Source: Muricea muricata
Taxonomy: Eukaryota > Cnidaria > Anthozoa > Malacalcyonacea > Plexauridae
Assembly: GCA_963855995.1 (NCBI GenBank)
Contig: OY979718.1
Location: forward strand, 23,242,282 to 23,306,281
Reading direction: 5' to 3'
DNA: 64,000 nucleotides
Shown here in pieces: positions 1 to 64,000 of this stretch. The position numbers and the translations under genes are program-made. The stretch's first letter is position 1. Every line of letters starts with the position of its first letter. The notes below the pieces were generated by a model, which worked only from the letters and a program-made list of their open reading frames with translations, made no database searches and was not told where the DNA came from.

Positions 1-1038
1 GCCACTTGAAGCTGGCAAAAACGTACAAAAGATACGCCGCCATTTTGTTTTTTTTGCAAACAGTATAATATTGTTTTAACCAGGAAAGTGGTTACACGCG
101 ATTAGCATAAAGTTATCATTCGAGAGACAAATGAATAACCAGGAAATTTAATCACGATTTCTTAGTTAATCCCATTAAGGTTATTTTTGTGTTAACCAGG
201 AAATTTTAACCAGAGTGTTTTTAGAGTGTACATTGCAGCAGGTGCATCTAAATTGGCATCGGAAGCCAAGTTATTACATGTAATTAAAAATTGAATTTCA
301 GTAGCTGCACGGCTTTTATCTCTCGAGGAAAAGATCTTTTACATTATTAAAATAAAATAACCGGCAAAGTGATTATTTCTCTCCGTTGTAAAGTTCACCA
401 GTTATATGAGTGTTCCAAGTTTAATCTTTTTATTAGCTTTTTCTATTCTCGAAGAGAGCAAATGGGACGAAAACATCCGTAACTGTTTTCAAGCAAAAAA
501 ATGTATGAATGATGGGTCAAATGTAAACTTTCTATATCTTTTCTGTGGGAATGCTAAAATTTGTTATAATTATTGTGACGAATGCATTTAGAAGGTACAT
601 AGCAAAAGAAATTAGCATTAGGCAACAATCTTTGCTGTTATTCAAAGGCATATCAAAACGCACCATGCAAGCATGATTACAAAAAAATACTTTACATGTT
701 TCAAATTTGAAAGAAGACTTGACTGCTTGAGGTAAGCAGTATATTCTAGTCACCTAGTTTATGCTGGGTTAATGCAGGGGTGTAGTGTAGACATTGAGGT
801 AAGCCATACAGTATAGTCACCATATTTTTGGTCGATTATGGCTTACGGTATAAGTCAATTTGTGTTGTTAACGTTTGAATTACATTAGATATCGTATTGC
901 TATTGTTACAACCCTTTAAGATCACCCGGCAACAATGATATTGAAATAATTTTGCACTCATTTTGTATATAGTTGGTCTGTAAGAATTCTACAGCTTATC
1001 GACTTAATACTTCATGCAATCGACGTAAGATGACATAA

Positions 1039-2659
1039 GGGACTTGTCAGAAATTAACAGGGGGGAGGGGGGGTGGAAATATAGAACTTAAGCTTGGAAA
1101 TGAGGTGACCCATCTAAGCAATAGGAACGAAATTTCCTTACCCTCCCTTTGGGCCTAGCATGAAACACCATGACCCTCCCCTCTATCATCAGGTGATTTA
1201 ATACAAAAGTTCAGTTTAGTTACACACACACACATAAAACGTTTACACTATAAAACTCAATGCATTTTCATTCTAAAATATGTCTATTTGAGATTGTTGT
1301 TGTGGTTTTAATATAATATTTGAACTAAGCATAGCACTATTTACTCCGCCTGCCGCAGGCGAGGCGGAGTTTTAAATTTGCCCCGTTTCTGGGTTTTTTC
1401 GGTGTCGCAAGTTGGCGCAGCGCTCATGGGGGATACCGCTGGCACAAGGCACGTGAGCCGACCTAAACACGGCGTTTAAACTCAATTTCTAGCGGAATAT
1501 GTCAACAAAACACGCATTTAATTATGTATGCTAGCACATCTGTATCGCGGTGAAGTTTTGAGAGCGTGTTTCCGTCATTTTCTGGTGTGTTCCTACTTTT
1601 AAGAAAATTTAGAAATTTCTACACAAGAACCAAACGCAAATTCTACTGAAATATCTATATACAAAACACAATTTTTAACATGCAATAGTTATTAAAAAGG
1701 GACAGGAAAGTTCTTTATCAAAACATTGCTCCAGAAATGTTTTAAAACGGCAAATTTTGATAGACTCCATCATTCCATGATCAAGGAGGAGTGTAGGAAA
1801 TGTGTTGCTAGTTCTAATCACGAAGTATTCGTTGTGATTTCTTTCCTCAGTTTTCTATACCTATGTTGAGATGGTGATATTTCGTGCAAAATGATTTATT
1901 TGCTTGTGGGATCTCATACATTTATAAAAGGTAAGAGACACTTAACATTCCAATTCCAGAAATACATATGTTACTCTAAAGTTCCCAACAAATTATATCG
2001 TGGAGACTTCAGGCAGTGCGCTGCAGAATTGATTTAAATGATGCTATCAGGTTAATATATTTATGTATTGTATACACTTTTAGTAAAATTTTCTTTACCT
2101 ACAACTACCCAAAAATAAAACAGCCATATGTTGGTGGTATTATCACAAAAGAATCTTGTTTAATATAATTATGTGCTATGAAAGTCTTTAATTTAAATCA
2201 AATTCTAAAAAATGCAATCTTGCTAGGACTCTGGGCAGAGTGCCTGGCAAGTCACTGAGACATTAAATTTTTGGTTATCTTAGTGATTACATAAGATGTG
2301 CTAACAATGTCTTAAAATGCCTCTGAAGGTACCCTAAAAATAACTGATTTAAAAAGGAGTTCGTTGGGTAGAACAGAAATAACTGAATATACCCCACCCC
2401 CAATGAACGCTCTAGTTACAGCCTTGTGCCCATTTTCGTTTTGGCAGGCGGAGTGAACGCCTTAGCAGGCGTCTTGTTTTTTCTAATCTATTTATACTGT
2501 GTACTAACAACTGTACGAGCATAAGAATAAATTTGAATGACCCTCCCCTTAAAAGCAGCTCATTTTATCATCACCCTCCCTTTTTTAGGATCTTAAAAAG
2601 CTATGACCCTCCCCACGTTTCCACCCCCCCTCCCCCCCTGTTAATTTCTGACAAGTCCC
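1039..2659. mobile_element. Non-autonomous PIF/Harbinger-like element
   Basis: The ends are inverted repeats beginning GGGACTTGTCAGAAATTAAC followed by a G-rich run. Both sides carry TAA (1036-1038 and 2660-2662), the 3-bp TWA target typical of PIF/Harbinger. Length is 1621 bp with no transposase frame. Inside are a palindrome at 1347-1375 (CTCCGCCTG..CAGGCGAGGCGGAG) and, near 2443-2478, a GGCAGGCGGAGTGAACGCCT motif that also occurs at 54007. It lies within block 409-2750, which is absent from copy B. Confidence 0.78.
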
Positions 2660-3524
2660 TAAATTCATTGCAAAATAATTGTGGTGGCTAGTTCTTATTC
2701 GACGCAGCATAACGGCGCCGCTTCATTTTAACGTAAGCTCTCGAAAACACCCCGCTGATGATAAGCGTTCATTCAGTGCTTAATCTAAATTCCACCTCAA
2801 AGACTCTGGCACATACAAGAGCATTGAATGCCTGCTAATACAATTGAAAACAAGATCAATGGTGTTTGGAAAACGCGATGTGTGACCAAAAAGATATTCA
2901 TAAAAAGAGAAGCATACTAACTTCAGCATTACCAGTTACCTCATATGGACTCACAAGCTAAATAACGAAATAATGATACGAGCCATTGTTTCTAATAGTA
3001 ACGGCCAAACTAAGAAAATAACATAACGTGCATGGAAAGTCATTGTTGAAAGAAGTACGGACACATGCAGCTGGAAAATAGTATATGGACATAATAACAC
3101 TAGTTAACTGATACAAAACAAGATTACCACTGCTAATTAATAAAAACCACTCATATACCATCACCTTGATATGTTATCACTGTACAGATCTACCAGGTCA
3201 AAGAAGCTGTATAAAACTCTGTTGAGAAACTAGGAAATAACTCCGAGAAACGTACACCGTGATACAGACGATTCTGTATTGAGCTATCCAATTACTGCAC
3301 ATTTTTCTTTTCAAAAAAGTGTCTATTATCAACTTATGATTCATGGTTTCAAAAAAGAAATGTTTTTGAAATCGTCTGTCCTGATCTGAATGCTAAATTT
3401 CGGAAGGACAGTTCCAGTTCCAAGGAAAAGTCAAGGAACATTTGATTAATGTTGTAGTCAAGGATTCATTCAGATCGCAGTATGGTCTAACCGTAGAGAC
3501 TCGATGGTTCATTGCAGATAATGT

Positions 3525-3674
3525 ACAATTATTGGACGAGGTTGAGCAAAATATTGTGATTTATCTGTGGCGAGCAGATCAACTATTTGCCGATGCCGAA
3601 GGCAGAGGCAAATAATTGGTTTGTGAGCCACTGGTAAATCACGGTATTTTGCGATAGCCGAGTTCAATAATTGT
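3525..3674. repeat. Imperfect inverted repeat (copy A)
   Basis: ACAATTATTGGACGAGG..CAAAATATTGTGATTTA pairs with TAAATCACGGTATTTTGCG..CAATAATTGT. The same structure is at 22015-22165 in copy B, so it predates the duplication. It is a probable old MITE. Confidence 0.5.
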
Positions 3675-3785
3675 TTTATCATTCACGGATTAGTATAGTG
3701 AATTTTTATGGGTAGCAAGTATAAAGTACAAGAACAGTCAAACGAATAAAAAGTATAATTCAATTTTACTTATATTACCCAAACA

Positions 3786-3951
3786 TCATGATTAACTCGC
3801 TTTCGCTGATTCCGATCCCTCAATCCTTTTTCATCAATGTAACTACGAAATAAGGTCAAAGAAACCTTGGTTGCTCTTTTGCATTTTCTGCATCTTTATC
3901 TTGTAGCAAAAAAGACAATTCTTTTTCGGAGAAATCGGCAAAACGAGCCAT
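3786..3951 (-). pseudogene. N-terminal exon relic of a KIAA1958/DUF3504-like (tyrosine-recombinase-derived) protein, copy A
   Basis: The minus strand from ATG at 3951 reads MARFADFSEKELSFLLQDKD, AENA, then after a one-base shift ATKVSLTLFRSYIDEKGL. From memory this resembles the start of KIAA1958-like proteins common in corals (MARF.. then KNTKKATK..). The shift is in the A-run before ATKV. It is upstream of and opposite to the ILEI gene. No further exons were recognised. The family call is from memory and moderate. Confidence 0.45.
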
Positions 3952-4415
3952 GTTTACATTCTTAAAACAAGAACGATATTTTTTAACTAGTGCTGACGAA
4001 TCATTTTCAAAGCGCGCATGCTCAGTAAACTGTTTGCACTAGTTATTTGCAGCAAAATCGATATTTGCACGCAGGTAAGTGTAGTTAAATCAACCTATAC
4101 CAATTGTGTATATTATAAAGTAAATCATAACAACATTTTGTTACCAGTCCAACCAGTACTCAACATCGACGAAATGACAAGCCTACGGTCTCTCCACCTC
4201 TCTACAGTAACCTGCAAGAGTCTCTAGACCAAAACATTTTTGTCTGAGCTCTCCTTAATTTCCCCTAAACTATATGCCCTAAGCGAATCTCAAATTTGTT
4301 TTTGTTTTTTCTGCCACTTGTTCAATCTCCATATTTTGATTATTTCGGCGTATAAACAACGTTAATAAAGGCTTTCTATATATTCCTTATGTATAGATTA
4401 TCATTTCAACGGTAG

Positions 4416-7400
4416 CATAATAACCCGTACTAATGTTTCATCCCTGCCCGGAATCCCGGAGTGTGTTCTTCACTGCTTAAACAATGAATGCTGTAGATCA
4501 GTGAACTTCCTGAAAAAAGAAGTAAACAAAAAGAAAGGAAACTGCGAATTGCTGAGTGTCCTTGCAAAAGATCATCTTAAGCTTCTCACCGAAAACAGAA
4601 ACTACGACTACATCGTCTTGACTCAACCCGAACGTGTAAGTGACCAGATCATATAGAGCATATAATTCATACATAAAATTAATTATGTAATTATCCAATT
4701 GTTGTCTTTTTGGATTCTATAAATTAAAAGCTGTTTAAACCATTTTTTATGGAAATTTATGTGATGTATTAATTAATCATCGTTATTTTCTTAAGGGAAC
4801 TAACTGTCGTTGTCTTACGTGCGAAGTTGAAGAATTTTGCCACAAAGAGAATTGCTCGTGCACGTATGGCCACGATGGAAAGAAGCAATGTACAGGTATA
4901 TTTGCCGTCAAAAATTTTGCAAGCTGTCATATTTTAAGACGACATTGTACAGAATCTTAACTGAACTACATACATTAATTAGCAAAATAAATAAACTCCA
5001 TTTCCCAGTGGCAACAACTACAGTCCAGTTTTGACGATGGACTGAAGATGGAAACTGAGAATTAGGCTAGAATTCTTTAATTTATTTGGTCAAACCAGTC
5101 AGGCCGTGTAAATTGTAAGTCAGTGTGTATCAGATCCAAATTTTGAAAGGGTTAGTTAATACAAGTATATATGGTATGACGAGGTAATACTACGATATTG
5201 GATGCACCAGATTCCACAGAAAATTAGGATTCTCATGAGCAAGAATAACATGCCTAAGTAATTTTCACAATTTGGTGATTTTTGTCTTTTATATTATTTT
5301 CACCAGCGTTCGAAGGCTATAAATTGATAGCCAAAAGTTACCGCAAAGGCTATACATAATTCACTAATATTTCTACCTGACAACACTGTAATTTTCAGAT
5401 GGCAACTTTAAGATTTTTGTAAGCAGCCATGGATACACAACGCATCCTGAGACGTTTATCGGTCACGCCATCATTAAGATAAACGGTAAAGATTATTCCC
5501 CAAATTCTCGTGGCTTTAACTTTGTTGTTGTGAACGGTGAGAATGGTAAGTTAATGAAGATCTTTTCAAACTGCTGCTTAACAAATTAGAAAATTGTACC
5601 CTTGTGTAATTTGTAAAAATATATAATTTGCATCTAAATACAGTTATTTTTGTAGGTTATGTCGAAAAAGCTATTTCTTTTGACACCTATGGCTCTACTG
5701 ATAATACTGATAATATGGCGAATTTTTTTGATGAAATCTCGTCGAAAAAGAAGTAAGACAAAAAAGTGACTTGCAAACACACGATTAATATACGCTCTCT
5801 CGTATTTAGACTAAAATTATTTAAATATACGGCGATTTTAGGCTATTAGTCAAACCAGGAACACCGGAACACCGGAACACCGGAACAGCATCAATCCGGA
5901 ACACGGAACACGGAACACTAAAAATTCTTAATTTGTTGAGATTCGAGAAAAAAATACCGGGTGTGTGGAGTTATTGCTGGAATAATAGACACTTCCCGAA
6001 TTTGCTTGGAGTGCACACGAAACAATAGCTTGAAATCGAGGCGGGGTATGAAGCCTATTGAAAAGAAGTGTTTTTTATGCCCACATAATAATTTCGGGAA
6101 GTGTCGATTATTGTGTAAATTTCGTAAAACATGCTTTTAACTATTTAGACTTGCCGATACCTACCAAAGTACCAATATAACAAAGAGAAATCAATCTCTT
6201 CTGAGTAATAAATATTTGCCCGAAAGTAGAAATCAAACCTAGAATTGATATTTATTGATATAATATAAAATGGCTTATCTTTATTAAATATAAATATTAT
6301 TTTTATTTGTATGATATTTGGCTGGCTTTCGTTCTAAAATGTAACAGCAGTTAATTGGCTTCCTTGCTTTTACGAACTCGCTTTTGAGCGGAAAAACATT
6401 TTTATCTGTTGTTCAAACTACGTTTCGCATAGAGTCTAAAGAGCTATTTATATGGAAGAGCGAGATGTCGCTTGAAAGAGGCGAGATATCTCGCCAAGCG
6501 GAATGAAAATATTCCCAACCCGCTTGCGGGGATCAACGGGTTTCGATCATTTCGAAGTTTCGATAGTTTCAAACATTGTATAGCTCGAAACGCAAAACAA
6601 GACGGCAAACCGGCTGCAATAGCTGTAATGTTAATGAATAGTGAATTCAAACAAAAATTAATCTCACATTTTCACTTACTGGACTTATCCGGCTCCTTAT
6701 AAACAGCTCTTTAATAAAAGCTAGGTTGCCGTGGACAGAATATAACATTTGAATTTGAGTTAGTTTGAATTTGAGTTTTCTATGTACATGCGAGGAAAGA
6801 GTGTGGTTCGTGCGAAAAATACCAAAAATAAACATGTATTCGCGCAAGTTAAACCGATATGTTATGCAAGATGTTCTTACCACAAGGTTGTATTACGTAC
6901 ACTCCTTTGTATTTCCGAATCAGTCAGACACCTTCATGTTTTTAATAACAATGTTGCGGTGCCAGACATGCTGGAGACAATATTTTTTCAATTTAAACTC
7001 ATTGGATGGAAGTTAAAAATTACACATCTGCATTTTAGTGCAAGTTTGTAAAATATGAATATAAAAATGCCACGTCCCAATCTGGCTTCCATATCAATAA
7101 ATAACAATTCTAGGTTTGATTCAGATATTTATTATTCAGAGATTGATTTATGCTCGTTGTATTAATATTATTAAAAAGCATGTTTTACGCAATAATTATT
7201 CCAGCAGTAATTCTACACCCCCGATATTTTTTTCTCGAATTTTTAGCAAATTAAGAATTTTTAGTGTTCCGGTGTTCCGTGTTCCGAATTGAAGCTGTTC
7301 CGGTGTTCCGGTGTTTCTGGTTTTACTACTCGCCGCGATTTTAGTATGTTCGTAGTCATTACATCACAATTGTCGCATGTAGCTATGCGATGCCAATAGC

Positions 7401-10400
7401 ATGCAACAAATAACATTAACAAAAAATAATAAATAGAAAATGATTTTGCCTACACAAATATCTGTCATCGAGTCAGCTAGTTGTCCACACACGAACATCG
7501 GTAGTATGTGCACGTGCAGCAAGTTGTCTTATCGTCGAGTTAACTTTTCACTGTAATATTCCGAACTTCGTTGCGAAGTTCGTCGCGAATTTCAAAAGTT
7601 CATTTCAGAATTCGAAGCCGGTTTGTAAACAAAGGCTGTGATTGGCCCCTGAACTCAAAGAAGCCAATCAAATGCTTAGTTTAATTACAAACCAGCTTCC
7701 AAATTCTGAAATGAACTTTTGAACTTCACAGTTCACAAGGAACTTTTGAACTTCACAAGGAACTTCGCAACGAAGTTCAGGATATTACAGTTAAAAGTTA
7801 GCTGAATCGACTGTAAAACCACTAGCCAAAACATATATGTTATTTACCGCCTTGGATCGAAGAGAAAAATATTTTGTGAAGGCGTGAAAAGCGGCCCGAG
7901 ACCGTTGTCGCGTGGGACGCTTTTGATAGTTTATTGATTTTATTTCCGTATTCTATTTAATTTGTTTTCCACTGAAGGGTGCATATTCGGGTTTTCCCGT
8001 GTGTTCATTTAACGTATGTTGTGCAAACATCTAGATTAAAAAAAATTAATTGTTTCTAATGTTTTGGCTACATAAATGCGACAGTCATTGACAAAAACGT
8101 ATTAGTAATATAGTTACATGCAAATATGCGGTTGAGTTAATACCTCGACGATATTAGCGCAGTTATATACTCCAGCAGTAAATATTGATCCCTTTTCATC
8201 GAATTTCGCGAATCAGCTTTACAGAGACACACTTTCGTCCTCAAAAACGTTAAATTCCATACAAGTGGGTCAACCCCAATACACTTGTCTCCTTAATTTG
8301 TTTGATGAACCGCCATTCTATTGGCAAAATGTGCTTTTCTGTTGATCACTTATGTTATTTAAAAGCGAGAATCAAGAGTATGTCAGTTTCACCAAAAAAT
8401 AGTTTCGGGGCATTCAGCACAGGCCACTTTGTAAACTGTTGTTTTCTGGGGTTTTGCGTCGTTTGAATCTTTCACTTTGGCTAAAGCATTAACTCTTGAG
8501 CGTTACTGTTTGCAAGCATCACTGATGTTGTTCCTTTGATGTACGGGATGGATGCATATGGTTTTCTTATTTCTGTTCAGTGTTACCGCGGCAGCCGCTG
8601 TTCATAAAAGGTTTAGGATATTTTTAACGGTAAAAACTTGATTAAGATGTTGCAACTTATTTTCCAAGGCTTTATTAGAATTCATCCCACTGCCTAATCT
8701 CCAACGAGTCTGTCACAGTAGAAACTTTAGCGAACCACATGCAATTTGAAGTTCTACTCTGGAACATGACTTGAAACACCTTAATCAAGTTTTTGCCATC
8801 AACAAATATCCTAAACCTTCAGTGAACATCGTAGTTAAACTGCTATACCAGTAACGCTGAACAGAAGAAAACAATTGCTTCCACCTGTATATCAATTAAA
8901 GGAATATTTGAAAGAATTGCAAGAATTCTGTGACCTTTCAACATGCATCAGTGTGATAATAATGGCTGTCGTATAGGTAGCCGAAACGTCTGTGGATCGC
9001 GCGGACAGACTTTGTGTGAGATAAGTGACAACGAACTGGTAACATTAATTAGCAGGAATTGATTGACAAGTAATTTGACGCACATTTTACAGTCGAGGAA
9101 GGGACTGTCTAGTTAATGTGAAAGCGCATGCTAATCTGATGTCTAGTGATGAAGCTAAATTGTCTAGCTATTCAGATGTTAGCCTGAAATAATTGTAGAT
9201 GATGAAGACCCGACAAAGAAGTAAGTCTGTTATGATAATGTTTGAAAAATAGCGCACCGATACACGAGGACAAAATTTGTTATTCTCACTTCTACTTATA
9301 TCTAATATACTTTACTATATTATTTACTAGATCAAATTAAAAACTTCAAAAAACTTCAAAGAATTCAAAACTCAGTTTATATGATTCCGTACGTGTCACG
9401 CGTAATACCGTGTTGTTACCCTTCAGAATCCAGTCAGAAACAATTAATTTCTTTCTAATCGGAAAGCTTGCGTGAATATGCATGGTCGCACAATAAACAA
9501 ATTATAATATTTTGTTGATAAATTTCTGTAAAAACTCAAAACACCCAACAACTACAATTCATCATTCCGTTTAAAACAACTGATATTGTTAATTCACAAC
9601 TGTCTGCAGTGTATATCTTTAATTAAATTAAACAAATAAAATACTACCTGCTAATGCGTTGAATGACATAACTTATAGTTTCGCCGACAATTCGAGAGTT
9701 TTTTGAGGAGAATTGTATAAGTAATATATCAAACACGAACGACAGTATTTCATCGGGATATCCAAGCGTCAAGAAGAGAGTTGAATATACGACGCGCAGC
9801 GAAGTGTATTTGACGAAATTCGAGGAGTGTGGATAGCTGATGAAACACTGTTTCGAATGTCTGATTTAACTTAAACAACTATTACACGAGAAATACCATA
9901 ATCTTAATCCCCGATTACGGATTAGAGATTTCCATATATTCCAAGTAACACCTTAACACCTGTATAATGTTCCTTGTAGCTATAATTCTAAATTTTGTAT
10001 GTAATGTTTATATACGAAGATTCCTTAAGTTAAGACGAAACGTCACTTAATAAATGTTTTCTGTTTTAAATTTTGTTTTTATGGCTTTAGTCAAAGCATT
10101 ATGTTGGGCATTGATCTTCTTTATAAGAATTCGTTTTCCTCCTGTAATATTTAATTAAAGAAGCTATAAAATCTTTCTATTGGGAAAAATTATATTATAT
10201 ATCATTATATTAACTTCTACATTAAAATTAAAGTAGACGAAAAACCACATTACTTGAAAAAGCGACTGCGTACTTCAGGCACTTAGATAGCTGAAGGCGA
10301 TATTTCCACTTTTAATTTATTAAACTGTTAATTAGCTGACCTAAGGATTTGAAACGGCCATTTCAGTTCAGTTGCATAACCGATTACTAAGCATTTAACA

Positions 10401-13400
10401 GTTTCATAAATTCACGTTCTGCCAGACAAATTTTCTTTGAAATCCAATCCATTTCAAAAGAAATTCGTAGGGTAGCTAGAACGTGGATAAGCATAGCCCC
10501 CCCCCCCTTTTAGTTAGAAGCGTACTCATAAAGACAAGAACAAACTGTTCCTACTTTTTCTGTTCGGGTGAGCAAATTCCCGAATTGGAAAATAGGCTTA
10601 AGAAATAGACGTGAATAGTATTTAAGTGCAAGTTATTATTCTGCCAGCAATCAATAATCTTAAATGCTGATACAGTATGCGTGTAATATTATGGCAAATT
10701 GTGCTTCTAGAAAAGTGTGCAGACATTTTAGTATGAATTGAAATTCATGACTCTTTGATGCATAACAATAATTTGATGACATACTTTTCAGCAAAATCGT
10801 CCTAGCTGCTGTTAAAGATGAAGGCCAAACAAACATGACATCAGAAGCATATGCTGCCTTATCCAAGTCTGTAGGAACACAGATTACAGCAATTGATTAT
10901 AGAGGTTCATTTGCAATGATTGGATTTTCAGAGCCAAATAAACCCTCCTTTGTTAAACAGGTATGCCCAATTGAATATATCTATAAAATAAGACTTTCAA
11001 AAGAAGGACTCGCATTGGTGGAAAGCTCAAAAATCCGTGCTAAATAATAGCATTCGAATTAAAAAACATTAATAGAACGAGTTTATAGTGGTCAAAAATT
11101 AGCAAACAATGTACATGCTCAAGCAAAACAGTAAAATGAATTCTCATAACAGTTGCAAAGCACTAGGGAACTTGCTTTCATTACGGAACGGTCATAAAGT
11201 AACCCTCCATGGGTGGAGGATATATTCTTAATTTTGTGAACAAAATTTTCTATTTCTCTCCCACCCTAAAAAAAATATTCGCCTTATTCGGTACCTGGAG
11301 GTAATGAAGATAATAGTCTCAAGGTTTTATCCCTGTCATTAAAAGAGTAAAAACTGCCATTGATATACTAGGCCCTACATTGCCAACGTATACCTAGCGC
11401 AGACGTCACATGCATGATGAATCAAAGATAGTGTTCTCATAGTCCGGCAGATAGGGGTACCAAAAAGCATGTTTGCTTACCATATCAACGGGCAGTTTAA
11501 TTTTGGTTTTACCTCGTTCCTTTAAGGTTAGTAAGTATATTGCTGAATGTTGGCCGCGTTGAAATTTCTTGTGGGCTCTTGCCAACACGTTTTTTCTACG
11601 ATATTACTATAAAACTGTATTACTGTCAAAAAGGTGATATTTCAAGTTCAATTTAAAAAAAAAACTTGCATCAACAGAAAGCTCGTAAAAAACTAAATAT
11701 AAGACATTTAAGCGGCCACCCCAATTTTGTTAATTCTTAGTGAGTTATCAGCCTTTGAAGCATTTTTTTATACTAGTGCACAGGTTTTTTGCGCGATTTT
11801 AGCATTTTCTCGTAGTTTGAAGGATCAATAACTTGAAAACCGTTTGAAAAATTGAGGTGGCCACTTAAAATTCTCATATTTAGCCCTTTACGAGCTTCTG
11901 TTTATGCAAGTTATTTTTTCTAAAATTGAACTTGAAATATCACCTTTTTTGACATTAATACAGTTTTATAGTAATATCGTAGAAAAACGTGTTGGCAAAA
12001 GCCCACAACAAAATTTCAGCGCGGCCAACATTCAGAAATGTGCTTACTAACCTTAAAGGAACAAAATAACACCAAAATGAAATTTTCCCGCGATATGGTA
12101 AGTATATCGGCTTCTATCTGCCAGACTATCAACCGGGAAAAACGTTAGTAGGAATTGTATTACGAATTGTATTTAAGGCGTTTTGGATGGTTTCATTGCT
12201 GAGAATGGCGTACAACTGAACGTTTTTGACAATAAATCACTATTGCGGTGGTTTTGAACGTAAAATGAGAATAGTGTGTTTGATTCTCACAAAATTATCG
12301 CTTGATTAAGATTTCGAAGAGTTTTTAACACTTTGAATCACAATCGACCGCATATAGATGTTTTGGATGTGAACTGGAAAGCGGTTGCCAATTCTTTTCA
12401 AATATCGTGCGTAATTTTAAATAAGTACAAATATGTAAGAAATTTATGTTTCCATAGGTTATTTTTCTTTATTTAAAAAACTTTGCCATTACAAACAAAA
12501 CAAATTTGCGATATTGAGAGTACGTACACGGACATGGCAGGTATATCATCACAGCTCCGTGGGATAGATCCACGGGAGCCAATTACGATGAGCCTTTTTA
12601 TTCATTTAGGATAATTGATATTAGCTGAGCAGGTAAGCTTAGTTTTAGAGACTCGTGATGCTATTAAATGCATGTCGGGTGTTAATACTTATAGAAAAGA
12701 ACCCCTCCCCTACCCATCAAAATTAGGTGTTGGCCGAGTCATAAAGTGTCTGGCATTACTGTTTAAGCTATTGTTGGACACGCTAATTAATAAGGTTCAA
12801 AATTTAAATTTCTGAACGGTTGCGAAAGCAATTTTGGTTTTACTTAAAACAATTACAATGTATTGGAATTTTCACAAGAGAGTCTCACAAAAACAGTATA
12901 ATTATTATAAAAATCAGATATGCTTCAAGATTGCTGCAGACATGCTTAAGCACAGTTGCAATTAATATTGATTTTTGCTACGTATTAACTTTCATTTGTA
13001 ATAACTAATAAATAAGACATCCCTACAAGCACATAACAGAACTACTGTATACCCATCATTGGCTTATCCCAACTCAAAATCAATCATGATGCCTCCTAGA
13101 AAACTTGTCGTGTACATGTACTTAAGGACAAATTTTGTGTAGATATTCAATTTCACATTTAATACTAAGCAGAAATCCAAATAACACTCAAATTCAAAAT
13201 TACTAGTAGTATAACAATTTACAAAAAAGTTAGATTTAATACTGACGATGCTAAACCACCTATTTCCTACTCCAGAATAAGCTTAAAAAACAGCAACCGC
13301 TTTCCAGTTTACATCTAAAACAAACATAATAAACAGCTTTTCTTAAATATATGCGATGGATCGTGACTCAAAGTGTTAAAAGTCCAAAAGTCCAAGGAAA

Positions 13401-15088
13401 CTGACGAAATCGGTAAAAACGGCCAATCCTGGAAATCTTTATCGATCGATAGTTTTGTAAGAACAATAGTAGTGTAAATTGTTTATTAAGGTAAAAATCT
13501 TGCATCCTTGAAAACTAAATTATGTTTAACTTTACATACTAGTTAAAGACTTTAACAAAACAATGCCGTTTATATCTATAAATAATTATTACATCTATTG
13601 TTAATTTTACAACTTTTGAAACTAATTACTTATACATCCTAACATTATGCATTACACAAAACTATCACGAAATCTATGTTGGAACATTAAAATGGTCCTT
13701 TTTCCACAGACTGGGGATTGACTTGTTCTTATTTGGTAATAATTCATGCAATTTCTGTTCAGTGTTATCATCAACATCTTCAAATAGCTTTTTAGTAATA
13801 AATTCTCTTCGATAAAACAATACAACTTCTCGATAAGACAAAGTCGGACAGATAATACGGAGAGCTCTCTTTTGTAATTTCTTTAGGTTTTCGGATAAAT
13901 ATAGTGGTAGAGAATTGTGGGAGACTGGCCATGCAGGCATATTCGGCAAATAACCGAGCACATATGAGATAAAAGGTTAGCAGATCTTTCTCGTCGATTT
14001 TCGCTCGTTTCAGCGGCCGTAGAAAACACAGTTTTAACAAAGCTTTCTTCACAATTTCTAGAATGTGAACGTTCTATTTGAGATCTTTAGAGATGAACAC
14101 GCCTAATATTTTAGCATTTGATACAACTTCAATTGGCTTATTGTTAATAAGGATTGGGGAAAATGAACGTTCGGATCAAAAGTCATCACTTTTTCAACGA
14201 GAATAATGTGATGTACTAGGTCAAATGTTGTTTTGAATTACTCAAAGAGATCGACTCTGGCAGCAGATCCGTTTCAGTCGGTCTGTTTATTCCGTGTGTG
14301 GGTCATGCTTATCAAGACATGAGTAGTAGATGACGGAAAAATCGTTACAAATTGTGTACTATCAATCTGCTTCGTATTACTGATTTGTTATACAATTCCT
14401 AATGTTTTTTTCGCTGGTTGACGATGCCATCTTGGATTCATCATATCTGTGACGTAGGCCTGCTCTAGCTAGAAGCGTTGGCAATCTAGGGCCTAATATA
14501 TCTATAGAAAATACGGTTTCTATTAAATGTGCATGCCTCATGTTGATATCTGAAAACATATGCCTCAATTTATACCTCCGCTCCCGGGTGGCACTTTCTT
14601 TACAACCACGTTTAGCATGAATTCGATCCTCGAAGCTCTTAACGGAAAGGTGCACATGGCTGTTCTTAAATTGTGCGATTATATTAGAAAATATATATTA
14701 GTCTTGCAATTATCACACGTTGAAAATTTTGAGAAAGTGCAATGTAATATACAGTATAGCATCTTAAAATTAAATGAGATCGCTGAAGTTGAGATGTAAT
14801 TTTCATTTATTCTCTTGAGATGTTGAGTTCTTATAAATTTCATTTTCTTTCATGCGGCAAAATTCTGTTCCAGGTTCATTATTCCACAGTTCACCGTGCG
14901 AGGGTTAAAAAATCCATGTCTTAAGGGGATTAGTAATAAAAGTTTAATTTCCAATGATGTATGATTACGTGGCGTAAAAGAGGATAATACGGTAGATGAA
15001 CGTTTTATTTTTTCAGGTCAAGAAGGGCAGAGATCTCGGGCCGAGTGTCATTGAAGAAATAATTCACATTCCAGTGACTATTAACTAG
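4416..15088 (+). CDS. Apple/PAN-like plus ILEI (FAM3-type) domain secreted protein, 3' six exons
   Basis: Six exons join in frame with GT..AG introns: 4416-4635, 4796-4895, 5399-5545, 5656-5752, 10792-10960, 15017-15088 (TAG stop). Exon 1 gives a cysteine-rich apple/PAN-like piece (ECVLHCLNNECCRSVNF, then GNCELL). Exon 2 gives seven cysteines in 33 residues (NCRCLTCEVEEFC..). The last four exons give about 161 residues typical of the ILEI/FAM3 domain: KIFVSSHGY, INGKDYSP, RGFNFVVVN, FDTYGS, KIVLAAVKDEG, YRGSFAMIGF, and a C-terminal GPSVIEEI. ILEI domains occur in FAM3 cytokine-like proteins and in POMGNT1, where the related domain binds carbohydrate. Here the disulphide-rich N-terminal part suggests an extracellular protein. 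The start codon and signal peptide exon were not found: exon 1 enters with two bases pending. Introns of about 5.0 and 4.1 kb carry the transposons described below. No lesion is visible in this copy. Confidence 0.85.
5841..7334. mobile_element. MULE-like non-autonomous element, 9-bp target duplication
   Basis: GGCTATTAGTCAAACCAG at the left end matches the complement of CTGGTTTTACTACTCGCC at the right. GCGATTTTA flanks both sides (5832-5840, 7335-7343). The equivalent site in copy B (about 24773) is empty. Just inside each end are short tandem GGAACACC units. A 9-bp duplication fits Mutator-like elements. A 76-residue open frame at 6472-6702 has no recognisable family. Confidence 0.72.
7551..7790. 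mobile_element. Palindromic MITE in ILEI intron, copy A only
   Basis: Arms read CTGTAATATTCCGAACTTCG and, inverted, GAACTTCGCAACGAAGTTCA..GATATTACAG. The inner arms share AAAGTTCATTTCAGAATT. Copy B keeps only a short AATATTACAATGAAAG remnant here. Confidence 0.6.
8575..8862. repeat. Inverted-repeat element
   Basis: CTGTTCAGTGTTACC, AGGTTTAGGATATTT and AAAACTTGATTAAG on the left recur inverted on the right, ending CAGTAACGCTGAACAG. It is inside block 8016-8915, which copy B lacks. Confidence 0.6.
10013..10115 (+). repeat. Penelope-type terminal fragment with decayed hammerhead core (copy A)
   Basis: CGAAGATTCCTTAAGTTAAG, then ACGAAACGTCACTTAATAAA and TTTTTATGGCTTTAGTCAAA, match the order of 63551-63640. 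The CTGA part of the core is mutated here, so a working ribozyme is unlikely. It lies in the long intron of the ILEI gene. Confidence 0.5.
11440..12129. mobile_element. Foldback element with about 340-bp arms (copy A)
   Basis: Starting at TAGTCCGGCAGATAGG, nearly the whole left half is inverted in the right half, which ends CTATCTGCCAGACTATC. Shared blocks include CCTTTAAGGTTAGTAAG, TTGGCCGCG and CTACGATATTACTATAAAAC. The loop is near 11790. It predates the duplication, since copy B has it at 28786-29478. Confidence 0.75.
13674..14115 (-). pseudogene. LINE reverse-transcriptase C-terminal relic (copy A)
   Basis: Two overlapping minus-strand frames give LRPLKRAKIDEKDLLTFYL, then SLPLYLSENLKKLQKRALRI and ICPTLSYREV, then RREFITKKLFEDVDDNTEQK, LHELLPNKN. 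These are the end blocks of non-LTR retrotransposon proteins (LK.A.I...DL..FY...VRP..EYA, then LE..QKRA.RII). Frameshifts divide it. It lies in the last ILEI intron. Confidence 0.72.
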
Positions 15089-15797
15089 CCAGCTTATGGT
15101 CATTCTCACAACTGATATAAATCAATAACGATATAACAAAACAAGACAAGATTCAGCCACTTTTTCGTTGATCATGTTATCAATATTTATGTACTTATGC
15201 TCACTTATGCACTGGACAAGCTTACGTATTTATGAATGCACGTATCCATGTTCTAATACGTATGCTATAACACCTCAGTAAGAACACTCACACAAATGTA
15301 GAAGTAATAATTAATTTGATGCTACAGTGCGAGCCATGATTTCAGTTATTTAAGGAACACGATAAATTACAACGCACAATGTACATTGCGTGTGGCTTTG
15401 CTATACATTATTATTATCATTTTTATTAATTACTTATGTGTCAGTGGTCTACTCATGGTATTAGTAGGGCGCTGGCACATTTGACAGATTCTTTCGCTTG
15501 CTAAAGGTATTACGCTTCCAGCGCTCGATAAATTATGAACCCAATAGCGTGGACCACCTCTTTTATAGACTGCATGCGTAACGTCTGGATTTTTAAATCC
15601 AAGGACTAATTTGACATATTAACAGCACAACTATATTTCCGCCACAGTTAAAACAAATAGATTCCCGCGCATTCATGGAGACTCTGTTTATTTAGAATGC
15701 CCGATCGACGCACGAATCGCTCTTGTGTTTGAAGTCAGGCCAATGCAGTGCTTTGTGTCCTGTGTGTTGCCTGTATCAATGGTTGCTTTACATACAT

Positions 15798-18700
15798 ATA
15801 TCTTATTGAATGGTTTGACATATAATCCGGCCGAGTATTTTACGAGTTTCGAACGTATTTTTCCGAGCCCTGAAAGGGCGAGGAAAAATGCGAGAAACGA
15901 GAAATCGTAAGTGCATGTATAAGACGTTGGAAGCATTTACATCTATGAATTTAATAGAACAGTTGCAACAGCTGCAAGTATCTTTTCTTGACTGGTGGTC
16001 GTCTCTTTTACGTAAAATGAGCAATTATTGCAAATTTGAAGACCAACAAATGTAATAGCTACTAGTAAGATGTCCACTCGTATGACACATTAGGAGGGTG
16101 CATTGTCGTGGATAAAAAAATCTTGCTTCGAATGCTACTCGTTATTTGCAATATCATAAGGTATATTTGCAATTGACAAAATTCATCTTGAAACTCCAAA
16201 TGGACCTACTATGCAATCGTCTACTATATACCGGCCCAAAACATAATACCCCACCACTTTGTTGCCGTCTTATCTTGTTGGCTTTCGGGCAAACAAGTAT
16301 TCGAGCAAACAATCCCGTTACATATACGCCAATGATTATAAGTAAATCCGAAAGGTTAAAGCATAAACTTTAGTGAAGCTCAAAGCAGTCAAAGACATCA
16401 AATTGCAGTATGATAATAAATTGATATAATAACAGATTAACACTATAGGTAGCTACTTATCATTATTTAGATGCGTCACACTTTTTGGCACGTAGTAGGC
16501 AGTTTTGTGGCATATTAAAGTTGCTGATCTTTTAGCAGACGAGCCAATTGATCATCTAGCAGATAAGCCAAAAGATCTTTTAGCAGACAAGCCAATTGAT
16601 CTTTGAATTTGTCTTTTTAATTTTGTCGTACTTTCAGAATGCTGTTTGCTGTTAAGTGCCTTTTTTGCATGTTTATTGACTTTCTTTCGCAAGTAATTTT
16701 GGGCTGTAGCGTCTGGTATTTCACAATTCTTACTCGGGACAGGGGAAATCATTACAATGATTCCATTGACTTTGCTTTGCAGCATGAAGTCCAAGATTAT
16801 TAACGTGTCTTTACATTAATATACATTTTTTAGCCAAACCCGTGGGCTACTGCGCCCAGTATCGTTTATTAACTATTGTCCAAACTACTGTTGATCTATT
16901 CAAACCGACAATGAAGCTATAGTTAAAACCATCCGGAGATATCCGAATCAGCTCTGTTTGCCTATCATTCTCACTTGGATTCTGACGAGTGAGGACCGAT
17001 TAAAACAGTCACCCACCAACCATCGATCCCTTGTTCCAACCTTCCAGCGAGACAAAGAGTTGGAATTAACTACGGCCAGTGTTATGATTGATGCATGTGC
17101 TTCCTCATCAGTTGCAGCATGGAAGAAACTGAAAGTCTGAACTTGCGTCCTGGTACAATCCCGCTCTGCAGTCATACCTGAACCATCGAAACAGTGGCCT
17201 GATGTCTAACTTTATGACATCAAAGTTGCATGAACATAACAAATAAACGGCTGCAAACAAAAACAGGATAAATGCTCGCATAGCAATGTTAATTCTTGTA
17301 ACAAATGAAATAAAGAATGAAGTGTTCGAGGAAATTGCTCTGGGATGAGGTTGCAATTTTACGATAGACCTCACGTTTTCTTTACGAAATTTGGCCTAAA
17401 GCCAAGTCCTACTCACAAAATCACTTTTATTTCTGCTTATGAGTATTATGTACTGAGCAAGATCGATAAGTGTTATAAGTAATATTTGCCTGATCATTAG
17501 TTTCTAGGGTCCAGCTCAGAGTATATGTCCTGAAGTGCAGGCTAGGACCCAGCTTCAAAATGGAGTGTTTATTCTAGTCGGCTTAGGATCCAGCTCTAAA
17601 TCCGCACGGTAAAAGTGTTTGTCTTGGGCAGATTTGGACCCTGCAGCTGTCAATCAGTGTCTGTCCTTATCGACTTTCCCTAAGATCCAGCTCTTCAATG
17701 AGTATATGCCCTGGGAGCCGCTCAGTACTCAGCTCTTGCATGCAGATATACCAGCAACATAATAATTGGGCAGTTGTCCCACACTTCCATAACCCCAAAA
17801 TCTGTGTGTATTTATTGTGTACTGTGGTTGAGGACATTAATGCGCGCAGAAGATAAATTGCAAACTTTTCGACAGGTGTTCGGTTAATATCTCATTTTAA
17901 AATTGCAATAAGCAGCTAAAACAAATGAAGAGTGAAGTTTATTTGCATTCAATCCGACACGCATGGGATGTTTTGCGTCAAAAACAGGCCTTAAAAGTTA
18001 CATAGCGAATTGAAATTCTTTTTTCACAAAACTGTACATATTTTCTGTGCAGAAAATACATTGCAAACTTCTTTAAACAAAGTGGCAGCTGGATGGTTTA
18101 CGAAATTGTCGGACTTTCAATAATTGTTAAAGTTTCGATTTAGTCGTGAATGTCGTGTGGAATATATTAAAGTGACCGATGTGATAGAGTATGTATGCAC
18201 GCCGATGTACACTAGTTATAATATGACTAATTTCAATACAGCCCACAAAAGAAAAGGCAAATCTTTACTACATCACATCGTCGAGGATGACTTTGCTACG
18301 ACAGTTACGATGACTAGACAAAGGCAAACTAGACTTAACTGCTGAAACATTAATTATTAAAAGCATTATCCAAAGCCATTAGTGATATCATTACTCTATA
18401 TAGAAGTTGTTCCGTCGTCTTTGGCTTTGATCGAAGTCATGCACGCTCAGTTGAATTTGGTCTTATTCACCATTTTATCTTTTAAAAGAGGCAATGCGAA
18501 CAAAAATATCAATTTTTGTTTTCAAGAAGACAAGGAAGGTACGTTTGATGTCATTGTAATCAAATAGAAACTTATTTTCCTGGTATAATATGGACTAAAA
18601 TGTTTATTCACAACTGTTGACTCCCTGCTTATTCAGTATTATATTATGCTCTGGATTTCCATTGAGCACTTTGTCAACGTTGATAAAAACCAATAATGGA

Positions 18701-20443
18701 GTGCTCAATGGAAAACTGGGACATAATAAAGAAAGACACAAAAACTTTTGCAAGTTTCGTTTCTCATATTTATTACTCTATAATTTCGTACTACGCAATT
18801 AACGTAGCGCGTACTCCTTAGAAAAAATAGCCTGTGTTTGACCTCTAGCTTCTAAGTATGCTTTTAAGAATGGTAGTATGATTAATATTTGGGAAACATC
18901 TACAATGCTCAGCGGTCGGGGTTCGAACAACTTGCCCCTGTACTGTATATTGACTCGTGGTTAACAAATCAGCTTTTTACAGGAACACATTATGTTACCT
19001 TTTATTAAAGAACTTTGATGCAATTGTTCTTTATTTCATCCTTCTGATTTTCAATTTATGGAATCTAATGAGCAAGGGAGCTTCCTGTCAATTCCTTGCC
19101 TTTTGAAAACTCTCACGAGTCCTTTTGAATGTTGTTTTGTTGCGCGCTGGCTTCGCCCAATAATGGGCAGTAATCATAGGAGTTATCGTTCCAGTATACT
19201 CCGAGTTCACTAAGTAAAGCTCAGTGATGCCTTCTTGCGCATTTTCCAGACCACTTTCAATTGAGGTTACTGTCTTTTACAAATAATATTCTTGACATGT
19301 TAGCAGGTTACTCCCTACTTTCCACCTAGTGGAAATTTTCCGTCAAATGACATCCGCAGTTATTTTCCCGCGAAATGTCATAGCGTGTATGACGTCATAA
19401 GTATAGCGCTAAGGTTGTGTAGCGCTCGCGTGGCGTGCTGACAAGATGATTGTAACACTACGTCGCTTGCGTAGCGCTACAGCATTGCAGCGCTACAGTT
19501 GTGTGGCGCTTGGTTGTGTAGTACCATAAGGTTGTGTGGCTTTACCATTGCGCTACGGAAGGTCACACGACCCGAACGACTGCTAAGACATAGCAAATCT
19601 TGTTTTCAGTTTTCCTAAGCTCTAAAAAGAACAAGTAATTAGAACAAAAAGGTTCTGTAGTGTTTTCTCTTTGGAAACATTGTTTTGGAAAACGCTCTTG
19701 ATATTCTAACATCCTTTTCAACAGAAACTTGCGAATTTCACAAAGTTAGGAAAATATAAAAAACAAAATTTGACAAGAAAAGCAAAAACTGAATATTTTG
19801 CGTATTTCAATACTTTGGCTTAATAGGATGTCACACGAAAAACACTACAAGTACGAATTCAAAAATTTTGCTGCGACATTTTACATTTTTATACAAATAA
19901 AGTAAAAATTCTGACTTCGAAGAGCAAATAATAAAGTAGTCAAAATAACATACCAATTTTCTAAACAGTAATTTAAAAGTAAGTCTGCTGCTAAACGGAA
20001 GAAAGATTTTTCTGCATTTGGGTCAAATTTAGCAGTCATCGAAATGCCAATATGAACAGCGATAATGCTCGTTTATTATATCTGTACGTTTTTAATTCTT
20101 TTTCTCCATTGTGTTCGAATTCAAGCATTAAAAACCCGGTTGCCTTGGCTGCTTTTCGAGGGCATCGCCAAATGCGACAGTATTGTTTTTCTCTGTTGCT
20201 TTAAAATTTATTAGTTGTTGAAATAACATGCAGTCGTGAGTTTTTCAATATAATTTCAAATAATTCATTAATAATTCATAAGATTATTGGCCAATTTTGT
20301 CAACCAAAATTGGTCATATGAGGTGGCTTTATACCTGATAAAGTGCTAATTAGGATGACACTATGTAATCTGTCACGTTCATTAGTATTCTTTATATAAT
20401 GTTGCATCCTGTTTAGCATTACAATGCGGCGTATTTGAAGTCC
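15798..20443. other. Spacer between the duplicated copies, no convincing gene
   Basis: About 4.6 kb without a supported gene. A lysine-rich minus frame at 16552-16794 contains three copies of a GATCTTTTAGCAGACAAGCC unit and is probably repeat-derived. Degenerate units containing TCCAGCTC recur at 17511-17750. A hairpin sits at 18656-18714 (TTCCATTGAGCACT and its complement). GGTTGTGTAGCGCT-like words recur at 19410-19560. The remainder shows nothing I recognise. Confidence 0.5.
17511..17750. repeat. Degenerate tandem repeat of about 60 bp
   Basis: GGTCCAGCTC, GACCCAGCTTC, GATCCAGCTC, GATCCAGCTC and TACTCAGCTC recur with TGTCCTG or TGCCCTG spacers. Old and diverged. Confidence 0.45.
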
Positions 20444-20540
20444 TTTAATACACTCGAACAATCGCGTTTTATCATATCTAAAACGCTCAGCTGCGCCTCG
20501 CGTTTTAGATATGATAAAACGCTCCTTCTCGTGTATTAAA
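20444..20540. mobile_element. TTAA-flanked palindromic MITE
   Basis: GCGTTTTATCATATCTAAAA (from 20464) and its exact complement (to 20522) form a 23-bp perfect stem. Outer ends TACACTCG and CGTGTA are each next to TTAA. Confidence 0.65.
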
Positions 20541-22014
20541 TAGTACATAAAAGGCAATGTTTGAGACAAGAATACATGCAATACAACACTGCTATATGTG
20601 TAAAGTAGGCAGAACATTCTAGTTTGTGATATAATCTTTTTGATTATATGCTATTTAGTTAAAAAAAACCCAGCCAAGTTTGATCGTAATTGTTCTTAAA
20701 ATTTACCTGCCAAGTTGTTTGTTTTGTTAAGGAAATTTCCTATCTGAAATTTGATGGTTCCACCGTTGTTACAGTTTTTGCACCGTTTTTACAGACTTTT
20801 GCACTCACACTTTTGGTATCAACTGCACTGAAACTAACCAATCACAGCCGACAAACATTGCCTTGTAATATGATATTAGTACTGTATAATGATATAGTGA
20901 GTACAATAGGATTAATAATACTAAAAATGTTCGGAATTTTTTTTCTCCAAAATTCGACAATACGCCGTCATAGTTACTTCATGCAAATAACAGACCGTTA
21001 ATTAGTTAAAGCTATCTAAGCCCATAATTAAGGCTATTACAATTATGCATTGCAGCAGGTGCATCGAAATTGGCATCGGCATGTAAAAATTGAATTTCAG
21101 TAGCTGCACGGCTTTTATCTCTCGAAGACAAGATCTTTTGCATTATTCAAATCAAATAACCGGCAAAGTGATTATTTGTCTCCGTTATAAAGTTCACCAG
21201 TTATATGAGAAGTTGTGATAATAAGCGTTCATTCAGTGCTTAATCTAAATGCCACTTCAAAGACCCTGGCACATACAAGAACATTGAATGCCTGCATGCT
21301 AATACAATTGAAAACAAGATCAATAGTGTTTGGAAAACGCGATGTGTGACCAGAGATATTCTCAAAAAGAGAAGCATACTAACTTTAGCATTACCAGTTA
21401 CCTTATAAGGACTCACAAGCTAAGTAACGAAATAATGATACGAGCAATTGTTTCCAATAGTAACGGCCAAACTATGAAAATAACATGCATACATGGCTAT
21501 GCTATACCATTTCACGTGCATGGAAAGTCATCGTTGAAAGAAGTACGGACATATGCAGCTGGAAAATAGTATGGACATAATAACACTAGTTAACTGATAC
21601 AAAACAAGATTACCACTGCTAATTAATAAAAACCATCCATATCCCATCACGTCGATATGCTATCACTGTACAGATCTACCAGGTCAAAGAAGCTGTATAA
21701 AACTCTGTTGAGAAACTAGGAAATAACTCCGAGAAACGTACACCGTCATACAGACGATTCTGTATTGAGCTATCCAATTACTGCACATTTTTCTTTTCAA
21801 AAAGTGTCTATTATCAACTTATGATTCATGGTCTCAAAAAAGAAATGTTTTTGAAATCGTCTGCCCTGATCTGAATGTTAAAATTATATATCGGAAGGAC
21901 AGTTCCAGTTCCATGGAAAAGTCAAGGAACATTAGATTAATGTTGTAGTCAAGGATTCATTCAGATCGCAGTATGTTCTAACCGTAGAAACTCGATGGGT
22001 CATTGCAGATAATG

Positions 22015-22165
22015 TACAATTATTGGACGAGGTTGAGCAAAATATCGTGATTCATCAGTGGCGAGCAGATCAACTATTTGCCGATACCGAAGGCAGAGGC
22101 AAATAATTGATTTGCGAGCCACAGGTAAATCACGGTAATTTGCGATAGCAAAGTTCAATGATTGT
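22015..22165. repeat. Imperfect inverted repeat (copy B)
   Basis: Counterpart of 3525-3674 with similar arms. Confidence 0.5.
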
Positions 22166-22280
22166 TTTATCATTCACGGGTTAGTATAGTAAATTTTTAT
22201 GGGTAGCAAGTATAAAATACAAGAACAGTCAAACGAAAAAAAAAATTTAACTTTACTTACACAACGTTAAATATTACCCA

Positions 22281-22441
22281 AACATCATGATTAACTCGCT
22301 TTCGCTCAATCCTTTTTCATCAAGGTAACTACGAAATAAGGTCAAAGCAACCTTGGTTGCTTTTTTGTATTTTCTGCATCTTTATATATCTTGTAGCAAA
22401 AAGGACAATTCTTTTTCGGAGAAATCGGCAAAACGAGCCAT
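22281..22441 (-). pseudogene. N-terminal exon relic of a KIAA1958/DUF3504-like protein, copy B
   Basis: Same start, MARFADFSEKELSFLLQD. A TATA insertion then makes an early stop, followed in a shifted frame by KKATKVALTLFRSYLDEKGL and SESELIMMFG. It shares the one-base loss before ATKV with copy A, so it was already broken at the time of duplication. Confidence 0.45.
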
Positions 22442-22712
22442 GTTTACATTCTTAAAACAAGAACGAAATTTTTTAATTCGTGCTGAGGAATCATTTTTAA
22501 AGCGCATATGCTCAGTAAACTGTTTGCACCAGTTATTTGCAGCAAAATCGATATTTGCACGCAGTTAAGTGTAGGTAAATTAACCTATCAAAATTGTGTA
22601 TACTATAAAGTAAATGAAAACAACATTTGGTCATCAGTCCAGCCAGTACTCAACACCGACGAGATGACAAGCCTGATCGAGATCTCTCCACCTCTCTACA
22701 GTAAACTGCGAG

Positions 22713-23188
22713 AACACTGCGGTCAAACGTTACACGCATGCGCGAGACCTCAGAAAAGCGCGGGAAAAACAAAGGCAAATTGAATACAAAGGAAAAGCTA
22801 AGAAAAGCGAAGAATACAAGAAAACGGCTGAAGATATAAGGTAGTATGTATAAAATTTTGAGTATGTTCCTTATGTTAAAAGAAAGTTTTTCTGAGTTTA
22901 CTCCCTCGTAATTTTATTCACCCTTTTTTCTAGAGCTTCATAAACGTGTCGACAGCGATACTCCCGCTAAATATCCTTACAGCTGTTGTTGTCACAATCA
23001 ACAACTAGGGCCAGAAAACACAACAAACAGCAGTGCTCACAATGAAAATTATGTAATATGCCAACAAGTGAAGTATCACTGTAATCAACGACCAGACGAT
23101 AGCGATGTACTATCATCATCATCAGTTGATGTTCTTCTACTTCTTCGCCGGACAACTCGCGCATGCGCAAACGTTTGACCGCAGTGTT
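22713..23188. mobile_element. MULE-like element carrying an open, spliceable exon pair
   Basis: Ends AACACTGCGGTCAAACG and CGTTTGACCGCAGTGTT are inverted repeats with CGCATGCGCGAG just inside. Flanks AACTGCGAG (22704-22712) and ACCTGCGAG (23189-23197) form a 9-bp duplication with one mismatch. Copy A has the empty site near 4205. Inside, a frame starting about 22762 (REKQRQIEYKGKAKKSEEYK) ends at a possible donor near 22842. It continues in phase after TTTTCTAG at 22934 (ELHKRVDSDTPAKYPYSCCC) to a stop in the right terminal repeat. The peptide is not a recognised transposase; it may be a captured host fragment. Confidence 0.65.
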
Positions 23189-23763
23189 ACCTGCGAGAGC
23201 CTCCAGACCAAAACATTTTTGTCTGAGCTCTCCCTTGCCCTAAACTATATGCCCTGAGCAAATCTCAAATTTGTTTTGCTGTAGCGTATAGCTATATCGG
23301 TTGTTTTTTCTGCCACTCGTTCAATCTCCATATTTTGATTATTTCGGCGTATTAACAACGTTAACAAAAGGCTTTCTACGTATTCCTTATGTATAGACTA
23401 TCATTTCAACGGTAGCTTAATAAGCCGTACTAATGTTTCATCCCTGTCCGGAGCCCTGGAGTGTGTTCTTCACTGCTTCAACAATGAATGCTGTAGATCA
23501 GTATATAAACTTCCTGAAAACAGAAGTAAACAAAGAGAAAGGAAACTGCGAATTGTTAAGTGTCCTTGCAAAAGATCATCTTAAGCTTCTCACCGAAAAC
23601 AGAAACTACGACTACATCGTCTTGACTCAACCCAAACGTGTAAGTGACTATATCATATAGAGCATATTATAAACTATGTAGTTATCCGTTTGTTGTCTTT
23701 TTGGATACTATAAATTAAAAGCAATTTAAACCATTTTTTATGCAAATTTCTGTGGTGTATTAA

Positions 23764-24165
23764 TGGACCGAATGCATTAAGTACAGAATTTTGAAAAGAG
23801 TTAAAATGGGAAAATTCATTACCACAGCATTGAAGAGCATTTTTAAATTAGTAAAATTGCAAAGTTTGGTAGCGAAATGTTGTAAAATGAGGAAATTATA
23901 GCCCTGTAAAATTTGCAAATTTTGTAGACTTTTGTATTACGCACGGAAAATTGATACCGTTTTCTCGATATTGTTATCAATTTTTCGTGCGTAATACAAA
24001 AATATACAAAATTTGCAATCTTCACAAGCTTACATTTTCCACATTTTACAACATTTCGCAACCAAACATTGCAATTTTACTATTTTAGGAAGCTCTTCAA
24101 TGCTGTGGTGATATTTTTTTTATTTCAACTTTTTTCAAAATTTTGTCCACGATGCAATCGGTCCA
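23764..24165. mobile_element. TTAA-target palindromic MITE
   Basis: TGGACCGAATGCAT at the left and ATGCAATCGGTCCA at the right, each flanked by TTAA (23760-23763, 24166-24169). Most of the 402 bp folds on itself. It is in the intron between the first two exons of the ILEI pseudogene and absent from copy A. TTAA is the target of piggyBac and Kolobok elements. Confidence 0.72.
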
Positions 24166-25411
24166 TTAATCATCGTTAATTTCTTAAGGGAAATAACTGC
24201 CATTGTCTTACGTGCGAAGTTGAAAAATTTTGCCACAAAGAGAATTGCTCGTGCACGTATGGCCACGATGGAAAGAAGCAATGTACAGGTATATTTGCCG
24301 TCAAAAATTTTGCAAGCTGTCATATTTTAAAACGACATTGTACAGAATCTTAACTGAACTACATGCGTTAATTAGCTAAATAAATAAACTCCATTTCCCA
24401 GTGGCAACAACTACAGCTCAATTTTGACGTTGGGCTGGAGATGGAAACTAAGAATTAGGTTATATTTCTTTAATTTATTTGGTCAAACCAGTGAGTGAGT
24501 TGAATTTAAAATTGTACAGTTGAGTATTGTGCAATTTGTGAAAATAAATAATTTGCATCTAACTACAGTTATTTTTGTAGGTCATGTCGAAAAAAATATT
24601 TCTTTTGATACCTATGGTTCAACTGATAATGCTAATGGTATGACAATTTTTTTGGAGGAAATCTCGTCGAAAAAGAAGTAAGACAAAACAGTGACTTGCA
24701 AACACACGATTAATATAGGCTCTCGTATCTTAGAAAGCGGACGATAAACTTCACTTAGGCTAAAATTAAATATACGGCAATTTTAACATGTTTGTAGTCA
24801 CTACATCACAATTGTCGCATGTATACGATGCCAATAATAGCATATTCCAAATAACATTAACGAAAAAATAATAAATAGCAAATGGTCCCGCAACTAGATT
24901 TTGCCAACACAATTATCTGTCGTCGACTCAGCTAGTTGTCCACACACGAACATCGGTAGTATGTGCACGTGCAGCAAGTTGTCTTATCGTCGATTTCAGT
25001 TAACTTTTCACGGAGTTTGGAATATTACAATGAAAGCTTGAATCGACCGTAAAATCACTAGCCAAAACGTATATCTTATTTACCGCCTTGGAATCGCGTG
25101 GGACGCTTTTGATAGTTCATTGATTTTTATTTCCGTACTCTATTAAATTTGTTTTTCTCTCTGAAGAGTACGTTTTCGGGTTTTGGTCATTTAACGTATT
25201 GCAAGAATTTTGTGATCTTTCAACATCACAACAGTGTGATAATATGGCTGTCATATAGGTAGCCAATATGTCAGTGGATCGCGGACAGACTTTGTGTGAG
25301 ATTAGTGACAACGGACTGGTGACGAACTTTATTTTATATGTGTTTATATGTAATTTATACCCAACTAACATTAATTAGCAATTTAGCACGAATTGATAGC
25401 AAGCAATTTGA

Positions 25412-25546
25412 TCGGGGGGGGGGGGTGAGGCGGAATTTTTGAACTTAAGAATTCCGAGTTCCCTTGAGCAAAATTGAAAAAATTCCTTATTCCTGTTACT
25501 ATTTTACTAAAAATTCTCCATTCCAAAATTCCGCCTCACCCCCCGA
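25412..25546. mobile_element. Small MITE with G-run ends, 7-bp target duplication
   Basis: Ends TCGGGGG..GGTGAGGCGGAATTTT and the complementary AAAATTCCGCCTCACCCCCC. AATTTGA is repeated on both sides (25405-25411, 25547-25553). Copy A has one AATTTGA at the empty site. Confidence 0.7.
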
Positions 25547-26854
25547 AATTTGACGCACATTTTATAATCGAGAAAGGGACTGTTTAGTTAATGTAAAAGC
25601 GCATACTAATCTGTTAAACCTAAGTTGTCTAGCTATTTTGATGCTAGCCTGAAGACCCGGCAAAGTAGTGAGTCAGTTTTTATAATGAAAATAGCGCACC
25701 GATACTGGCATAGGGACAAAATTTGTTATTAACTATATTATGTACTAAGTCAAACAAAAAACTTCAAAAAACTTCAAAGAATTCAAAATTCAGTTTATAC
25801 GACTCCGTGTCTTGCGTAATATTGTGTTGTTACCCTTAACACTTAACTTTACACCGTAATATCGTGTTGTTACTCTCAACACCTTACTCGTGTTGTTACC
25901 CCTTATCCAGTCAGAAGCAATTAATTTCTTTCTAATATGAATGCATGCATGCATGATCGTACAGTAAACAAATTAAAATATTTTTGTTGATAAACTCTGT
26001 AAAAACTCAAAACACCCAGCTACAATTCATCATTCCGTCTCAAGCAACTGATATTGTTAATTCACAACTACCTGCAGTGTATTTTTTTATTACATTAAAC
26101 AAATAAAATACTACGTGCAGCTGAATGACATAACTTAAAGTTTCGCCGACAATTCGAGAGTTCTTTGAGGAGAATTGTATGAGTAATATATCAAACACGA
26201 ACGACAGTGTTTCATCGGGATATCCAAACGTCGAGAAGATAGTTGAAGCGAAGTATATTTGACGAAATTCGAGAAGTTTAGATAGCTGATGAAGCACTGT
26301 TTCGAATGTTTGATTTGACGTAAACAATTATTACACCGGGAAATACCATGATTTTAATCCGCGAAACTTTTTCATCATTTTTTAAAGACACGCATTGCTG
26401 AACTAAAATACATAAAGACACATTAAAATACAGTATATATCAAAAATGATTTAAGCAATTATGATAAAGAATTGCTGTTTTTTGCTGGATAAAAACCTAA
26501 AAACAACTCTTTAATTGCCTAGCCATGAAAATTTCACACGCAAGTCACAAGATACATGGCGTCCAGCCTCACTTTATCTTACTCACCGTGTGGCACCGTC
26601 CTCTCGATAGCCAATCAGAAACTTCCATTTAGGTTACGGTCTATAGAGCAGGAACTGAAAAATATTAAATGTTTTAATTATTTCTTGCAAACTTGCTTTA
26701 TTTATTTGATCGATATCTGTGGAGGCCAAATGTTTTCCTACAAAATCCTGGCTAACAATACAATTACGGATTAGAGATTTCCATATATTCCTAGTGACAC
26801 CTTAACACCTGTATTTAACACCTTATATAATTCTAAATTTTGTATAATGTTATG

Positions 26855-26965
26855 TACGTCTCTGAAGCTTCCTTAAGTTAAGACGAAACGTCACTTAATA
26901 AATATTTTCTATTTTGAATTTTGTTTTTATGGCTTTACTCAAAGCATTATGTTCGACATAGATCT
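26855..26965 (+). repeat. Penelope-type terminal fragment with hammerhead-like core (copy B)
   Basis: CTCTGAAGCTTCCTTAAGTT then AAGACGAAACGTCACTTAAT and TTTTTATGGCTTTACTCAAA. It is the duplicated counterpart of 10013-10115. CTGAAG and ACGAAAC survive, but the surrounding stem I pairing is not visible. Confidence 0.5.
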
Positions 26966-27120
26966 TCTTTATAAGAATTCGTTTTGTAACATTTAACTAA
27001 AAAAGTAATAAAACCTTTCTATTGGGAAAAATTATACTATTTATCATTATATTGGCTTCTACATTGAATTTAAAGTAGACGAAAAACCACATTACTTGTA
27101 AAAGCGACTGCATACTTCAG

Positions 27121-27355
27121 CCAGTTGTATCAAAGGTGTTTAGTTTAAACGGTGGTTAAGTTAAATTTAGAAATCACTTTTACATCTTGTATGTAACCAA
27201 ACTTATAAGTTTTATGGAGTATATGCTTAGTTTAACGTATGATATTGTTCCTCTCGAGTCAAAAATATTTTGTCTGTTTGTTCTTGCCATTTAAAAATGT
27301 GTTTTATATTTTCAACTTGTCCACCGTTTAAGCTAAACGCTTTTGATACAACCGG
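27121..27355. mobile_element. MITE with CCAGTTGTATCAAA ends
   Basis: Left CCAGTTGTATCAAAGGTGTT and right inverted CCGGTTGTATCAAAAGCGTT, with a second matching block TTTAAACGGTGG. It is present only in copy B (compare 10275). The target duplication is unclear. Confidence 0.62.
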
Positions 27356-27876
27356 CCCCTGAAGGCGACATTTCCACTTTTAATTTATTAAACTGTTAAT
27401 TTGCTGACCTAAGGACTTGAAACGGCCATTTCAGTTCAGTTGCATAACCGATTACTAAGCAACTAACAGTTTTATAAATTCACGTTCTGCCAGACGAATT
27501 TTCTTTGAAATCCAATCCATTTCAAAAGAAATTCGTAGGGTAGCTAGAACGTGGATAAGCATAGCCCCCCCTCCCCTTCTAGTGAGAAGCGTCCTCATAA
27601 AGACAAGAAAAAACTGCTCCTACCTTTTCTGTTCGGGTGAGCAAATTCGCGAATTGGAAAATAGGCTTAAATATTTTATGTCTAACGTGAATAGTATTTA
27701 AATGCAAGTTATTATTCTGCCAGCAATCAATAATCTTAAATGCTGATATGCGTGTAATATTATAGCAAATTGTGCTAATAGTAAAGTGTGCAGACATTTT
27801 AGTATGAATTGAAATTCATGACTTTTTGATGCATAACAATAATTTGATGACATATTTTTCAGCAAAATCGTCTTAG

Positions 27877-28171
27877 CCAAGGCCGTAGGAAGACAAAAAA
27901 AGTTTGGAGGGGCTCTTCGAGTGCTGCTAGGGGGCCCGGGGGCACACCCCCAGAAATTTTTTCTATTTTTAGCATGCTTAAACATGTTTTTCTGTACTTT
28001 TGAGGTTAGTTTTACCATAATCATTGGATTAAAACATGTGTAAGACTGTAAACCGTTAAAAACGTGTGTTTACTTCGAGACTCAAAGATCATTTTTAGGG
28101 GGCTCAGCCCCCTGCCTTTGAAGTTAGGGGGGCTCGAGCCCCCCTTGCCCCCGTGGTTCTTACGGCCATGG
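27877..28171. mobile_element. MITE inserted in an ILEI exon, 6-bp target duplication
   Basis: Ends CCAAGGCCGTAGGAAG and inverted CCATGGCCGTAAGAAC. TCTTAG flanks both sides (27871-27876, 28172-28177). The exon in copy A reads straight through TCCTAG at this place. Internal GGGGGCTCAGCCCCC and GGGGCTCGAGCCCC form further hairpins. Confidence 0.8.
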
Positions 28172-28785
28172 TCTTAGCTGCTGTTAAAGATGAAGGCCAA
28201 AAAAGCATGACGTCAGAAGCATATACTGCCTTGTCCAAGTTTGTAGGAACACAGATTACAACAATTGATTTTAGAGGTTCGTTTGCAATGATTGGATTTT
28301 CAGAGGCAAAAAAGCCCTCCTTTGTTAAACAGGTAAGCCCAATTAAATATATTTATAAAATAGACTTTTCAAAAGAAGGACTCCCATTGGTGGAAAGCTC
28401 AAAAACCCGTGCTAAATAATAGCATTCGAATTAAAAAACATAAATAAAACGAATTTATAGTGGTCAAAAATTAGCAAACAATGTACACGCTCAAGCAAAA
28501 CAGTAAAATGAATTCTCATAGTAGTTACAAAGCACTAGAGAACTTGCTGTCATCACGGAACAGTCATAAAGTAACCCTGCATGGGTGGTGGATATAGCTA
28601 TTCTTAATTTTGTGAACAAATTTTTCTATTTCTCTCCCACCTCAGGGTAATGGAGAGAATGGTCTCAAGGTTTTGTCCTTGTCATTAAAAGGGTAAAAAC
28701 TGCCATTGATATACTAGGCCAACGCATATACCTAGGGCAGACGCGTCACATGCACGATGAATCGATATCAAAGATAGCGTTCTCA

Positions 28786-29478
28786 TAGTCCGGCAGATAG
28801 GGGTACCAAAAAGCATGTTTACTTACCATATCGAGGGGCAGTTTCATTTTGGTCTTACCTCGTTCCTTTAAGGTTAGTAAGTAAATTTCTGAATGTTGGC
28901 CACGTTGAAATTTCTTGTAGGCTCTTGCCAACACGTTTTTCTACGATATTACTATAAAACTGTATTACTGTCAAAAAAAGTGATGTTTCAAGTTCAATTT
29001 TAGAAAAAATAACTTGCATCAACAGAAAGCTCGTAAAAAACTAAACATAAAACAATTAAACGGCCATCCCAATTTTGTTAATTCTTAGTGAGTTATCAGC
29101 CTTTGAATTATATTTTTATACTAGTGCTCAGGTTTTTTGCGCGATTTTAGCATTTTATCGTAGTTTGAAGGATCAATAACTTGAAAACCGTTTGAAAAAT
29201 CAAGGTGGCCACTTAAATGTCTTATATTTAGTTCTTTACGAGCTTTCTCTTTATGAACTTTTATCTGTTTATGAATTGAACTTGAAATATCACTTTTTTT
29301 GACAGTAATACAGTTTTATAGTAATATCGTAGAAAAACGTGTTGGCAAGAGCCTACAAGAAATTTCAACGTGGCCAACATTCAGAAATATACCTACCAAC
29401 CTTAAAGGAACAAGATAAAACCAAAATAGAATTGTCCCACGATATGGTAAGAATATCGGCCTCTATCTGCCGGACTAT
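28786..29478. mobile_element. Foldback element with about 340-bp arms (copy B)
   Basis: Counterpart of 11440-12129 with the same arms and a few differences per line. The 62-residue open frame in it is an artefact of the arm. Confidence 0.75.
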
Positions 29479-29852
29479 CAACCGGGAAAAACGTTATTAG
29501 GAATTGTATTACGAATTGTATTTAAGGCGTTTTGGATGGTTTCATTGCTACGAACGTTTGCTACAACTGAACGTTTTTGAAAATAGATCACTATTGCGGT
29601 GGTTTTGAACGTAAAATAAGAATAGTGTGTTTGATTCTCACAAAATTATCGTTTGATCAAGATTTCGAAGAGTTTTTAACACTTTGAATCACAATCGACT
29701 GCGTATAGATGTTTTAGATGTGAACTGGAAAGCGGTTGCCAATTCTTTTTAAATATCGTGCGTTAAGTTACTCAATGTTGCAGCAACGCCGACTAGTATC
29801 AGTGTATGATTGCATATCCATCCCATGCAGCTAGAATGTTGTTTGTTGTTAA

Positions 29853-30369
29853 AGGGAAATGGCAACAAAAAATTTAATTGTCTCATTTGAAAGAGACTCT
29901 AAAACAATGTATAGAAATATCTTGCAAAATTTTTACATCTGTTTTACTTCAGGAGATATTCTCACCTAAATCAATGAACTGTCCGCCATCTTGGATCAAT
30001 TTTTAACCTCATTGACAATGTTTTGGTGACGTCACGACAGGAATCAGCCATTCAAAACTACTCCTAAATACCTACTAACAATCAAATGCTGTTTGAAATC
30101 TTCTCTGTCCGTGCTTAAATCCGAAACACCTGCCGTACATGCGGTTATAAGAGCATATTAATCATTGTCTGGTAGGGAAAAAATCGCGTGAATCCTGTTG
30201 CGACGTATCGTGCACATCCACAAATATTCAAGATGGCGGACAACTTAACATTTCAAATGAAAATATTTCACGAAATAAGGCAGATATAAAAATCCTTTAA
30301 CAGACTTCTATACATTGTTTTGGAGGCTCTTCCAAATGAGATGATAAAAAATTTTGTTGCCATTTCCCT
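29853..30369. mobile_element. TTAA-target palindromic element
   Basis: Ends AGGGAAATGGCAACAAAA and its complement TTTTGTTGCCATTTCCCT, flanked by TTAA (29849-29852, 30370-30373). It is nested in a larger block (about 29760-30575) found only in copy B. Inner arms share TCTCATTTGAAAGAG and ACAATGTATAGAA. Confidence 0.72.
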
Positions 30370-31619
30370 TTAAATATGGGTTTTATGAATTTGACAGTCT
30401 GTCAATGACAGAAATTGCTTGTGCATACTGTAGTAACTGCTGACAAAGTAACACAATATACCATCTGATGATTTCAAATAAGTGTAAAAGAGCCCCCAAT
30501 TCTATGGGTTTATGTAATTGTTCTTGTAGAATCTGCAGACAAATTGAGTGAAATATCACAAGAATTGATTTTGAATAAGTACAAATATGTAGAAAGCAAT
30601 GTTTCCATAGGTTTTTTATTATTTTAGGATAATTGATATTAGCTGAGCAGGTAAGCTTAGTTTTAGAGACTCGTGATGCTATTAAATGTATGTCGGGTGT
30701 TAATACTTATAGAAAAGACCCACACCCATCAAAATTAGGTGTTGGGTCATAAAGTGTCTGGCATTATAAGCTATTGTTGCACAGACTAATAATTAATAAG
30801 GTTCAAAATTCAAATTTCTGAACGATTGCCAAAGCAATTTTGGTTTTACTCAAAACAATTACAATATTGGAATTCTCACAAAAGAGTCTCACAAAGACAG
30901 TATAATTATTATAAAAATCAGATATGCTTCAGAATTGCTACAGACATGCTTATTAAGCACAGTTGCAATTAATATTGATTTTTGCTACGTATTAACTTTC
31001 ATTTCATTAACTTTTCATTTTCAATCATGATGCCTCCTAGAAAACTTGTCATTTACATGTACTGAAGGACACATTTTGTGTAGATATTCAATTTCACATT
31101 TAACACTAAGCAGAAATCCAAATAACACTCAAATTCAAAATCACTATAGTAGTAATAATTTACAAAAAAGTCAGATTTAATACTGACCATGCTAAACCAC
31201 CAGTTGCCTACTCCAGAATAAGCTTAAAAAACAGCAACCGGTTTCCAGTTTACAACTAAAACAAACATAATAAACAGCCTTTCTTAAGTATATGCGATAG
31301 ATCGTGATTCCAAGTGTTGAAAGTCCAAAAGTCCATGGAAACTGACGAAATCGGTAAAAACGTCCACCTCTTGAAATCTTTATCGATCGATAGTTTTGTA
31401 ACAATCAATAGTACTGAAATTGTTTATTAAGATAAAAATCTTGCATCCTTGAAGACTGAATTATGTTTAACTTTACATACTAGTTAAAGACTTTAACAAA
31501 ACAACGCCGTCTAATATCTACAAATAATTATTACATCTATTATTTACAACTTTTGAAACTAATTACTTATACATCTTAACATTATGCATTACGCAAAACT
31601 ATCACAAAATCTGTGTTGG

Positions 31620-32050
31620 AACATTAAAATGATCCTTTTCAACAGACTGGGGATTGACTTGTTCTTATTTGGTAATAATTAATTCATGCAATTTGTCTTC
31701 AGTGTTATCATCAATATCTTCAAATAGCTTTTTAGTAATAAATTTTCTTCGATAAAACAATATGTATCAATTCCAACTTCTCGATAAGACAAAGTTGGAC
31801 AGATAATACGGAGAGCTCTCTTTTGCAATTTCTTCAGGTTTTCGGTAAATATAGTAGTAGAGAATTGTGCGAGACTGGCCATGCAGGTATATTCGGTAAA
31901 TGGCCGAACACATATGAGATAAAGGGTTAGCAGATCTTTCTCGTCGATTTTCGCTCGTTTCAGCGGCCGTAGAAAATACAGTCTTGACGAAGCTGTCTTC
32001 ACAATTTCTAGAATGTGAACGTTCTATTTGAGATCTTAAAGATGAACACG
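31620..32050 (-). pseudogene. LINE reverse-transcriptase C-terminal relic (copy B)
   Basis: Counterpart of 13674-14115. It reads SSRLYFLRPLKRAKIDEKDL, LTLYLICVRPFTEYTCM and ENLKKLQKRALRIICPTLSY, then runs out of frame. Confidence 0.72.
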
Positions 32051-33227
32051 CCGAGTATTTTAGCATTTGATACAACTTCTTAATAAGGATTGGGGAAAAT
32101 GAACTTTCGGATCAAAAGTCATCACTTTTTCAACGAGAATAATGTGATGTACTAGGTCAAATGTTGTTTTTAATTACTCAAAGAGATCGACTCTGGCAGC
32201 AGATACGTTTCAGTCGGTCTGTTTATTCCGTGTGTGAGTCATGCTTATCGAGACATGAGTAGTAAATGATGGAAAGATCGTTACAAATTGTGTACTATCA
32301 ATCTGCTTCGTATTACTGATTTGTTATACAATTCCTAATGTTTTTTTCGCTGGTTGACGATGCCATCTTGGATTCATCATATATGTGACGTACGCCTGCG
32401 CTAGCTAGAAGCGTTGGCAATCTAGGGTCTAGTATATCTATAGAAAATACGGTTTCTATTAAATGTGCATGCCTCATGTTGATATCTGAAAACATATCCC
32501 TCAATTTATACCTCCGCTCCCGGGTAGCACTTTCTTTACAACCACTCCTTACGTTTAGCATGAATTCGATCCTCGAAGCTCTTAACGGAAAGGTGCACGT
32601 GACTGTTCTTAAATTGTGCGATTGTATTAGAAAATATTAGACTTGGAAAATATATATTAGTCTTGCAATTATCACACGTTGAAAATTTTGAGAAAGTGCA
32701 ATGTAATATACAGTATAGCATCTTAAAATTAAAAGAGATCGTTGAAGTTGAGGTGTAATTTTCATTTATTCTCTTGAGATGCTGAGTCTTTATAAATTTT
32801 ATTTTCTTTCATGCGGCAAAATTCTGTTCCAGGTTCACTATTCCACAGTTCACCGTGCGAGGGTTAAAAAATCCATGTCTTAAGGGGATTAGTAATAAAA
32901 GTTTAATTTCCAATGATGTATGATTACGTGGCGTAAAAGAGGACAATACGGTAGATGAACGTTTTATTTTTTCAGGTCAAGAAGGGCAGAGATCTCGGGC
33001 CGAGTGTCATTGAAGAAATAATTTACATTCCAGTGACTATTAACTAGCCAGCTTATGGTCCTTCTGACTACTGATATAAATCAATAACGATATAACAAAA
33101 CAAGACAAGATTCAACCACTTTTTCGTTGATCATGTTATTAATATTTATGTACTTATGCATACTTATGCACTGGACAAGCATACGTTTTTATGAATGCAC
33201 GTATCGATGTTCTAATACGTATACTAT

Positions 33228-33435
33228 CAGTGGCGGATCCAGCGTAACTCAAAATAAATTATAGCAGCCCAATTTTAAATTCAAAATAACTTTATAACAA
33301 TGTCATTGGTTATGAATTTCCAAAGAATAATAAAATCTTACTAATGAAATTGCTTTGAAGGTGTTTTAAAATGTAAATATATCCAAGAATGAGCTGTAGC
33401 AATTTATTTTGACCCACGCTATAGATCCGCCATTG
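33228..33435. mobile_element. hAT-like MITE
   Basis: CAGTGGCGGATCCAG at the left and TAGATCCGCCATTG at the right are inverted. This end type is widespread in hAT non-autonomous elements. The right end is partly repeated at 33436-33453. It is in copy B only; a clear 8-bp duplication was not found. Confidence 0.5.
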
Positions 33436-34667
33436 AATACAGATCCGCCATTGAATCCACCATTTCAGTTATTTAAGGAACACGATAAATTACGTACAAC
33501 GTTAACGCACAATGTGCATTGCGTGTGGCTTTGCTATACATTATTATTATTAATTTTATTAATTACTTATGTGTCAGTGGTCTACTCACGGTATTAATAG
33601 GGCGCTGGCACATTTGGCAGATTCTTTAAAGCTTGCTAAAGGTATTCTACGCTTCCACATCCCACATCGCTCGATAAATTATGAATCCAATAGCGTGGGC
33701 CACCTCTTTTATAGACTACATGCGTAACGTCTGGATTTTTAAATCCAAGGACTAATTTGACATATTAACAGCACAACTACATTTCCGCCACAGTTAAAAC
33801 AAATAGATTCCCGCACATTCATGGAGACTCGACGCACGAATCGCTCTTGTGTTTGAAGTCATGCCAATGCAGTGCTTTGTGTCCTGTGTGTTGCCTGTAT
33901 CAATGGTTGCTTTACATACAATATCCTTACTCAGGCACTTGTTCTTCTGTGGCATGCGTGCTTGTTCCTACAGGTGCACCTGTCTGTATGTCTTATGGTT
34001 GGCTTTTACTAGGCTAATTATGCGTGCGTTGTGGCTTGTGATAATTGACTTAACGTTACTCATGGAACTTTAACTGCTCTTTTCTGGGTTTTTTTGCCAA
34101 ACGTGCAGATATGTTTTTAATAACTGTTAAACTGTCGTCTTTATACAAGCCGATATTTTTCTTGCCAAACGTTCTCTCTAGATGTTTTAAGATGAAAGAC
34201 CTATACTAGTTTGAAAATTTCTGCCTCGTCATTTCTATACAGACCATGGTATTAGTTTTATACGTTTTTTGTGCATTACGTATTTAAAATTAGCAGTGCC
34301 ATTCATTAAAACTTAAGAACATTAAAACAAAGTTGGGACAGCATCTTTGCGATGTTGCTATTTCATGCTAGTCACAAAACTGAAAAATTATGGGGTATTG
34401 AGGTAAAAATGCTTGAAGCCCAACGGAAGTTTGTCCTTCTGGCAAGCAGTCGAAATCTGCATGATAATGTTTGGAAGTTGCATGCAGGGGTTAGATTATT
34501 GATATTCAATGATTTTATGAGTCCAGCGAGGCTAAGGAGTCAACAAAGAATTGGTAAAGTAAACGGGTTTGGCGGGTAACAGCGGAAATAGGTGTCAGAG
34601 GTCTGTTTTGCACATTTAGGCACATATAGAGATATGTTGGTCGCTAATGTGTAATACGGATCTAAAT

Positions 34668-34950
34668 CACAGAGTACTACTACACAGAGGGCTAACTCGA
34701 CGAAAAAGCGTAACGCGGATTGGTAGTTGTCAGGGGGGTGAATGCCTCGATGCACTTGCTAAGAATTTTATCCCAGCAAGTGCATAGAGGCATTTACCCC
34801 CTGACAACCTTAAAAGGCTCTGAACTTCGCCGCCATTTTGACTTTTTCAGGGGGGTGACCACCACTCTTTAGCGCACATTTGAGCAAAAGGCCGTTACGC
34901 AAAAATCATAGGAAAATAAATGAAGTGAGCCCTCTGTGTAGTACTCTGTG
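34668..34950. mobile_element. MITE with CACAGAGTACTAC ends and TCTAAAT target duplication
   Basis: Left CACAGAGTACTACTACACAG and right inverted CACAGAGTACTACACAGAGG. TCTAAAT lies on both sides (34661-34667, 34951-34957). A second long hairpin at about 34727-34806 (TTGTCAGGGGGGT..GAGGCATTTACCCCCTGACAA type) is nested inside. Confidence 0.75.
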
Positions 34951-35257
34951 TCTAAATCATCGTTCTATCACTTCTTTGGCAGCACCTAAAACCATTGAGC
35001 AGAAGTTCCACTTCCCTGCGTGAGAAGAATTATCATGTTGAATCAACATGATAATTCCCCTAATGCTGGGAAACGGAACTTGAACTCGACTTGTCTTGAA
35101 TATTGAACAATAACCCCATAATTTCTCAGTCATATATGTGACTATAGCATCAAATATCAATACATTGCAAAGATGTTCTTGCTCTGTTATATTGATATCA
35201 TCAAGCACTCTTCATATTTACAACAGAATTATAGAAAAAATAACAATATATCAACAG

Positions 35258-35369
<112 letters not shown>

Positions 35370-37315
35370 TGTTTTTATAACTCAATTTCCAACTTTGTAC
35401 TCGTTTTTATCGGAGTTATATCCTGTCTATATCATTCATAAGCAATATCCTGCTCGGAACGACTAGCGAACCAAGCAGACATTTAAAAATTTAAAAACAA
35501 CAAAACCAAAAATGGACTTTGGAACTTCGCGGTTGATGCGCATCCGCAGTTCACCCATTTTGTTGTTGACCGGTCAATAAATATTTTGTTATAGACCAGT
35601 TGCCTTGTTGCCAAGGCAATCGAGTGAACTCGGCGTTTTGCGGACCGGCACGTGATACGCTTTTGTCCAATAGCAATACAGAAAAATTGAACTTTGACAC
35701 TAACTATATAACTATAATATATAGTGCAAGTTTACAAATGAAAAATCAATTCTACATGCAAAACAGAATGGGAAATAAGCCTTTCCTATACTAAATATTT
35801 AATTTTGTCCACGGGCGAAGGATATTGCTTGAACAATTAACATAGGATTAATTTAAAAAAATTATGGTAAAGTTTGATGTAGAAATTAAAACTTCAATAT
35901 TCACTGTTGTGCCGCATGTGTTATTACAACGGTGAAATATTAATTGAAAACAATTATATCTTTAGATTTCAACTGGTAAATACAGCGTATATAAAATATA
36001 TACTACATACTACGGGTGTATAAAAAACCTGAACAAATATGAAATCGCTTTCTACAGTTCTACTTCGCGAAACGCCTCAATGTACGATTTTTTTATTGAA
36101 ATGATTGTTTGGTTAATTGTACTTTAGAGCAAACAGAAAAATTATGAAATAAAAATTTCAGAAAACGTGCTGAGTGTAAGCCGTTTAAAACGTCGCGAGA
36201 AGCCCCATATATCGAACAAAATCGGCTTTGTATATGTTTATATTAATTTATGCATTACGTAATTTGCATACAACTCCCGAGAGGCATTTAAAATTTAAAT
36301 TACATCTATTCTCAAGAAAATTCTTATTTAAAAAAAAAGGGCAAGATCGCGTGAGGTATTGAAGGACTCAGACCCTGTTCACATGAGCGCGGGACAGCAT
36401 GTTATCCCAGGAGATTTTTTGTCTCGGGGTAAAAATTGTCTCGGCATCTCAGGTTAAAGTATTTATTAAACTCGAGCGAATCTCTCGAAATGGTGAACAG
36501 CAATAAAACACCATATTATTTAAATCCATACAATTTAATACCCCATATTATTTAAACTTACAAAATTCGAACGCTAACAACATAAGTTTTACGGGGTTTG
36601 ATTAAGGTTCAAAGTGTCAATTTGACACAAAGCTAGAAAATTTAAATTACCCAATTACTTACGCCTGGTTGCGACTTCACGAGTTAGCACGAGACGATTA
36701 TCTGCTCGAATTTTCTCTACATTTCCAAGCGGAGACAAAAGCTAAAGTGAATTTGAGTCGTTGATATTAAAGCAATGCCGGCTTACGACGTTATCATGTA
36801 AAATTTGGTGCAAAGATTCATGAACAGTTCGAAGGAAGCGATTTGAAATAGCTGAGCGAAGTTCAAAATATCGTATACTAACTCCAAGTTAACAATTTTT
36901 TCAAGCAAAACATTATGTTCAAAAGTGTTAATCGATAACATTCAAAGTCGAATAGGGCATGTTTACCTGGCTTCAATTTTGGCAAGACTTGAGCTTTTTT
37001 ACGACAGTTTTCTTCCTTCCAAAACGTGTGCTTTAACTTTGACCATGGAAGTTGTTGTTATTCAGTTTGAACCTGCCGCAAATTAATTTGCCTTTCACGC
37101 TCTTGCATTGCTGACCATAATTAAATAGATACCCCGCTCCCCGCTCATAACAAAACTAATTATGCTGAAAACCTATCGGTCATTAATAAAGTCATTTGCT
37201 CGAGTGATTTAACCCTAGTTTATTGTGTGCACGCCGTTTTTTGTCATTTTATCGCCAATTTTTCCACAGGAATGCATCTCACATGTAAGTTAAATCTCCG
37301 AACTAAGGCTTGTGG

Positions 37316-37427
37316 TAAAACGCGGATTGGACTGGTTAAACGCGGATTGGATTAAATTAGTAAAACGTGGTCAGGATTCGATTAGTAAAACGCGGCCTGG
37401 ACTCGATTAGTGAAACGTGGACTATGG
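37316..37427. repeat. Tandem repeat of about 27-30 bp
   Basis: Five units of the type TAAAACGCGGATTGGACT with AATTAG or GATTAG joins. Confidence 0.75.
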
Positions 37428-39756
37428 GGCGCCAAGGGCCATTTTATTATTTAGTCAAATATCATAATTACTTTTTATCATTGTTTATTTCACTAACCAA
37501 CTGTTACGATTGGTTACTCGAAATAACCAAAAGCACCTAAATCGCAATGGTTATTTAATAAATAAGTAAAATAACTATTTGTTGCGTTGGATCGATTATC
37601 GATCGGCTGCAGTGTGATATATACTAGTAATAATAAATGTAGGATAACAACATGAACTACATGAACGTAATATTGTAGGAGTCAAGTTAACATGTTTAAA
37701 ACAGTTTTGAATATGCTGTATGTCTTGATGAACGCGTGGTCTTGTTGCTTTCATTATTTGCAATGGGTCTCATTAGTTGTTCTTGCTATGTGCACTTGCA
37801 TTCTCTAGTAATTGTCATGTACTTGCATTTATTTGGTACACATATCATGGGTTAATTTGTGTTCCTCCCCCCTCCCCCCCCCCCCCCGGGTAGTACACAT
37901 TTAAATTTCAGATTATTTAATTCTACAGCATAAGTTTCCGAGCAATCAATATCACTAAAAAACTTCATGCTTAAGTTGCTTAGCGACGTTGAGAGCGAAT
38001 TCAAATCTGTTCAGTTTTTTTCACACCTGTATTATTCAAGAGCAGAGTAAGATATTTAGTAAATCATTGCTTACTGAATAACCAGAGGCATCCTGTATAT
38101 TTCCAAAACGACAATGCTGTACGCAAATACATGTACGCACAGCGTACCTATTTTGTTAATCTGCGACAAATTTCAAAGAATTCCACTAAGGACATAAATT
38201 ACTGCAGTGGTTGAAGAACTGCACACAAGATAACAAATCAAGCGGTTGTGTGATGATTAAATATTGCATTATTGGTCAAATGCTTATATCAGAAAACAAC
38301 TGTATAAATTCCCACAGTCACAGGCTTAAAATGAAGAGGGATATTTGATAAGCTCAGCGCCATCTTTCAAACAAGGAATGTCAACTCAACAATTTAACTC
38401 ACGATTTCACAGGGCCAAAACCATTTGCAAACCCGATCAATGCGTCGGGTTTGCACGCGTACCAAATTTACAAGCCACCGAGTATGCCACAATAAAGAGT
38501 AAAGCTAATAGATATAGATTCCTCTAATTTGTTTTCAAAGTGTTTATATGTGATACCCGTAGTATTTTAGTATAACTATACCATTACACAATGCACAACA
38601 TGTCCTTTTGGCTTTTGCATACGTTTGTCCTTTGCATACGTTTGTCCTTTGACACCACCTGATTTACATTCAATTTACATTAAAATTAATAATCTTTGGT
38701 TAGAGATTAGAATGTCGGCCATATTTCATTGTGGAAACAACAAAGTAGTGCACTAGGGTAAAAACTCCGCCCCTAAAATGTTGGTCAACACCCTTTCTTG
38801 TGCCTTCACGTGGGATTTCATTAAATCAAGCAGTTTTTAATCTTATGGCTATATCCACAAGTTATTGAAGAAAGAACCTATGCCATTCAAGTGCTGTGAA
38901 CAATTTCCACTATTACATCCCCAGAAGCTTTCATTGAGAATAAAAATATACTATTCATTGAAATTTGCCAACTGTGATCTGCGGACAACTAAAAACAAAA
39001 GAACAGAAAATACTTGAACATCGATGTCGCATCTTTGATGTCGTTTCAGTGTATACTGTATTTATCATTCATATTTGACATTCATATTGGAATTTAGATG
39101 TACATATAGTACATGGTATATTTGATTATATAGGAAGCCTCTGAGAAAATTAAAAAAAAGTTTTATATATCAACTTGACAAAATGTAGTTTTACTATTAG
39201 CTACTGTGGTGAAACATAAGATACAACATTATAGACCAAAATATACATTATGGCTATCACAGCCTCTCATTAGAATTGCGTTTTTATTAGCGTTGAATTG
39301 CATTTAACAACTAAAATTTAATAAATTACCTTTCTTTTAAAAGTACTAGCCATATATAGGAAACACTGCAAAACCTTGAAATAACCTCGATTTTAATAAG
39401 TTCCCAGCCTGAGTACAAAATAAACATTTAGTCCACTCCTGACTGCCGCCATTTATCGTGAATTTCTAGATCTGCCACTTTACTTATTTTACCACAAACG
39501 CGACTAAAATCAATCAGTATCCACCTGTATGTCTTATTTTATTCATCCGAAGCCGATCGGTGCGAGAAAACTGCTACTTAAGTGTGAAAACCACGTTTCT
39601 TTAGTGCAATTCTAAACAACGGAATTCCACTCCTCTTTCGTTCCCAACAAGACGGCCAAACATGCGCGGCATGATATGCGCGAGGACAAAAACTTCGAAG
39701 ACGCCGACAAGAGTGAGATTACTGCTCATGCAGTCCCCATACTATTGTATCTGGAT

Positions 39757-39972
39757 CTAATCCTTTTCTTCTTCAAGATGATTAGTGTAGTGTGTGTCAG
39801 TGAGCAAGTAATCCCTTAACGTAAGCTTGGAAGCAAAATAATTAACGAGAGCTGCCAGCAATCCCGAGACAATCATGTTCAGAACTAGAAAATCTAACAC
39901 CATGACATTCGAAAGAACATTCGTGAACAGAACAGCGAGAACTTGGAACATTTTTCCTGACGAATTTAACAT
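39757..39972 (-). CDS. Possible coding fragment with a hydrophobic segment
   Basis: A 71-residue frame reads FQVLAVLFTNVLSNVMVLDF, then LVLNMIVSGLLAALVNYFA, then a charged tail THYTNHLEEEKD. The two hydrophobic runs would suit a membrane protein end. No family was recognised, splice sites were not established, and chance cannot be excluded. Confidence 0.22.
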   Translation of the reverse strand: MLNSSGKMFQVLAVLFTNVLSNVMVLDFLVLNMIVSGLLAALVNYFASKLTLRDYLLTDTHYTNHLEEEKD

Positions 39973-40263
39973 GTAACACTGCTCGCAGTCTCAGTGCTTC
40001 ACTCTCTTGATGCTGTACATGACATCGTGTAATTTTAAACATTTAGATTATATATTATAGTACAGATTTATTGTAGGTTTATTCTATTGGTATATTAAGA
40101 TTATTATTCCTCTAGCTGACATGCATGAGTAAAATAAAATTTAAGTAAATATAAATAGTTTACCACCTTTGCAGACATGCCTCGAACGAACTGTTGCGTT
40201 GGTCAACCGCATTGCCGAAACATGCATGCTTTAACGTGCTATACATTGCATAGGGAAAATAAG

Positions 40264-40440
40264 TCATACTTTGTAGTTTCTTCAAGTATAAAACTAGAGA
40301 TATCCTGAATAAGGTGTGCATATTTGTAGTACACAATTTAATTTTAATTTCAAATTTTAAAATTAAATTGTGTACTACAACTATGCACACCTTATTCACG
40401 ATATCTCTAGTTTTATATTTGCTGAAACTATCAACTGGCC
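40264..40440. repeat. Near-perfect palindrome of about 177 bp
   Basis: Left arm with TATAAAACTAGAGATATC, AATAAGGTGTGCATA and TAGTACACAATTTAATTT; the right arm is its complement with few mismatches. The loop is under 15 bases at about 40349. It is a probable MITE or foldback. Confidence 0.75.
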
Positions 40441-40827
40441 AAGGATATTGTAGTTTCTTCCCCTATACCAAATCATATAAAAGCATGAGCACTAGACAAT
40501 CATGCATTATTCATAAGGCGATCGCCTGAATAGTATCGCCGCAACAAAAGAAGAAACAGATAAAAGAAAGTATACATGTAGGGAGTAAAAGTGTCCAGAA
40601 CCACCAAGAATAAAGAATTGCCAAGGAGTAGAGTTGTGCTCAGTAGCAGATAAAATAACTCGAAAAACTCGTGTTTCTAAATAACTCTATAAAAACACGT
40701 GACGCGCGAGTTGTTTTTGTGCACAGCAAATTTGAAAGACAAAAATACAAAATAGCGGCTTTCGAATAAAAAACATAAGAGGAGTTAGTCGCGAAAATGA
40801 GGCGAAAACGTACACATGTAAAAATTA

Positions 40828-41026
40828 CGAGTTGTTGAAGGTTGTTAAAAACAGGATTGAACAATGTTGTGCTGCCCACATTGTTCAATGTTGTCAACAA
40901 TACTGAACAATTTGTTGAGCCTGAATCAAGCCTGAAACCAGGTGTAACGGTGCTGAACAATATTGTAGACAAACATTCAACAATATGGGCAGCACAACAT
41001 TGTTCAATCCTGTTTTTAACAACTCG
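40828..41026. mobile_element. Inverted-repeat MITE next to the solitary ILEI exon
   Basis: CGAGTTGTTGAAGGTTGTTA then AAAACAGGATTGAACAATGT on the left; ACATTGTTCAATCCTGTTTT and AACAACTCG on the right. A related CAACAATATTGTTCAATATT block is at about 50198-50270. Confidence 0.7.
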
Positions 41027-41044
41027 AAATTTTTTGCTGTGTAG

Positions 41045-41093
41045 GAATCGTGGACCGAATGTGATTGAAGAAATAATTATAGATGTTAATTGA
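41045..41093 (+). pseudogene. Solitary last exon of an ILEI-domain gene (third copy)
   Basis: After an AG at 41044 the sequence reads NRGPNVIEEIIIDVN then TGA. This lines up with the last exon of the complete copy (LGPSVIEEIIHIPVTIN, stop). It is only 49 bases long. A 199-bp inverted-repeat element (40828-41026) ends 18 bases before it and may have displaced the 5' part of the exon. I found no matching upstream ILEI exons between 34 and 41 kb. It could be a relic of an older third tandem copy, or the last exon of a diverged gene whose other exons I did not recognise. Confidence 0.5.
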
Positions 41094-41537
41094 TATTATA
41101 GAGAAAAGATGTGTGCGTCAGTGTGTCTGCATGCTATTTACACTGCCATGTATATAACACAAGATATAAAATGTTGGTAACACTTCCACTTTGTAGAACC
41201 AATTGAGTCAGCATATGTCGCAGATATGTTCCTAAATAACGAATTGAATAATTTCGCTATTTGTTAAAAAAAACCCTGGTAGTTTTTTAGCTTTATAAAT
41301 AATTACGCCATAAAGTAGGGTGCTAACAACATAGAAGACCGGGTTTGGAAGGCCGGCAAGGGCCACGTGTCTGACTTCTCCTCGCTATATGTTGAAAGTT
41401 CCGTTATGTGACCAGTTAGAGAGCACAAATTTGAGATCAGCTAGTAGACTGTGTACTATGGATGTCGAAATGCTCGATGGAATTTAATTATTAGTTGCCT
41501 GATCAAATTACCAATTTTTACAAAGCGTGTCTATAGC

Positions 41538-43431
41538 TCACGCATTATCACGAATTTTTTCAAAAGCGTATGCCACATTCAGCACCGTCACCTCATCAAA
41601 CATTTTACCAACAATCATCATTCCAACAGGAAGTTGGTTTAAAAATCCGGCGTTTATCGACAGAGCTGGATGTCCTGAAACATCAAATGAAGCAGTATTG
41701 CTGCACATTTCGAAGGCTTTTTCCTGACACTCTGAAGGTAGATAAAAAGTTAAAAATTAAGAAAAAATACATAATCGCATAATTAATAAATAAACTATGT
41801 TTAATTCTACTTCTATACGTAGTTCCACTTTGTTTCTTATATGTATAAAATTTATTGACATAAAATGTTTACAAAAATTTCTGAAAAACATTACAAGAAT
41901 TAGTCTGTAATAAAAATAATCTGCTAAATTTATTTGTGGACATCAAGATGATACGAGTGCGATTTTTGCAACTACATGTCAAACACCTTTGGTTGAACTC
42001 GTTTGAAGGAGTCAAAGTAAATAATAAAAAGGCTTGAACAATTCAATGCAAGATATTTTGATGTATGACAAGTACTCAGCCTGGGTTCCACTGAGCAGTT
42101 TGACATCAGAATTTGAACAGGTTTTTTTTAAGGTGTATGAATCAATAGAGTATAAGGAACTCTACAGTAATTACCTATTTATATTGTTAAATTGCCCATT
42201 CACATTTGAACATCACACATAAGTGTATGATGTGACGCAACCAGTTTTATTGTTTTTAGCAAAAAAAAGTAGTTGGTGAAATTAACTAGAAATTTATTGA
42301 TTTAAAGAGTAAAAATAATTATTTAAAAGAATTAACAAAAAACATTGACCATTTATAAGCCAATTATTATCTTTAGTTGGTTTGACCAATTACTTTTTTC
42401 TAAGAACAACTCTTATTTCAGTTACTCAGATGCATCGAAACCAACTTTTTTATCATCTGAAACAGTTTGTGGTAGTAGTTGTATGTAATAGTGGGAATAT
42501 TGCAACAAAGGTAACCTTTTTTATGTAAATAATTTAACTAGTAAATGAATTCTGAATTGATTTAGCTGGTATAAGTAAGGATATTTACAATAGTTATTTT
42601 ACTCCACCGGAGAATTATAAATTTACTCCAAAAGTGGAATAAAACTAAAAGGTACAGAGCTACTCCTTTTCTGGAGTAAAAATTACTCCACCTAACACTT
42701 GAGTAGATTTAACTTCATGAAGACATGGCTCGAAAGTCCTTCTTTCTCAATCGCCCTTCACGCTTCATAACAGTTACCATGTTGAGAAAAATTCAATTAT
42801 GAAAAATAATAGAGAGGTTCAGATTTGGCTTCCAATACCTCTACCGCTACCTTAATCTATCTTTCAGCCAATCAGATGTGCCGGATGTACCCGATTAACC
42901 AATCGAATCGTTTAAAAATCGGGAGAAGATAGCGGTAGTGGTAGAGGAAGTCAAATCTGAACCTCACTGACGTTTAAATTAATACGACATAATTGTAATT
43001 ATAAGTCGGGTTTATTCGGAAAGCGAGACTGCAGCACCATTGTAAGTAGCCGGGACAACTGGCCCATGTAATCTGCTCCTAAAGTGGAATTTCTATCTTC
43101 ACTCCAAGTAACGGCCTGAACTGCGCTTTGCGCCGCTGAATCGGAGATAATATCAGTGAATTTGAAACTAGGCACCCTCCTTTCTTCTATGTTTATAGTA
43201 AAAGCGTTTTCCCTATGTTTATGCCGCATACATATGAGCGATGCACACTTCTAGTACTCACCAGATAAAGAAGCGTTCTTGGAAGGAAATTTTGAAGCTG
43301 TTTTAGGAATTGTAGGCATGATAAGAACATCATGTTTCTTGAATGCTTCATCGTACGCCTGGCGCATATCTTGTCGCAAATTTTGACACTTATTATAATA
43401 ATATGCGTCATAGTTTTTGTCACGAAGGTAC
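41538..43431 (-). CDS. Amidase-signature family enzyme, two C-terminal exons
   Basis: Two minus-strand exons join in frame: 43431-43262 (ending TCTG|GTGAGT) and 41731-41538 (after TTCAG, ending TGA). The joined protein reads RDKNYDAYYYNKCQNLRQ, then AYDEAFKKHDVLIMPTIP, and finally FDVSGHPALSINAGF, LPVGMMIVGKMFDEVTVL and YAFEKIRDNA. These are the usual C-terminal blocks of amidases: the AYDEAF..DVLIMPT.P block, the F.VSGHPA...P.G block, and the LPVG.MIVG..FDE..VL..AYAFE block. The family hydrolyses amide bonds with a Ser-cisSer-Lys triad, and fatty-acid amide hydrolases belong to it. The catalytic exons with GGSSGG were not found upstream; they may lie past the Penelope relic at 45.2-46.5 kb or be lost. 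It converges on the solitary ILEI exon, with stops about 450 bases apart. Substrate is unknown. Confidence 0.78.
42600..42715. repeat. Short palindromic TTTACTCCA repeats
   Basis: ACTCCACCGGAG, ACTCCAAAAGTGGAAT, CTACTCCTTTTCTGGAGTA and ACTCCACC, with AAAGGTACAGAGC in the middle. The arrangement, including AAAGGTACAGA, resembles the subterminal repeats at 47040-47260. Confidence 0.5.
42814..42965. mobile_element. Palindromic MITE
   Basis: GAGGTTCAGATTTGGCTTCC at the left and, inverted at the right, GGAAGTCAAATCTGAACCTC. Second arm blocks are CCTCTACCGCTACC and GGTAGTGGTAGAGG. It lies in the amidase intron. Confidence 0.7.
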
Positions 43432-43644
43432 CTGAAATGCGAAAGACAAATTCGTGTTAGGCAATAAAAATTGTATTTATGCCTTGCTTTGTCAGCGACG
43501 CAAATCTTCATTGCAGGCGTAAGCCTGGGAAGAGAGCTACTGTATTAATTAAGTCCATCCGGCTGTTAGACCCATGCATACAGCAGCAAAGCTACTGTTG
43601 CTTTGTACATATAGTTCAATGAGTCTCAACCGGGAGAGTGAAAA

Positions 43645-43727
43645 ATACTTTACCCGCGGTGAGAATCGAGATCACGACCTTGATGTTGCTAGCATCCTGC
43701 TCTACCGTCTGAGCTGCGCGGTCTAAG
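43645..43727 (-). repeat. tRNA-derived SINE head
   Basis: The minus strand reads GACCGCGCAGCTCAGACGGT AGAGC, with an A-box-like GCTCAGACGGTAGAGC and a B-box-like GATCTCGATTCTC about 35 bases later. Stem pairing is poor for a functional tRNA and the sequence runs on into a unique body, so SINE is more likely than tRNA gene. Confidence 0.5.
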
Positions 43728-44288
43728 TACGAATTGCGCGTGTGAATTATGATATTTAAGTAATGAATGTCGTAAACATAACTCGTTTATATCAATGCAG
43801 CAATGAACAATACTTAGTTGGACAATGATTTATGATACGGTGGTGTTGTTCACTTAATTGGGAATAATTTTTGGAAGAAATGCTTTCAAGTGAATTTGCG
43901 TAAAGTAAATAAAAATAAGTTTTATTTAAAATAAGTTTTATTCTAGCCACAGGCAGGAAGACATTAAAGAAAAGAACATAATCCAAAGAGTAGCATCTTG
44001 AAATCCACGATATGGATTAAAACAAAACGAAAATGAGTTTGTGATATTTCGACCGACAGAAGTTCTACAAGGACGTCACTACAAAGGAATTTGTCGAAAA
44101 GAGTCTGATTACAGCGCAATGAAAAGGGGTAAGGAAAATGTTAGAGAATGATTAGTGGAACAGGATGACCTCTTTGCTGGCTTTGAGACCAGAATAAAGA
44201 GAAAGGACAAAGAATTTTATGTATGGAGCTTAAAGGAATAAGAGAAAGTTAGATGTGCTAGAGTTTGCGATTTTGATTTTATCACTGA

Positions 44289-44366
44289 AAATGCAGAACC
44301 AGGCAGAAAGTAGGAAGTGTTGGCAAGAAATGCAGAACCAGGCAGAAAGTAGGAAGTGTTGGCAAG
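44289..44366. repeat. 39-bp tandem duplication
   Basis: Two identical units of AATGCAGAACCAGGCAGAAA followed by GTAGGAAGTGTTGGCAAG. Confidence 0.92.
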
Positions 44367-44848
44367 ATTTTTGTCTCTGTTCGTGTACTAAGATTACCGA
44401 GTATAAGTTCGCCTATTAGATTATTCAATGGTGTTAGAAAGCTATTTTCTAAAAGCTGCACACATGGCTATTTCAAAGTCTGCCGTCTGAAATATACAAC
44501 GGCGTATTAAGAATGAGGTCCTTTTCTTTCGAGAGTAGTGGCAGGTTGCCATTTACCATCATCTCCATAAATCCGAGCAAGGATTATTTGACCAGTTTAA
44601 AATTCTCTCAGCCTGATGTTGATCATGGTAACTCTTCATCTCAACCTGCTTATACAAACTACGGTGGTAGTATTTGGTTCACCAAAGAGAGCATTGTGCT
44701 TAGCTCGGGGTGAAGGAAAAGCTTCAGGGAAGACGGGCAACCAGTGGTGCTGTGCTGCGTACTTCGATAACTTATTAGTACAGTAACAAATAGTAAGCGA
44801 GTAATCTAGAGTAAGCGAGATTGAATACTTAACGTTTCTAAGCAGGTT

Positions 44849-45061
44849 TTAAAAGTCTAAATTTTCAGGCCTAAACATTAGATGCAAGATAGTGCTGCAA
44901 TATCCGATTCTTAGGAAATCTTCCACAGACTGGGATGGAGGCTCGTTATCGCTCACAAACTGCTCAGATAAGCTATGTAATGCGGTAATTGTAGCTTCAG
45001 CTGTTGCCTTTTCGTAAGGTCTGATCACTTCTGGACATTGGGAAAGGGCATCCATCACCAC
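44849..45061 (-). CDS. Possible coding fragment, unidentified
   Basis: The minus strand reads VMDALSQCPEVIRPYEKATA, EATITALHSLSEQF and PPSQSVEDFLRIGYCST, then stops. Composition looks protein-like (amphipathic, few rare residues), and it lies upstream of the amidase exons on the same strand. It does not match amidase blocks I know. It may be a transposon fragment. Confidence 0.25.
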   Translation of the reverse strand: MVMDALSQCPEVIRPYEKATAEATITALHSLSEQFVSDNEPPSQSVEDFLRIGYCSTILHLMFRPENLDF

Positions 45062-45214
45062 TCGTGACTTCTTGGTATAATCTTCGTTCGTGCCGCAATT
45101 CCTAGATGAGCTTCATGTAACACTTTAAACCATGCCAAAGATACATATAGATTTCAGATAACCCAATCATAATTGCTAACCTTATACAAAACAGTATACA
45201 ATACATGACACGTT

Positions 45215-46500
45215 TTTGTTTGTTAGGGATTTATTTCAACAAAATATACCTTTGGACGAAACTATAGAAATCATTGCTCGACAACTTTTTCGTGATTCGG
45301 AAAGTTTTTCGCGGGTTGAATTTGTCAAACTTTTTGCTGCGAATTAAAAATTGTCATTTCATATTTAAAATTTTATGATCAAGTTGATGGTGTTGCTATG
45401 GGCTCGCCCCTCGGCACATAATCGTTTTCCTCTCTTTTCATGAAAAAAAAAATGGCTCAAAGATTGTACTGTACATTTTAAACCATTTGCACTATCGTCG
45501 TTTTGAATATCTTTTCTTCTTGAATAATTTAAACTCACAACAACCTAATATTAAATTCACATATGAAATTGAAAAAGATTATTTCCTATTCCTTTTCTTG
45601 TTGTAAATATCATGTTTTCTGACGGTATTTTGTCGACATCCGTTTACCAGAAGCCTAAGTTAACGTTTTGATAGTTTCCTAGAAAGAAGATTTAATCACT
45701 TTTATTTTGCTATTTTGATATTTCATCTTCTTGCGCTATTTTTCATGCTAAAGTTGAAAAATTTAAAAAGATTATGATTTTAAACGGTTATTTAAACATT
45801 TTTTTAAAAAACAGTCATCTACTTCTGAGCTTAATGAATCTGAGAGGATTGTTCTTTTTATGCTTCCCTTTTTAGGTGTACATTCCGTTCAAATTCGAAA
45901 TCAAATTAACAAACTATTTTCTTCGGCCTCTCTACTTATTCAAATTCGTTGTACTTTTCGACATATGCAAAGAAGACTTACCGCATTCCCTAGCTTAAGT
46001 TCAAGATCGCACATTGTTTATAAATACAAGTGTCAATGGTACGTGCAATGTATGTTGGCGAAACCGAAATCATGAGCGCATTTCTGAACACAGGATATTT
46101 CGGCCTTTACTGGTAAACCTCTTTTAAAAACTCCTCTCTCTAACATTCATTCTTTCTTTTCTGTTGATTTCTCCATTTTGTCAACTTGTTCTTCATCCTT
46201 TGAACTTTTGTGAAGAGAAAGTTTACTTATCTCGAAACTTAAGATATCACTTAATGCCAATCTTACTTCTGCACCTTTAACTTTGTATAATTAATCCTGC
46301 TGTTAACCTAATTGCATGCCCTTTGTATATGTCTTGTATTATATATCTTGTACTGTAATGTTATATGTCCTTAGCGTTGTTATTGTTAAATCACCATATG
46401 ATTTGTTTAAATCTTTAACCGTTTTTTGTTAATTTAGGATAGCCACTTGACCTCACGCCCCTTCTGCATGTAGCAGCTGACTAAGGGGATGAAAGATTTA
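45215..46500 (+). mobile_element. Degenerate Penelope-like retroelement (RT and GIY-YIG relic)
   Basis: Broken reading frames in order: DLFQQNIPLDETIEIIARQL, then FYDQVDGVAMGSPLG (reverse-transcriptase block typical of Penelope-like elements) at about 45380-45420. Next comes a segment ending VYQKPK (about 45640), then LPFLGVHSVQIRNQINKLF and SRSHIVYKYKCQ with a WYVQCMLAKPKS tail at 45860-46073. That last part matches the region leading into the GIY-YIG endonuclease (YKYKC..CYVGETS in intact relatives). Many stops and shifts show an old copy. The 3' part runs into GCAGCTGACTAAGGGGATGA at about 46470. The tail of the hammerhead-bearing repeats elsewhere in the window suggests the same broad class. 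Confidence 0.8.
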
Positions 46501-47574
46501 ATTAAGATTCTTCATGAACTTGTCATAGTAATTTTGGTCAAACAAATCTCGACCAAAATGGGATGGACCCGAGTTATCTACGACGACTAAAAGTAGGCTC
46601 AAATGCCACACAATAACATTTAAAATTTCTGTACAAGTTTACAGTTTGATCTTGCGTGCTTTTTCTTGCTAAAGTTAGAACACTTTGTCCCTTTATCAGG
46701 TTTCGACGATTTATCATGCTTCCAACGTTTCTAGATCTGTCTAAAATTCATTTGATGTGATGCCTTTCCACCTATCTTGTTATTGTTGCACGAAAAAGCT
46801 GGCGAAATAGCTGGGACCACGAGGGTAACTAGAGCTGGAAAAACGCGAATATATGAATAAACACCAACCAATTCTCCTTCTAGTGGAGCCTCTGTCTGAG
46901 ACATCCTCGTCGGCTGTTTCGAGACCCTAGACAAAGGCGTTGTCAAAGGTATAATCGTCAGCCAACATTTGCTTTTTAGTGTTACTGCTTCTAAGATAAC
47001 AGATGAACCGATCGCGCATATACACTGTTAATTTGAAGGTGTTAAAATAACACCAAAAATGGTGTCAAATAAAAAGGTACAGAATAACACCCTTTTGGGT
47101 GCTATTTTGACACTACCATATCGGGTGTCAAATTAGCACCTACAGAGGTGTCAATTTAGCACCTTTTTTGGCGTCAAAATAGCACTCTTTTGGTTGTCAA
47201 AACAGCACCTCATCTTGGTGTCAAAATAGCACTTCTTTTGGTGTCAAAATAGCATTTCATTACCCGTTGTTCTACCGCTTTGAGACAGGTACCAAAATAG
47301 TTTGACTCAGTCAAACAACCGCCCCAGCTAATTTGACTGTAGTTTTAGCACACTTCAAAACGTTTCCCACCCAAAAATACTATCAAAACTTAGGTTTAAA
47401 AAGATTTATTCCAGTTCATCTATTTACATTTCTGTCGACTTACTGGCATAAAAGTTCTAACTCCCTAACAAGTTTGTGAACTGACACTCTTTTCTTTGCC
47501 TGTTGTGGATTGTTCAAAAGAACAGCTTATACATTTTCTACATCAGATGTGTACTGCATTTTAAGAATATATGT

Positions 47575-47749
47575 TTAAGAATGTTCTAACCACGGTATCA
47601 CAGCAATGGGAACATCGCACTGGCCTTTAACATCAAGACGCAACAACACTTGTTCTTCCACAGCACTCAACAGGGGATTGAGGCTTTACAAGTCTCCTGA
47701 GCCAAGAGAAATAAGATTTCAAAATTTCTTCATCCATCAATTCATCTTC
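47575..47749 (-). pseudogene. Degraded last exon inside the 4.76-kb element
   Basis: After GTTTTAG the minus strand reads EDELMDEEILKSYFSWLRRL. After a one-base shift it continues NPLLSAVEEQVLLRLDVKGQ, then CDVPIAVIPWLEHS and TAA. It probably belongs to the same gene as 49845-50046. A piece KKEVKDMIEMYLKAE at about 48410-48455 may be a middle exon. Confidence 0.5.
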
Positions 47750-49570
47750 CTAAAACACAAAAGTGAATATTTTACTTTTTATAAATACTTCATTGACAAC
47801 TTGATTTCTTCCTGGAATCCTAGAAGACCATTTTAAGCATGACTACAGATTGATCTGAAAACACCACGAAGAGTACAAATTTTTATCAGTGCTATTGACC
47901 ACAGTTGCATTCTGATTTCATATGCATTTATAACTCATTGACACAAAGACATCCCAGTTACCAAACACTTGTAAGTCTCTGCTTACTATATAATCAACTT
48001 ACTTATCAAACCCTTTTAATAGTAAATGGCCATACACTACTTGTATTAATAAAACGATATTGTAAAGCCTAGTTCACACAATAGAGTAACTATAAGGCCT
48101 ATAAATGGTGTGACTTCACCAATGCAACAATTGCTAAATGCATTCATCACTCAGGAGAGATAAGCATGGGCACAAGGAAAGGAAATTAAAGCTCAAACTC
48201 AAAAAGAACTCTCTGTACAATAGTATTGATATATTCATATGAAAAGATACATGACACTACAAACAACCCAAAATTACGTACAACCCAAAATTACGTACTA
48301 GATTACATACCAATCTCTTTCTCAGGATGTCCTCTGCCAATTACGATTCCATAAACAAGCTAAGGTTACCAGGCTCTTTTTTAATGAACCACAGGCCCAA
48401 GTAATTACTCTGCTTTGAGGTACATTTCTATCATGTCTTTTACTTCTTTCTTATCAGATGTAATTCAACCAAATTCTGCCTTTACCTGATCATAATTAGA
48501 AAGAATTCAAAATGTTTACAATTACAAATACAACCTACTTCAGAAGTGCCTATATGTCACAAAATTTTTTATTAAATACAAACCAGGACTAGAGTGTATT
48601 GCAATATATTGTTCAATAATAGCATGACGTAAACACTTGAGAGGTTGACTAGAGCCTAGCAGAAGGCAACCCATGTTAATACCACACATACTATACATAG
48701 GAAATATATGTGGAATTTAATCCATTTAGCTGCTGAACTTCTTAAAATGGGTTGAGGAGAGATATTTGTTTCAAATATGCCAAATTTTGTTAGATATTCC
48801 TCTTACCTCCTCATTAAAATAACACAACATCTATGATTAGATAACAAATTGATCCATTAGGCATAAAATTTCAAAATATTGAGATTTGCATTGTCTGATA
48901 AACTTCATTTAGCTGTCATACAATGAATTTGACGATTGTAAGCCGAGCAGCAAATGAAGCATGCTACACATTTAATAATAGAGATAACTGCTCTGCCACT
49001 TCAAATTAGATAATTTCACAATTATACAGAAGTTCATCTTCAGTGCTTTTCACACAAGTGCTATTTGTCAGTATTGGACACTGATTCAGCACTGAGCAAG
49101 GGCCCTAAACAAAAGCAATCACCCCCTTGAAGTATTTAAAATGGTTTATTTCCAGGGGGTGACTGCTTCTGTTTAGGGTACTGCTGAGCAATGAGCCTCA
49201 GCATGTTTATCTATTTTAATTTTATGCCACTACTGTTACTACTCATGTAGCATTCTCTGTTTGTCGCACAGCATTAGCTCGGATTGTTGTCGGTAACTAC
49301 ACTACAGAAGTATGTTGTAGTTAAATTTACCATAAGACAACTTGACAATGCAAAATCTAAATATTTGGAAATATTAGGATGTTTTATTGAAGGAATTGTT
49401 ATTCTAATGAGATTATATATGGGAAGGTAAGTGGAATATCCAAGAAAATTTGGCATATTTTTAATAAACTCCTGAGCCGTGGCCATGCTGGAGTGCATAT
49501 TGCAGCTTCATTGATTAATGTCAAGACCAATACCACACAGGAAGTCACCACACTAATCAAAGCAGGAAAG

Positions 49571-49644
49571 GCCTTAGCAGGATTCAAATGTGTAATCTGT
49601 GGATTAATAGTCCAGCACTTCTCCAATTGAGCTACATGACCAAA
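49571..49644 (-). repeat. tRNA-derived SINE head, nested
   Basis: The minus strand reads GGTCATGTAGCTCAATTGGA with an A-box TAGCTCAATTGG. A degraded B-box CATTTGAATCC follows about 35 bases on. It continues into a non-tRNA body toward 49450. Confidence 0.5.
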
Positions 49645-49844
49645 TTGACTTGAACTTATATCATGTTCTGTAACCAAGCAAAATTCTGCTGCTTGGTCCA
49701 GTATGGTGATACTCTTGTAAAATTAATGATAATTGTGCATGAATATCTCTATGTCAAAATCACATCAAAACATTGCAGTAAGATGCAGTAAGCCTTGGTC
49801 TAATGCTATTGCTCTGTAGTGATTTCAACTATAAATCAACCCAC

Positions 49845-50046
49845 CTCTGAAGTCAATTGAAATGCCGGGAACTCTTCAGGGAGCTTTTCAAGAACTTCCT
49901 CTTTCTATGCCTAATTTAAACACCACTGCAGTCATATCATTGACTGCTGCCAAAGCATTCCAAATACAAACAATTTTTCCACACTCAATATTGCAAGACT
50001 TGAGAAGGTCATCTGATGTATTGCTTAGGATAACAAGTGTGCCAAA
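49845..50046 (-). pseudogene. Degraded exon inside the 4.76-kb element
   Basis: After TTTTAG the minus strand reads FGTLVILSNTSDDLLKSCNI, ECGKIVCIWNALAAVNDM, TAVVFKLGIER. After a one-base shift it continues EVLEKLPEEFPAFQLTSE and ends at a GTGGGT donor. The reading is convincing as former protein sequence, but the family is not recognised. Confidence 0.5.
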
Positions 50047-51786
50047 CTAAAACAAAAAAATCAGCAAATTCACTATACAATATACACAGTAATGAAAACA
50101 AAAAGCTGCAATGTTGTGGAGGTAAAATTGTGTATTGTTTTGACCGATAACATAATTATGGCATTTTACTCCTGATACTCATGGACTGTGTCAGACTCAA
50201 CAATATTGTTCAATATTGTTGACAACCAGCCCCCACAACATTATTGCATCAAGTTTTCAACAACCTGGACCAATTAATAATTTTTGGCCATGTAGTATAC
50301 AACTCTCATACCCTAAGCACTTAATTTAAGCACTATATTCCAATTACAAGATTCCTTTTTGAAATCAATTATTTCACTAATCTTCTGTAATCACTTGACT
50401 GTTACAAATTGGTTTGCGGAATTTTGGAACAAATCATACAATGATACATGCTTTTATTTGCTGCGACTGTCTAGTATAAATCCACAGTCACGATATGAAT
50501 ATTCCTACTGAAAAGCGCCCTGCTTGTAATCCATTGTGTATCTGAACCATCCTATACCAACACTAACTCATTTTGAGAAATCCTTTTGGTTTATAATATA
50601 TCGAAAAAATGTTTTCATTTTCGTTAATTTACGGTTTGATAAAAAGTAACAAACAGACAATAACACCATCTCATATTTTTCGCACTTGTAATGTTTCCAA
50701 TCATAATATCCACATTTTAGAGTATTTATATTATCAAGATAACTGAATTTTTGCACCTCGTCTTCCTCAAGCTATTTACATTCCCTTTGACCCTTACTTA
50801 ATAAAGAGCGGTCAACGAAGAAGAATCTATTTTCAATAACAGGACAAATACAAATTGAGCACTGCCATAGACACTAAACAAACATTTTAGAGCCAAGCCA
50901 GTATTGATTAAACAATACTTACCTACGTCAACTATAAACAAATTATTATACTTTGATGTCGAGGGAATACACCACTACCGAATCTTGACAAAATGATGTT
51001 ATCTGAACAATACAGTTTCAAATCTCCACAACTTTCAACGGGATTTCAACAGCGATTCAGCGAAGATAAAAAAATCAAACCTCGCGGGATTACAGACTTT
51101 GTCCTTTTGAAATCACGTGGTACAATTTTTCCATATATGGCGCTCTGGCGCTACATTTGGAATTCGATCTCTGAAGAGGCCCTGAGTGCTGCCAAAATGC
51201 CTACTGCGGCTACAAAATTCTTTGGCACTAGCAAACTAAACCTACGATTTTTTCGACTTGTAAAATTATTTAGGTCTAACAGATACACTATCGATGTAAC
51301 GTATGTTGAGAATTTGCTGCGGACTCCATACATTTACTTGTAACACATATTGGCCGCCTTCAGGCTTCATAGAGACGGGCCGAATTTCTACGAGGTTTCC
51401 ATACAATTTATTACAGATTAGAAGCAATAAAATATATCGTATTTTGAACGAAAGTTTTCCATATTTACTGTTTGAAGAAATTCATCCGCCATTTTTAATA
51501 CAAAAATTAATTGTTCGTATGGTGTCAATTCGACACTCTCGATTCAACACTCAAAAGGGTGCTATTTTAGCACTTTCGCTGTAAAGAATAGGTGTTATTT
51601 TAACACCCTAGAAAGGTGTCAAATTTTTTTGGTGTTAAATTAGCACCTTCAAACTAACTCACAACTTTTTGGTGCTAAATTGACACCCAAATTGGTGCTA
51701 AAATAACACTTGTTATTTAACTCCACCAGTGGGTGTTAATTTAGCTCCAATGAAGGAGCTATTTTAACACCTTCAAATTAACAGTG

Positions 51787-53013
51787 TAGCTTCATTGAAA
51801 TATCTACCACGAAGATTTGTAGATGCTTCACATTATACCCTCAAATTTAGACACGGACTCGCTTTCTTTTTTAACACAGTTATGAAACCAATGTTGTTTA
51901 GGAATTAGCAATTTCTTGGGCGTATATGAGTCTTTAAAATAACAGCGAGTTGAGTACACACCTTGATCTTCGATGAGGATGAATCGGGCGAATAGAGATC
52001 TGATTAAACGTCATAAGTCCTTGCCTGATGGCATAAACAAGAATTGCTCTACGTTTGTTCGATCCTTCTATATACTGGGTACATCATTTGCTTCAATGTG
52101 TTGCTCCAAACGCTCTGCAATTTGGCAAATAGTGTGCATTGTTTGTTAATGGGGATTAAATTCTTCAACATTGTCATCTCTCTTTATTGCTTTCGCTAAT
52201 TGTTATGTTTTAAGACTGTATTTCTCGATCATCGATTAATCTAACTCTTAACCACTCACAGGCGGCCCAAAATTCTTCAGTGATGCATCAAAAAATTCAT
52301 TTATATTTTAATACATGTTGTATTTTTTAAATATATATACATATATTGCCAATGTAATTTAAAGATTTCAGAAATAAGAGTTCCTTACCTATTAATAATT
52401 GTGTTTAAACATGTTTAGACAGCAACAGTCTTTTTAAAACACGTGTGGGAAATTAGCGCAGAATAAATAAAGGAAAGACAGGAGACTCTAGCCCATCACG
52501 CAATCCTTTTAAACATCGCATTAAAATAACATCAAACGGATTAATAAACGACAGCCCTCTCAGCCCAACCAGTAAACTCAGGCGTCATTTTAAAACGAAT
52601 GAATGGAATATTCCAATTTTTGCAATACAAGTTCCAAGAATCTCAGGCTCCGCCCAAATTTTGCGGCAAAAATAAAGGGAAGTGAGATCATTGATTTACG
52701 AAAACCAAAACAATTATGTACCTTAATGAGTGAGCATGAGTTGAGCCGGAAGGTGAGATTCCAGAGCCGTGTTTTCTGGCACCCTTGCACAGTACAGAAA
52801 ATAAAAATTAGGATCACTCAACAGTTCAACATGTCCGTATTTTTATGCCATTGACTGCTCAGAATAATGGCGAAACAGCCAGTTCAGCGTTTTTATTCGC
52901 CACAAAAGTCCATTGACTGGCCAGAATCTGCATAATCAACATGCGTAATGCGACATGCCCGGCCATGCAAACTTCAGTTTCCGACTTGAATGACACTTGC
53001 GTGTTGCGGCCGT
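51787..53013. other. Intergenic stretch without recognised features
   Basis: AT-rich, with overlapping short frames on both strands at 52590-52854 that show no family. Nothing else was seen. Confidence 0.4.
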
Positions 53014-53265
53014 TCAACCCTCTTCCATTTCGGGCGAATAATTCTCATTGCATGGCCAACTAAAACCTGATTCATCTGAACCCAAACGTTCATCGTGACA
53101 GAATGATTCAGATTTGAAATTGAAAGTAAGTTCGCCCGTTTCGACGTCGACGTTCAAAACGATTTCGTGACGGATTCGTGGGCTGTTTGACGTAACGTCT
53201 CCTGCATTCACTTTATTTATACCTGCTATTTTTCCTGTTTTTAAAAAGATCACGTCGGTACTCAC
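53014..53265 (-). CDS. Small hypothetical ORF, 83 residues
   Basis: Reads MSTDVIFLKTGKIAGINKVN, then RIRHEIVLNVDVETGELTFN, then DERLGSDESGFSWPCNENYS and an acidic end. Third-base G/C content looks higher than in the surroundings, which suggests coding, and the ATG could start a small gene or the frame may be one exon. No family was recognised. A GGCAA array lies about 230 bases upstream on the minus strand. Confidence 0.35.
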   Translation of the reverse strand: MSTDVIFLKTGKIAGINKVNAGDVTSNSPRIRHEIVLNVDVETGELTFNFKSESFCHDERLGSDESGFSWPCNENYSPEMEEG

Positions 53266-53497
53266 TGAGTTAGGAAAGCTTATCTCGCAATCTTTACATT
53301 ATTTATCCACAATTTTCGATAAATACGTGACACGCATTTAAATAAATATAATACCAAAACAAACTCAGGCCTGAAAATATGAACCACTTACAAAATGGTG
53401 AACCAGTTCAGTAGCCTAATATCAGTCTACTGAACAGCAACCTGGACTATATATAGGCTAATGTAATTGAATATTAATATATAGTAACCTAATACTA

Positions 53498-53712
53498 GGC
53501 AAGGCAAGGCAAGGCAAGGCAAGGCAAGGCAAGGCAAGGCAAGGCAAGGCAAGGCAAGGCAAGGCAAGGCAAGGCAAGGCAAGGCAAGGCAAGGCAAGGC
53601 AAGGCAAGGCAAGGCAAGGCAAGGCAAGGCAAGGCAAGGCAAGGCAAGGCAAGGCAAGGCAAGGCAAGGCAAGGCAAGGCAAGGCAAGGCAAGGCAAGGC
53701 AAGGCAAGGCAA
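53498..53712. repeat. (GGCAA)n array, about 43 copies
   Basis: 215 uninterrupted bases of the pentamer. The leucine/proline/cysteine/alanine frames on the minus strand are artefacts of the repeat. Confidence 0.97.
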
Positions 53713-55104
53713 CAAAAAGCAAAAACTATAATATTGTTATTAACCTTTACCTGCGACACAAAAGTAAGTTCTTCACAAGAGCAGGATTACCATTAGGATG
53801 AAGTTTTAACCCACGAGTTAAAGCAAGGTGGAGATGGGTGTTGTGATATCCTTGGGTGGCACTACACTCAGCTATATCAAAAGAAATGTATTTGAGAAAT
53901 TTCCCCAAAATTCACGACGTACAGCTATTTTCATCGCCATTTAAAAGAGATTTGTTGGTGTTTTTTTATTTGTTTTTTCCCCTTGTGCGCATTTTCTTCT
54001 ACTCTCGGCAGGCGGAGTGAACGCCTTTAGCAGGCGTCTTGTTCCTATTTATGAAAATAATCGAGCTTTTTTTATCAGAAAATACCAATAGCAGCTCTAC
54101 CGTTCTATGCTGGCCAACGCTGGCTATGAAAAGCATGCTATTGTTATGCTTTTATATCATTATGTTATACCCGAAATCAGAAATCGCTCTTAATATATAG
54201 TTACTGTCTGAGATTCTATAATTGCATTGTGACAACTTCTATATATTCAAGGTAACCCAGATTGAAGAAATGTCTCAAATTTTTTGCTAATACCCTCCTA
54301 ATTTCTCCATCTTTGCCGTGGAAATGGACCTCACATATACAAACATGACTAGCAGCTTTGTAAGGAGTCATGTGTTTACAAAATTAATAATTTTAGCAAT
54401 TCCATCGGTTAGAATGACAATTTACCACGAGTTGAGGAATCTGGGACGAAATAATCACCATTCTGAGCGATTGCAAATGGAATATTGAAGAATTCAATAT
54501 GGCGGGAGACTATTTGAAGCATATCGAAAGGGTAAGAATTGGGGTCAGAGGAGCGGCAACTTTTCAGATTCGAACTCCCCGTGTTTGAAAAAGTTATGTT
54601 CTGTAAAGTTTCCTCAGTTCCACGACATGCCTAATGAAAGTGAACGTTATCGGGTCACGGCAAACGGCCTAATACAGGACATTTTGATAAAAAGTAGCCC
54701 GAATCTGCCCCTTTAACCATAAAATTAAATAACTCATTAAATAATATCAAATAATTTGTACATTACTATTTACACGGACCTTCAAAGTAAGCCGAGGAAC
54801 TAGTTGATTCAATAGCTAAAAGAATATGATTTCCTGAAAAAAATACAAATGTAAATTAAACTTAAACTGTCTGCATGGTAAATTTATCCTTTTGTTCTGA
54901 ATAGAATATATGAAATATTAACTCGCGAACGCGAGGTCTGCACAGAGAAATATCCGACCAAGGTCTACGAGCCCATAGGTCGAGGTCGGTACAAAAAGAC
55001 GAGTGATTTGCAAGCGAGGTTAATATAGAAATCAAATGCGGCATTAGGAATCTCAAATCATGAATTTCTTTGATATATACTCTTTCATACAATATACTCT
55101 TTAT
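53713..55104. other. Intergenic stretch with a repeat motif shared with the Harbinger-like element
   Basis: At 54005-54043 GGCAGGCGGAGTGAACGCCT then TAGCAGGCGTCTTGTT repeats the inner right part of the element at 1039-2659 (2443-2478). This suggests a diverged relative or a mobile fragment. No coding region was seen. Confidence 0.5.
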
Positions 55105-55115
55105 ACTTTCACAAT

Positions 55116-55675
55116 AGCCTGATCACAGACCTAAGTTTCACCGCCTGACAATTTTTGGTCGGGGTATAGTGCGAAACGTGGGTCTGCTAAAAATGTTGTC
55201 AAAAGTGCCTGTAAGTCGACCGTCTGGCAGTCGACAAAACTGATTATCTAATTCACAGAAAAAATGATTTGGGATAATTTGTTTGTAAAATTTTGAAATT
55301 GTCAAAACAATTTAACCAAAACAATGACACGACCAGCCGAAAATAGCTAGTCTAACATTATGTTACACGATCGCGAAGCTCAAATTGTTTCGAACTCTGT
55401 CGTTCAATATCAACGTATATGCCTTGTTTGCGTTGCAAGGAAAGGTTTTGAATATGACTTTAATGTGATAATTATTGCAAAGGTGCGATTTATTATATAC
55501 CTTTTTACATTCGTCGTTGCTATTTTAGGTCTTTTAATATATTAATTAAAAATGTGCCAATCATCACTACAAAATAGAAAGTGCTGTAACGACAACATTT
55601 TTATCAATCCTATGTTTCGCACTACCCCGTCCAAAAATTGTCTTGCAGCGAAACGTATACGTCTGTGATCAGGCT
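55116..55675. mobile_element. Inverted-repeat element with 11-bp target duplication
   Basis: Left AGCCTGATCACAGAC and right inverted AGCCTGATCACAGAC, with a second shared block GACAATTTTTGG. ACTTTCACAAT is on both sides (55105-55115, 55676-55686). MULEs make 8-11 bp duplications, so it is probably MULE-like. A 61-residue frame at 55360-55542 with a hydrophobic end is not recognised. Confidence 0.75.
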
Positions 55676-55689
55676 ACTTTCACAATTGA

Positions 55690-56360
55690 TTTTAGGTGAG
55701 TATTCACCTTGACTTCATCTCGGTAATTATTTCCTGCAAGTTACATTGTTCATTGGTTTACTTAATTAGCTAGTTGCAAACGATTTCTTACTTTAAAAGT
55801 TTCCTGTTGTAATATTTGTATTTTTTCCATGCATATTCCTTCCTTGGCTTACATCCGTTTTCAAAATTACTCAACCAAGCTAAAAATCGTCTTTTAGTTA
55901 CAAAAGCCAGTTTTATATCCGGCAAACTGCTATAAATAGCAACGATCAACGTAAGCAAATATATATTAAATTGCACTTTTGCAATAATCATCACTAAAAA
56001 CCATTTCAAAACATTTATTAGAAATACATGCAGAAATGCCTCGCCGTTTCAATTTTTCACACTTGATTCTCTTCCGAAAATGTACATCCATCCTAACACT
56101 TTCAATTTTCCCAGATGATTTGTGATTTACAGTAAAGTTAAATTATTAAAAAATTGCTTTTCAGATCGATAGAAAGAAATTTGTAAAATTTGCAAAGTGC
56201 AAAACAGTTAAAGTTAAACTTCGTGCCGTGACCATAGGCCGCCCAAAAAGTGCGTGTAAAATTTGTCACGAGCCGCATATATACAATGAAAGTCATTGTA
56301 TATATCCCCCGAGAAAGTCATACATATATATACTTTGTTTGTCCCCCGAAGCGCCGCTCC
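55690..56360 (+). other. Stretch before the THAP element, with one possible exon
   Basis: After CTTTTCAG at 56164 a frame reads IDRKKFVKFAKCKTVKVKLR, AVTIGRPKSACKICHEPH and stays open to a stop near the left inverted repeat of the THAP element. It looks like protein sequence, but no family was recognised and no donor was established. The rest is AT-rich without features. Confidence 0.25.
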
Positions 56361-58555
56361 GGGCGTAAGCCGGGCGGGGCGAGGGTTACTAATTCTGAGA
56401 TGCGAAGGTCATCCGCCATTACGTGTCAATATTCATCTGCAATCAATGAAGATGCAATTAATAATATGCATTCATAAGGAATTGTTTTACTATCATTTGA
56501 TTTAAAATATACTTATATACAATTAAAAAGACAGTGATAAGGCTCATAATGCCGTAAACAACATAATATATACATAATATTCATACAGCGAAACTACCTG
56601 TGAATGAGTAAAAATAAAGCACATTATTTACCATATCAAGCAGAAAATTGACAATTTTTCTTTCACAAAAAGTACAGTTGTACAAAGGATTCCATATATG
56701 AGAAAGAGACTCCATTGAGAAGAAACTGTACATGCAGTGAGTTGAGAAAAATTACAGTGTTTTAAGTACTTTATATCGTACCTCAAACTTATGAAGAGAA
56801 AAAAATTTTAAACACCGTGCATGAGATATATTATTATCTCTAACAATTTACTACAGTCTTTTATCACAGGCTATATGAATGGAAAAAAAGCAGATACAGT
56901 CTTTTGTTGCAGTTCAAAATTGTGAGTACTTAACTTTACAGTAAAAGAGAAGATTTGCTGGAAAAAGATTCCACGTATCTATATAAAAACTGCAAGTTGT
57001 GTGTAAAGCATTTTGAGGATTCATGTTTCAGAAATTATAAAAAAACCCGACCTCACGAAACGCAGTCCAAACCATATTTTCTCATCATGAAATATCAAGC
57101 AAAGATTGTCAGGTAAGGGTATTCCTAGTTAAATAGTGTTTTTCAAACTACAGGTTGTAACTTCTTATGAAACCAGAAAATACAAAGAAGTGTTTTACAC
57201 ATACTTGTATTTCACTTAGAATTTGAGCCACCAGCCAGAAATGCACGAAAAGAAACAACAAACATATTTAACGCAAACTATTCAACCGAAACAGGTAATT
57301 TTAATTTCATAATAATTGATAAAACACTTCATAATTTATAACAACTGTATTTGCTATTTTTAGTCCTCTGTTATCTTATTTTTTCTACACTTTTTGAGTG
57401 GAGCTTATAAGAAAGGGGTGTTTAATAGAGGGTATCGGATTTTTTAAATTTTCATTTGAAATTGGATATGTTAATATAATTAAATTTGCTCAACATATTC
57501 CTATATATCAATTTTATATAGAGAAGTGGAGTAAATAGAGAAAATATTGTATAGCCTCTGTGGTATGGCATTATATAAATTGGTGTTAATACAAAGCAAT
57601 GGAATGTTTAGAGACAAGGTCATCAGGATTAGATTCAGTGACGACAAATGCAGCACAATATTCATCTGCAATCAATGAAGGTACAATTAATAATATGCAT
57701 TGATAAAAAAACCTCATTGGTAATACCTATTTATGCTCATAAATATACCTTTCCACTACTTAAAGTAACAAGCATTCTTCAAAGACATTTGTAGAAAGAG
57801 CCTGTGCAGCCAAAGTAAAAAGTCCTAGAAAAGAAAAATTAAGGAAAACTATAAATCGTTTAAAGAAAAAAGTCGACCCCAAAAAGAAGAGTAAGCTAGC
57901 CGCAGAAGATGCAATTAAAGTGTTACAAACATTCTTACCAGCTTCTCTCATCAAACTGATTGAGTCACAAGTTCATCTTTTCTCCACCCCATCAAAAAAT
58001 GGTTATCGCTATAGCAGTGAAAATAGAGTAAAAATAGAGTTGAATGATCAATTATTCAAACATTCACCAATCGTTGCTTATTTTGACGAGATATTTTTTA
58101 TGAAATTCCTATAAACTTTTTTAACCAGTTGACCCTTGTCCTTGACTCTCTGTATATTTCGATCGATCTTCAACTCCTATACTCTTTAAATCCATAGAAA
58201 CTAAGTAAATCACAAATCATCTGGGAAAATGGAAAGTGTTACGATGATGTCACCGAAAATCAAGAGGAATGCAGAGGAATACAAGATCAAGCAAGTGGAG
58301 AAGTACAGGTATCAGCTATATGGAGGCAGAGGTAATTCATTGTCATCTATTAGCCAAGCGTAGCGTGACTAATACAAAACCAAAATATATCAATTCAGCC
58401 AATCACGACGTTCCCAGTCACCAGTCCAACCTCGGAATTTAATGACGTCAGCTAAAAGGTCAAACGTCCAACCCAAACTAAACCAATCCGACACATAATT
58501 GCGGATGACTTTCGCATGTCAGAATTGGTAACCCTCGCCCCGGGCTTTCGCGCTG
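56361..58555. mobile_element. THAP-transposase DNA element with about 65-bp terminal inverted repeats
   Basis: Left end 56361-56427 and right end 58490-58555 are inverted repeats sharing GGGGCGAGGGTTAC, AATTCTGA, ATGCGAA and GTCATCCGC. Between them lie THAP and coiled-coil transposase exons (separate entry). A segment at about 56427-56477 (ATTCATCTGCAATCAATGAA onward) recurs at 57656-57706, so the element has an internal duplication. The exact outer ends and the target duplication could not be fixed. THAP-type transposases are known in P-like and Kolobok elements; which of these this is remains open. Confidence 0.65.
56942..58114 (+). pseudogene. THAP-domain transposase N-terminal exons (P/Kolobok-type), truncated
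   Basis: Exon 56942-57112 (after TTTACAG, before GTAAGG) encodes KREDLLEKDSTYLYKNCKLC, then VKHFEDSCF and later KPYF. This is the second half of a THAP zinc finger (the C..H pair and the following HFE..CF block). A short exon near 57234-57293 and one near 57605-57680 (ETRSSGLDSVTTNAAQYSSA) follow. The last piece, 57773-58114, encodes a lysine-rich coiled coil (LRKTINRLKKKV) then LPASLIKLIESQVHLF and GYRYSSENRVKIELNDQLF, the conserved stretch after the coiled coil in THAP9-like and P-like transposases. It stops at TAA 58112-58114. No RNase-H-like catalytic part is present, so it is non-autonomous. The joining of the short middle exons is uncertain. Confidence 0.65.
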
Positions 58556-58564
58556 CATCAGGTT

Positions 58565-59215
58565 GACAATCTTGCCAAGATCCCAGTAAGATCTTGCCAA
58601 GATCTTATACAAGATCCTGTCATGATCTTGCCAAGATCTTGACATAAATCCTGCAAGATCATGGAAAGATCTTACAGGATCTTGCAAGATCTTTCCAAGT
58701 TCTTACAGGATCTTACCAAGATCCTGCAAGATCTTGCCATGATCCTGCAAGATCTTACCAACAATCCTGCAATATCTTGCCATGATCCCACAAGATCTTA
58801 TTAAGAATCCTGCAAGATCTTACCAAGATCCTGCAAGATCTTGCCATGGTTGCACAAGATCTTATTAAGATCCTGCAAGATCTTAACAAGATCCTGCAAG
58901 ATCTTGCCATGATTGCACAAGATCTTATTAAGAATCCTGCAAGGTCTTACCAAGATCCTGCAAGATCTTGCCATGATCATACAAGATCTTATTAAGAATC
59001 CTGCAAGGTCTTACCAAGATCCTGCAAGATCTTGTCATGATCCTGCATAATCTTACCAAAAATCCTGCAAGATCTTATTAAGAATCTTACATGATCTTAC
59101 CAAGATCCCACATGATCTTACCAAGAATCCTGAAAGATCTTGCCATGATTTTGCAAGATAATACTAGTAATCTTGACATAAATCCTGTAAAATCATGGAA
59201 AGATCTTGTAGTTTC
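58565..59215. repeat. Satellite-like array of about 21-bp GATCTTGC units
   Basis: About 30 diverged units of the type AAGATCCTGCAAGATCTTRC, each rich in the palindrome AGATCT and alternating CAAGATCTTG. It starts directly after the right end of the THAP element. Longer two-unit periods (about 42 bp) are visible, as in CCTGCAAGATCTTGCCATGA. Confidence 0.9.
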
Positions 59216-59579
59216 CTTTTAAGATCAGAAAATGAAATAGCTTTTAGAATTATTCAGGCAAGCCAGAATTCCCTGATACCTGTCAAAACGTACTCACGAG
59301 ACAAAATACCACAGCATATATGTTCTCTAAATCAAATTTAATTAAATCCATCAACAAATTCATGTATCACACCATTATAGTCTAGTGCTAAATGTCTTAA
59401 TAAAAGTATGAGTATTGAAGAAAACAAAGTGCATATGATGCGAATATAGAATCAAAGTTATTTGCTGGGCTATCATATCATTGTGTCTTTAAAAAAGCAA
59501 ACAAGAAATATCTTGTCTCGCCTTGATTTGAGGTACAGTGTAACTTTCATTTGGGTATCACTCGGATTCCTGCTTGAAT

Positions 59580-62500
59580 TTATAAACTCTGTTTAGCATC
59601 TGTTGTTGTTTCCTGATTGGATGCTTTGGATTTTCTTCTTATATCCCGGCACTTTTGATTACAGGCATCAACAATGACTTGATGTGTCTTCTGCACTCGT
59701 TCTTCACCATACTTGGCATTGAGGACAGCTACATGGTAGAAATTACTGCAATTTTAGTTATAGATATATACTAGGCTTTCCTTTTTGCTGAATGCTTAGG
59801 TCGAGCACAATGACTAACCCTCCCCCCCCCCCCACCAATTAAGATGGTTGTTTATAGGCGATTATTTAATCTTACCAAACAATTTAGTGACTCTAGCAGG
59901 ATCCAGTGCTGGTTTCGCCGATCGTTTTGATTGAAATAATATCCCATTCTCAAGTTCGTCCGTTGAAAATAGGCAGCTCAATAACTTGATTGCACATTTT
60001 GATGGTTCTTTTGGCGGTGCATTTATTGCCATCAAATTAATGTCTTTGTGCCACTAAAACAAATTAACAATACTTGGTTGATTATCGTAGTAAAGTACAA
60101 ATGTACAAAAATCTTAAGCACAGAATAAGATTTCTTGCTATTGAGTATAACCTCGTCCATACTCTCCTAGTACAATTGCCACCGAAAGCCCAGTCGTATA
60201 CACATGCAGGATGTCAATACCAAAAATATCAGTATGATTTCAATGTTGTACTTACTATTGCAGTGTCAGGATTTTCGATTTTGGTCATAACCTTTTCATG
60301 AGGCGATGACCTAACTTTGTTTTCCTATAGGAAAATTGAATTATATGTGCATGAACAATCGATATCAGCCTTATCAGTCTTGTTTACATGGTACAATTTA
60401 TCGTTAACGATTTGAAAACAATTATACTGCAAGACACTACGATTCCTGTTTAAATTTTTAAGAGAGGAAATTTGGAATGCATGTGCATGTCACATAAATA
60501 TAATTATCCTTTCTTATGAAGGCCAAAATCTGCCATTTTGGGGGTATTGTCTGTCCTCATAGGAGTTTTAGCGACTTTCACGGTTGAAACTGTAAGACTA
60601 CCTGTATACAAATAACTACATGTATAAAATGTTGCCTCAAACGTGAAAGTGGCAGAATCGGATTATGTACCTGCATGGGGGATACTGATGCCGGTTTGGC
60701 GTTTTTCAAACTTCTTTTAATTTCCTCAACACTTTTGAAGAGGTTATCCAAGGAACGTTCCAGCTTCTCTAAGCGCTCGTTCAGAACTTCTTTGTTTGAT
60801 CTATCCTTGTTTATTTCCTGATAGCGACAATGCAGAAAAAGGAATTAGAAGTGAATTTAGGAATAATAACATAAAAACTGCTGAAAAAATTGTAAACAAA
60901 AATTGAACGCAATGTTTAACTAATCGTTATAATATATTATAGGTCCCGGTTTTGCCACTGCAGAACAACGCGACAGTTGACAAAACAAGTGCAGGCAAAT
61001 TAAAGTGGATGAGAAAAATACTACATAATTATATAGTAACACTATAGGAATTTGCATTTTGAAAATGCCACTTTTTAAAAGATTTGTACGAAAGTTTATT
61101 TCATGTGTTTTTTACTGTCTGCATGACTTTGTCCTATATTGCACATCGGCGGTTTCTCCTATAAGTTCTATCATGCCAGCTATTGCATGAGGTTTACATA
61201 TAAAGGCATTAATATACCTTATTTTGTATAATTTTTTTGAGCCGTTTCACTTTTTGGTCTTCGCCTTTGGATTTTCTTCTCTTTAGATCCATTTACATCT
61301 GAATCTTCAGAATTACTAAAAGTTGGATGTTCATCATCTGAAGTGGGGATTCGCTTACGGCTTCCTTCCTTTTGCTTTGACTTTCCAACCTTTGTGTCTG
61401 TTAAAATATTGATGATTTAAGTTTGTTGAGATCGATTGATACATACATGTCTCACGTACAGCAAATATCTGGGAGCCTGTGATATGTGTGTATATGTAAC
61501 ATAATACAGTTGAGCGCGGCTGTGCTTTATCGCTATACATATACATACACAGATCCGAGCTGAAAGCAAGGGAGTATGTATTATATATATTTAAAATTAA
61601 TAGTGTCCGGAAACGCTTATAGGCAACGTACACTAGAGTCGTTGTAGGGTTGTTAATGGACCATTGCTATGTATTTTTTTTTTCAATAAATATTGCATGA
61701 TAAATGCAACGCGGAGTGCAAGTTGGACCCAGGGCCTGTCATCACATATTGATTTATTTCCCATTTAATTTAGGATTATAACATGCAGAGAAACTTGATT
61801 AAGCGAACTCAATAGGGCCATTTATACAAGACAACTCACGAAGTCGCGATTTACATAGAACGCTAGCTTGACTATAAACGCGGTATACAAAATGCGTGTT
61901 GGCGTCTTGAAAAGGACGTCTTGTGTAAGTCGCGCCTTACTTTGTCTCGTATAAATTGTCCCCATATCTAATATAATCATGGCGAAGTCAGCCTGAAAAT
62001 TTACTTATGCTATGGCCTATGTTTTGTAAGTTTTATAAGTCATCATCACTCATTTCATCGCATTTTCGGACTGGCTTCGGGCCTTCGGCAATTGCAATAC
62101 ATACAATAAAATCGTGCGGAAAGCTGTCTAACAACAGTTAAAGCATAATAATAATATTGTTTATACCAGGGGTTTTTAACATGCTTTCTTGTATCCGAAG
62201 AACATTTTCGAGCAGAGTTCTTTTTCCTAAAACAGGAACAAATGTGTAGTATTATTAACTAAATAATAGTTTTCAGCGAAGTGATATGGTTTTCGGTTAG
62301 TTATGACATCCATAAAAACACTGCTGTTTTCTATATTTTTACCTATGTTTAAAAGAGATCCAATGAAGAATTTGGCACCATCTTTTACTTTAAGTTTTGC
62401 ACCAATCACCAAATCACCATCTTCGCAAGTGATTAACTTTCTTTGCGCGATGGAATATTTTCTTTCGCTATCGAAGTAAAATAAGTAACAATCTTCTTCA

Positions 62501-63030
62501 TACTCTAAAAGGAGCGCAAAAGTGTTACTGTTTTGGGACGTAGGGAAAGCAATGCAAGTATGAATATTGTATATAATAAACCTATATTACAATTAATTCA
62601 CATGACATATTTCATAATTGCTAATATGTATATTTACGCATTTTCTAATCAACAGTGACAGAATAATTTGTGCCAAGTATTTCACATTATATGCTCAGAC
62701 TAACAAAATGAAATAGCCCGCATCATATATTTTCTTACTAATAGATAGACATTATATTAATACAAAACTTCAAAAAAAATGCGGTTCAGCTAGCATAATT
62801 AAAAAGTGGGTTAAGAAGACACACAAACCTTCAATACTTTTGTTTTGAATCGTTCGGCAAGTCATCTTATAATACTCAATTTCTTTCTGTGACTGATACT
62901 GGAAACAAATAGCTGTTGCTGCAGAAGCGTAACTGTGTAAAGTGAAGTCATCTTGCTTTCCTCCGCTAGCTTTTAAAACGCGCTTTGGACTCACTAGCCA
63001 ACGGTCGCCAACAGCAAATATGCAAAACAT
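59580..63030 (-). CDS. BEN-domain protein, seven exons
   Basis: Exons on the minus strand: 63030-62829, 62504-62343, 62226-62167, 61397-61218, 60817-60671, 60053-59876, 59728-59580 (TAA). Total about 358 residues, starting MFCIFAVGDRWLVSPKR. Residues about 68-125 (EDGDLVIGAKLKVKDGAKFF) resemble the small barrel-like N-terminal module often found before BEN domains. Residues 142-201 are acidic, basic and low-complexity (SDDEHPTFSNSEDSD, KKIQRRRPK), a likely nuclear signal. Residues 202-250 are a coiled coil (LEKLERSLDNLFKSVEEI). Residues about 255-342 are BEN-like (CAIKLLSCLFSTDELENG, KPALDPARVTKLF, VIVDACNQKCRDIRRK). BEN domains bind DNA or chromatin factors, so a transcriptional or chromatin role is likely. 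Phases match at every junction except one: exon 4 has one base too many, in a run of seven T (plus strand 61232-61238). With six T the frame runs on to exon 5; as written it stops at TAA before the donor. Confidence 0.83.
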
Positions 63031-63504
63031 GCGATGATAATAAGATTTTCAGATATTAATCTCATTTGATCTGACACGAAAAGTTGCGATAACAACATGC
63101 ACATGTGATGCGCACGATATTCATATTCTTCCTGATGCATGCTCAGTTGCGCGTGATATGATATATTGGTTTAAATACACGCAAAATTATATCACTACCG
63201 TATAGCTCTGTTTTTAAAAAAAAATACGGAGTTTTTTTCATATATAGGCATCGTATTTTTGTATTGCCAATAGCTAGCTTTTACAATATATACACTCTAG
63301 ATTTTTCATAATTTATACACTTTAACTTTATTTAAGCTTCGGTTCCGTAAACTTTCCTTATACAATGCAAATAACGGTGCATGGAAATTATTCGTGAGTA
63401 AAATATATCACAGGCTCAATAACGAATGGCATTGAAACTTGTTAAATAAGCGGCCATGTATTAGGTCTCGAATTAAATCTCATATGATTCCTGCTATAAA
63501 TACG
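63031..63504. other. Upstream region of the BEN-domain gene
   Basis: AT-rich. On the minus strand it would hold the promoter of the BEN gene. Possible core elements such as TATTTAAAC near 63170 are too common in AT-rich DNA to call. No other gene was seen. Confidence 0.3.
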
Positions 63505-63650
63505 ATGGCCCAACTTATAACTTTTAGCAAAGCCATAAAACCAGTTAAAACTGAAGATGTCTTGAGTTAAAGACGAAACGTTACTTAATAAAAATTTATT
63601 TGTATTTTAACTGGTTTTATGGCTTTGCTAAAAGTTATATGTTGGGCCAT
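63505..63650 (+). ncRNA. Hammerhead-ribozyme-like motif inside a 46-bp inverted repeat (Penelope-type)
   Basis: Arms 63505-63550 and 63605-63650 are complementary with about one mismatch. Between them is CTGAAGA (63551-63557), a GTCTT/AAGAC hairpin, GAAA (63575-63578), a C-G closing pair, and GTA just before the right arm. This is the order of a type I hammerhead: stem I, CUGANGA, stem II, GAAA, short stem III, NUH cleavage site, stem I. Type I hammerheads with very short stem III are known from Penelope-like elements. One extra T lies between the first core box and stem II, so self-cleavage may be weak. Related sequence occurs at about 10013-10110 and 26868-26950. Confidence 0.6.
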
Positions 63651-64000
63651 AAATCACAAGTTTATAGCAAGAATTCGTTTCCTGCCTGGCAAATCTCTAG
63701 ATACGATACTGAATCATATGACTCCTATTAATAAAACCTCTTTTAAGCGAACACCTTTAGTAAGCCCACCAGGACACCTAAATTGCTAAATAAAGATTTT
63801 CCATTATTTTTCAAGGTCTTAACGAAGTTTTCGCTTTGTTTGGGGACGCAGGCATAATGTTTAGTTACGATGGACCCCATTCCACTAATATCGTGATTTT
63901 TTTAAAGCAACTCGCCCACCTACCGATTTGCGTGTATTTGAACGGCAGTCTCATTTAAAAAATGGATACGTCAGTCTAAATTTAGTTTATTAGAGTCACG
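63651..64000. other. Window end, no gene seen
   Basis: Immediately after the inverted repeat, AGAATTCGTTTCCTGCC resembles 10125-10142 and 26970-26985 in the duplicated copies, so the Penelope-type repeat extends a little here. Nothing else was recognised. Confidence 0.4.

Follow-up and report, generated by a model that had tools for sequence, protein, structure and literature searches.

The window, a stretch of 64,000 nt of Muricea muricata genomic DNA, contains at 47023-51786 an element that very probably belongs to a DNA transposon family of the CMC (CACTA/EnSpm-Mirage-Chapaev) supergroup, as a non-autonomous form with an internal deletion, moved by the mechanism proposed below. As a complete relative possesses a gene in which the motifs follow the order of CMC transposases, we regard the element as a deletion derivative of a known kind. 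An earlier note on this DNA had left it unclassified; judged by the predicted protein of the relative, it appears to be classifiable as CMC-type. The unusual part is a second gene, the element being otherwise of a known kind. A previously unclassified repeat thereby becomes a testable two-part system, in which one partner is the complete element, its two reading frames unbroken, and the other is the set of deleted copies with the same ends.

The element starts with TA followed by CACTGTTAATTTGAAGGTG, and the inverted form of this sequence is found at the other end, again followed by TA. The outermost bases are CACTG at 47023 and CAGTG at 51786. The first 27 nt of the terminal inverted repeats are perfect and the match extends over 53 nt at 81%, while the longest perfect inverted repeat arising by chance was 19 nt (60 simulated windows of matched dinucleotide steps, repeats 300-10000 nt apart). 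Perfect inverted repeats of at least 27 nt occur elsewhere in the real window too, derived from other repeats. The ends are laid out as follows:

47021-47022, left target duplication, TA (2-bp duplication in copies with both ends located)
47023-47049, plus strand, left terminal inverted repeat, 27 nt perfect
51760-51786, minus strand, right terminal inverted repeat, 27 nt perfect
51787-51788, right target duplication, TA (2-bp duplication in copies with both ends located)

A search of the 453-Mb assembly with the leftmost 1.5 kb of the element yielded at least 53 matches, from which 20 stretches were taken for comparison. Five of these (L009-L013) hold further full-length copies, with the whole interior, both ends and the same terminal bases as the window copy; the six copies are pairwise 97.75-98.46% identical. 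As the five further copies end at the same bases, the two ends with their arrays belong to one element, as had been proposed. The opposite case raised in the earlier note, two unrelated repeats lying 4.7 kb apart by chance, has no point in its support that we could find and can be discarded, since both ends plus the entire interior recur in five more copies. Shorter forms were also found: two 1.7-kb deletion forms (L014, L015) and a 954-bp relative (L018). Three further relatives (L016, L017, L019) match the window element piecewise at 66-82%.

Twelve elements with both ends located were compared for target-site duplications (11 of 14 in the first comparison, and L016 once its right end had been located). 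L017, whose right end lies in L030 with its flank unread, and L024, for which no right end could be located, were left out of the count. All twelve are flanked by a 2-bp duplication, of which seven are TA, two TG, two CA and one CG:

TA duplication: window copy, L009, L011, L015, L023, L028, L016
TG duplication: L010, L012
CA duplication: L014, L018
CG duplication: L013

The target is a pyrimidine-purine (YR) dinucleotide, of which TA is merely one case. Thus, the CACTG ends described earlier hold, and the TA at the boundary is a true duplication in the window copy, but a boundary of TA only is contradicted by the other copies. The TA at the window copy together with the CACTG ends could also suggest a Tc1/mariner-type element comparable to the DD38E Intruder, as DD38E/IT elements are described as starting with CACTA or CACTG (PMC8472432). 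We dropped this very improbable reading because five of the twelve duplications are TG, CA or CG; in addition, the corresponding gene of the complete relative has 10 exons and encodes 840 aa, whereas Intruders are given as 1.5-1.7 kb with a transposase of 341-379 aa (PMC7731502).

Each end carries about 250 nt of repeated units. The unit is a 17-bp imperfect palindrome in which two half-sites, GGTG(TT/TC/CT)A, face each other:

47038-47256, left array of eight 17-bp palindromes, the inner ones at intervals of 23-26 nt
51521-51771, right array of eight 17-bp palindromes at intervals of 23-40 nt

Searching both strands of the window for GGTGTNAAANTARCACC with up to three mismatches gave 29 matches, a number reached in 0 of 100 shuffles (mean 3.4). 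Palindromic arrays at both ends, as first noticed by eye, are thus borne out, with 24 of the matches, at 16 places, inside the two arrays. A stricter rule that demands both half-sites finds 15 units in the window, 14 of them in the arrays. The left array has a 23-nt period; under the stricter rule it shows a first gap of 60 nt followed by units every 23-26 nt, and the right array has spacings of 33, 40, 40, 23, 38 and 23 nt.

The spacing is shared with relatives. For 12 of the 14 two-half-site units of the window element, the complete relative has one at an identical distance from the end (left 5/7, right 7/7). The right units in L014, L018, L023 and L028 start 32, 55, 92-93, 116, 156, 196-197, 229 and 266-267 nt from the end, so that the right-array spacing is kept within 1 nt across these four relatives. 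L023 and L028 have extra right units further inward, and the left arrays of the four agree less well. At the right end, the window family agrees with L023 in 89/112 half-site positions and 65/124 linker positions (Fisher p 1.9e-5) and with L028 in 91/112 and 69/124 (p 2.7e-5). At the left end the values are 73/98 and 63/111 for L023 (p 0.009) and 72/98 and 63/111 for L028 (p 0.014). The difference is smaller against the complete relative, with 101/112 half-site and 98/124 linker positions at the right end (p 0.020) and 92/98 and 94/111 at the left (p 0.045). Slower change in the half-sites than in the linkers, together with the fixed right spacing, is what sites bound by a protein would show. 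As evidence for protein binding by the half-sites it is good but not independent, because the window family served to define the half-sites and because L023 and L028 are close relatives. The symmetry of the 17-bp site suggests a dimer. The earlier view that the arrays are of a type that a transposition protein would bind is supported.

Alternatively, the arrays could serve another use, such as host-factor binding, promoter function or the production of hairpin-derived small RNAs. Single strands of both arrays do fold more stably than shuffled sequences (z -4.65 and -8.93), and zebrafish EnSpm-N6_DR is described as having sites for host p53 (PMC3485254). Such folding, however, follows from the palindromes by themselves, and the arrays have been retained at both ends of the 0.95-kb and 1.7-kb derivatives, in which nearly all else was lost. 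We therefore consider another use improbable and favour the binding of a transposition protein.

A single complete relative was found in the same genome. It is a 12,382-bp element (C1:11953870-11966251), joined from L033, L029 and L016, the overlaps of which are identical; its left end matches that of the window family at 91.6% over 239 nt, and its right end does so at 85.3% over 306 nt. Two multi-exon genes with unbroken reading frames point apart within it. The gene toward the right end has 10 exons and encodes a transposase-like protein of 840 aa, which has sub-threshold C2H2-like stretches at its N-terminus and, in order, the motifs YFDEVE (D295), VSGDN (D390), CRVC (410-413), HYMVH (623-627) and RYEAKH (E647). 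This corresponds to D-D-C(2)C-H(3)H-E, with the D, D and E assigned by eye and without alignment to reference transposases. Amid the assigned residues lies a further acidic motif, DAMHDVLEG (477). The best Pfam match of the protein is DUF4218, which belongs to CACTA transposases; at E 0.016 its 15.5 bits fall short of the cut-off of 27. A PDB search with the transposase core returned an unrelated plant protein only (E 0.069). Another partial loss is seen in the L017 element (~6.95 kb), where an ORF at 4973-5263 of L030 resembles, by eye, the last transposase exon.

The element resembles CACTA/EnSpm elements in its CACT- ends, short target duplication and spliced transposase; subterminal repeats are a CACTA trait. 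PiggyBac elements duplicate TTAA, in contrast to the 2-bp YR duplications seen here. The same difference sets the element apart from the coral CMITEs, which are also non-autonomous elements of coral genomes but are linked to piggyBac-like elements (PMC2872659). For the CMC/CMCT supergroup, PMC12730594 describes 5'-CA...TG-3' ends, a 2-5 bp duplication and the order D, D, C(2)C, H(3-4)H, E, the last reported for CMC transposases and RAG1. The ends here are CACTG...CAGTG, the duplication is 2 bp throughout, and the motif order is present, as read by eye, in the complete relative, the region being absent from the window copy. CACTA/EnSpm in the strict sense is described with CACTA ends and a 3-bp duplication (PMC4158355), unlike the CACTG ends and 2-bp YR duplication of our element, while CACTG ends are given for the fungal CACTA element CNIRT6 (PMC12810828). 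The EnSpm-like fungal ESTA elements have both the 2-bp duplication and the CMCT motif order in common with it, but are described as duplicating TA, whereas the target here is YR in general (PMC12730594); no TET/JBP gene was noticed in the complete relative. Another candidate among the closest systems is fungal CNEST, said to form a new CMC superfamily with unclassified animal transposases (PMC12810828).

Measured against the complete element, some 6.6 kb are missing from the window family; the gap opens at codon 38 of the transposase-like gene and reaches as far as the right end region. What is left of the two genes in the window element is the following:

47446-47707, minus strand, second gene exon 8 remains, with stops and a frame break
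48311-48485, minus strand, second gene exon 6 remains, with stops and a frame break
49845-49877, minus strand, second gene exon 5 tail remains
49924-50046, minus strand, second gene exon 2 remains, part of the SAM-like stretch
50757-50822, minus strand, second gene exon 1 remains, DNA match 73%
51289-51400, plus strand, transposase-like gene exon 1 remains, residues 4-38, with a stop; the remaining gene is absent

Five of the eight second-gene exons (1, 2, the tail of 5, 6 and 8) are thus detectable, the exon 5 tail lying 46 nt from exon 2; exons 3, 4 and 7 gave no match in the window element. The earlier note had correctly seen decayed spliced exons, but these come from two divergent genes rather than a single protein, the second gene on the minus strand and the transposase-like start on the plus strand. 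Most of the pieces belong to the second gene and not to the transposase-like one, and the window copy indeed shows no recognisable transposase, as the note had stated. Pfam searches of the window element with 43 ORFs of at least 38 aa gave nothing transposase-like (best E 0.019), those with six frames with stops as X gave nothing, and those with six hand-read pieces gave one chance-level match; a PDB search with the joined pieces found nothing. The majority sequence of the six copies is still broken in the coding remains, so the family was most likely spread by proteins made elsewhere. The window family is non-autonomous and, to judge from these broken frames, was presumably multiplied in trans.

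The second gene, toward the left end of the complete relative, has 8 exons encoding 538 aa with no stop; all seven introns are gt...ag, with exon borders and start chosen by hand. Pfam, searched up to E 1, gave no match to the protein. When the first 70 residues were run against the PDB, they gave an ungapped 55-residue match (residues 4-58) to the SAM domain of MAP3K15 (PDB 6v0m, E 0.037); two pentatricopeptide-repeat entries total higher, as sums of repeated matches of at most 3 bits. The start of the protein therefore appears weakly SAM-like, and the later exons may resemble proteins annotated as SAMD3-like. CACTA elements are also described with a second protein, ORF2 (PMC4158355); in a comparison by description only, the protein here differs in being weakly SAM-like and without a Pfam match. 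Among the papers listed for a SAM gene with transposons, no title or opening of an abstract reports this gene pair, which does not imply its absence from print.

The second gene could be a captured host passenger without a role in transposition, the arrays being bound by the transposase alone. We regard this as a serious possibility, if somewhat short of an even chance. Its product resembles no known transposition protein, and the 840-aa protein has C2H2-like stretches of its own. Between L016 and L019, exons 2, 5, 6 and 7 of the second gene (747 nt) differ by 7 synonymous and 15 non-synonymous changes, which puts the ratio at a weakly informative 0.60; no stop is present. The second-gene exons have matches in L017 and L019, some of which are gapped or have missing parts, so that among these three relatives the gene is unbroken only in L016. 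Against a passenger speak, without being decisive, the position of the gene between the ends in both the window family and L016, the exon matches in L017 and L019, and the unbroken frame over 8 exons in L016. A bolder and rather unlikely reading is that of a CMC lineage with two genes, where it is the second, SAM-like protein that binds the arrays. It would dock as dimers on the phased 17-bp palindromes and polymerise by way of its SAM-like portion, giving two unlike end complexes, each of fixed length, on which the transposase depends. The half-site words would then separate families (GGTGYYA here, possibly GGAGTA at 42600). If the second protein does bind the arrays, it would be a new type of helper for the CMC supergroup.

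In the mechanism that we propose, the complete relative or a similar element would make a DDE transposase that cuts at CACTG/CAGTG, and this 840-aa protein would insert the element into YR dinucleotides. One or both family proteins, probably as dimers, would sit on the 17-bp palindromes, the binder being either the zinc-finger-like start of the 840-aa protein or the second protein. The bound proteins would mark and pair both ends and so mobilise deleted copies in trans, and the differently spaced arrays could distinguish left from right. Palindrome spacing that is kept while the linkers drift offers a handle on how transposon ends are recognised and paired.

A related short array had been noted at 42600-42715. 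An array does exist there:

42586-42715, plus strand, possible orphan left end of a distant relative, GGAGT/ACTCC palindromes (uncertain)

It has AAAAGGTACAGA and the layout in common with the left end of the element, but the kinship is weak (78% over 41 nt, E 0.001; 74% over 53 nt), the words are GGAGT/ACTCC, and no partner end was found within the window. A distant family may have left it behind as an orphan end. A candidate end of a GGAGT-type family, CACTGTTAA at L020:2445, was rejected as no array follows it. The end patterns and paired-palindrome DNA patterns had no match in viral_contigs and genome_contigs, and Rfam and ARAGORN found nothing in the window. Outside the element, the window ORFs (110 of the 142 longer ones were run) gave Pfam matches that fit an animal, to ILEI, PAN and Amidase.

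Four loci of a divergent family (L024-L027), located at 22.74-23.81 Mb of the genome sequence C1, carry an identical left flank of 6 nt, and internal words are likewise common to all four. This shared flank and the shared words suggest that the loci represent a single insertion, duplicated together with its surroundings.

Further features were located in the window and at two of the fetched loci:

Window 1038-2660: pair of long perfect inverted repeats, beginning AGGGACTTGTCAGAAATTAACAGGGGG..., about 1.6 kb apart
Window 48747-49490: inverted duplication inside the element at 47023-51786, centred near 49140, with 32-nt arms (88%)
Window 53497-53712: AGGCA repeat, 43 perfect copies
Window 58588-59159: tandem array rich in AAGATC, unit 21 nt
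L014 3577-6322: 1.7-kb deletion copy of the element and a 73% relative in opposite orientation, separated by a gap of about 220 nt
L030 463-2661, minus strand: 732-aa open frame, lying beyond the right end of the relative at L017 (about 6.95 kb)

The inverted duplication is old. Weaker arms are seen further out, beyond the 32-nt arms, and traces of it are also retained in the five other full-length copies (L009-L013). The inverted-repeat pair at 1038-2660 probably belongs to a different DNA transposon. Judged by eye from its sequence, the 732-aa frame resembles the endonuclease and reverse transcriptase of a LINE.
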